From NCBI GenBank assembly GCA_018432955.1, contig JAHDSE010000117.1, positions 1-39,445 of the forward strand: 39,445 nt of DNA, read 5' to 3'. The stretch comes from Syntrophomonadaceae bacterium. GTDB taxonomy: Bacteria; Bacillota; Syntrophomonadia; Syntrophomonadales; Syntrophomonadaceae. Positions 1 through 39,445 of this stretch are shown here, piece by piece. A program made the translations under genes and the position numbers. Under the pieces are notes generated by a model. The model was not told the origin of the DNA. It worked only from the letters and a program-made list of their open reading frames with translations, and made no database searches. Each line of letters starts with the position of its first letter. Position 1 is the stretch's first letter.

Positions 1-47
1 AAAACCTCGGTTTTTACAATCATAAAAAGAATTGTAGGGGTGATAAT

Positions 48-470
48 TTGCTGGAAAGAATTTTTGATTCAAAAACCCAGTTTATTCTTAATGAATCCAT
101 GGATGCGGCTACTTTGAGAAATAATGTTATTGCTGATAATATGGCCAATGTCGACACACCAAAATTTAAGAGAAGCGAGGTAATTTTCGAAGAGAATTTG
201 AAAAAAGTCCTAGAAAAAAATACAATTTATGCTAAACTTAGGGTGACCCACCCCAGGCATATTCAAATAGGCGAAGGCAGGAGCCTGGATAATTTTGAGC
301 CAGAGGTGAGATTATTGGATGATCTAAGTTTTCGCAATGACGAAAATAATGTTGATATTGATGTGGAAATGGCGAAGATGAGCAAAAACAAAATACACTA
401 TGATTCACTCGGACAGAGTATGAATAATGAATTCCAATTGCTGCGGCTGGCTATTACAGGAAGGAGGTAA
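48..470 (+). CDS. flgB: Flagellar basal-body rod protein FlgB
   Basis: Proximal rod subunit of the flagellar basal body, exported by the flagellar type III apparatus. The 140-residue length fits the family. The N-terminal rod/hook motif is visible at residues 22-45 (ATLRNNVIADNMANVDTPKF), and the C-terminal part contains the FlgB-type segment around residues 105-135. The start is TTG at 48, seven bases after an AGGGG ribosome binding site at 36-40. It is the first gene of the fla/che cluster. Its stop codon overlaps the flgC ribosome binding site, so the two are translationally close. The 47 bases before it hold a short AAAAC/GTTTT hairpin at 1-15, which could be the tail of an upstream terminator cut by the window edge. 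Identification is by motif, length and operon position. Confidence 0.96.
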   Translation: MLERIFDSKTQFILNESMDAATLRNNVIADNMANVDTPKFKRSEVIFEENLKKVLEKNTIYAKLRVTHPRHIQIGEGRSLDNFEPEVRLLDDLSFRNDENNVDIDVEMAKMSKNKIHYDSLGQSMNNEFQLLRLAITGRR

Positions 471-475
471 TCGGC

Positions 476-934
476 TTGGGGTATTTGGATAGTATAGATA
501 CGAGTGCTTCTGGCTTGACTGCTCAGCGGTTAAGAATGGACACTATAGCCAACAATATGGCTAATGTTGAAACCACCAGGGTGGAGAACGGGACAGGGCC
601 TTACAGGAGACAGGTTGTAGTTTTCGAAGCAAGAGACCCTAAAACCAGCAGGAGCAAATTCAGAACTATGCTGGAAGGAAAAACTGCTTCACATTACACT
701 GGTGTAAGGGTGAAAGAGATTAAAGAACTTCAAGAGGATGAGGCACCGTTTAGAAAAGTGTATGATCCAGCACATCCGGATGCCGGTGAAGACGGATATG
801 TGAATTATCCCAATGTTAATATAGTGGAAGAGATGATTAATATGATATCTTCAAGCAGAGCCTATGAAGCCAATGCCAAAGTGATTGAGGCAAGTAAGAG
901 CATGGCCATGAGAGCCCTGGATATTGGAAGATAG
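476..934 (+). CDS. flgC: Flagellar basal-body rod protein FlgC
   Basis: Proximal rod subunit that stacks with FlgB. It has 152 residues, with the rod signature SGLTAQRLRMDTIANNMANV at residues 12-31 and the conserved C-terminal helix at about 113-145 (NVNIVEEMINMISSSRAYEA), typical of FlgC, FlgG and FlgE C-termini. The start is TTG at 476, preceded by AAGGAGGT at 461-468, which includes part of the flgB stop codon. The following fliE begins 12 bases after the stop. Family and operon order agree completely. Confidence 0.96.
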   Translation: MGYLDSIDTSASGLTAQRLRMDTIANNMANVETTRVENGTGPYRRQVVVFEARDPKTSRSKFRTMLEGKTASHYTGVRVKEIKELQEDEAPFRKVYDPAHPDAGEDGYVNYPNVNIVEEMINMISSSRAYEANAKVIEASKSMAMRALDIGR

Positions 935-946
935 AGGAGGAATTAA

Positions 947-1264
947 ATGAAGCTGGATTCTTTTTTGGAAAAGACTGGTTTTGTTCCTGTTGATATTGAA
1001 CAGAAAAAAGGCTTGAATACCAATGGTGAAGGCAATGGCTATGAAAGCAGTTTTTTTTCCTATCTTAAAGATGCCTTGCAAGAAGTAGACGGACTGCAGA
1101 AGGAAGCAACAAAAAGTGCTCAAATGCTTGCTCTGGGAGATGAGGATTATTTGCATAATACCATGATAGCATATGAAAAGGCCAGTCTGGCTTTACAGCT
1201 GACCATAGAGGTCAGGGACAAGATAGTTGAGGCATACCAGGAAATCATGCGGATTCAAATGTAG
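947..1264 (+). CDS. fliE: Flagellar hook-basal body protein FliE
   Basis: FliE joins the MS ring to the rod and is the first substrate of flagellar export. It has 105 residues, the usual size. The C-terminal part, SAQMLALGDEDYLHNTMIAY onward, matches the conserved FliE segment in which a helix ends with regularly spaced hydrophobic residues. The ATG start at 947 has GAGGAGG just upstream, overlapping the flgC stop region. It lies between flgC and fliF, as in Bacillus and Clostridia. Confidence 0.95.
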   Translation: MKLDSFLEKTGFVPVDIEQKKGLNTNGEGNGYESSFFSYLKDALQEVDGLQKEATKSAQMLALGDEDYLHNTMIAYEKASLALQLTIEVRDKIVEAYQEIMRIQM

Positions 1265-1285
1265 AATCTTATAGGGAGTTTGATG

Positions 1286-2920
1286 ATGGAGAGTTTTGTG
1301 GAGAGAGTGAAGCAGTGGGCTGGGCAGGTCAAAGAATACTGGGGAAAACAAAGTTTAAACCGGAAGGTTCTATTTGCCGGACTTGTATTATTGGGCTTGC
1401 TGGCTTTAATTATCCTCTTGTTTGCAACTGGTCAAAAAGACCCTTATGAGGTTTTATACGCAGAGCTTGATGCCAAAGATGCATCTGCTGTAGTTGCCAG
1501 GCTGGAAGAGGAAAAAATTAATTACAAATTGGTTGACAATGGGACTACCATCCTTGTACCACCTGAATATAAGGATTCAACACGTCTTAAACTGGCCGGG
1601 GAAAACCTTCCCCGTGGAGAGGCTGGTTTTGAATTATTCCAGGAATCAAGTTTTGGGGAAACCCAGACTGATAAACAGATTAAATACCAGGCTGCTCTGC
1701 AGGGAGAACTGGCCAGAACCATTCAAAGTCTTGATAAGGTCAAGGCGGCCAAAGTAAACCTTGCCCTGGCTGAACCCACCTTGTTTACAGAGAACGAAGA
1801 ATTGCCCAAAGCATCAGTTGTGATAAGGACTGTTGAAGGAAAGAAACTGAGTCCGGAAGAGATCAATGGAATATTGAATCTGGTAGCCAACAGTGTTGAC
1901 AGGCTGGAGACAGATAATGTGGTTATCATTGATCAGGACGGGAACTTGATATCAGAGGATCTGTCTTCCCTTTATGCTAATGTCACTGATACCATCAAGA
2001 TGCAGATGGCTTTAAAAAATGAATATGAAAAAGAAAAGCAGGAAGCTATTCAGACTATGCTGGATAAGAGCCTGGGAGAGAACAATTCGGTTGTCCGGGT
2101 TAATGTGGAACTGGATTTTAATAACCGGGAACAGGTTGATACCCGTTTTACTCATGATCCGGACGGTCCCTTTGTGCGCAGTGAAGATGTAAGCAAAGAG
2201 TCGGGTACCGAGACAACAATTAATCCGGCCAATGTTCCGGGAACTGATACCAATATACCGGAATATCTGGAAGTAGATGAGGAGGGGGCTGTTTCAACCT
2301 GGGACAAAAGCCATATTATCAGAAATTATGAAATTAATGAGACCCAAACGGTTACTGATTTTTCCCAGGGTGATGTTAAGTACGATTATCTTACCGTTGC
2401 CGTATTTGTTAATAACGCAGGTACACAGCAGGCTAACCTGGGTGATACGGAAGAGGAGAAAATTACCAAGATCCGGAATATTGTTGCATCAGCCTGCGGC
2501 CTCAGAGAAAATCGCGATAATGAGAGTGTCCGCCTGGAAGATCACGTATCAGTTGCCTTTATTGATTTCTATACAGAGCCTGAGCCTGAACCGGTTATCC
2601 CGGGTACCATGGATAAGATCTTGAGCTCACCTTATATACCCTGGGTAGTAGTATTGCTGGCCTTGATAATCATTGTTCTGGCATTCTTGTTGTATAGAAG
2701 AAGAGAGCGGACTCGGAGAGAACTGGAAGAAGAAATGGCCAGACAGGCTGAACTGGAAGCCGTTGCTCATGAGGATGTGGATGTGGCAGATTTGATTGAA
2801 ACCAGTTTGAGTCCTGAGGAACAAGAAAGACGCCGGGTCAGAGAAGAAATCGATAAAATTATCGAAGAGAGTCCGGAAACCGCAGCTCAGGTACTCAAGG
2901 CCTGGTTGTTAGAGGATTAG
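1286..2920 (+). CDS. fliF: Flagellar MS-ring protein FliF
   Basis: FliF forms the MS ring in the cytoplasmic membrane, on which the flagellum is assembled. The protein is about 544 residues. One membrane helix lies at about residues 27-48 and a second at about 450-472 (PWVVVLLALIIIVLAFLLYR). Between them is the YscJ/FliF ring-building domain, beginning near DPYEVLYAELDAKDASAVVA. The acidic tail after the second helix is the FliG-binding region. TTG 1280, ATG 1283 and ATG 1286 are all in frame. ATG 1286 is preferred because it sits seven bases after AGGGAG (1273-1278). It lies 11 bases before fliG and is very probably co-translated with it. Confidence 0.96.
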   Translation: MESFVERVKQWAGQVKEYWGKQSLNRKVLFAGLVLLGLLALIILLFATGQKDPYEVLYAELDAKDASAVVARLEEEKINYKLVDNGTTILVPPEYKDSTRLKLAGENLPRGEAGFELFQESSFGETQTDKQIKYQAALQGELARTIQSLDKVKAAKVNLALAEPTLFTENEELPKASVVIRTVEGKKLSPEEINGILNLVANSVDRLETDNVVIIDQDGNLISEDLSSLYANVTDTIKMQMALKNEYEKEKQEAIQTMLDKSLGENNSVVRVNVELDFNNREQVDTRFTHDPDGPFVRSEDVSKESGTETTINPANVPGTDTNIPEYLEVDEEGAVSTWDKSHIIRNYEINETQTVTDFSQGDVKYDYLTVAVFVNNAGTQQANLGDTEEEKITKIRNIVASACGLRENRDNESVRLEDHVSVAFIDFYTEPEPEPVIPGTMDKILSSPYIPWVVVLLALIIIVLAFLLYRRRERTRRELEEEMARQAELEAVAHEDVDVADLIETSLSPEEQERRRVREEIDKIIEESPETAAQVLKAWLLED

Positions 2921-2931
2921 AGGTGGTATAA

Positions 2932-3942
2932 GTGGCTACTAAAAAAGATATGAGCGGCAAACAAAAGGCAGCTAATTTTCTTATTTTCATGGGACCGGAA
3001 AAATCCGCAAGATTATTTCAGCACATGAATGAAGAGGAAATTGAACAATTAACCCTGGAAATTGCTAATGTCCGGGAAGTATCTACAGATAGAATTGACG
3101 ATATATTCCGGGAGTTTTTTGAAATGTGCCTGGCCAAGCAGTTTATTGGTCAGGGCGGTATAGAATATGCGAGAACAGTACTGGAAAAGGCTTACGGGGC
3201 AGAAAAGACCGTTGAGATTATCGGCAGAATATCGGCCTCTTTACAGGTGCGTCCTTTTGATTTTATTCGTAAGATTGAACCCACGCAAATATTGAATTTC
3301 ATTCAATCAGAACACCCGCAGACCATTGCCTTGATATTGGCCTATCTGGAACCGGAGAAGGCCTCAATGATATTGTCTGCTCTGCCTCCAGAGCGTCAGG
3401 CAGAGGTGGCCAAGCGGATTGCTATTATGGATACCACATCACCTGAGGTAATAAAAGAGGTGGAAAGGATACTGGAAAGAAAGCTTTCTTCTCTTGCTCC
3501 GCAGGAGGTTGCGGAAGCCGGAGGCATCAATGCCGTTGTAGAGATTATTAACCGGGTGGACAGGAGTACAGAAAAAACTATAATGGAAGCTCTGGAAGTT
3601 CAGGATCCTGAGCTGGCAGAAGAGATCAAGAAGTTGATGTTCGTATTTGAAGATATTGTGGTGATAGATGACCGCTCGGTACAGAGAGTCCTCAGAGAAG
3701 TTGAATCACAAGACCTGGCACTGGCTTTGAAAGGTGCCAGCAATGAGGTTTCACAGAAGATATTTCTCAATATGTCCAGTCGTGCTTCAGAAATGCTGAA
3801 AGAAGACATTGAATTTATGGGACCGGTCAGACTGCGGGATGTTGAAGAAGCTCAACAGCGTATTGTTAATATAATTAGACGTCTCGAAGATGCCGGGGAA
3901 ATAGTTGTGGCTCGAGGCGGAGGGGATGAAGTAGTTGTCTAG
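2932..3942 (+). CDS. fliG: Flagellar motor switch protein FliG
   Basis: FliG is the rotor protein of the C-ring and carries the torque-generating face that meets the stator. The 336-residue length is typical. The middle domain has the EHPQ motif near residue 126 (SEHPQTIALILAYLEPEKAS). The C-terminal domain holds the charged helix around DDRSVQRVLREVESQDLALA, followed by the conserved MSSRASEMLKEDIEFMGPVR segment. GTG start at 2932 with AGGTGG at 2921-2926. The gene overlaps fliH by eight bases, consistent with coupled translation. Confidence 0.97.
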   Translation: MATKKDMSGKQKAANFLIFMGPEKSARLFQHMNEEEIEQLTLEIANVREVSTDRIDDIFREFFEMCLAKQFIGQGGIEYARTVLEKAYGAEKTVEIIGRISASLQVRPFDFIRKIEPTQILNFIQSEHPQTIALILAYLEPEKASMILSALPPERQAEVAKRIAIMDTTSPEVIKEVERILERKLSSLAPQEVAEAGGINAVVEIINRVDRSTEKTIMEALEVQDPELAEEIKKLMFVFEDIVVIDDRSVQRVLREVESQDLALALKGASNEVSQKIFLNMSSRASEMLKEDIEFMGPVRLRDVEEAQQRIVNIIRRLEDAGEIVVARGGGDEVVV

Positions 3943-4777
3943 GATTATTAAAGGTTCCAACTTGCGTGTAGCCAGACCCAGAGTGATTGATATTTCTGAA
4001 TTATATAAAATAGGAAAAGAAATTGAAACTGAAAGTCTGCAGTACCTGGAGAAAATCAGCCAGGAGACTATTCAGGCTGATAAAATCGAAGATCAGAAAA
4101 AGGAACTCGCGAGGCTGAAAGCTGAGAGTGATAAATTAATAGGTGAAACCGAGCAGATGGTCACTCAGATGCTGGATAGAGTTAAAGAAGAGGCCAGCAA
4201 CATCCTGTTCTCCGCTCAAGAGGAAGCTGAGAACCTGAAATTACAGGTTCAACAGGAAGCTGAAGAAATAAAACAAGAGGCATTTAAAGAAGGCTATGAG
4301 AATGGGCTTAAAAAGGCAAATGAGGAAATTGAGGCTGACCGGCAGCTGGCCATACAGCAGAGCAAAGAGATGATTGAAGAAGCCCGGCAGACCAAATTGG
4401 AAATAATGAACTCCAGCGAGTCAGATATGGTTCGTCTGGCTATGGCTGTAGCCAAAAAGGTGATTGCCGGAGAACTGATTACCAATCCCAATGTTATTAT
4501 TAATGTGCTCAGGGAAGCCCTGGGTTTTCTTGATAGTGCGGAAAACATAAAAGTATATGTTAATCAGAGAGATATGGATAGAATACTTGAGGTAATGAAA
4601 ACTGAAAGGTTTTCCGATATTGGTAATAGCGACCTTAATATTGAATTAAAGCCTGATAATAGAATAAGCACCGGTGGCTGTGTCCTGGAAAGTGAAACCG
4701 GTTCAGTAGATGCCCGATATGAAACCCGGGTGGAAAACATCAATAAAGCCATTCAGGAAGTGACAGCGGATGAATAG
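3935..4777 (+). CDS. fliH: Flagellar assembly protein FliH
   Basis: FliH is the negative regulator and peripheral stalk of the export ATPase FliI; it tethers the ATPase to the C-ring. The protein has 280 residues. It begins MSRIIKGSNLRV, like other Gram-positive FliH proteins, and has a long glutamate- and glutamine-rich coiled coil at about residues 45-160. The C-terminal domain resembles the ATP synthase b/delta subunits, including DNRISTGGCVLESETGSVDA near the end. The TTG start at 3935 lies inside the end of fliG, nine bases after GGAGGGG. The gene overlaps fliI by eight bases. Primary sequence is poorly conserved in this family, so context carries weight. Confidence 0.93.
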   Translation: MSRIIKGSNLRVARPRVIDISELYKIGKEIETESLQYLEKISQETIQADKIEDQKKELARLKAESDKLIGETEQMVTQMLDRVKEEASNILFSAQEEAENLKLQVQQEAEEIKQEAFKEGYENGLKKANEEIEADRQLAIQQSKEMIEEARQTKLEIMNSSESDMVRLAMAVAKKVIAGELITNPNVIINVLREALGFLDSAENIKVYVNQRDMDRILEVMKTERFSDIGNSDLNIELKPDNRISTGGCVLESETGSVDARYETRVENINKAIQEVTADE

Positions 4778-6095
4778 TCCGACAGTACTTGATATAGAAA
4801 AATATATTGAAGCACTGGAAAAAGCTCAGACCTCTCAACTAAAGGGCAGAATATCTCAGGCTATTGGACTGACCCTGGAAGCTACCGGTCCAAGGGTCAG
4901 CCTGGGAGAATTATGCTATATCAAAACCAAGTATTCCAGCAGGCAACTGGTGCCAGCTGAAGTGGCTGGTTTTAAAAATAACCGGGTTCTCCTTATGCCC
5001 CTGGGAGATCTGGAGGGAATAGGACCTGGTAGTGAACTGCTGGCTACCGGCAGCAGTTTGAGAGTTAATGTAGGCATGGAGCTTAAGGGGAGGATACTGA
5101 ACGGGCTCGGCGAGCCCATAGATGACAGGGGGAGGCTTAAATTGGAGGGCAGTTATCCTGTAATGAATCAGTCGCCCAATCCCCTGAAAAGAGCCAGAAT
5201 AAGCGAGGTTTTACCCCTGGGGGTTAAAGCCATAGATGGATTGAATACCGTGGGCAAGGGCCAAAGAATGGGTATTCTTTCTGGAAGCGGAGTAGGAAAA
5301 AGTACTCTGCTGGGAATGATAGCCAGAAATACTGAAGCTGATATAAATGTAATAGCCCTTATTGGAGAAAGGGGGCGGGAAGTCAGAGAATTCCTGGAAC
5401 GCGATCTGGGGGAGGAAGGGCTTGCCAGGTCTGTAGTGGTAGTGGCTACATCAGATCAACCAGCTCTGGTGAGATTAAAAGGAGCCTTTGTGGCGACAAG
5501 TATTGCTGAGTATTTCAGAGATCAGGGAAAAGATGTTTTGCTGCTCATGGATTCATTAACCAGATTTGCTCTGGCACAGCGTGAAGTAGGACTTGCTATT
5601 GGTGAACCTCCAGCAACCAGAGGCTACACACCTTCTGTTTTCGCTTTGCTTCCCAAACTGCTGGAAAGAGCCGGTACCTCTGAAAAAGGTACTATCACAG
5701 GATTGTATGCCGTTCTGGTAGAAGGAGACGACATGAACGAGCCGATTACCGATGCTGTCCGGGGAATACTGGATGGGCATATTGCATTGAACCGGCAAAT
5801 GGCTAACCTGAATATCTATCCGGCAATAGATGTATCCCAAAGCATCAGCAGAGTAATGATTGATCTGGTATCAGGCGAACACCTGGATAATGCCAATCGC
5901 TTCAGGAGTATAATGGCAACTTATGAAGAAGCCCGGGATCTTATCGATATAGGTGCCTATAAAAAGGGAGCCAACTCCCGTATAGACGAAGCTGTTGCTT
6001 TGATTGACAAATGCCGTGATTTTGTCCGGCAGGGTATTTATGAAGAGGCTGCTTTTGCAGATATTCTTCTTGCGCTTCAGAATTCAATAAATTAA
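4770..6095 (+). CDS. fliI: Flagellum-specific export ATPase FliI
   Basis: Cytoplasmic ATPase of the flagellar type III export system, related to the F1 beta subunit. It has 441 residues. The Walker A motif GSGVGKST is at residues 172-179, Walker B with DVLLLMDS is at about 255-262, and the family signature around GYTPSVFALLPKLLERAG is at about 286-302. The N-terminal beta-barrel segment is also present. ATG start at 4770 overlapping the end of fliH. FliH upstream and FliJ downstream complete the ATPase complex. Confidence 0.97.
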   Translation: MNSPTVLDIEKYIEALEKAQTSQLKGRISQAIGLTLEATGPRVSLGELCYIKTKYSSRQLVPAEVAGFKNNRVLLMPLGDLEGIGPGSELLATGSSLRVNVGMELKGRILNGLGEPIDDRGRLKLEGSYPVMNQSPNPLKRARISEVLPLGVKAIDGLNTVGKGQRMGILSGSGVGKSTLLGMIARNTEADINVIALIGERGREVREFLERDLGEEGLARSVVVVATSDQPALVRLKGAFVATSIAEYFRDQGKDVLLLMDSLTRFALAQREVGLAIGEPPATRGYTPSVFALLPKLLERAGTSEKGTITGLYAVLVEGDDMNEPITDAVRGILDGHIALNRQMANLNIYPAIDVSQSISRVMIDLVSGEHLDNANRFRSIMATYEEARDLIDIGAYKKGANSRIDEAVALIDKCRDFVRQGIYEEAAFADILLALQNSIN

Positions 6096-6108
6096 GCGGG
6101 TGTGATTA

Positions 6109-6564
6109 TTGAAGGCTTTTTATTTCAGATTACAGACCAAACTGGATATTTCCTGCCGGCAGGAGCAAATAGCTCGTGAGGAAGTTCAATTACGCCTGAG
6201 CGAGTGCCGTCAGATAGAAGAAAGACTTGAACAGATGCTATTAAGGCTTGAAGAACTGCAACAGTCGATAAGAGAGCAAAACAATGAAAAGAACTCATTT
6301 CAGACTATTTTGATAAAAAAGGATTTTTTGTCTGTCTTTAAAGATCGTACCAAAGCCATGAAGAAAAAACTGAAACAGGCCGAAGAAATATTGGAAGAGG
6401 CCAGAACAGAATTAATGAATAGGGCCAGGGAAAAACAAATTATGGAAAAACTCAAGGACAAGGAATGGCATTTATACTTGCATGAACTACAGTTGGAGGA
6501 ACAGAAATCAATCGATGAAATAGCCATAAATGGGTATTTTAGGAACAAACTGGCTACGTCCTGA
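6109..6564 (+). CDS. fliJ: Flagellar export chaperone FliJ
   Basis: FliJ is a small coiled-coil protein that acts as the rotor-like stalk of the export ATPase. The product has 151 residues and is almost wholly charged alpha-helix, with heptad patterns from about 15 to 135. It begins MKAFYFRLQTKLDISCRQEQ, the usual FliJ opening in which a short phenylalanine-rich segment precedes the coil. The start is TTG at 6109 with only a weak GGTGTGA upstream. It sits between fliI and a ylxF-like gene, as in Bacillus. Coiled coils are not diagnostic alone; position makes the call. Confidence 0.9.
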   Translation: MKAFYFRLQTKLDISCRQEQIAREEVQLRLSECRQIEERLEQMLLRLEELQQSIREQNNEKNSFQTILIKKDFLSVFKDRTKAMKKKLKQAEEILEEARTELMNRAREKQIMEKLKDKEWHLYLHELQLEEQKSIDEIAINGYFRNKLATS

Positions 6565-6614
6565 AATTTGAGTTTAGACCCGGGTTAATTGTGAGAAAAT
6601 AGAGGTTTTGTAAC

Positions 6615-7223
6615 ATGGAAAAAGCATTAAAAATTGTAAAAATTTCATCAATAGTATTATTGACTCTCCTCTTTTTGATTATGCTATATCTGCTTTTCTT
6701 GTTTATGGGGATACTAAGGGGTCCTCAGATAATACTCGATACTCCAGTAATAGGGCAAAAGCTGTCCGGGACTGAGGAGACAGTACTAAAAGGAACCTAT
6801 GAAAGAATGGTCAATAAATATGAACTGGCAAAACACGAAAACGATAAACTGAATATCAGTATTGCTGAAAAGAAGGAGGAAATGCAAGCATTACAGGCGG
6901 AAATGGCAGAGATGGAAAAGAAATTGGCTCAAACCGAGCGCAGTGATGACAAACTCAAAGAGGATGTCGCCAGCCTCAACCAGGAGATAATTAATTTAAA
7001 GACACAGCAGGATAACCAGAAACAGGCATATAAAGATATTGCCGCCTATTTTGCGGAGATGAAAGTTAAAGATGCTGCTGATATAATATCACGCCTGGAG
7101 GACAAAGACATTATTGGTATATTAAATGAGATGGAAAACAGCGTGGTAGCGGAGATTCTACAAAACATGGAAAAAGATCAAGCTGCTGATATAGCGAAAA
7201 AGATGCTGGTTGTTTCACCTTAA
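6615..7223 (+). CDS. ylxF: MotE/YlxF-like membrane coiled-coil protein with MgtE-type C-terminus
   Basis: The protein has 202 residues, with one membrane helix at about 10-34, a coiled coil at about 78-135 (MQALQAEMAEMEKKLAQTER) and a C-terminal helical segment at about 150-200. That segment reads AADIISRLEDKDIIGILNEM and then AADIAKKM, resembling the MgtE intracellular N-domain. This layout matches YlxF of Bacillus, which also lies between fliJ and fliK, and MotE-family proteins described as flagellar motor or stator chaperones. A role in motor assembly is inferred from the family and not shown by the sequence. ATG start at 6615, about 50 bases after fliJ. Confidence 0.85.
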   Translation: MEKALKIVKISSIVLLTLLFLIMLYLLFLFMGILRGPQIILDTPVIGQKLSGTEETVLKGTYERMVNKYELAKHENDKLNISIAEKKEEMQALQAEMAEMEKKLAQTERSDDKLKEDVASLNQEIINLKTQQDNQKQAYKDIAAYFAEMKVKDAADIISRLEDKDIIGILNEMENSVVAEILQNMEKDQAADIAKKMLVVSP

Positions 7224-7229
7224 TCTGCT

Positions 7230-7275
7230 GAGGTGTGAGGTGTGAGGTGAGAATGTAGTTAGTCTCCTTACCCCT
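7230..7275. repeat. Short 7-bp periodic repeats on opposite strands before fliK
   Basis: Directly after the ylxF-like gene, 7230-7250 is three tandem 7-base units of the form GAGGTGT/GAGGTGA. At about 7264-7282 there is a C-rich tract with the same 7-base period (CCTTACC, CCTCACC, CCTTA). Parts of the two arms are complementary (GTGAGG with CCTCAC) and could pair. No T-run follows, so this is not a convincing intrinsic terminator. The fliK ribosome binding site AAAGGAGG follows at about 7312-7319. Confidence 0.5.
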
Positions 7276-7325
7276 CACCCCTTATATAGGAAAAGGGGGA
7301 GATTTATGGCAAAGGAGGTGAGATA

Positions 7326-9134
7326 TTGACAGGAGCGGAAATGCTGGCTGTTAAGCCAGCGTGTTGCGAAGGCTCCCATAGTTTAAGATCCAGCAGTACC
7401 AGCAAAAAAGCGGGAAAACTGGAAAACAAATTTCAGGGTGAATTGCAGCGTTTTACCCGGGATCAAGGAGGAAGGCAGAATTGCTGTGAATCAAAACCTG
7501 AATGCGATAACGCGAATGCTTTCCAGGAACCCCTTGACCAGTTTCCGTTGCCGGAAGGCATCCCGGAAACAAATTTCCAGAATGAAGAGCAGTTTGCTCT
7601 CCAAGATTCTGCAGCAGAGCCGGGTAAAGACACTGTTTTACAGTTAGCTGATGCCAGAGCTGCTACGAACGAAGAGATGATTGTTCTCCAGGGTTCTACG
7701 GTAGAGCCGGGCAGAGACACTGTTTCACACTTAGCCGATGCCAGAGCGAAGGCAAATGAAGAGACCCGGCTGCCATTAGCCGAAGAATTGATGAATGAAG
7801 CCAAATTAGCTGCTGCTAATGCATTGGCGGCTGATAATGAGCAGCAGTCTTCAGGTGAGAAAATAGAAGCTGTAAAGGCATCGGAAAATATGGAGCCTGT
7901 AGCATTTATACAACCCAATGGAAGCCAGAAAATTGCAGACCCCAATAGCTGTGCTGGAGACCAGGCCAGTACGTTGCCTGAACAGGTGGGCTTGACAGGC
8001 AAAATGCAGGAGCCCTCTGAATTGCCAGAGGCTGCAGAAGGGAAAAGGGATTTTCCTCAATCCCGGCAGTTTTATGATGTGCGGGAAGAAGGAGATGCAG
8101 GCAAGAGCCTTCAGGCGGAAGAAACTAAAGCTCCATGGGAACTGGGACAGCTCTCTGCGAACACGAACCCGGGTTCTCAACAGCCTGAAGCAGAGGAATC
8201 ACAGCCAAAGGATTTCAGCAGTTCATGGCTTACGGGATTGTCGGGTTCTGCAAAAAATTCTGACAGCAAGCTCAGTGAAAAAGATGAGCAGGGGCCCAAG
8301 CATAAAGCTTCAGAACTGGCTAATGAGCAGGGAAAGAACCCGGCTGTTTCCTTTCACAACAAGAAAGAAAGCAAAGAACAACCCGTTCTCAAAACCCTGT
8401 TGAATTTGGAGGCAGAGGAAAAAGCTCCTCAAGAGAAAGCTTCCACTGACGTGAAAAAGCTTATTGAGTTTGAAAGCAAGCGATTATCTGCCAGTAAATT
8501 GGAAAAAGACTTGCCCAGGAATGAAGAAATGCAGTCAGACAAAAAGCCCAATGACAGTAGTAAGTTCTTTGTTCTGGGAACTAAAGCAGAAATCGGTACC
8601 AGCAAAAGTATTGTTCAGGAATCAAATATCCTGAATGCCAATAAAACACCGGTGGAAGCCAAAGAAATTGTAGAACAGCTGGTGAAAAAGGCGGAACTCT
8701 TATTGAAGCTCAATTCGTCAGAGATGAAAATTCAGTTGAAACCGGAATACCTGGGCAAGATGACCATTAAAGTAGTAATGGATGAAGGCGTGCTTACTGC
8801 CAGATTTATTACTGAGAGTCATCAGGTCAAACAGATACTGGAAAGCAATCTGGCTAACCTGAGGCAGTCACTGGAATCCCAGGGAATCAGGGTAGAGAAA
8901 ACTGAAGTAAGTGTCCAGCTGAATAATGGCGGGATGTTTGACGGCTCTGAAGGAAATCAACAGGAAATCTGGCAGGAAAACCGGAACTGGTTTTATCACG
9001 GCAGGGATAATAACTCCGGGGAAGAAGCCCAGTTATCTGCAGAGACTGATGAATTGGAAATGGAAGAAGAAAACTTCTATTATCCACAGGATTATGGCCT
9101 GGATGCAAATGGCAGCATGAATCTACTGATTTAG
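7326..9134 (+). CDS. fliK: Flagellar hook-length control protein FliK
   Basis: FliK is the secreted molecular ruler that sets hook length and switches export specificity through FlhB. The product has 602 residues. The N-terminal 440 are polar, disordered-looking and low in conservation. The conserved C-terminal Flg_hook domain lies at about 450-540, with MKIQLKPEYLGKMTIKVVMD followed by an LRQSLESQGIRVEKTEV segment. Residues 91-118 and 120-147 are an imperfect tandem repeat with a 29-residue period, each containing EPG(K/R)DTV and LADARA. There are two CC pairs near the N-terminus, at 13-14 and 53-54. TTG start at 7326, six bases after AGGAGG. It is followed by flgD, the hook cap gene. Confidence 0.93.
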   Translation: MTGAEMLAVKPACCEGSHSLRSSSTSKKAGKLENKFQGELQRFTRDQGGRQNCCESKPECDNANAFQEPLDQFPLPEGIPETNFQNEEQFALQDSAAEPGKDTVLQLADARAATNEEMIVLQGSTVEPGRDTVSHLADARAKANEETRLPLAEELMNEAKLAAANALAADNEQQSSGEKIEAVKASENMEPVAFIQPNGSQKIADPNSCAGDQASTLPEQVGLTGKMQEPSELPEAAEGKRDFPQSRQFYDVREEGDAGKSLQAEETKAPWELGQLSANTNPGSQQPEAEESQPKDFSSSWLTGLSGSAKNSDSKLSEKDEQGPKHKASELANEQGKNPAVSFHNKKESKEQPVLKTLLNLEAEEKAPQEKASTDVKKLIEFESKRLSASKLEKDLPRNEEMQSDKKPNDSSKFFVLGTKAEIGTSKSIVQESNILNANKTPVEAKEIVEQLVKKAELLLKLNSSEMKIQLKPEYLGKMTIKVVMDEGVLTARFITESHQVKQILESNLANLRQSLESQGIRVEKTEVSVQLNNGGMFDGSEGNQQEIWQENRNWFYHGRDNNSGEEAQLSAETDELEMEEENFYYPQDYGLDANGSMNLLI

Positions 9135-9146
9135 GAGGTGAATGAT

Positions 9147-9716
9147 TTGGATATAAGCGGATTGCCTACACAAACGGTACCCTGGCTTACAGGGGAAGAT
9201 AATTCCAAGAGTACTGATACCGGGAAAGACAATAACATGCTTGGCAAGGATGCTTTTCTGGAATTACTGATTACCCAGCTACAATATCAAGACCCGATGT
9301 CTCCAATGGATGACAAGGAATTTATTGCCCAGATGGCCAGCTTCAGTTCTCTTGAACAAATGCAGAATCTCAATACCGGTTTTCAGGACTTGTCAGCCAA
9401 TATAGTTGATAATCTGGTTCCCAGTATGATGCTGCAGCAGTCCGGAAACATGATCGGCCGGGAAGTAAGCTATATGAAAACTATCAGTGGTGAAGAAGGG
9501 GAAAGCGTAGAAGTCGTTAAAGGACAGGTAGAATCAGTGATTATCAAGGAAGGAACCCCATATTATGTTGTAGACGGGCAGGAAATCAGTATTAATAAAA
9601 TGATTGGAATCGGCGAGCAAAATAATTTTCAAAACCAGGTCTTGCTGGATATTCTTTATAGACTTGAACAAATGAGTAATTCTTTGAATTCAGGAACAGG
9701 TGATATGGATGAATAA
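9147..9716 (+). CDS. flgD: Flagellar hook capping protein FlgD
   Basis: FlgD is the hook scaffold/cap needed for hook subunit polymerization. The conserved N-terminal region, GKDAFLELLITQLQYQDPMS followed by PMDDKEFIAQMASFSSLEQM, is unmistakable. The remaining part is short, so the protein is about 189 residues and may lack the larger C-terminal tudor/Fn3-like domains of enteric FlgD, as in other Firmicutes. GTG 9138 is in frame but lies within the ribosome binding site AGGAGGTG (9133-9140), so TTG 9147, six bases further, is the better start. The end overlaps the next gene by eight bases. Confidence 0.94.
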   Translation: MDISGLPTQTVPWLTGEDNSKSTDTGKDNNMLGKDAFLELLITQLQYQDPMSPMDDKEFIAQMASFSSLEQMQNLNTGFQDLSANIVDNLVPSMMLQQSGNMIGREVSYMKTISGEEGESVEVVKGQVESVIIKEGTPYYVVDGQEISINKMIGIGEQNNFQNQVLLDILYRLEQMSNSLNSGTGDMDE

Positions 9717-10092
9717 TAGAATATTTTTTCCGCAACAGGCTGTTCAAGTTCCCATTCCCGCCAAGGGAACTCAAAGTCAGAAACCTTTCCGGGGAGATAA
9801 TGAGGGCTTTGGCAAGATACTCGAACAGAACCTGAACAAGGGCCTCAAGTTTTCCAGGCATGCCCGGGAAAGGTTGGAAGCAAGAAATATTCGCCTGACC
9901 GCAGATAAGCTTGACAGATTGGAAGACGCGGTAGGCAAGGCGCGGGCCAAAGGTGCCAGAGATTCTCTGGTTCTTATGGATGATCTGGCTCTGGTGGTCA
10001 GTATCAAAAATAATACTGTGGTTACTGCCGTAGACGGACATAGCATTAAAGAAAATGTCTTTACCAATATTGACAGTGCAGTGTTAATTTAG
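9709..10092 (+). CDS. Small flagellar operon protein (TIGR02530-like)
   Basis: A protein of about 127 residues. The core, LKFSRHARERLEARNIRLTA, is followed by DSLVLMDDLALVVSIKNNTV and TAVDGHSIKENVFTNIDSAVLI. This resembles the family of uncharacterised flagellar-operon proteins found between flgD and flgE in many Firmicutes (TIGR02530). Its molecular role is not established; position suggests a part in hook assembly or its timing. GTG 9700 is in frame, but ATG 9709 is better placed relative to AGGTG at 9698-9702. It overlaps the end of flgD by eight bases. Confidence 0.82.
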   Translation: MNNRIFFPQQAVQVPIPAKGTQSQKPFRGDNEGFGKILEQNLNKGLKFSRHARERLEARNIRLTADKLDRLEDAVGKARAKGARDSLVLMDDLALVVSIKNNTVVTAVDGHSIKENVFTNIDSAVLI

Positions 10093-10137
10093 GGCTGGAC
10101 CTCCTGAAGGAAGCCCTGAGTGCGGAACGAATGAAGC
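10090..10137 (+). other. Two small stem-loops between the TIGR02530-like gene and flgE
   Basis: An imperfect hairpin pairs AGGGCT (about 10090-10095) with AGCCCT (10111-10116), with an inner TCC/GGA pair. A second pairs GAGTGC with GCGCTC over a 12-base loop. Neither is followed by a T-run, so they look more like intercistronic mRNA structures or decayed palindromic repeats than terminators. An AGGAGG ribosome binding site for flgE follows at 10172-10177. Confidence 0.35.
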
Positions 10138-10188
10138 GCTCGAATTTAAAAAAAGTATTTATCAAAAATAAAGGAGGTTATGCAGAAT

Positions 10189-11601
10189 ATGATGCGTTCA
10201 ATGTATTCTGGTGTTTCAGGTTTAAAAAACCATCAGACCAGAATGGATGTTATCGGTAATAATATTGCCAATGTTAATACCAACGGGTATAAAAAAAGCA
10301 GAGTAGTCTTTCAGGATACTCTGTACCAGCAGATCAGAGGTGCTTCCCGTCCTGTTGAAGGAATCAGGGGAGGGACCAATGCCATGGGTGTCGGTTTGGG
10401 AATGAGTGTGAGCAGTATTGACCAGATTCATACCCCGACAGCCACCACCTCGACCAATAAACTAACTGATATGGCCATAAATGGCAACGGTTATTTCATA
10501 TTAAAGAATGGAGAAGAGGAATATTTTTCCCGGGCAGGGGCTTTTGAATTTGATATAGACGGTAATCTGATAAGTACTTCCAATGGGTATCTGGTGCAGG
10601 GATGGAATACAGAGAAGGTGACTGATCCAGATACGGGAGATTGGGTAATAGATACAGGAGTAGACAAGATCCGCTCAGTTTCCATAAAAGACTTTGCTTA
10701 TATTGAACCAAAAGAAACTACTGAAATGTATCTTTCCGGAAATCTTGATTGTTCCGAGCAGGTTTTTACTCCCCCGGCTGTTGACCTAGAAATTATCAGT
10801 AACTGGACAAATGTAGTGTCTTTTACCAAGGATGTCTATGATACTGAAGGAACCAAAGTCCCGGTGAATATTATGCTGGGAAAGACTGCAGAAGATGACT
10901 GGACAGCATACTGGTATGTATATGATTATGATGCAGAAGGTAATGTAAGGAAGGACGGTAGCGGGAACCCTATTATACTTAATACTGGGGGTGTACCCGA
11001 ACTTATTCAGTTTGGTGCTGGTGACTTACCGGCTTTTGGGCCTGATGGACAGTTCCCTGCGGGGGTACTGGATGCTGACGGAGAATTATGGTCTGATGAC
11101 ATAACTATTCCAGCTGATGATGATAATGGTGCTCCTGCAGTTGTATTTCGCAAAGCCATAACTTTTAATATTGACTTTTCCAAACTAACCCAGTATAATG
11201 CGGAATCTTCTGCCTGGGCTGAAAGACAGGATGGCTATGCTTATGGTGATTTGACCAGCTATACTGTAACTACTGACGGAACCGTAGTGGGTATTTTCGA
11301 TAATGGTGAAGCCAGATCTCTGTGCAGGGTAGCCCTGGCCAAGTTCCAGAATTCCGGAGGTCTGGTGCAGACAGGCAGTACCCTGTTTATAAAATCCAAT
11401 AACTCGGGAGATCCGCAAAAAGGTGCTCCAGGTATCAATGGGCTGGGAACGATAATTCCCAGTAATCTGGAAATGTCAAATGTTGACCTGTCGGAGGAAT
11501 TTACTGATATGATAGTAACCCAGAGGGGATTTCAATCCAATTCACGTATTATTACGACATCTGATGAGATGATACAGGAATTGGTTAATCTCAAGAGATA
11601 G
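10189..11601 (+). CDS. flgE: Flagellar hook protein FlgE
   Basis: Hook subunit that forms the flexible joint between rod and filament. The N-terminus MMRSMYSGVSGLKNHQTRMD, then VIGNNIANVNTNGYKKSRVV, is the canonical rod/hook axial motif. The C-terminus (SNVDLSEEFTDMIVTQRGFQ SNSRII) is the matching D0 helix. The central part, about 90-400, holds the variable outer domains. At about 470 residues it is much longer than the roughly 264-residue Bacillus hook protein and closer to enteric FlgE. ATG 10180 is in frame but only two bases from the AGGAGG; ATG 10189 gives a normal N-terminus. A second hook/rod gene (flgF or flgG) is not present here. Confidence 0.93.
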   Translation: MMRSMYSGVSGLKNHQTRMDVIGNNIANVNTNGYKKSRVVFQDTLYQQIRGASRPVEGIRGGTNAMGVGLGMSVSSIDQIHTPTATTSTNKLTDMAINGNGYFILKNGEEEYFSRAGAFEFDIDGNLISTSNGYLVQGWNTEKVTDPDTGDWVIDTGVDKIRSVSIKDFAYIEPKETTEMYLSGNLDCSEQVFTPPAVDLEIISNWTNVVSFTKDVYDTEGTKVPVNIMLGKTAEDDWTAYWYVYDYDAEGNVRKDGSGNPIILNTGGVPELIQFGAGDLPAFGPDGQFPAGVLDADGELWSDDITIPADDDNGAPAVVFRKAITFNIDFSKLTQYNAESSAWAERQDGYAYGDLTSYTVTTDGTVVGIFDNGEARSLCRVALAKFQNSGGLVQTGSTLFIKSNNSGDPQKGAPGINGLGTIIPSNLEMSNVDLSEEFTDMIVTQRGFQSNSRIITTSDEMIQELVNLKR

Positions 11602-11608
11602 TTTAGGA

Positions 11609-11639
11609 CTCTTTCCAGGGGCTGAAGCCCCTGGAAGAG
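11609..11639 (+). other. Strong intercistronic hairpin between flgE and flbD
   Basis: A near-perfect stem pairs CTCTT and CCAGGGGCT on the left with AGCCCCTGG and AAGAG on the right, 14 base pairs with a single bulged T at about 11614 and a very short TGAA-type loop. It begins eight bases after the flgE stop. No T-run follows; the next bases lead straight to the flbD ribosome binding site. It is therefore unlikely to be a full intrinsic terminator. Stabilisation of the upstream mRNA or partial attenuation is an inference. Confidence 0.7.
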
Positions 11640-11659
11640 CTTAATACAGAGGTGAGTTA

Positions 11660-11854
11660 ATGATCTACCTTACCCGTTTAAATGGTCAGAAAATAATGAT
11701 AAATATAGATTTGTTGGAATTCGTTGAGGAAACACCGGATACGCTTATAACCCTTACCACCGGGAAAAAATTTCTGGTGAAAGAAAGCAGTCAGCAAATT
11801 CGGGATGAAATTATCCGGTTCAAGAGAACTGCCAACATTAAATTAAAAAAATAG
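11660..11854 (+). CDS. flbD: FlbD/SwrD family small flagellar protein
   Basis: A 64-residue protein beginning MIYLTRLNGQKIMINIDLLE, with the TLITLTTGKKFLVKES segment. This is the compact FlbD family, called SwrD in Bacillus subtilis, where it raises motor power for swarming. It is not the FlbD transcription regulator of Caulobacter. The C-terminus is lysine-rich. ATG start at 11660 with GAGGTGAG upstream. It stands between flgE and fliL as in other Firmicutes. Confidence 0.9.
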   Translation: MIYLTRLNGQKIMINIDLLEFVEETPDTLITLTTGKKFLVKESSQQIRDEIIRFKRTANIKLKK

Positions 11855-11875
11855 CTTTGACAGGAGGGGTAAGTT

Positions 11876-12349
11876 TTGGCGGATGAGAATAATGCTGAAG
11901 TGGTAGAGAAAAGGGGTTTTGATTTTAAAATAGTATTGATAGGGATCTTGATATTCCTGGTCGCTATGGGTGCTTCTTATTTATTGATGAGGAGTCTGAT
12001 GGCACCATTAATCCCCAAAGAGGAAAATGGAGAGCAGATGCTTACCGGCAACCTGGTGGAGATAGGCGAGTTCATGACCAATATTAATGATGTAGCAGGA
12101 ACCAGGTATTTAAAAGTCGAAGTCACCCTTGAAGTGGCAGCAGACAACAAAGAAGCCCAGGAAGCTATTACTCATTATATGCCAGTGATCAGGGATGGAA
12201 TCCTGACAATGTTATCTTCAAAAACAGTAGCTGACCTGGATGTAAGGAACCGGAATAATTTAAAATCAGAGATAATAAACGACTTGAATGCAAAGATTGG
12301 TTCAGGACTTATAAAAAACATTTATTTTACTAGTTTTGTTATGCAGTAA
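11876..12349 (+). CDS. fliL: Flagellar basal body-associated protein FliL
   Basis: FliL is a single-pass membrane protein that surrounds or supports the stator in the motor. The product has 157 residues with a short cytoplasmic N-terminus and a membrane helix at about 18-40 (IVLIGILIFLVAMGASYLLM). The extracytoplasmic FliL domain contains TRYLKVEVTLEVAADNKEAQ and ends LIKNIYFTSFVMQ, the usual end of the family. TTG start at 11876, six bases after AGGAGGGG (11862-11869). Confidence 0.95.
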   Translation: MADENNAEVVEKRGFDFKIVLIGILIFLVAMGASYLLMRSLMAPLIPKEENGEQMLTGNLVEIGEFMTNINDVAGTRYLKVEVTLEVAADNKEAQEAITHYMPVIRDGILTMLSSKTVADLDVRNRNNLKSEIINDLNAKIGSGLIKNIYFTSFVMQ

Positions 12350-12359
12350 GATGGATGAA

Positions 12360-12387
12360 ATTATAACCTGAAAAGGGGGGTTATAAT
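12360..12387 (+). promoter_or_regulatory. Perfect inverted repeat enclosing the fliM ribosome binding site
   Basis: ATTATAACC at 12360-12368 and GGTTATAAT at 12379-12387 are exact reverse complements, nine base pairs, separated by TGAAAAGGGG. The right arm contains the fliM start codon (12386), and the G6 ribosome binding site (12375-12380) lies in the loop and arm. As RNA this hairpin would cover the start codon; as DNA it is a possible operator half-site pair. Either function is inferred. Confidence 0.6.
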
Positions 12388-13378
12388 GAGTGAGGTATTA
12401 TCCCAGAACGAAATAGATGCGCTTCTGTCTGCTTTGAGCGATGGTTCAGTCAATGCAGAGGAGTTAAGAGAAGAAGAGATTAAAAACAAGGTGAAAATCT
12501 ACGATTTTCGTCGCCCCAATAAGTTCTCCAAAGACCAGATTCATACCTTACAGGTTATATATGAAAACTATGCTCGCACTCTAGGTACTTACCTGTCCGC
12601 GCAGCTTCGTTTACCTGTTCAATTGGAACTGCTTTCAGTGGAGCAATTGACTTATGAGGAATTTATCAGATCCATACCCAATCCCACTATTTTAAATATT
12701 TTTTCTCTTTATCCACTGGATGGCAGCGCTATTCTGGAAATCAACCCCAACCTGGGCTTTGCTTTTTTGGACCGGCTATTGGGGGGGCCAGGCCTATCTC
12801 CGGTTAAAACAAGAGGGCTTACTGAAATAGAACAGACCATTATTGAAAAAATTGTTCAGCGCATGCTGGATTATCTCCAGGAACCATGGGGGAGCATCAT
12901 CGAAATAGATCCTTCACTGGACAGGGTGGAGACCAATCCACAGTTTACTCAACTGGTTTCGCCTTCCGAGATAATGATGATAGTATCGCTTGAAGCACAG
13001 ATGGGTGAAGTGATAGGAATGTTTAATATTTGCATGCCATATTTGCTTCTTGAACCTATCCTTGACAAACTCAGTGTTCATTATTACTATTCATCTTCAA
13101 GCCCTGAGAAATCGGCTGATAATATAAATACAATCAAAACCCGATTGGAGAATACTTATGTTCCTGTAAGAGCTATTTTGGGCAGAACAGTTATTACGGT
13201 AAAAGATCTTCTGGAGGTTTCCTCAGGTGATGTAATTCCCCTGGACAGGAATGTTAATGAGGAACTCGAGGTGGTTATTGGACACAGAACCAAATTTATT
13301 GGCAAGCCGGGGATTTTTGGAAATAAATTTTCCATTCAGATTTCCCAGGTGATAGAGGAGGGAAATGAGAATGAATGA
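12386..13378 (+). CDS. fliM: Flagellar motor switch protein FliM
   Basis: FliM is the C-ring component that binds phosphorylated CheY and connects FliG to FliN/FliY. The N-terminal CheY-P binding peptide LSQNEIDALLSAL is at residues 5-17. The CheC-like middle domain follows (about 40-230), and the C-terminal SpoA domain contains VPVRAILGRTVITVKDLLEV and GDVIPLDRNVNEELEVVIG. At 330 residues it has family length. ATG at 12386 is set within a perfect inverted repeat. The 3' end overlaps fliY. Confidence 0.97.
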   Translation: MSEVLSQNEIDALLSALSDGSVNAEELREEEIKNKVKIYDFRRPNKFSKDQIHTLQVIYENYARTLGTYLSAQLRLPVQLELLSVEQLTYEEFIRSIPNPTILNIFSLYPLDGSAILEINPNLGFAFLDRLLGGPGLSPVKTRGLTEIEQTIIEKIVQRMLDYLQEPWGSIIEIDPSLDRVETNPQFTQLVSPSEIMMIVSLEAQMGEVIGMFNICMPYLLLEPILDKLSVHYYYSSSSPEKSADNINTIKTRLENTYVPVRAILGRTVITVKDLLEVSSGDVIPLDRNVNEELEVVIGHRTKFIGKPGIFGNKFSIQISQVIEEGNENE

Positions 13379-14561
13379 TGGAATCTTGTCCCAGGAAGAA
13401 ATAGATGCCTTATTATCAGCTGGAAATGATTCGTCTTCTTCAGACATGGAGTTTTCAGAGCAGTCATCTGCAGTTAGTGATCTTGAGATCAGCAGTGCTG
13501 AGAAGGACACCATGGGAGAAGTCGGCAATATAAGCATGGGTACTGCAGCAACTACCCTGTCTACTTTATTAAACAAAAAAGTTTCAATTACTACTCCTGA
13601 TGTCTCTACAACGAGTGCTCAGGAGCTGCAAAGTGAATATCCCTTGCCTTATCTGATTGTTGAAGTAGATTATACAGAAGGTTTATCCGGCACAAATATT
13701 TTGATTATTAAGGAAGAAGATGCCAGTGTCATTGCTGATTTGATGATGGGAGGGGAAGGAAAAGTCGAGGATGCAAGCCTCAGCGAGCTAGGAATGAGTG
13801 CTGTAGGAGAGGCCATGAACCAGATGATGGGTTCTGCTACTACCAGTTTGTCCTCGATGTTTAACAGACGTATCGACATTGCTCCTCCAAAACTGCAGAT
13901 GGTGGATTTGGGAAAAGAAGCCCTGGATGTACCGGGTGCAGAAGACATGCTGGTTCAAATCAAGTTTAAAATGGAGATAGAAAACCTTGTTGACAGCGAA
14001 ATAATGCAGATTATTCCTTATGAAGCGGTAAAAAGTATGATGAATACGCTTTTAGGTGAAATCACTGAAGAACAGCCTGTGACTGCAGAAGTTCCTCCAA
14101 GCAGTACACCAACGAGTACTCCGGTTCAGCCGCCTTTTATGAGCCAGCCGGTGGAACCGCAGCAGCAGCCTGTATCGTCTCAAGATATGAATAATAGAGA
14201 GCTTTATGCTGATAGTAGTTCAAATATCAGGAAAGATCAACAATTTGCTGTTCAACCGGCACAGTTTACCCCATTGCGGGAGAGTGAACTGGAACATCCC
14301 CCGCAGAATATTTCCCTTATTATGGATGTGCCCCTGGATGTTACTGTGGAACTGGGGAAGACCCGCAAGACCATAAAAGATATTCTGGAATTACATCAAG
14401 GGTCTATAATCCAACTGGATAAACTTGCCGGTGAGCCCGTTGACTTGCTGGTAAACGGTAAATTGATTGCCAGGGGCGAAGTGGTTGTTATTGATGAAAA
14501 CTATGGTATCAGAATTACCGCAATTATTAGTCCAATGGACAGGATGAGCAGACTACAATAA
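13371..14561 (+). CDS. fliY: Flagellar motor switch phosphatase FliY
   Basis: FliY replaces FliN in many Firmicutes: it is a switch component and a CheY-P phosphatase. The protein is about 396 residues. An N-terminal CheY-binding peptide, LSQEEIDALLSAG, is near residues 7-19. A CheC-type domain follows with two E-x2-N active-site motifs (about E50/N53 in GEVGNISMGT and E147/N150 in GEAMNQMMGS). A proline/glutamine-rich linker covers about 225-290. The C-terminal FliN-like SpoA domain has VTVELGKTRKTIKDILELHQ. Both active sites look intact. ATG 13365 is too close to the GAGGAGGGA site, so ATG 13371 is preferred; this overlaps fliM by eight bases. Confidence 0.95.
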   Translation: MNDGILSQEEIDALLSAGNDSSSSDMEFSEQSSAVSDLEISSAEKDTMGEVGNISMGTAATTLSTLLNKKVSITTPDVSTTSAQELQSEYPLPYLIVEVDYTEGLSGTNILIIKEEDASVIADLMMGGEGKVEDASLSELGMSAVGEAMNQMMGSATTSLSSMFNRRIDIAPPKLQMVDLGKEALDVPGAEDMLVQIKFKMEIENLVDSEIMQIIPYEAVKSMMNTLLGEITEEQPVTAEVPPSSTPTSTPVQPPFMSQPVEPQQQPVSSQDMNNRELYADSSSNIRKDQQFAVQPAQFTPLRESELEHPPQNISLIMDVPLDVTVELGKTRKTIKDILELHQGSIIQLDKLAGEPVDLLVNGKLIARGEVVVIDENYGIRITAIISPMDRMSRLQ

Positions 14562-14579
14562 TCATTAGGGGGATTGATG

Positions 14580-14942
14580 ATGGGAAAAAGGATTCTGATA
14601 GTAGATGATGCTGCTTTTATGAGGATGATGCTGAAGGATATTCTTAGTAAAAATGGTTATGAAGTGGTAGGAGAAGCCGAAAATGGTATACAGGCGGTGG
14701 AAAAGTTCAAAGAGGTTACCCCTGATCTGGTTACCATGGATATTACTATGCCGGAAATGGATGGGATTGCGGCGGTAAAAGAAATAAAAAGCATTGATAT
14801 GGCCGCCTGTATTATTATGTGCAGTGCTATGGGACAACAGGCCATGGTTATCGATGCTATACAAGCAGGAGCCAAGGATTTTATTGTAAAACCTTTTCAG
14901 CCGGAAAGGGTGATAGAGGCCGTTAGCAAAGCATTATCATAA
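14580..14942 (+). CDS. cheY: Chemotaxis response regulator CheY
   Basis: Single-domain response regulator whose phosphorylated form binds the FliM/FliY switch. The 120-residue receiver domain has acidic D9-D10, phosphoacceptor D54 (TMDITMPEMDG), conserved S near 84 (MCSAMGQQ) and K near 104 (FIVKPF). No output domain follows. TTG 14574 and ATG 14577 are in frame, but ATG 14580 is best spaced from AGGGGGA (14567-14573). The position after fliY and before fliO is the Bacillus order and supports CheY over a generic receiver. Confidence 0.93.
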   Translation: MGKRILIVDDAAFMRMMLKDILSKNGYEVVGEAENGIQAVEKFKEVTPDLVTMDITMPEMDGIAAVKEIKSIDMAACIIMCSAMGQQAMVIDAIQAGAKDFIVKPFQPERVIEAVSKALS

Positions 14943-14959
14943 TTGATGGAAGTGACAGT

Positions 14960-15595
14960 ATGATATCATCCTTGAGGAGAAAATGCCTGCTCATAGTATT
15001 AATTGCAGTATTATTGATGCAGGTTTTTACCTTGGCAAGTTTGGCCGCCGAGTTTGAAGAATTTAATAAGGTTATGGATGAACAGGAACAAAAACCGGAA
15101 GAGAGCCATAATCTCTGGTTGGATCTGCTGAAGCTTGTACTGATATTAGGGCTTATTGTGGGTGCGACCTGGTCGCTCGTAAAAGTTTTCAGCAAGCAAC
15201 TGGGGAAGAAAATGCAGGGAACATGGTTGCAGGTGGTTGACGAGGTAGCCCTGGGTCAAAACCGGGGGATAGTCTTATGTGAAATTGGTGAAAAATTATA
15301 TGCCCTGGGAGTCACCGACCATAATATTTCTTTTCTTTTTGAGGTTGACAATAGTGGCTTGCTCGAGGAGATAAGTCAAAACGAGCTGCTAATGGAAAAA
15401 GATGCTTCAACTAAGCAGGAGATGAGAGACAAAATTTCTCTTTTATTGAAAAAATTGAAACCCTCAAAACCGGAGCGAAAGGATTTTCGCTTTATTATGG
15501 AAGAACAGGTGCAAAGATTACAGGATATTTCACATAAGAGTATGGAAGACAATAAAGCGGGCAGGAGAAGAAATGGTGATGATGATCAAGCATAA
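14960..15595 (+). CDS. fliO: Flagellar biosynthetic protein FliO (FliZ-like)
   Basis: FliO helps assemble the FliP-containing export gate. The product has 211 residues: an N-terminal signal peptide or membrane helix at about 7-30, a second membrane helix at about 53-76 (LDLLKLVLILGLIVGATWSL), and the FliO domain. The domain includes QGTWLQVVDEVALGQNRGIV and LCEIGEKLYALGVTDHNISF. This matches the longer Gram-positive FliO (FliZ of Bacillus) with a charged cytoplasmic tail. ATG start at 14960 with GGAAGTGA upstream. It overlaps fliP by 23 bases. Confidence 0.9.
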   Translation: MISSLRRKCLLIVLIAVLLMQVFTLASLAAEFEEFNKVMDEQEQKPEESHNLWLDLLKLVLILGLIVGATWSLVKVFSKQLGKKMQGTWLQVVDEVALGQNRGIVLCEIGEKLYALGVTDHNISFLFEVDNSGLLEEISQNELLMEKDASTKQEMRDKISLLLKKLKPSKPERKDFRFIMEEQVQRLQDISHKSMEDNKAGRRRNGDDDQA

Positions 15596-16361
15596 ATTAT
15601 CTCTCCATTGTTGGGGTGTATTAATTTTTCTTATTGTATTTCTGCTTATTTTTAGCCAGCCGGTTTTGGCCGAACCGTTGCAGATACCTGATATTAATCT
15701 TCAGATAGGCGGATCAGATACTCCAGATGCAGGGGATTTGTCAACAGTCCTGCAACTGGTGATATTACTGACAGTCCTGACCCTGGCTCCGGCGATACTT
15801 ATTTTACTTACTTCTTTTACCCGTATCATTGTGGTCCTGGCCTTTATCAGGACTTCTCTGGCAACCCAGCAGATGCCGCCAAACCAATTATTAATAGGTT
15901 TGGCTTTATTTCTTACATTTTTTGTCATGGCCCCAACCTTTCAGCAAGTTAATGCCAATGCTATACAGCCTTATCTGGAAGGAGAAATCGTTCAGGAAGA
16001 AGCCTTTGAACAGGCTATGGAACCTATGCGTAATTTTATGTTCAAACAGACCAGGGAAAAGGATTTGGCCCTTTTTGTTAAGATGGCAGAAGTGGAAAGG
16101 CCGCATAATTTCGATGATATACCCAATTATGTCCTTATACCTTCGTTTGTAATCAGTGAACTGAAAACGGCTTTTCAGATAGGTTTTGTTATTTTTGTTC
16201 CTTTCCTGGTTATTGATATGGTGGTAGCCAGTGCCTTAATGTCAATGGGGATGATGATGTTGCCTCCCATGATGATTTCCTTGCCATTTAAAATTTTATT
16301 GTTTGTTCTGGTAGATGGCTGGAACCTGCTCATACAATCATTGATATTAAGCTTTCATTAG
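15573..16361 (+). CDS. fliP: Flagellar type III export gate protein FliP
   Basis: FliP is the main subunit of the export gate ring formed with FliQ and FliR. It has 262 residues, a cleavable-type signal peptide at about 8-30 and four predicted membrane segments. Family motifs seen are LLTSFTRIIVVLAFIRTSLA and QMPPNQLLIGLALFLTFFVM, then VIDMVVASALMSMGMMMLPP. The start may be ATG 15573, GTG 15576 or ATG 15579; AGGAGA at 15563-15568 fits the later two slightly better. The gene is followed by a 184-base non-coding gap before fliQ, unusual because most neighbours overlap. Confidence 0.96.
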   Translation: MVMMIKHKLSLHCWGVLIFLIVFLLIFSQPVLAEPLQIPDINLQIGGSDTPDAGDLSTVLQLVILLTVLTLAPAILILLTSFTRIIVVLAFIRTSLATQQMPPNQLLIGLALFLTFFVMAPTFQQVNANAIQPYLEGEIVQEEAFEQAMEPMRNFMFKQTREKDLALFVKMAEVERPHNFDDIPNYVLIPSFVISELKTAFQIGFVIFVPFLVIDMVVASALMSMGMMMLPPMMISLPFKILLFVLVDGWNLLIQSLILSFH

Positions 16362-16510
16362 CTTTAATAATTTTAAATTTTGAATTATTAATGTTGAATT
16401 TTGGTGAGGAAACTGAGTTTCCTTTATATTATCAAAGCTAATGTGATAGTATCCTGAGTTATACTTGCTTACCTTAATTCAAAATTAACAATTAACCAAT
16501 TAAAAATTCC
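16356..16510. repeat. A+T-rich inverted-repeat element between fliP and fliQ (MITE-like)
   Basis: CATTAGCTTT at 16356-16365, which covers the fliP stop, is the exact reverse complement of AAAGCTAATG at 16434-16443. Inside this pair is a smaller hairpin, AGGAAAC-TGA-GTTTCCT (16407-16423), followed by TTTATATT, which looks like a weak intrinsic terminator. TTTTGAATTATTAATG-type sequence on the left and CAAAATTAACAATTAACC-type sequence on the right are further imperfect inverted ends. It resembles a small non-autonomous palindromic element, but copy number elsewhere is unknown. Confidence 0.45.
16407..16430 (+). terminator. Possible intrinsic terminator after fliP
   Basis: A seven-pair stem AGGAAAC/GTTTCCT with a TGA loop at 16407-16423 is followed by TTATATT. 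The stem is short and the T-tract is interrupted, so read-through into fliQ is likely. If it works, it would lower fliQ-fliR-flhB expression relative to upstream genes. Confidence 0.35.
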
Positions 16511-16525
16511 TTACGAAGTAAAGCA

Positions 16526-16537
16526 GGGGGGGGGGAG
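16526..16537 (+). promoter_or_regulatory. G10 homopolymer in the fliQ ribosome binding site
   Basis: Ten consecutive G bases at 16526-16535 followed by AG form the only purine-rich ribosome binding site before the GTG start at 16546. Long G runs are prone to slippage during replication, which would change ribosome binding site spacing and length. Confidence 0.6.
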
Positions 16538-16545
16538 TAGAAACT

Positions 16546-16818
16546 GTGTACGAAGATATTATACTTGGAGTTGCCAATCAAGCAGTATGGACAGTTCTGA
16601 TGGTTTCAGCACCTATTCTGGGAGCAGCCCTGATTACTGGTTTGCTGATTAGTATTCTGCAGGCTACTACCCAGATTCAAGAAATGACACTGGTTTTCGT
16701 TCCCAAGATAGTTGTTGTGTTTTTGGTTGTGATTGTATTTGGGCCATGGATGTTAGACATTATTACAACTTTTACCTATGATATTTTTGCTTCTATTCCA
16801 CAGATGCTGGCACTATAG
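16546..16818 (+). CDS. fliQ: Flagellar type III export gate protein FliQ
   Basis: FliQ is a small membrane protein of the export gate. It has 90 residues and two membrane helices, at about 14-40 and 50-76. The family segment ALITGLLISILQATTQIQEM is followed by TLVFVPKIVVVFLVVIVFGP. GTG start at 16546 behind a G10-AG ribosome binding site. The stop is 14 bases before fliR. Confidence 0.96.
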   Translation: MYEDIILGVANQAVWTVLMVSAPILGAALITGLLISILQATTQIQEMTLVFVPKIVVVFLVVIVFGPWMLDIITTFTYDIFASIPQMLAL

Positions 16819-16832
16819 AGGGGTAATCAGCA

Positions 16833-17603
16833 ATGCCAATAACTTTTGCTCTTGACAGTTTTCTGCTGATATTTGCCAGATTGTCAGGCTTGTTTATTAG
16901 TGCACCAATATTCAGCAGCCGGCAAATGCCCTTAAGAATCAAAGCACTGGTGATTGTGTTGCTTTCAGCTGTCATGGCCTATTTTGTGCCGGTTAATTAT
17001 ATGATTGAGCCAGCCACTGTGCCTTATTATATTGCTGCACTGCTGGTAGAGGTCTTTGTTGGTTACACCATGGGCTTTGTTGTATATGTAGTGTTGGCAG
17101 CTATTCAACTGGCAGGGCAGGTAATGGATATGGCCATGGGCTTTGCCATAGTGAATGTGGTTGATCCCCAAACAGGCACTCAGATTCCGCTTATGGGTAA
17201 CCTGACCCAAACCATGGCATTATTAATGTATCTGGCTATGGACGGGCATTATTATCTTTTACAGGCCATCGCCCAGAGTTACAAAATTGTACCGGTGCTG
17301 GGTGTTAAGCTGAGTCAGGATTTTTTTAACCTGCTCTTTGAAATCACTGTCTATATGTTTATTATTGCGGTAAAAATAGCTGCGCCCATATTGGTTACTG
17401 TCCTGATTACGGATATCGCTATGGGCTTTATTGCCAGAACAGTTCCTCAGATGAATGTTTTTATTGTTGGTTTGCCCTTGAAAATACTCGTAGGCTTGTT
17501 TGCTTTGCTCTTATTGCTCCCGGTGTATTTGTGGGTTTATAGTGTTCTGTTTATGCGTTTTTTTGCCTATCTGGATAGAATACTAATCGCTATGGGGTTA
17601 TAG
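16833..17603 (+). CDS. fliR: Flagellar type III export gate protein FliR
   Basis: FliR is the single-copy export gate subunit that caps the FliP ring. It has 256 residues and about six membrane helices. Conserved elements are FARLSGLFISAPIFSSRQMP near the N-terminus, GFVVYVVLAAIQLAGQVMDM in the middle and ARTVPQMNVFIVGLPLKILV in the C-terminal third. ATG start at 16833 with GAGGGGTAA upstream. flhB starts five bases after its stop. Confidence 0.96.
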   Translation: MPITFALDSFLLIFARLSGLFISAPIFSSRQMPLRIKALVIVLLSAVMAYFVPVNYMIEPATVPYYIAALLVEVFVGYTMGFVVYVVLAAIQLAGQVMDMAMGFAIVNVVDPQTGTQIPLMGNLTQTMALLMYLAMDGHYYLLQAIAQSYKIVPVLGVKLSQDFFNLLFEITVYMFIIAVKIAAPILVTVLITDIAMGFIARTVPQMNVFIVGLPLKILVGLFALLLLLPVYLWVYSVLFMRFFAYLDRILIAMGL

Positions 17604-17608
17604 TATCT

Positions 17609-18718
17609 ATGGATGATAAAATAAAACTTTTTATAATAAATCTTCAGTTATTTGCCGATGACGAAACTGGAGAGAAGACAGAAAAGGCTACTCCGCGTAA
17701 GCGTGAAGAGGCTCGAAAAAAGGGACAGGTTTTCAAGAGTACCGATCTGAATTCTGCGGTTGTACTTATTGCTGGTTCTGTTGTTGTATTTGTTACCTTT
17801 CCCTATATGGTCAGTACTATGCAAAAGTTTACCTCCCTGTATATTCTGGACCGGAGTCTCCATGAATTCTCCAATGAGTATATTTACAGCTTGCTGGTGG
17901 AAGTAGTTATACTCATGGGCAAGATGGTTTTCCCGATATTTCTTGCTACTTATGTAGCTGCTCTGCTTATAGGCTATATTCAGGTGGGCTTCGTATTCAG
18001 TACTGATCCGCTTACTCCAAAGCCTGAAAGACTGAATCCGGTAGAGGGTTTCAAGAAAACTTTTTCCAAAAGGGCTCTGGTTGAACTGAGCAAATCCTTG
18101 CTTAAGGTTATCGTAACGGCTTTTGTGGTCTATACCGTCCTGAAAAAGCATTATTATGTTTTTCCCCGTTTTGTGGACATGGAACTGGGAATAACTCTTA
18201 AAATATTAAGCGAGATTGTCTTTGAAATGGCATTGAAGGTAGGAGCAGTTTTTATAATTATTGGTATAGTGGATTACATATATCAATGGTATGAACATGA
18301 AAAATCATTAAAGATGAGCAAATATGATATAAAACAAGAATATAAACAGACTGAAGGTGATCCTCAGGTTAAGTCGCGTCAAAGGCAGATACAGCGACAA
18401 GCAGCGATGAAGAGAATGATGTCCGAGGTTCCGGATGCCGATGTGGTTATTACCAATCCAACTCATTTTGCGGTAGCTTTGAAATATGAGGCCGATCGTG
18501 TGGAAGCTCCGGTTGTTGTTGCACGGGGGCAGGATTTTGTCGCATTGAAAATCAAGGAAATTGCTCTGGCTAATGATGTAGTAGTGGTTGAGAATCCATT
18601 CCTGGCACGTACTCTGTTTTATGCTACTGATATTGGAGATCTGGTTCCGGAGGAACTGTATCAAGCAGTCGCTGAGGTACTGGCTTTTGTTTATAAACAG
18701 AAAAAAATACTCTTATAA
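17609..18718 (+). CDS. flhB: Flagellar export switch protein FlhB
   Basis: FlhB controls export specificity, switching from hook to filament substrates when it cleaves itself. The 369-residue protein has an N-terminal TEKATPRKREEARKKGQVFK segment and four membrane helices between about 45 and 220. The cytoplasmic domain contains the autocleavage motif NPTH with N283-P284 (DADVVITNPTHFAVALKYE). All features expected for a functional protein are present. Residues 1-15 are an extra hydrophobic leader, KIKLFIINLQLFADD, as in other clostridial FlhB. It lies five bases after fliR and is followed by a 308-base gap before flhA. Confidence 0.97.
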   Translation: MDDKIKLFIINLQLFADDETGEKTEKATPRKREEARKKGQVFKSTDLNSAVVLIAGSVVVFVTFPYMVSTMQKFTSLYILDRSLHEFSNEYIYSLLVEVVILMGKMVFPIFLATYVAALLIGYIQVGFVFSTDPLTPKPERLNPVEGFKKTFSKRALVELSKSLLKVIVTAFVVYTVLKKHYYVFPRFVDMELGITLKILSEIVFEMALKVGAVFIIIGIVDYIYQWYEHEKSLKMSKYDIKQEYKQTEGDPQVKSRQRQIQRQAAMKRMMSEVPDADVVITNPTHFAVALKYEADRVEAPVVVARGQDFVALKIKEIALANDVVVVENPFLARTLFYATDIGDLVPEELYQAVAEVLAFVYKQKKILL

Positions 18719-19026
18719 AAACCATTTTTATAACGAGAGTTTTGCATATATTAAAAGATCTATCTGAGCGGTAGTGAAGAATCTTAATCGTGAGCAAAGC
18801 AAAGATCGGCACCTTTAAGCGTAAGCATCAGCTTACATCAATAGTCCCGGGAGGGGGTAGCCCCCTGAGGGAATAAGACCATCCGGCTTTGCCTCAGGAT
18901 GAAAATACTACAGTACTGGGCCAATAATAGGAAATAGGAAAAACTAATTATTGCGAAATCCTCAAACAATAATACTATCCAAAAACTTGAGATATTATCC
19001 CCAGGCAAATAGCGGGAGGACTTGAA
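18719..19026. other. 308-base intergenic region with a cluster of hairpins
   Basis: No open reading frame is convincing here. Four inverted repeats follow one another: an imperfect palindrome at 18755-18785 (AAGAT...ATCTT); GTAAGC-ATCA-GCTTAC at 18821-18836; a compound stem at 18845-18872 with AGGGGG-TAG-CCCCCT inside TCCC/GGGA; and a bulged CATCCGGC/GCC/GGATG stem at 18880-18901. The G+C content is visibly higher than in the flanks. No clean T-run follows any of them. The last 120 bases are A+T-rich and lead to the flhA ribosome binding site GGGAGGA. Confidence 0.6.
18951..18978 (+). promoter_or_regulatory. Weak candidate sigma-A promoter upstream of flhA
   Basis: TTGCGA at 18951-18956 and TACTAT at 18973-18978 are separated by 16 bases. 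Each box matches four of six consensus positions. The break in operon structure after flhB makes an internal promoter plausible, but the match is weak. Confidence 0.22.
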
Positions 19027-21090
19027 ATGGAAGAAAGACCAGCAATATTTGGTCGGCTTTTTGAGTACAGTGACATATTAATAGCGGTTGTGGTAGTCAG
19101 CATAGTCATTATGATGATTATTCCAATGAATCCTGTTTTACTGGATATTTTGTTAACATTTAATATAAGCTTTGCCCTGATTATTTTGATGGTTTCCATG
19201 TTTAATCGCGAACCCCTGGAGTTTTCAGTTTTTCCTTCTTTACTTCTGGTTATGACCCTTTTCAGACTTTCACTGAATGTTTCATCAACCAGGCTTATTC
19301 TGCTGAATGGCTATGCAGGGGATGTAATCGAGGCTTTCGGTTTGTTTGTGGTTGGAGGCAACACAGTTGTTGGCCTGGTAATATTTCTAATTCTTATCGT
19401 TATACAATTTATTGTAATAACCAAAGGGGCAGAGCGAGTATCAGAGGTGGCGGCGCGTTTCACCCTCGATGCTATGCCGGGAAAACAGATGGCTATTGAC
19501 GCAGATCTTAATGCTGGACTTATTAACGAGGATGCAGCCCGTAATCGCAGAGAAAAAATCCAGAGAGAAGCAGACTTCTACGGCGCCATGGATGGGGCCA
19601 GCAAATTTGTAAAAGGTGATGCAATTGCAGGAATAGTGATTACCATAATAAATATTGTCGGCGGCTTTGTCATTGGTATGGCCCAGAAGGGGATGAGTTT
19701 GGGCGATGCAACCCAGACATATACGCTCTTAACTGTCGGTGACGGGCTGGTTACGCAGATCCCGGCTTTGCTTATATCTACAGCAACCGGGATAGTTGTC
19801 ACCAGGAGCGCCTCCAAATACAGCCTGGGAAAAGAAATCGGGTCACAGCTTTTTAATTATCCCAAAGCGCTTGGGATAGCAGCTGTTATATTGCTGGCTC
19901 TGGGAACAGTTGGCTTACCCAGATTGCCCATGTATTCACTGGCCATATTGTTTGGATTTCTTTCTTTTGCTTTTAAGACTTCAACAATAGACGAAGTTGA
20001 AGACAGTGATGAAGAGGAAATCCAGGAGGCTGAAGAAATCAAGAAAGCAGAAAATGTAGTGGAACTTCTGCAGGTGGAAAAAATGGAAATGGAACTGGGA
20101 TATGGCCTGATTCCTCTGGTTGATGCTGAACAAGGAGGCGATCTTCTCGACAGGATAGTAATGATAAGGAGGCAGTGTGCAGTTGAACTTGGTTTTATTG
20201 TGCCGCCTATTCGCATCCGGGATAATATGCAGTTAAAACCCAATGCCTATGTAGTCAAAATCAAAGGAACGGAGATTGCTTCAGGGGAGTTGATGCTGGA
20301 TAATTACCTGGCTATAGGGCCGGATATTGAAAACGATGCAGAACTGGCTGGAATTGATACTATTGAACCGGCCTTTAACCTTCCCGCACGCTGGATAGAT
20401 ACCGCAGACAAAGATAATGCAGAATTAAAAGGATATACAGTAGTAGATCCGCCATCGGTTCTGGCTACGCATCTTACATCTGTAGTAAAATCCCATGCAT
20501 CTGAACTCCTGGGACGACAGGAAATCCAAAATACGGTCGAGTTTATAAAAGAAAGCAACCCTGCGGTGGTTGATGAATTAATTCCCGATTTAATGAGCCT
20601 GGGAGATATTCAAAAAGTCCTTTCTAATCTTTTAAAGGAACAGGTTCCTATAAGAGATATGCTGACAATCATGGAAACTCTGGCGGACTTTGCAAAAATC
20701 AGCAGAGATACCGATGTTCTTACTGAATATGTACGACAGGCCTTAAAAAGACAAATAAGCAAACAATATCTGAATGACAATGGTAAATTAACGGTAATAA
20801 CCCTGGATCCATCTCTGGAAGAAATGCTTCGTGATTCAATACAACAAAGTGATTTTGGCTCATACTTGGCTCTGGATCCGGATATTGCACAAAAAGTTAT
20901 TGACAAATTATCCTTATATTATCAAGATTTAAGCAATAAGGGGATAACCCCTATTGTATTGTGTGCTCCTGTACTGAGATTATATTTCAAACGATTAATC
21001 AATCGTTTTATCCCCAATCTTCTTGTACTCTCTTATAATGAGATTGATTCCGAAGTAAATGTTGAAGTTATAGGGATGGTGTCACTATGA
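19027..21090 (+). CDS. flhA: Flagellar export gate protein FlhA
   Basis: FlhA forms the nonameric export ring and its cytoplasmic domain docks chaperone-substrate complexes. The 687-residue length is typical. There are about eight membrane helices in residues 15-310. The FHIPEP-family signature is seen at SEVAARFTLDAMPGKQMAID (about 139-158), then NEDAARNRREKIQREADFYG. The linker is acidic (EDSDEEEIQEAEE near 325-340) and the C-terminal domain is complete. ATG start at 19027 behind GGGAGGA. The stop shares bases with the flhF start (ATGA overlap). Confidence 0.97.
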   Translation: MEERPAIFGRLFEYSDILIAVVVVSIVIMMIIPMNPVLLDILLTFNISFALIILMVSMFNREPLEFSVFPSLLLVMTLFRLSLNVSSTRLILLNGYAGDVIEAFGLFVVGGNTVVGLVIFLILIVIQFIVITKGAERVSEVAARFTLDAMPGKQMAIDADLNAGLINEDAARNRREKIQREADFYGAMDGASKFVKGDAIAGIVITIINIVGGFVIGMAQKGMSLGDATQTYTLLTVGDGLVTQIPALLISTATGIVVTRSASKYSLGKEIGSQLFNYPKALGIAAVILLALGTVGLPRLPMYSLAILFGFLSFAFKTSTIDEVEDSDEEEIQEAEEIKKAENVVELLQVEKMEMELGYGLIPLVDAEQGGDLLDRIVMIRRQCAVELGFIVPPIRIRDNMQLKPNAYVVKIKGTEIASGELMLDNYLAIGPDIENDAELAGIDTIEPAFNLPARWIDTADKDNAELKGYTVVDPPSVLATHLTSVVKSHASELLGRQEIQNTVEFIKESNPAVVDELIPDLMSLGDIQKVLSNLLKEQVPIRDMLTIMETLADFAKISRDTDVLTEYVRQALKRQISKQYLNDNGKLTVITLDPSLEEMLRDSIQQSDFGSYLALDPDIAQKVIDKLSLYYQDLSNKGITPIVLCAPVLRLYFKRLINRFIPNLLVLSYNEIDSEVNVEVIGMVSL

Positions 21091-22265
21091 TAATCAAAAA
21101 ATTTATTGCCAGGGATTTTAAAACTGCGATGAAGCAGGCTAAAGAGGAGATGGGGCGTGATGCTATTATTCTGCATACAGGGCAGGTGAGAAAAGGCGGA
21201 CTGCTCAGTTTCTTTTCTCGTCCGCAGGTAGAAATTACAGTGGCAGTTGACGATAGCTTGAAAGTCAGCAGTGACAAGGCGAGAAGAAATCCGGTGTTCC
21301 CATTCAGCAATTCTGTGACGAGCAAGAGCAAGCCTGTTGAATTAGAATTAGCCGCTGTTGCGAATAGTGACAAACGCGAAAAAGAACTCTTGGATGAACT
21401 GCAGAGAATGAAGCAAATAATGACTGATGTCAAACTCAAGATGTATGAAGTGGAATTTATCAAAGGAATGTCGGAAAATGTACAGATTTTCTACGAAATT
21501 CTCATTAATAATAAGGTAGAAAAAGAATTGGCTTTGAAGATTGTCAACAGTGTGGAAGCAAGGCTTCCCAGTGATAAATCCAATGATGAAAACTGGGCTA
21601 AGGATGTATGTTTGCACACCTTGCAGGAATATTTTTCCGAGGCAAAACCTATCAGCATAAGCAATGGAGAAAAAGGCAAACTGGTGTTTATGGTCGGACC
21701 CACTGGAGTAGGTAAGACTACTACCATAGCTAAACTTGCAGCAAATCTGGCTTTTACCGAGGGTAAAGAAGTAGCAGTGATAACCCTGGATACCTATAGA
21801 GTGTCAGCAGCTGAACAGTTAAGGACTTATGCAGAAATTATCGATATTCCTATTAGTGTTGTTTTCAATACTTTTGATCTGGAAGAGGCGATTAAACAAT
21901 ATGGGGATAAGGATCTGATATTTGTTGATACTGCAGGACGCAGTCCTTATCACGATGAACATATGGAGGAGTTAAGGGAGTTTATTGAAATCGGCAAACC
22001 GCATGAAATAATTCTGGTCTTAAGTGTGACTACCGATAGCAACGATATAAAAAACATTTACTGTAAGTTTAACAGCATAGGCATTGATAAAATTATCTTT
22101 ACCAAACTGGATGAAACCTCCAGTTATGGGCAAATATTAAACACTGTATATGAGGTCGAAAAACCAATTGCCTATTTGACTACAGGGCAAAACGTCCCGG
22201 ATGATATCGAGATACCCGACCCCCTGTATCTGGCAAAAATGCTTCTGAGAAGGGATGAAGCATGA
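21087..22265 (+). CDS. flhF: Flagellar biosynthesis SRP-type GTPase FlhF
   Basis: FlhF is a signal-recognition-particle-like GTPase that sets the position and number of flagella. It has 392 residues. The N-terminal B domain begins MIIKKFIARDFKTAMKQAKE. The G domain has the P-loop GPTGVGKTTTIAKLA starting at residue 204, then LDTYRVSAAEQLRTYAEI and the G3 motif FVDTAGRSPYHDEHM. G4 is TKLDET. It is downstream of flhA and upstream of flhG, the standard order; both junctions overlap by a few bases. Confidence 0.96.
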   Translation: MIIKKFIARDFKTAMKQAKEEMGRDAIILHTGQVRKGGLLSFFSRPQVEITVAVDDSLKVSSDKARRNPVFPFSNSVTSKSKPVELELAAVANSDKREKELLDELQRMKQIMTDVKLKMYEVEFIKGMSENVQIFYEILINNKVEKELALKIVNSVEARLPSDKSNDENWAKDVCLHTLQEYFSEAKPISISNGEKGKLVFMVGPTGVGKTTTIAKLAANLAFTEGKEVAVITLDTYRVSAAEQLRTYAEIIDIPISVVFNTFDLEEAIKQYGDKDLIFVDTAGRSPYHDEHMEELREFIEIGKPHEIILVLSVTTDSNDIKNIYCKFNSIGIDKIIFTKLDETSSYGQILNTVYEVEKPIAYLTTGQNVPDDIEIPDPLYLAKMLLRRDEA

Positions 22266-23167
22266 TGAGAGATCAAGCTGATAAGCTGAGACAAATGGCT
22301 CAAAATGTAAAAAGGCAAATAGAAAGCGAGATAAAAGAAGGCCAGGGAAGAAGCCGGGTTGTGGTTATAAGCAGCGGCAAAGGCGGTGTAGGAAAAAGTA
22401 CCCTGGCTATCAACCTTGCACTGAACCTTTGCGAACAGGGCCAGAAGGTTGTTCTTATGGATGCCGATATGGGGCTGGCCAATCTGGATGTTATGCTTGG
22501 CCTGACCCCCAAATATAATCTTTTCCATGTAATTAAAGAAACAAAAAAAATCAGGGATATTATAATTCAAGGACCCGGGGGTCTGGATATTATTCCAGGC
22601 GGTTCAGGAATAAGCGATCTGGCCAATTTAAAGGAAGATGAACTGAATAAATTATTGATGGAAATGAAAAAGCTGGATAGAAGTTATGATTATTTGATAA
22701 TTGATACAGGAGCTGGAATATCCAAGAATGTAACTGCATTTTTGCTTGCTGCTGATGATGTGCTGGTAATAAGTACCCCTGAGCCAACTTCTATTACTGA
22801 TGCCTACAGCATAGTGAAAAGTATTACCAGCAATTCCTATGGAGGAAACCTGTATTTGGTGGTAAACAGGGTATCCAGCAATGCTGAAGGAATAATGGTT
22901 GCTGAGAAATTCAGGCTGGTTTGTGAAAAATTCCTGGGGCAGGATATCACAATACTGGGACATATCATTAATGAACCCTTGATTGGAGAAGGTGTTAGAC
23001 GTCAGCAGGCCTTTGTTCAAATATACCCCAGAAATCAGGCGGCCAGAAACATCAAATATATCACTGGCAAACTACTGGGGAATAACGATATTATGAACTC
23101 TGCTGCTGCCAATAAAAGCGGAGGGATTAAGGGTTTTTTGGACAAATTTGCTGGTTTTCTTAAATAA
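22262..23167 (+). CDS. flhG: Flagellum-number ATPase FlhG (MinD/ParA family)
   Basis: FlhG (YlxH) is a MinD-like ATPase that regulates FlhF GTPase activity and flagellar number. The 301-residue protein carries the deviant Walker A SGKGGVGKST at 38-47, DADMGLANLDVMLGL and DTGAGISKNVTAFLLAADDV. The N-terminus has the short DQADKLRQMAQNV helix (residues 4-16), which resembles the DQA(E/K)xLR activator motif that stimulates FlhF; that element and its location separate it from true MinD. ATG 22262 overlaps the flhF stop. Confidence 0.94.
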   Translation: MMRDQADKLRQMAQNVKRQIESEIKEGQGRSRVVVISSGKGGVGKSTLAINLALNLCEQGQKVVLMDADMGLANLDVMLGLTPKYNLFHVIKETKKIRDIIIQGPGGLDIIPGGSGISDLANLKEDELNKLLMEMKKLDRSYDYLIIDTGAGISKNVTAFLLAADDVLVISTPEPTSITDAYSIVKSITSNSYGGNLYLVVNRVSSNAEGIMVAEKFRLVCEKFLGQDITILGHIINEPLIGEGVRRQQAFVQIYPRNQAARNIKYITGKLLGNNDIMNSAAANKSGGIKGFLDKFAGFLK

Positions 23168-23190
23168 TATTTGGGGGTTAGTGATAAATA

Positions 23191-23847
23191 ATGAAAGCCA
23201 AAGATATAAGGCTAAACCAGTTAGTTGAAATTGAGATTGAATTTGATTCAGGCATTGAACATCTTCCCAGTCGTGTTGAGGGAATAGAAAGAGATCATCT
23301 GCATATTTCCATGCCTATGCGTAAGGCAGCCTTTTTTCCACTCAGACTTGGACAGGAAATAAAGGTGATAGTCAAGCATAAAAACAGCAGCTTCGCTTTT
23401 TTTAGCAATGTCGTTGGCCGTAGCAAAGAACGCATACCCTTATTAATAATAAATAAACCCAAAAATTTTATTCAGGTTCCACAGAAAAGGACTTACGTAC
23501 GGCTGGAGATTGCTTTGCCTATTAATTTTAAAGTTTTATCAGAGGAAGGCGATGCTGAAATAAAGAAAGGAATAACTCTGGATATAAGTGCAGGGGGAGC
23601 TCTGTTTTTGACTCCAGCAGATATTGAAGAAAAACAAGATATAGAGATAGAAATTGAGCTTGCAGAAACGCAGTGGCTAAACTGCAGGGCAAAGGTTGTC
23701 CGTATTCTAAGCAAAGCCAAAAAAGAGGGCGACAATAATAAGGTTGCCATTGAATACGAAGGTATTAACGAAGGCCAAAGAGACAGAGTATTTAAATACA
23801 TTTTCGAAAAACAACGCGAGAGAATAAAAAAGGGAGTCCTGGAGTAA
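23191..23847 (+). CDS. PilZ-domain c-di-GMP receptor (YcgR/YpfA-like)
   Basis: Cytoplasmic c-di-GMP effector expected to slow or brake the flagellar motor, like YpfA/MotI of Bacillus and YcgR of enterics. It has 218 residues: an N-terminal YcgR-type domain at about 1-95 and a PilZ domain at about 98-212. The binding motif is visible as RTYVR (R-x3-R) near 105 and DISAGGALF (D-x-S-x2-G) near 130, both intact. ATG at 23191 with TTGGGGGTTAG upstream. It sits between flhG and cheB, linking c-di-GMP to motility by context. Binding is predicted from motifs only. Confidence 0.9.
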   Translation: MKAKDIRLNQLVEIEIEFDSGIEHLPSRVEGIERDHLHISMPMRKAAFFPLRLGQEIKVIVKHKNSSFAFFSNVVGRSKERIPLLIINKPKNFIQVPQKRTYVRLEIALPINFKVLSEEGDAEIKKGITLDISAGGALFLTPADIEEKQDIEIEIELAETQWLNCRAKVVRILSKAKKEGDNNKVAIEYEGINEGQRDRVFKYIFEKQRERIKKGVLE

Positions 23848-23861
23848 AGGGAGGAAGACTT

Positions 23862-24935
23862 GTGAGTAAGACGAAAGTCCTGGTGGTTGATGACTCTGCT
23901 TTTATGCGTAAAGTAATAGCTGACATAATAAATAGTGACCCTCTTATGGAGGTAATTGGAAAGGCTCGTAATGGAGATGAAGCAATCGGCAAAGTTATGG
24001 AATTGAATCCGGATGTAGTAACTATGGATGTTGAAATGCCAGGAACGGATGGCCTGTCCGCTCTTTCCAGGATAATGGAGCTTTCTCCTGTACCAATTAT
24101 TATGCTGAGCAGCCTGACCAAAGACGGTGCTGAGCAGACCATGAAGGCTTTGCAGCTGGGAGCTGTAGATTTTATTCCCAAGCCTTCCGGTCAAATTTCG
24201 TTGGATATTGACAAAATCAGCCAGGATATTATCAGAAAAATTAGGATTGCAGCAGGGACTAAGAAAAAATTGCAGAATTTAAATAATATCAGCGATTTTT
24301 CAGAGAGAAAAGCTCGTAATATTAATCGTGAGTTTATTCATACGGCAGGATCACTTGATAAGCTGGTGCTTATTGGGACATCAACAGGAGGGCCGAAAGC
24401 GCTTCACCAACTTATTCCTGCTTTTCCGGCGCAAATAGATGCAGGTATTCTGGTGGTTCAACATATGCCATCGGGTTTTACCCGTTCTCTTGCTGAACGG
24501 CTGGATTCTCTATCAGAAATCAGGGTGAAGGAAGCTGAAAATGGAGAAAAAATAGTTCCAGGATGTGCTTATATTGCTCCGGGGGATTATCATTTAACTG
24601 TAAAAAGCAAAAAAACTGGTCAGAAGAATGAATTGTATATTAATCTGGACAAATCAGTGCCCAGAGGAGGCCATCGTCCTTCAGTGGATGTTATGCTGGA
24701 ATCCGTGGCCGAACAGTACTGGTCCCAAATAGTGTGTGTAATAATGACTGGAATGGGTCGTGATGGAGCCGATGGGGTTAAAGCTGTTAAAGCCAGGGGA
24801 GCAAAGCTCATAGCTGAAGACCAGTCTACGTGTATAGTATATGGTATGCCGAAGGCTGCTGTTGAAACTGGAATGGTTGACAAAATAATTCCACTACAGA
24901 GCATTGGGGAAGAAGTATTAAAGATGTTGCAGTAA
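23862..24935 (+). CDS. cheB: Chemotaxis protein-glutamate methylesterase CheB
   Basis: CheB removes methyl groups from chemoreceptors when phosphorylated by CheA. The 357-residue protein has a receiver domain at 1-120 with D10-D11 and phosphoacceptor D56 (TMDVEMPGTDG), then a linker, and the methylesterase domain. Catalytic residues seen are S174 in GTSTGGPKAL, H201 in QHMPSGFTRSLAERL and D301 in MTGMGRDGADG. All are present. GTG start at 23862 with GGGAGGA at 23849-23855. The methyltransferase CheR is not in the window. Confidence 0.97.
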   Translation: MSKTKVLVVDDSAFMRKVIADIINSDPLMEVIGKARNGDEAIGKVMELNPDVVTMDVEMPGTDGLSALSRIMELSPVPIIMLSSLTKDGAEQTMKALQLGAVDFIPKPSGQISLDIDKISQDIIRKIRIAAGTKKKLQNLNNISDFSERKARNINREFIHTAGSLDKLVLIGTSTGGPKALHQLIPAFPAQIDAGILVVQHMPSGFTRSLAERLDSLSEIRVKEAENGEKIVPGCAYIAPGDYHLTVKSKKTGQKNELYINLDKSVPRGGHRPSVDVMLESVAEQYWSQIVCVIMTGMGRDGADGVKAVKARGAKLIAEDQSTCIVYGMPKAAVETGMVDKIIPLQSIGEEVLKMLQ

Positions 24936-24966
24936 TATGGATTGGAACTTGTAGGAGGTGGTTGGT

Positions 24967-27000
24967 ATGAAAATGGATATGTCGCAGTATCTTGATGTTT
25001 TTCTCGAGGAGAGTAAAGAACACTTGGGGAGTTTGAATCATAAGTTGCTGGATTTGGAAAAGAATACAGATGACATATCAGCACTCAATGAAATTTTTCG
25101 TGCAGCACATACCCTTAAAGGTATGTCTTCGACGATGGGTTTTGAAGATCTGGCCGATCTTACCCATCATATGGAAAATGTGTTAACCGATTTAAAAGAA
25201 GGAATGCTTGCTGTTGACTCTTCAGTTGTGGATATACTGTTTCAATGTTTTGACAGAATGCAGCTGCTTATTGATCAAATTGAATCGACGAATTCCGGCA
25301 AAATGGACAACAGTGACCTGGTAGCAGTCCTGGAGAACATCAATACGGGCAAAAGTGAAGCCGCCTCAATAAGTGATAATGCAAGCAAAGAAGCGGAAGA
25401 GAATTCTTCTTCTGCTGGGGTAAACTTTGTTGATGACAATTCTTTTGATTTTAATCAATATGATATTACCGTTCTAAAAGAAGCCATCAGCAGAGGTTTC
25501 AGAATTTATTACATAATAATTGAAGTTGATAAAGGGTGTTTGATGAAAGCAGTACGGGCTTTTATGGTTTTCCGGGCCCTGGAGGAAGACAGCGAAATCA
25601 TTAAAGCTGTTCCTCCTGCACAGGAAATAGAGGATGGTGCTTTTGAAGGAGAATTTGAACTTTTTATAACCAGTCAGGTGAACCTCCCTGATATTGAGAA
25701 TCGTCTGAGTAATATATCAGAAGTAAGGGTAAAGGAAATCAGGGAGATAGACCTTTCCTCTATTACAGCCCGTAAAGTATCAATTGCAGCGAGTACCAAA
25801 GCAGCAGGCATCAACAATAAGCTGGAACAGCTTCAACCCAAAAAGACTCAAAAAAGCAAACAGACGGTAAGAGTGGATATTGATAGATTGGACAACTTGA
25901 TGAATCTGGTTGGAGAGCTGGTTATGCACAAGGGGAGATTGGAGCAAATCGGCGCCAACAATAAGATTGGCGAGTTGAATGAGACCATTGAACAAATTGA
26001 CAGAATAAGTACTGATTTGCAGGCAGTTGTGATGAAAGTAAGAATGGTTCCTATTGAGCAGGTGTTTAACCGTTTTCCCAGAATGGTGAGAGACCTGGCC
26101 AAGGACTTGAAAAAAGATGTTGAATTTCTTATTGAAGGAAAAGAGACAGAGTTGGACAGGACTGTCATTGATGAAATTGGAGATCCCCTGGTCCATTTGC
26201 TCCGGAATGCTATTGACCATGGACTTGAATCTCCGCAAATACGGGAACAGAATGGTAAGCCGCAGCAGGGGACGCTGATTCTCAGGGCAAGGCATGAGGG
26301 GAACAACGTTTATATTGAAGTCGAAGACGATGGAGCCGGGATAAATACCGCCAGGGTTTTGGAAAAAGCGGTTGAAAAAGGAATTATTGATTCCCGGGAA
26401 GCTGAGCAAATGAGTCAGGAGGAAGCAATAGAACTGCTGTTTAGTTCAGGTTTTAGTACTGCACAGAGTATTTCCGATCTATCAGGTCGGGGAGTGGGAC
26501 TTGATGTGGTAAAAAGCAAAATTGAATCCTTGAGTGGAGAAATATTTGTGGATTCAACCCTGGGTAAGGGAACCAAGTTTAGAATAAAACTACCTCTGAC
26601 TCTGGCTATTATTCAAGCCCTTATGATTGCAGTCAGAGATGAAATATATGCTGTTCCGCTTAGCTCAGTAGATGAGACTACATTGATAAACAAAAATGAC
26701 ATTAAAATGGTACAGAATCAAGAGGTCATTATGCTCAGGGGAACTGTTTTACCGCTTTTCCGCTTGAAGAGTTTATTGAGTATACCGGGTAATGACAGCG
26801 AAGAGCAAGAAATGTATGTTGTGGTGGTTCGGAAAGCTGAAAAGCAAATAGGGCTGGTTGTTGATACTCTAATTGGGCAACAGGAGATAGTGATAAAATC
26901 TCTGGGCAAAATACTATCCGGTATACCTGGATTAGCTGGAGCTATTGTTGCAGGAGATGGTAATGTAAGGCTGATCCTTGATATTGTCACACTTTTTTAG
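24967..27000 (+). CDS. cheA: Chemotaxis histidine kinase CheA
   Basis: CheA phosphorylates CheY and CheB in response to receptor signals. The protein is about 677 residues. P1 has the phosphoaccepting H48 in FRAAHTLKGMSSTMGF. A P2-like CheY/CheB-binding region lies at about 165-270. P3 dimerisation contains RVDIDRLDNLMNLVGELVMH. P4 HATPase contains HLLRNAIDHGLE (N box), EDDGAGI and GRGVGLDVV. P5, the CheW-like domain, ends the chain. All domains appear complete. GTG 24958 is in frame but inside the AGGAGGTG ribosome binding site; ATG 24967 is six bases downstream and preferred. Confidence 0.97.
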   Translation: MKMDMSQYLDVFLEESKEHLGSLNHKLLDLEKNTDDISALNEIFRAAHTLKGMSSTMGFEDLADLTHHMENVLTDLKEGMLAVDSSVVDILFQCFDRMQLLIDQIESTNSGKMDNSDLVAVLENINTGKSEAASISDNASKEAEENSSSAGVNFVDDNSFDFNQYDITVLKEAISRGFRIYYIIIEVDKGCLMKAVRAFMVFRALEEDSEIIKAVPPAQEIEDGAFEGEFELFITSQVNLPDIENRLSNISEVRVKEIREIDLSSITARKVSIAASTKAAGINNKLEQLQPKKTQKSKQTVRVDIDRLDNLMNLVGELVMHKGRLEQIGANNKIGELNETIEQIDRISTDLQAVVMKVRMVPIEQVFNRFPRMVRDLAKDLKKDVEFLIEGKETELDRTVIDEIGDPLVHLLRNAIDHGLESPQIREQNGKPQQGTLILRARHEGNNVYIEVEDDGAGINTARVLEKAVEKGIIDSREAEQMSQEEAIELLFSSGFSTAQSISDLSGRGVGLDVVKSKIESLSGEIFVDSTLGKGTKFRIKLPLTLAIIQALMIAVRDEIYAVPLSSVDETTLINKNDIKMVQNQEVIMLRGTVLPLFRLKSLLSIPGNDSEEQEMYVVVVRKAEKQIGLVVDTLIGQQEIVIKSLGKILSGIPGLAGAIVAGDGNVRLILDIVTLF

Positions 27001-27017
27001 ATGGAGGTATTTATTAT

Positions 27018-27482
27018 ATGGAAATAGCATCTAATCTTCATTTCCAGGGTTCTTACAGCGAAGACAATGAAGTTCAGGTTGTTGCTTTTAGCCTGGGGCA
27101 GGAAGAATATGCCGTTGATATCATGTATGTACTGGAAATAAATCGCTTGTTGAATATTACCAGAGTTCCCAGAGCTGAGAAGCATATTGAAGGAGTAGTT
27201 AATCTCAGGGGCAATATTATACCTATAATTAATCTGTATACCAGATTCAATATCAATGCGAGTGAAAATGAAGAGGATAAACGGATAATAGTATTTCAAC
27301 TTGATGATATGAGAGTTGGAATAATAGTAGACCAGGTATCTGAAGTTTTACGCTTGAGCAAGAATGATATTGAAGAAACCGATAAGGTTTACAGTGCTCA
27401 AAACGTTGATCATATCAAAGGTATAGCCAAGGTGAATAATAGATTGCTTCTGTTGTTGGACTTGTTTAAGATTATGCAGTGA
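27018..27482 (+). CDS. cheW: Chemotaxis coupling protein CheW
   Basis: CheW links chemoreceptors to CheA. It is a 154-residue protein with a single CheW domain: VQVVAFSLGQEEYAVDIMYV, then INRLLNITRVPRAEKHIEGV and the VNLRGNIIPIINL motif typical of the receptor-binding face. The C-terminal IKGIAKVNNRLLLLLDLFKI segment is also standard. ATG start at 27018, 17 bases after cheA, with GGAGGTA upstream. It is short and alone, so it is CheW and not the CheV type. Confidence 0.95.
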   Translation: MEIASNLHFQGSYSEDNEVQVVAFSLGQEEYAVDIMYVLEINRLLNITRVPRAEKHIEGVVNLRGNIIPIINLYTRFNINASENEEDKRIIVFQLDDMRVGIIVDQVSEVLRLSKNDIEETDKVYSAQNVDHIKGIAKVNNRLLLLLDLFKIMQ

Positions 27483-27504
27483 TTGAATATAAGAGGGTGA
27501 AAAA

Positions 27505-28131
27505 ATGTCTCAGGAATATAATGAACTCTCCACTTTGGAGCTTGATGCACTTAAGGAAATAGGCAATATCGGTTCGGGTAATGCTGCAACGGCACTGGCT
27601 CAGATGCTCGGTGCCAAAGTTGATATGACTGTACCGCGGGTTAGTGTTCTTGATCTTGAGGATGTTCCTGAGCTAATTGGAGGGGCAGATCTGCCGGTGG
27701 TTGGTATTTACTTAAGTGCCAGCGGATCCGCACCGGCTAATATTCTGTTTATTCTGTCAATTGAAAAGGCATGTTTGCTTATAGATATGTTGACCGGGAA
27801 ACAGCCCGGGGAGACAACAGTTAATGATCTTGACGAAATAGGGATATCTGCATTAATGGAACTGGGGAATATAATTACTGCCAGTTATTTAAATGCTTTA
27901 TCGGTATTCACCAGTTTGGATTTCAGACCTTCAGTTCCTGCACTGGGAATGGATATGGCAGCTGCAATTCTTGATGCTATTCTGGCTCAGTTTGGAGCAG
28001 TAGCTGATCATATACTGGTGTTGGAAACCGAGTTCAAGAAAAGTGGACAAGATATTATCGGACATTTTTTCCTGCTTCCTGAACCTGGCTCTCTTGAAGT
28101 TATTTTAGCAGCACTTGGGGTGAATATATAA
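27505..28131 (+). CDS. cheC: CheY-P phosphatase CheC
   Basis: CheC dephosphorylates CheY-P and also binds CheD in adaptation. The 208-residue protein has two active-site motifs E-x2-N: E18/N21 in LKEIGNIGSGNAATALAQML and E119/N122 in ALMELGNIITASYLNALSVF. Both are intact, so activity is expected. The length and the absence of a SpoA domain separate it from FliY. ATG start at 27505 with GAGGGTGA upstream. The stop codon overlaps the ATG of cheD by one base, supporting coupled expression with its partner. Confidence 0.95.
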   Translation: MSQEYNELSTLELDALKEIGNIGSGNAATALAQMLGAKVDMTVPRVSVLDLEDVPELIGGADLPVVGIYLSASGSAPANILFILSIEKACLLIDMLTGKQPGETTVNDLDEIGISALMELGNIITASYLNALSVFTSLDFRPSVPALGMDMAAAILDAILAQFGAVADHILVLETEFKKSGQDIIGHFFLLPEPGSLEVILAALGVNI

Positions 28132-28616
28132 TGAGCAAAATAATTCAGGTAGGGATGGCTGACCTGAAGCTAAGCAAAGCACCCGATAAACTCATGACAG
28201 CAGGTTTGGGTTCATGTATAGGTATATGTATTTATGATCAAAAGCTTAAATTGGGGACTTTGGCTCATATCATGCTGCCTTCCAGTCTTCAGGCCAAAAA
28301 TTCACAAAACCAGGCGAAGTTTGCTGATTCTGCTATAATTGTGGCATTACAGGAATTAGAAAAAAATGGGGCTATGCGTTCCCGGTTGCTGGCTAAGATT
28401 GCTGGAGGGGCACAGATGTTTAAATTTGCGGGTGAGAGCGATATTTTAAAAATTGGGGAACGCAATGCCAGAGCAGTTGAAGATAATCTGAAGAAGAATA
28501 ACATCAGACTTCTGGCCAGTGATACGGGCGGTAATTATGGGCGAACCATAACATTTAATCCTGAAAACGGTGATTTGCTGGTAAGAACTATAGGACATGG
28601 GGAGAGAGTAATCTAG
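28131..28616 (+). CDS. cheD: Chemoreceptor glutamine deamidase CheD
   Basis: CheD deamidates glutamines in chemoreceptors and its activity is controlled by CheC. The 161-residue protein contains catalytic Cys C29 and Thr T23 in MTAGLGSCIGICIYD and His H46 in LAHIMLPSS. The C-H-T spacing agrees with the known CheD catalytic triad. AKIAGGAQMFKF and NIRLLASDTGGNYGRTITFN complete the family pattern. Start ATG 28131 overlaps the cheC stop by one base, and sigD begins immediately after its stop. Confidence 0.95.
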   Translation: MSKIIQVGMADLKLSKAPDKLMTAGLGSCIGICIYDQKLKLGTLAHIMLPSSLQAKNSQNQAKFADSAIIVALQELEKNGAMRSRLLAKIAGGAQMFKFAGESDILKIGERNARAVEDNLKKNNIRLLASDTGGNYGRTITFNPENGDLLVRTIGHGERVI

Positions 28617-29390
28617 ATGAAAAAGGATATGGGCATGGTTTGGGTTCATTATAAAGAAAAGGATGACTTTGAAGCCAGAGATGAATTAATAATTCATTAT
28701 GCCCATCTGGTAAAATATGTTGCTAACAGGCTGGCCATACATTTATCGTCTGTAGTGGAAATTGATGAACTATATTCATATGGTATTGAAGGTTTGATAG
28801 ATGCTATAGAGAAATATGATCATAAGAGAAATATTAAATTTGAAACTTATGCCATTACCCGAATCAGAGGGTCCATGATTGATGGCTTGCGCGCAATGGA
28901 TTGGGTACCGGTATCAGTGAGGCAGAAAGGTAAGGAACTCGAAAAAACCTATGTGGCTTTGGAAAAAAGTCTGGGAAGAGCTGCCAGCGATGAGGAAGTG
29001 GCCAGGGAGCTGGGAATCAGTATAGACAGCTTGCATGGCCTATTAAGAGAACTGGCATCAACCACCATAATATCACTGGATGATTTTTTGCCTGGTGAGG
29101 ATGGCGATGATAAAAAGAAAAGAATTGTTGATATGCTGGTTGATAACAATACTGATGATGCCCAGGAGATTATCGAATTTAAAGAAGTAAAACAATTACT
29201 TGCCAGGTCAATTTCCAAATTGCCGGAAAAAGAGAAAACCGTCATCTACTTTTATTATTTTGAAGGTCTTACCCTGAAAGAAATTGGAGCAACCCTTGAT
29301 TTGTCAGAGTCACGTATATCACAGCTTCATACCAAGGCAATCTTGAGACTCAGAGGAAGTTTGAGCAAAAAGAAATATATGCTGGTATAG
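28617..29390 (+). CDS. sigD: Flagellar/motility sigma factor SigD (FliA, sigma-28)
   Basis: Alternative sigma factor that directs RNA polymerase to late flagellar, motility and chemotaxis promoters. The 257-residue protein has sigma region 2 at about 20-95 (VEIDELYSYGIEGLIDAIEK and FETYAITRIRGSMIDGLRAM). Region 3 follows (SVRQKGKELEKTYVALEKSL), then region 4 with LTLKEIGATLDLSESRISQL. The arrangement is that of FliA/WhiG-type sigma factors. ATG start at 28617 with GGGGAGAGA at 28599-28607. Location after cheD matches Bacillus sigD. An anti-sigma FlgM is not seen in the window. Confidence 0.96.
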   Translation: MKKDMGMVWVHYKEKDDFEARDELIIHYAHLVKYVANRLAIHLSSVVEIDELYSYGIEGLIDAIEKYDHKRNIKFETYAITRIRGSMIDGLRAMDWVPVSVRQKGKELEKTYVALEKSLGRAASDEEVARELGISIDSLHGLLRELASTTIISLDDFLPGEDGDDKKKRIVDMLVDNNTDDAQEIIEFKEVKQLLARSISKLPEKEKTVIYFYYFEGLTLKEIGATLDLSESRISQLHTKAILRLRGSLSKKKYMLV

Positions 29391-29410
29391 CCAGCAGAGG
29401 AGGTGGAATA

Positions 29411-30817
29411 GTGGCGGAGCAAGAGGTGAATAAGGATGCTGAAGCTAAGATCACTATAGACAAAGACAGGATGAAGGCTTACCTGGAGGTCGAAGCTCCT
29501 GCCGGGTCAGGCAAAGTATGTGATAAGGAGGCGGTAAAGAAAGCCCTGGCCGATTTGAATGTAGTTTATGGCGTTAAAGAAGAGCTAATCGATCAAGTCC
29601 TGCAGGAAGAAAATTGGGGACGCAAATTTGTGATTGCAGAAGGCAGGCCTGCTAAAGATGGTGATAATGCTACAATAAGCTACAACTTCCCCCATCGTGA
29701 AGAAAGGATTAAACCCAGGGTAGATGAGAAGGGCAATGTCAATTACCATGACCTGGGTTTAATATATAATGTTCAAAAAGGACAGCCTCTGGCAGAACGT
29801 AAGCCTCCAAATGAAGGAGTAGCTGGTATTGATGTTTGTGGACAGGAGATTGTCCCTAAAAGGGGTAAAGACATACGTTTACCCAAGGGGAAAAATACGG
29901 TTTACGATGAACAGGAAAGAATTTTGTATGCTACTATCGATGGCAATGTTGTTATGGTTAATAATAAAGTAATGGTGGAACCGGTCTTGAATATAGCAGG
30001 AAATGTTGACTATTCTTCAGGGGATATAGATTTTGTTGGCGATGTGGTGGTTCGCGGCAATATAAACTCTGGTTTCAAGGTCAGGGCCCAGGGAGATATA
30101 GAAGTCAATGGTTTTATTGAAGCAGCAGAGGTGCTGGCAGGGGGCAATATTTTGGTTAAAGGTGGTATTACCGCTGCTTTTAAGGGACATGTTAAAGCTG
30201 AAGGAAATATATGTGTCCGCTTTGTGGAAAATTCCATTGTGGAGGCTGGCGGAGATGTTATTGTTCGGGAAGGAATCATGCAGTCCAACATAAAAGCCGG
30301 GGGCAGTGTGAGAGTAAACGCTCGCAAAGCCATTATAGTAGGCGGACATATTCAAGCCCGTGAAGAAGTGGAATCAAAAGTTCTGGGATCTCCCCTGGCA
30401 ACGCAGACTATAGTTGAAGTCGGCATTGATCCCCGAGACAGAGAGGAATTCCAGCACCTATTAAAAGAAAAGACCGAAAAGAAAAAAGTACTGGATAATT
30501 TGACCAACAACCTCCAGCTTATTCAAAAAAGTGGAATTCCCATGGAACAATATAGTGAGAAAAAGAGAACCGCTTTAATTAAAATGCTGGATGATTATAA
30601 AGTATTACGACAGGAACAGACAGAGAGAGAAAACAGGATAATACAGTTGGAAAAGAACTTTGAGCGGGCATCTTATTCCAAGGTTAAGGTTCATGATATA
30701 GTATATCCGGGGGTTAGAGTGAGTATTGGCCAGGCTATTTATGTGGTGAATGATTCCATTAAATACACTGCGTTTATTCTCGATCAGGGAGAAGTGAGAA
30801 TATCATCGCTGCGTTGA
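29411..30817 (+). CDS. FapA-family (DUF342) polymer-forming protein
   Basis: A 468-residue protein of the DUF342/FapA family. The N-terminal part has the FapA-type alpha/beta region (about 10-160). A right-handed beta-helix follows at about 170-330, built of short glycine-rich rungs such as GDIDFVGDVVVRGNINSGFK and GDIEVNGFIEAAEVLAGGNI. A predicted coiled coil lies at about 340-420, then a short beta-rich tail. FapA-like proteins are common after sigD in Clostridia, but their job is not established; a scaffold role at the membrane or flagellum is an inference. GTG start at 29411 with AGGAGGTGG upstream. Confidence 0.85.
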   Translation: MAEQEVNKDAEAKITIDKDRMKAYLEVEAPAGSGKVCDKEAVKKALADLNVVYGVKEELIDQVLQEENWGRKFVIAEGRPAKDGDNATISYNFPHREERIKPRVDEKGNVNYHDLGLIYNVQKGQPLAERKPPNEGVAGIDVCGQEIVPKRGKDIRLPKGKNTVYDEQERILYATIDGNVVMVNNKVMVEPVLNIAGNVDYSSGDIDFVGDVVVRGNINSGFKVRAQGDIEVNGFIEAAEVLAGGNILVKGGITAAFKGHVKAEGNICVRFVENSIVEAGGDVIVREGIMQSNIKAGGSVRVNARKAIIVGGHIQAREEVESKVLGSPLATQTIVEVGIDPRDREEFQHLLKEKTEKKKVLDNLTNNLQLIQKSGIPMEQYSEKKRTALIKMLDDYKVLRQEQTERENRIIQLEKNFERASYSKVKVHDIVYPGVRVSIGQAIYVVNDSIKYTAFILDQGEVRISSLR

Positions 30818-30836
30818 TTTTGGGAGGTGCTGTTTA

Positions 30837-31190
30837 ATGACTATAAGAAGCCTCGATATGCAGGTTCTTGTGCAGAAGGTCGGTGATGTAGCACGGGTAC
30901 AGCAAGCGCAGCAAACAGAAAGCAACAGCAGACAGCAGGAATTTTTGCAGGCAATTGACCAGCAGACCAAAGAGAGAAGCAAGGCAGTGAAAGAGACTGA
31001 AAAAAACGAGTCTGCCTTTGTACATGGCAAAGAAGAACAGGAAAAAGAAAAAAAAGCCAAAAAAAAGTCAAAAGGAAAAGGAAATAAAAAGAAAAAAGAG
31101 AATAAAGAGAATAAAGAGAATAAAGAGAATAAAGAAAGCAGTCTTGCGAAAGACCGCATAAAGGGTAATAATATTGACTTCACAGTCTAA
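30837..31190 (+). CDS. Lysine-rich small protein of the sigD-rpsB interval, function unknown
   Basis: A 117-residue protein. Residues 1-60 are polar and predicted helical, with IRSLDMQVLVQKVGDVARVQ. The C-terminal half is very rich in Lys, Glu and Asn and includes four tandem copies of K-E-N, encoded by four 9-base AAAGAGAAT units at 31095-31130. There is no membrane segment or signal peptide. The start is ATG 30837 behind GGGAGGT (30821-30827). Small proteins with a similar N-terminus occur next to FapA-like genes in Clostridia, from memory. No function can be assigned. Codon use in the lysine tail is extreme, and the repeat may vary between strains. Confidence 0.6.
   Translation: MTIRSLDMQVLVQKVGDVARVQQAQQTESNSRQQEFLQAIDQQTKERSKAVKETEKNESAFVHGKEEQEKEKKAKKKSKGKGNKKKKENKENKENKENKESSLAKDRIKGNNIDFTV
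31095..31130 (+). repeat. Four tandem 9-bp units (KEN codons)
   Basis: Exact tandem repeats of AAAGAGAAT at 31095-31103, 31104-31112, 31113-31121 and 31122-31130, in frame as Lys-Glu-Asn. The unit is a multiple of three, so slippage would lengthen or shorten the protein without breaking the frame. Confidence 0.85.
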
Positions 31191-31206
31191 AGGCAGGTGA
31201 AGCGCC

Positions 31207-31998
31207 ATATCTGTATGGTCTGTTCTTTGTACTATTATTGGAATTATAGTTTTATTGTTTATTATGTGTCTTTTAAAAAATACCATAATGGAAGCGAGAA
31301 GCATCAGACAAAATTTGGAAACAATTATGGAAAATGCTGCAGACATTTCCAAATCAATTGTAGATGATATTGATAAAAGGGTTTCCTCTAAAAAGGAAAT
31401 CTGTGAGGAGACTGTGCAATATCCTGTAAGTGAAACACTTTGCACAGAGCCTTGTTTAGCAATAATGGAAATCAAGGAAACTGTTGAGCCGGATGATGAA
31501 GGGGAAAAAGGATATAGACTGAAGGTTCATGAATTGGCCAGGGAACTGGGAATGAGCAGCAAACGTCTGATAAATATCCTGAAAGATATGGGCTATAATA
31601 TTTCGCATCACATGAACAGCCTGGATACTCACATAGTAAAAGAGGTCAAGGGAAAAATCAATAAGGCAGATCTGTTGGAGATCAAAGCTGATGATCAGGA
31701 AAAACACAAGAGCCTGGTAAAACATAATGAAAGAGCAGATATCGCGAAGATAAACGCTTATGATTCTTCTGCTGGCATGCCTGGTATAGCTTCTCCCCAA
31801 AAACCTGAAATCCAGGCGAAAAAGCATAAGGAAATGGATATAGGTATTGATGATTTAAAATCTGCTCATCCCTATCTTGCTGTTCGTACCCTTTTTGAAA
31901 AGGGATATTCGGTGAGGGAAATTGCAAAATTGCTTGAAAGGGGCCAGGGCGAGGTTAGTTTAATTCTTAACCTTACCAAAAAGAAACAAGCTCGCTAA
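31207..31998 (+). CDS. SwrB-like membrane protein with an IF2_N-like segment and C-terminal DUF6115 helix-turn-helix
   Basis: Read from ATA at 31207, six bases after AGGTGA (31195-31200), the frame gives a full membrane helix (SVWSVLCTIIGIIVLLFIMC) joined to a coiled, charged region. The frame has a stop at 31198 and no ATG, GTG or TTG before TTG 31255, which would cut into that helix and has no ribosome binding site. Residues about 104-149 resemble the IF2 N-terminal repeat (KVHELARELGMSSKRLINIL, then HHMNSL). The last 45 residues (AVRTLFEKGYSVREIAKLLE RGQGEVSLILNL) match the DUF6115/SwrB C-terminus. Position between sigD and rpsB is that of swrB, which promotes flagellar basal body assembly in Bacillus. 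The start is uncertain; TTG 31255 is the conventional alternative. Confidence 0.68.
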   Translation: MSVWSVLCTIIGIIVLLFIMCLLKNTIMEARSIRQNLETIMENAADISKSIVDDIDKRVSSKKEICEETVQYPVSETLCTEPCLAIMEIKETVEPDDEGEKGYRLKVHELARELGMSSKRLINILKDMGYNISHHMNSLDTHIVKEVKGKINKADLLEIKADDQEKHKSLVKHNERADIAKINAYDSSAGMPGIASPQKPEIQAKKHKEMDIGIDDLKSAHPYLAVRTLFEKGYSVREIAKLLERGQGEVSLILNLTKKKQAR

Positions 31999-32083
31999 CC
32001 ATAAGTATGACAGATTATCGGAGCAAGAAAAAAGTTAAAAATCAAGGAATTGGCAAATGCTGCTATTCAATTTTTTCGGTATG

Positions 32084-32111
32084 AGGAAAACATTTGTTTT
32101 CCTTTTGTTTT
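32084..32111 (+). terminator. Intrinsic terminator at the end of the fla/che cluster
   Basis: An eight-pair stem AGGAAAAC/GTTTTCCT with an ATTT loop (32084-32103) runs into TTTTGTTTT. It lies 86 bases after the SwrB-like gene and before the rpsB promoter region, and fits the end of the large motility transcript. The stem is A+T-rich, so efficiency is uncertain. Confidence 0.75.
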
Positions 32112-32197
32112 GTCATTTAGAGCAATTGGGTTTTTGGTGGTAATCAATTAAATTGACTTTTTATGGGCACCTTTAAAGAGAAAGTTATTTGGGCTTC

Positions 32198-32227
32198 TTG
32201 CCAAGCTCTATAAAACTGTGATATATT
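32198..32227 (+). promoter_or_regulatory. Candidate sigma-A promoter for rpsB-tsf
   Basis: TTGCCA at 32198-32203 and TATATT at 32222-32227 are 18 bases apart. The -35 and -10 boxes each match five of six consensus positions. A second possible -35, TTGACC, starts at 32253 with a poor -10 (GACAAT at 32274). Transcription from the first would give a leader of about 100 bases containing the inverted repeat at 32258-32290. Confidence 0.4.
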
Positions 32228-32335
32228 ATTTTCTGGTAATTACACACGTCAGTTGACCCCTTGAATGGTGCTAGACAATAGTTTTCAAGGAGGATGAAAC
32301 GGCGGAGGATTAAAACTGAAAGGAGGTGAGTGTCG

Positions 32336-33034
32336 GTGTCAGTAGTTACTATGAAACAACTCCTGGAAGCAGGAGTTCACTTTGGACACCAGACACGCAG
32401 ATGGAACCCCAAGATGGCCACCTATATTTATATGGAAAGGAATGGCATCTATATTATCGATCTGCAACAAACGGTTAAGAAATTTGAGGAAGCCTATGCT
32501 TTTATCAGAGAGGTTGTTACAGACGGCAAGGGAGTTCTTTTTGTGGGTACCAAGAAGCAAGCTCAGGAAACAATCAGGGACGAAGCACAGCGATGCGGGA
32601 TGTATTTTGTTAACCAGCGCTGGTTGGGAGGTATGCTTACCAACTACAAGACTATAAGAAAGCGTGTTTTTCGTCTAAAAGAGCTTGAAAAAATGGAAGC
32701 TGAAGGAGCTTTTGAAGTATTGACCAAAAAGGAAGTAGCCAAGCTGCTCAATGAAAGAGAAAGATTGGAGAGATTCCTCGGCGGCATAAAAGATATGGAT
32801 AAACTGCCAGGAGCTGTTTTTGTTGTCGATCCCAGGAAAGAAAAAATAGCGGTGGCAGAAGCGCGTAAGTTAAATATTCCTGTAGTAGCAATAGTTGATA
32901 CAAACTGTGACCCGGATGAGATAGATTATATTATCCCTGGTAATGATGATGCTATCAGAGCTGTTAAGTTGATATCATCCAAAATTGCTGATGCGGTATT
33001 GGAGGGCAATCAGGGAGAGCAAGTTACTGCATAG
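32336..33034 (+). CDS. rpsB: 30S ribosomal protein S2
   Basis: Small-subunit ribosomal protein S2. The product is about 232 residues and starts [20 protein letters not shown] followed by RRWNPKM, the universal N-terminus. Later family segments are [18 protein letters not shown] and [20 protein letters not shown], then [23 protein letters not shown] 32330 is in frame but abuts the ribosome binding site AGGAGGTGA (32321-32329), so GTG 32336 is chosen. It is the first gene of the translation/lipid-precursor cluster and is separated from tsf by a 106-base gap with a strong hairpin. Confidence 0.97.
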
Positions 33035-33036
33035 TA

Positions 33037-33072
33037 AATATAAAGGGGGGGGTAAACTACCCCCTTTATATT
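33037..33072 (+). other. Long stem-loop between rpsB and tsf
   Basis: AATATAAAGGGGG at 33037-33049 pairs perfectly with CCCCCTTTATATT at 33060-33072, 13 base pairs with a 10-base loop. It starts three bases after the rpsB stop. Only TTTATATT, within the stem itself, resembles a T-run, so termination is probably partial. This could set different levels of S2 and EF-Ts or protect the rpsB mRNA end. Confidence 0.65.
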
Positions 33073-33140
33073 CGATATTCCAAGTATTTAGGCTTTGAGA
33101 AAAGAATTTCTGGCGTTAAACGCTTTAGGAGGTAAGTGTA

Positions 33141-33785
33141 ATGGTTACAGCTGCAATGGTTAAGGAATTGCGAGAGCGAACCGGAGCAGGTATGATGGAT
33201 TGCAAAAAAGCTCTGGTGGCAACTGATGGTGATATAGAAAAAGCTATAGACGAATTAAGAACCAAGGGTTTAGCGAAAGCTGCCAAAAAGGCAGGAAGGG
33301 TAGCAAGTGAAGGAGTGGTTACTTCCTATATTCATGGTGGCGGACGCATTGGGGTTCTGGTAGAGGTGAACTGTGAGACTGATTTTGTAGCCAAAAACGA
33401 TGAGTTTAAACAGTTGGCTTATGATTTAGCTATGCAAATTGCAGCCTCCAGTCCGGAATATGTGAGCCGTAACGATGTACCGGAAGACCATGTATTAAAA
33501 GAAAAGGAAATTTTAAAAGCTCAAGCCCTGGAAGAAGGCAAGCCAGAAAAAGTGGTGGAAAAAATGGTTGAAGGCCGGATAGAAAAGTTCTTTAAAGAAC
33601 AGTGCCTGTTGGAACAGGTATATATTAAGGATACCGATAAGACTGTTCAAGAATTGATACATGAACATATAGCAAGAATAGGAGAAAACATTTCTGTTAG
33701 AAGGTTTGCACGCTATGAAGTAGGTGAAGGGATCGAAAAGGAACAAAGTGATTTTGTTTCAGAAGTTATGGCGCAGATTAAATAA
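33141..33785 (+). CDS. tsf: Elongation factor Ts
   Basis: EF-Ts is the guanine nucleotide exchange factor for EF-Tu. It has 214 residues, the short form seen in many Clostridia and much shorter than the roughly 283-293 of E. coli and Bacillus; part of the core present in the long form is missing. The N-terminal UBA-like domain is [20 protein letters not shown]. The EF-Tu contact motif [14 protein letters not shown] is present near 80-93. ATG start at 33141 with AGGAGGTAAG upstream. It follows rpsB as usual. Confidence 0.97.
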
Positions 33786-33861
33786 AAACTGAGTTCACTT
33801 GGTTTGGGTATTCCTGTAGAGAACGTTTTAGTATTTATGATTGTTAAAAAGAAAAATTTAA

Positions 33862-34644
<783 letters not shown>

Positions 34645-34648
34645 GAGT

Positions 34649-35206
34649 GTGATAAAAGAAATTTTAAATGATGCCGAGGAAAGGATGAAAAAATCGACCG
34701 AGCATTTGGGACGGGATTTATCTTCTTTGCGTGCCGGGAGAGCCAATCCTGCAATGCTGGACAGAGTAATGGTGGATTATTATGGAGTTCCTACTCCAAT
34801 TAACCAGATGGCTAGTATTACGGTACCTGAGGCCAGATTACTGGTTATTCAACCCTGGGATAAAAGCGTTATTGCTGATATAGAAAAGGCTATTATGAAA
34901 TCAGATCTGGGCATTACTCCCTCAAATGACGGTAATGTTATTCGGGTAGCCATACCCCAGCTCACAGAAGAGCGCAGAAAAGAGCTGGTAAAAGTAGTAA
35001 AGAAAAGAGCTGAAGAAGCTAAAGTAGCTGTTAGAAATATCCGCAGAGAAGCCAATGAGTTATTGAAAGCCAGTGAAAAAGAAAAGGTAATTTCTGAGGA
35101 CGAAAACAAAAGAGGTGTCGACGAGAGCCAGAAATTAACTGACAAATATGTAAAAGAGGTTGATAAAATATCACAGGCCAAAGAAAAAGATATTATGGAA
35201 GTTTAA
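34649..35206 (+). CDS. frr: Ribosome recycling factor
   Basis: RRF, with EF-G, splits the post-termination ribosome. The 185-residue length is standard. Family segments are [40 protein letters not shown] and [20 protein letters not shown], and the C-terminal helix ends [22 protein letters not shown] start at 34649 with AGGGAGG at 34635-34641. pyrH-frr pairing is conserved in bacteria. A terminator-like hairpin follows at 35258-35276. Confidence 0.97.
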
Positions 35207-35257
35207 GTATTATTTGTTTTATTTCCAGAATATAAAAGTTATAATAATCTTAACTAC

Positions 35258-35276
35258 ACCCCCTGGCGGGGGTTTT
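35258..35276 (+). terminator. Terminator-like hairpin between frr and uppS
   Basis: ACCCCC at 35258-35263 pairs with GGGGGT at 35268-35273 over a TGGC loop and continues into TTT (run of four T at 35273-35276). The T-run is short, so partial termination or attenuation is more likely than a full stop. It lies 28 bases before the uppS GTG start. Confidence 0.55.
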
Positions 35277-35303
35277 GTGCTTGAAGCAAGGGAAGGGAAT
35301 AAG

Positions 35304-36050
35304 GTGGCAACAAATAACTTGAATTATGCAGACATGATAGAACATGAAAGACTGCCCCGCCATATAGCCATTATTATGGATGGGAATGGCAGGTGGGCCC
35401 GGAAAAGACTGATGCCCAGGACTATGGGGCACAGGGCAGGTATCAACTCAATCAGAAGAGTAGTAGAAGCCTGTGTGGATATTGGCATACCAGTATTGAC
35501 GGTTTTTGCTTTTTCAACGGAAAATTGGAAGAGGCCGCTGGACGAAGTAGACTACTTAATGAAATTGCTCGTTGAGTTTCTCCATAAGGAGCTTAAAGCC
35601 CTGGATGAGAATAATATCAGGATCAGCATACTGGGGAATTATGAATTGTTACCAGATAAATGTAAAATAGAGATTGCAGAGGCTGTACAAATTACTCAGG
35701 ACAATAGCGGAATGTCGTTTAATATAGCCCTCAATTATGGTTCCAGAAGCGAAATACTGGAAGCGGTAAGGTGTTTAGCAAAAGAAATTGCTAAAGGGGA
35801 AATAAGTGCAGAAGATATTACAGAGGAGCACTTTTCCAGCCTTTTATATACTAAAGGATTACCCGACCCGGATCTCTTGATCAGAACTGCCGGGGAAATG
35901 CGGCTCAGTAATTTTCTTCTATGGCAAATAGCCTATACTGAGTTGTGGGTTACCGATTTGATGTGGCCGGATTTTTCGCGGGAAGAACTGCTGAAAGCCA
36001 TATGGGAGTTTCAGCAACGAGACAGAAGATTTGGCGGACTGGGCAGATGA
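35304..36050 (+). CDS. uppS: Isoprenyl transferase (undecaprenyl diphosphate synthase)
   Basis: UppS condenses isopentenyl diphosphate to make the undecaprenyl carrier lipid for cell wall synthesis. About 248 residues from GTG 35304, preceded by GGAAGGGA. The frame runs open back to 35160, overlapping frr, but the extra N-terminus covers the terminator hairpin and has no ribosome binding site. Catalytic D26 is in IAIIMDGNGRWARKR. VPVLTVFAFSTENWKRP-type sequence is present as GIPVLTVFAFSTENWKRPLD. The C-terminal motif reads RTAGEMRLSNFLLWQIAYTE, with Ala where many homologues have Gly or Ser. It is next to cdsA. Confidence 0.95.
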   Translation: MATNNLNYADMIEHERLPRHIAIIMDGNGRWARKRLMPRTMGHRAGINSIRRVVEACVDIGIPVLTVFAFSTENWKRPLDEVDYLMKLLVEFLHKELKALDENNIRISILGNYELLPDKCKIEIAEAVQITQDNSGMSFNIALNYGSRSEILEAVRCLAKEIAKGEISAEDITEEHFSSLLYTKGLPDPDLLIRTAGEMRLSNFLLWQIAYTELWVTDLMWPDFSREELLKAIWEFQQRDRRFGGLGR

Positions 36051-36066
36051 GAACAGGATGGATAAT

Positions 36067-36846
36067 ATGTTGAAAGCCAGAGTACTCAGTGCAGTTATAG
36101 GCATACCACTTTTGTTAACGATATTATATGCAGGTGGTTTTTATTGGAAAGCACTTTTTTTTGTTCTGGGGATACTGGCTTTAAAAGAATTTTTTGATAT
36201 GATGAAAAATGCTTCATATACCCCGTTAGTATTACCAGCGTATGCTCTTTTCCTGACTTTGCTTTTCTCCCATCTTTATAATGCTTGTTTTTTAGCAGTA
36301 CTTTTTTTGATACTGCTTTTTTCAGTCATATATTATGTATTAAAATATCCGGCAGTCTCGATTCTCGATCTGTCATTGAGCTTTTTAATTGCCGCCTATG
36401 CCGGTTTTCTGCTCAATTATGCGATAAGGATTGCTGATCTGACACAGGCTTTTACAATTATATTATTGGTCTTTATCCTAACCTGGAGCAGTGATATAGG
36501 AGGTTACTTTGTTGGTAAAAAATGGGGTAAAAATAAAATGGCACCATTATTGAGTCCTGCGAAGAGCTGGGAAGGAGCAGGCGGCAGCGTGCTGTTTTCA
36601 GTACTGGGGTGTTTTATTTTTTTTCATACCATAGCCATTGAAAACCCTGGTTCAGCATATTTATTATTACTGGCAATTATCTCAAGTGTTGTGGCCCAAT
36701 TCGGAGACCTTTTTATCTCAGGTGCCAAGCGGTTTTTTAAAGTCAAGGATTCAGGCCGTCTTATTCCAGGTCATGGAGGGGTTCTGGATCGTTTCGACAG
36801 TTTTCTATTAGTGCTTCCTCTGGTCTACTTCTTTTTTTCCATGTAA
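36067..36846 (+). CDS. cdsA: Phosphatidate cytidylyltransferase (CDP-diglyceride synthase)
   Basis: CdsA converts phosphatidic acid and CTP to CDP-diacylglycerol in phospholipid synthesis. It is an integral membrane protein of about 259 residues with roughly eight helices. The signature near the C-terminus is intact: SGAKRFFKVKDSGRLIPGHG, then GVLDRFDSFL. SDIGGYFVGKKWGKNKMAPL and SPAKSWEGAGGS precede it. TTG 36031, ATG 36058 and ATG 36067 are in frame; ATG 36067 is well spaced from AGGA (36055-36058) and gives the usual MLKARVLSAVIGIPLLL start. Confidence 0.95.
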   Translation: MLKARVLSAVIGIPLLLTILYAGGFYWKALFFVLGILALKEFFDMMKNASYTPLVLPAYALFLTLLFSHLYNACFLAVLFLILLFSVIYYVLKYPAVSILDLSLSFLIAAYAGFLLNYAIRIADLTQAFTIILLVFILTWSSDIGGYFVGKKWGKNKMAPLLSPAKSWEGAGGSVLFSVLGCFIFFHTIAIENPGSAYLLLLAIISSVVAQFGDLFISGAKRFFKVKDSGRLIPGHGGVLDRFDSFLLVLPLVYFFFSM

Positions 36847-36867
36847 TACAGAGACAAATTTTACATG

Positions 36868-36927
36868 TATAATTAAGGGCGTAAACCAGGGAGCCATTTC
36901 AAGAAGATGTTCGGCTTGACCTGGGTT
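36868..36927 (+). promoter_or_regulatory. Possible promoter and leader hairpin before the AI-2E family gene
   Basis: TATAAT at 36868-36873 is a perfect -10 hexamer, but I see no acceptable -35 box 16-18 bases upstream. Downstream, CCAGG (36886-36890) and CCTGG (36920-36924) pair, with CAAG/CTTG inside. It is followed by a T-rich TTATATTTTCT. The 123-base gap is the only long one between cdsA and dxr. Confidence 0.25.
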
Positions 36928-36969
36928 ATATTTTCTCCTGTTACTGAGTTTAAGGAAAGAGGGAAATAA

Positions 36970-38085
36970 ATGGATCCTGATTTACTGAAACAAATAAAGT
37001 CAATGGTTAAGCTGGCTACGCTTGTTCTGATACTACTGGCTGTTTATCTATTATTTATATACATATTTCCAATATTGGGAAATATATTTTCTTATATTCC
37101 TGCCCTGTTTCTCCCTTTTATTCTGGCAATTTTGCTGGCGGTGATAATTGAACCAGTGGTTGAGTTCTTTGAAAGGAAAACCCGCCTCAACCGGAGCATT
37201 TCGGTGGCATTGAGTTTGCTTTTGGGGGTAGGGGGCTTAATAGCGTTGCTTTTTTTGATTATTTCAAAAATAAGCAGGGAAATGGCAAATTTATCGCCCT
37301 TACTGTCATCATATTCAGGAAAGGTAATAGAAAAATCTCTTGCAACTTTCAGCGATTTCAAGTTATTTTACCTGCGTCTGGATTTGTCCCCTGAAATACA
37401 GGCGGCCATACAGGATAATATAGAAAAAGGAATTGAACTGGTACGTGCTTTAATGGAAAATAGTATTGATATGCTGATGAAGACGCTAACTATGTTGCCT
37501 GGTTTATTTATATTTCTAATGATTGCTGCAGTGGCCAGCTTTTTTATTATCAAGGACAGGGCTTTGATAAGGAGTTTTGTATTACAGCTTTTCCCGGAAG
37601 ATTTTCAATCAAAAACCAGACACGTTGTGGCTGAGTTGTTTAAGGCATTGATTGGTTTCGCTAAAGCCTACAGTATATTGATATCGATTACTGCTATAAT
37701 TACTATTATTTGTTTGCAGATACTTGGCGTTCAATATGTTTTCACCATAGGAATAATAGTGGGATTGCTGGATATTCTTCCTGTACTGGGCCCGGGAGGC
37801 CTGTTTATTCCCTGGATTATATGGGAAATATTAATTGGTAATACCGGGATGGGAATCAGCCTCCTGGTGGTTTACATAGTTATATCGGTGGTCAGACAGA
37901 TACTGGAACCCAAAATTGTGGGAGATAGTATTGGCCTGCATCCTTTGGCAACACTGGTTTCATTGTACGTGGGACTGCAATTGGGAGGATTTGCCGGACT
38001 GGTTTTAGGGCCGGTAATAGTAGTAATAGTTATTGCCTGTTTTAGGGCTGGGCTGTTTAAGGAAATAACCTGGAGGAAAGATTGA
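36970..38085 (+). CDS. AI-2E/PerM family membrane protein
   Basis: A 371-residue polytopic membrane protein of the AI-2E transporter (PerM/TqsA/YtvI) family. There are paired N-terminal helices at about 13-60 and a helix at about 72-95. A soluble-looking segment covers about 100-160, then five or more C-terminal helices. Family features are GLLDILPVLGPGGLFIPWII and RQILEPKIVGDSIGLHPLAT, followed by YVGLQLGGFAGLVLGPVIVV. Members have been linked to AI-2 export, sporulation or ion antiport, so substrate is unknown. ATG start at 36970 with AGAGGGAAA upstream. It lies between cdsA and dxr, genes often adjacent. Confidence 0.88.
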   Translation: MDPDLLKQIKSMVKLATLVLILLAVYLLFIYIFPILGNIFSYIPALFLPFILAILLAVIIEPVVEFFERKTRLNRSISVALSLLLGVGGLIALLFLIISKISREMANLSPLLSSYSGKVIEKSLATFSDFKLFYLRLDLSPEIQAAIQDNIEKGIELVRALMENSIDMLMKTLTMLPGLFIFLMIAAVASFFIIKDRALIRSFVLQLFPEDFQSKTRHVVAELFKALIGFAKAYSILISITAIITIICLQILGVQYVFTIGIIVGLLDILPVLGPGGLFIPWIIWEILIGNTGMGISLLVVYIVISVVRQILEPKIVGDSIGLHPLATLVSLYVGLQLGGFAGLVLGPVIVVIVIACFRAGLFKEITWRKD

Positions 38086-39248
38086 TGACAGGAGAAAAAA
38101 TTACTAATGTATTGATATTAGGCTCTACTGGTTCCATAGGGAAACAAGCACTGGAAGTGATTGATAAGCATACTGAAAAATTCAGGGTAGTTGGGCTGGC
38201 AGCCAGAGATGAAGTATCTCTGCTTGCAGAGCAAATAGAAAAATATAAGCCTCTTGCGGTAGCCGTATCTGATGATAGGGCCTGCCGGCAATTAAAAGAG
38301 ATTTATAAGCATAAGATTGCATTTATGTCTGGAATCGAGGGCTTGCAGGAAATAGCCTCCCTGCCTGAAGCAGACATAGTTCTGATCGCAGTAAGCGGAG
38401 CTATAGGAATTCTTCCTACTCTGGCAGCCATAGAAGCCAATAAAAAAATAGCCCTGGCCAATAAAGAGACCCTGGTTGCGGCAGGAGAAATAGTAATGGC
38501 CAAAGCCTATGAAAAAGGGATTTTAATAATTCCGGTTGACAGTGAACATTCGGCCATATTTCAGTGTATTAAGGGAGAGGAAAAATACCTTAAAAATATC
38601 TGGTTAACTGCGTCAGGGGGGCCTTTCCGCGATTTTTCACGGGAAGAACTGGAAAAGGTAAACCCCGGCATGGCTCTGAGGCATCCCAACTGGGCAATGG
38701 GACCTAAAATTACTGTTGATTCAGCTACTCTGATGAATAAAGGCCTGGAGGTAATTGAAGCCTATCACCTTTTTGGCCTGGATTATGACAGAATCAAGGT
38801 TCTGGTTCAAAAAGAGAGTATAATACATTCCATGGTAGAACTGGTGGACGGCTCTTTCCTGGCACACCTGGGAGTACCTGATATGCGAATACCTATACAA
38901 TATGCTTTTACTTATCCCGAAAGGTTTGAGTCACCTGCACAGAATCTGGATTTTGCCACGCTGGCTTCCATAAATTTTGCCAGACCTGATACAGAGAAAT
39001 TTCCAGCTCTGGCTCTGGCTTATAATGCAGGGCGCATTGGAGGAACAATGCCAACGGTATTGAATGCTGCCAATGAGGTGGCAGTTAATTGCTTCTTGAA
39101 TGGTAAGATCAAGTTTACGGCTATTTCTTCAATAGTTGAAGAGGTAATGCTTAAACATCGGCCTGAAAAGGAAGTGGATCTGGATATTATTTTTAATGCA
39201 GATGACTGGGCCAGAAAAATGGCGACAGAATTAATTTTGAGTATTTAA
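38085..39248 (+). CDS. dxr: 1-deoxy-D-xylulose 5-phosphate reductoisomerase
   Basis: DXR makes 2-C-methyl-D-erythritol 4-phosphate, the committed step of the non-mevalonate isoprenoid pathway that feeds UppS. About 387 residues. The NADPH-binding loop GSTGSIGKQALEV is at 13-25. ANKETLVAAGEIV, VDSEHSAIFQC (metal and substrate residues) and DSATLMNKGLEVIEAYHLFG are present. The C-terminal helical domain is complete. TTG 38082 is in frame but only three bases from GGAGGAA; ATG 38085 overlaps the upstream stop as ATGA and is preferred. Confidence 0.97.
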   Translation: MTGEKITNVLILGSTGSIGKQALEVIDKHTEKFRVVGLAARDEVSLLAEQIEKYKPLAVAVSDDRACRQLKEIYKHKIAFMSGIEGLQEIASLPEADIVLIAVSGAIGILPTLAAIEANKKIALANKETLVAAGEIVMAKAYEKGILIIPVDSEHSAIFQCIKGEEKYLKNIWLTASGGPFRDFSREELEKVNPGMALRHPNWAMGPKITVDSATLMNKGLEVIEAYHLFGLDYDRIKVLVQKESIIHSMVELVDGSFLAHLGVPDMRIPIQYAFTYPERFESPAQNLDFATLASINFARPDTEKFPALALAYNAGRIGGTMPTVLNAANEVAVNCFLNGKIKFTAISSIVEEVMLKHRPEKEVDLDIIFNADDWARKMATELILSI

Positions 39249-39445
39249 TTTTAATTTCACTACAATAAAGTAGTAATTATAAACAGGCTGAAATTCCTTC
39301 GACACGGACAACACGGAGCTAACGGAATTACACGGAAAGTTTTTTGAATAAGGTGTGAAAGATAAACTTGGATATTATCTATTACGTCTAACGTTTTACT
39401 TCTTACGTTTCACCTGTCTGACGTCTCCGGCCAAAAATTAAGGAG
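39249..39445. other. Intergenic region with short periodic repeats at the window end
   Basis: This 197-base stretch has no gene. CACGGA occurs at 39303-39308, 39312-39317 and 39331-39336, with a degenerate ACGGA copy at 39322-39326, giving a 9-10 base period. About 39385-39427 repeats TTACGTCT/TAACGTTTT/TTACGTTTC/TGACGTCT-type units. The last bases, TTAAGGAG, are a ribosome binding site for a gene beyond the window; by conserved gene order that is often the rseP protease gene, which is a guess. Confidence 0.5.

Follow-up and report, generated by a model that had tools for sequence, protein, structure and literature searches.

In Bacillus subtilis, the gene for the membrane protein SwrB (YlxL) closes the fla/che operon. 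SwrB promotes an export-competent basal body, activates flagellar export through FliP, and helps to decide when a new flagellar base begins export. In Vibrio, Pseudomonas and Shewanella, FipA, in which a DUF2802 domain (residues 68–135) follows a membrane helix and a coiled coil, recruits the GTPase FlhF in these polar flagellates, and its gene adjoins, just downstream, an operon with flhF, flhG and fliA (PMC11620751). FipA residues G110, E126 and L129 are fully conserved, G110 and L129 being required for FlhF binding, and homologues of FipA are reported to be absent from Bacillus (PMC11620751). The third relevant system is translation initiation factor IF2, the first N-terminal repeat (N1) of which binds the C-terminal part of NusA in Escherichia coli. 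Here we describe a gene of Syntrophomonadaceae that combines features of all three.

The window analyzed is a stretch of 39,445 nucleotides from a Syntrophomonadaceae bacterium (contig JAHDSE010000117.1; all features given below lie on the + strand). It carries a flagellar/chemotaxis operon running from flgB to fliA and including flhF and flhG, with most genes named by recognition of their sequences. The sigma-D gene fliA (28617–29390), an open reading frame likewise assigned to its family by recognition rather than by search, is followed by fapA (29411–30817, FapA domains in Pfam), an ORF of 117 residues (30837–31190), the swrB-like gene (31207–31998) and rpsB-tsf-pyrH-frr. The swrB-like gene is thus the last of the fla/che genes, 5′ of rpsB, matching the position of swrB in B. 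subtilis. The position between sigD and rpsB assigned to it in an earlier note on this sequence is correct, but fapA and the small ORF also intervene. A terminator-like hairpin (32083–32104), recognized by a pattern scan only, lies between the swrB-like gene and rpsB, and an Rfam search of the window returned no match.

The frame 31207–31998 translates into 263 residues (P0001), comprising a membrane helix, a coiled coil, an IF2_N domain and a DUF6115 region. In Pfam searches, IF2_N (PF04760) matched residues 105–152 (31519–31662) with 47.3 bits (E = 1.8e-12, profile positions 4–51 of 53), compared with a cut-off of 25.3 bits, and DUF6115 (PF19610) matched residues 161–256 with 30.9 bits (E = 4e-7), compared with a cut-off of 27 bits; the DUF6115 profile matched all 25 members of the alignment used for structure prediction (A2). 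An NCBIfam search yielded sub-threshold matches only. No Pfam match to the GTPase domain of IF2 was found in the 263-residue product, and the genome has a separate infB.

In an AlphaFold model built on the 25-sequence alignment, residues 1–68 (31207–31410) form the membrane helix and coiled coil, with a single continuous hydrophobic helix predicted over residues 2–68 (pLDDT >90 to about residue 60). Predicted disorder from ~68 to about 100 and from 161 to 210 flanks a compact unit at residues ~101–161 (31507–31689) with the order strand-helix-helix-strand-long helix and pLDDT of about 95 over most of its length, and residues 214–262 (31846–31992) fold into a four-helix C-terminal domain, which is DUF6115- and DUF2802-like. 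In a Foldseek comparison with the PDB, the six top matches were all Thermus IF2 structures with the N-terminal domain (probability 1.00, 27–28% identity), although with modest E-values (best, 0.013). A phmmer search with the IF2_N segment alone likewise ranked Thermus IF2 (4b3x) first (E = 0.008). The earlier note had proposed, from the letters of the sequence, an IF2_N-like segment within a membrane-anchored protein whose C-terminal part belongs to the DUF6115/SwrB family; the profile matches, the predicted anchor and the IF2 folds at the top of the PDB comparison all bear this out.

The domain architecture of this gene is new for a family already known, and it is real and conserved. Like B. 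subtilis SwrB, the product has an N-terminal membrane anchor, here predicted, and a DUF6115 C-terminus; unlike it, the Syntrophomonadaceae protein has an IF2_N domain of about 50 residues and long linkers after the coiled coil, ahead of the C-terminal domain. It resembles IF2 N1, as represented by Thermus IF2 (4b3x) and Domain I of E. coli IF2 alpha, in sequence and predicted fold, but this N1 copy sits in a membrane-anchored flagellar protein that is devoid of the GTPase and ribosome-binding domains of IF2. We favor, with a probability of roughly 0.6, the reading that the protein is a membrane-anchored flagellar assembly factor of the SwrB/FipA type into which IF2 N1 was inserted as a putative binding module.

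To assess the distribution of the fusion, we surveyed 54 Syntrophomonadaceae genomes from 23 genera. The swrB-like gene was detected in 38 of the 54 genomes, and in 23 of the 54, representing 12 of the 23 genera, it contains IF2_N above the Pfam cut-off; genome G030 is a 24th carrier according to a local model, its module being strongly diverged and below the Pfam cut-off. The infB genes of the family contain IF2_N above the cut-off, usually in two copies, and no third location above the cut-off was seen in the 54 genomes besides infB and the swrB-like gene. In genera g3, g12, g14, g19, g20, g22 and g23, the swrB-like gene is present with no module detected, and the same holds for related families of the same order. 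A set of about 48 DUF6115 ORFs from other Firmicutes, comprising the top-scoring ones and the majority of the longest, likewise yielded no IF2_N. The IF2_N insert, for which the earlier note had suggested a survey of relatives, is accordingly a lineage trait within Syntrophomonadaceae. A count of gains and losses on a species tree, built on RpsB and then on the IF2 G-domain, was given up because the backbone of the tree was not resolved; with that same limitation, a single clade of module carriers, and with it a single gain in one ancestor, was neither rejected (AU test, p = 0.36) nor demonstrated. The longest forms, L121 (G032) and L204 (G017), reach 388–389 residues; in them the first linker, ahead of IF2_N, is much extended.

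The IF2_N segments of the swrB-like genes share a mean identity of 28–53% with infB N1 and of 9–26% with infB N2. Judged by these values, the module is a descendant of the first repeat of IF2, and an ancestor within Syntrophomonadaceae would have inserted a copy of N1 into its swrB-like gene. In genomes with both genes on one contig, swrB is followed by infB at a distance of ~18 kb and in the same orientation, which makes an origin by local duplication from infB plausible. Among themselves, the infB N1 domains share about 70% identity, compared with 40% for the module, indicating that the swrB copies diverged further; furthermore, the SQAxWVKK end of the family's infB N1 is mostly lost in them. 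In-frame stops encountered in the infB matches were considered as recoding and dismissed, as they most likely come from alignments that extend 5′ of the infB start codon, an ATG with a TGA directly before it.

Across 21 proteins, the module spans 49–51 residues with 40% mean identity, the C-terminal domain 46 residues with 65% identity, and the linkers 9 to 71 residues with 11–16% identity. In all seven pairs compared, dN is lower than dS in the module, with dN/dS of about 0.08–0.54. The IF2_N module is thus a maintained domain under purifying selection. The same data bear on the possibility of a passive relic, with the module serving only as a folded, ligand-free spacer in a disordered linker. 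Its location between two highly variable linkers, the strong divergence in G030, the absence of the module from several genera of the family and a possible degenerate remnant in G022 are all compatible with such a relic, but the constant length, the 40% identity and the dN/dS values in the compared pairs are not what would be expected of it, and we consider this explanation unlikely. The candidate remnant in G022 is the segment LSLQNLAKQYGLTTEQVDSLLKDL at about residues 90–120 of a 217-residue ORF (L118), which the local IF2_N model does not detect.

The relationship of the C-terminal domain to FipA was addressed through the DUF2802 profile, which has 68 positions; if positions 1–68 are taken to align with FipA residues 68–135 without gaps, the conserved G, E and L fall on profile positions 43, 59 and 62. 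In P0001, G233, E249 and L252 align with FipA G110, E126 and L129, and these residues are invariant or nearly so in relatives. The register (G-x15-E-x2-L) is the same in all six DUF6115 proteins checked, namely P0001 and five divergent ones. Among ten divergent DUF6115 proteins, DUF2802 gave E-values from 4.6e-6 to 0.0047 and was the second-best Pfam family after DUF6115 in nine. Generic helix-turn-helix families also match this domain but are outscored by DUF2802 in 9 of the 10 proteins, and the DUF2802 match in DUF6115 proteins extends to the end of the domain. All the DUF2802 scores lie below the curated cut-off of 33.5 bits (13.9 for P0001; 27.2 at best for the other DUF6115 proteins), and the swrB-like protein is not classed as FipA. 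A low-score DUF2802 search of whole genomes of the family was also tried and proved unspecific.

Beyond sequence similarity, the protein shares with FipA the overall anatomy of a membrane helix, a coiled coil and a C-terminal domain, as well as a gene position downstream of flhF, flhG and fliA; the IF2_N domain and the sub-threshold DUF2802 score, together with the reported absence of FipA from Bacillus, set the two apart. The flhF gene of the same operon (21087–22265; TIGR03499, E = 1.4e-66) encodes a candidate partner. In a sample of 398 genomes of the phylum, with overlaps counted by hand from tables, DUF6115 occurs in 199 of 296 genomes with both FlhA and FlhF, compared with 3 of 29 with FlhA but without FlhF (Fisher p = 2e-9, uncorrected for ancestry); none of these three genomes is finished. 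It is therefore likely, although unproven, that the DUF6115 protein works like FipA. In the favored reading, the N-terminal helix would attach the protein to the membrane and the coiled coil would mediate oligomerization. The C-terminal domain would contact FlhF or the basal body; within the assembly machinery of the flagellum, FlhF is the most likely docking site, given that the similar DUF2802 domain of FipA binds it. Our literature search found no paper linking DUF6115 or SwrB with FipA. If confirmed, the likeness would join two factors so far investigated apart, one in Bacillus and the other in polar flagellates, and would predict a testable contact between SwrB and FlhF.

Conversely, the C-terminal domain might be unrelated to FipA, with G-x15-E-x2-L a chance feature of a helix-turn-helix-like fold and with DUF6115 and FlhF co-occurring simply through complete fla/che operons. 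We regard this as a real possibility, albeit one we lean against. It would account for the DUF2802 scores under the curated cut-off and for a co-occurrence statistic that takes no account of phylogeny. Moreover, basal bodies of B. subtilis are mobilized by swrB but not by flhF mutations (PMC12153297), a difference in phenotype that argues against SwrB acting solely via FlhF. However, a chance feature would hardly fall in register at all three positions in six of six proteins, nor would it account for the shared anatomy and the similar operon position.

The earlier note had also described a C-terminal helix-turn-helix and proposed that the combination of anchor, IF2_N-like module and helix-turn-helix may bind a nucleic acid or protein partner. 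The C-terminal domain has weak matches to helix-turn-helix families, but it more specifically resembles the DUF2802 of FipA, and given that DUF2802 binds FlhF, DNA binding is not the first expectation. The corresponding scenario, a membrane-bound transcription regulator with a DNA-binding C-terminal domain and an IF2_N domain that contacts RNA polymerase via NusA, could draw on those weak matches, on DNA-binding domains among the Foldseek matches and on the binding of NusA by E. coli N1. We nevertheless consider it highly improbable, because B. subtilis SwrB acts on flagellar export and not as a direct regulator, and because DUF2802, with a match that reaches the end of the domain, prevails over the generic families in nearly all of the divergent proteins.

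The fold of the module is known, as is a ligand of its E. coli counterpart, and its presence inside a SwrB-like protein offers a handle on the neighbors of SwrB. As a domain on disordered tethers, IF2_N could provide a second protein-binding site and bring a ligand of IF2 N1 to nascent basal bodies. By analogy with E. coli, NusA is one candidate ligand. In this family, NusA stops shortly after KH2 with an acidic tail, and the AR domains used in E. coli are apparently absent; together with the SQAxWVKK end, mostly lost from the swrB copies, this suggests that the ligand of the module may differ from NusA. Alternatively, the module might bind the ribosome or RNA and so hold ribosomes engaged in translation, or the fla/che mRNA, to the membrane close to the basal body. 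Its derivation from IF2 fits this proposal, as does one of the Foldseek matches, 7uiu, in which the N2 subdomain of IF2 is bound to the 30S subunit. However, the insert is N1-like and not N2-like, and the known links of E. coli N1 are with NusA and the nucleoid, not with maturing ribosomes, so that we find ribosome or RNA binding quite unlikely compared with the protein-binding role of the favored reading.

A separate feature of the gene is its start. The Shine-Dalgarno region GGCAGGTGA (31192–31200), conserved in relatives, ends in an in-frame TGA (31198–31200), and no ATG, GTG or TTG occurs in frame before 31255, the first TTG being located 16 codons on, inside the membrane helix. The putative non-canonical start codon ATA (31207–31209) lies 7 bases past AGGTG (31195–31199) and is the first codon at a usable distance. 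Comparison of loci L001–L018 and L094–L119 showed AUA or AUU at the aligned position in relatives. Eleven genomes have no canonical start, with only AUA (G000, G005, G006, G026 and G443) or only AUU (G001, G018, G028, G031, G437 and G439) at this position. Twelve more have an in-frame GTG, itself contained in the Shine-Dalgarno-like sequence, exactly three codons before the conserved AUA/AUU. Genome G444 carries ATG at the site occupied by ATA in its relatives G026 and G443, and in one exception, G442, the ATA is out of frame. The recurrence of AUA/AUU in many independent assemblies makes a sequencing error unlikely, and its presence in forms without IF2_N (G018, G013, G019 and G033) indicates that this feature is independent of the module.

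E. coli infC starts at AUU. Read from the sequence, infC of the same lineage (L205–L213) seems to use AUC or AUU as its start codon, downstream of GGAGGTGAA or GGAGGTGGA, with GGAGGTG preceding the apparent start. The swrB-like gene is probably translated from AUA/AUU, in which case the protein should be scarce and its production should respond to IF3. If true, the gene would join infC in having a conserved non-canonical start, here AUA/AUU, a rare case of control at the level of the start codon outside the initiation factors. The most speculative extension, to which we assign very little credence, is that the tethered N1 draws transcription-translation complexes to nascent basal bodies by way of NusA or a different N1 ligand, while AUA/AUU-initiated synthesis is set by IF3, flagellar assembly thereby being coupled to the state of translation initiation.

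The small ORF directly upstream (30837–31190) is conserved beside swrB and is kept across the family and in other Firmicutes, its product opening with a conserved MTIRSxDMQVLVQK and closing with [LI]D[IV]x[IV], and a Pfam search assigned it to no family. Within it, positions 31090–31137 consist of tandem AATAAAGAG units (KENKENKENKEN) that encode a lysine-rich low-complexity stretch.
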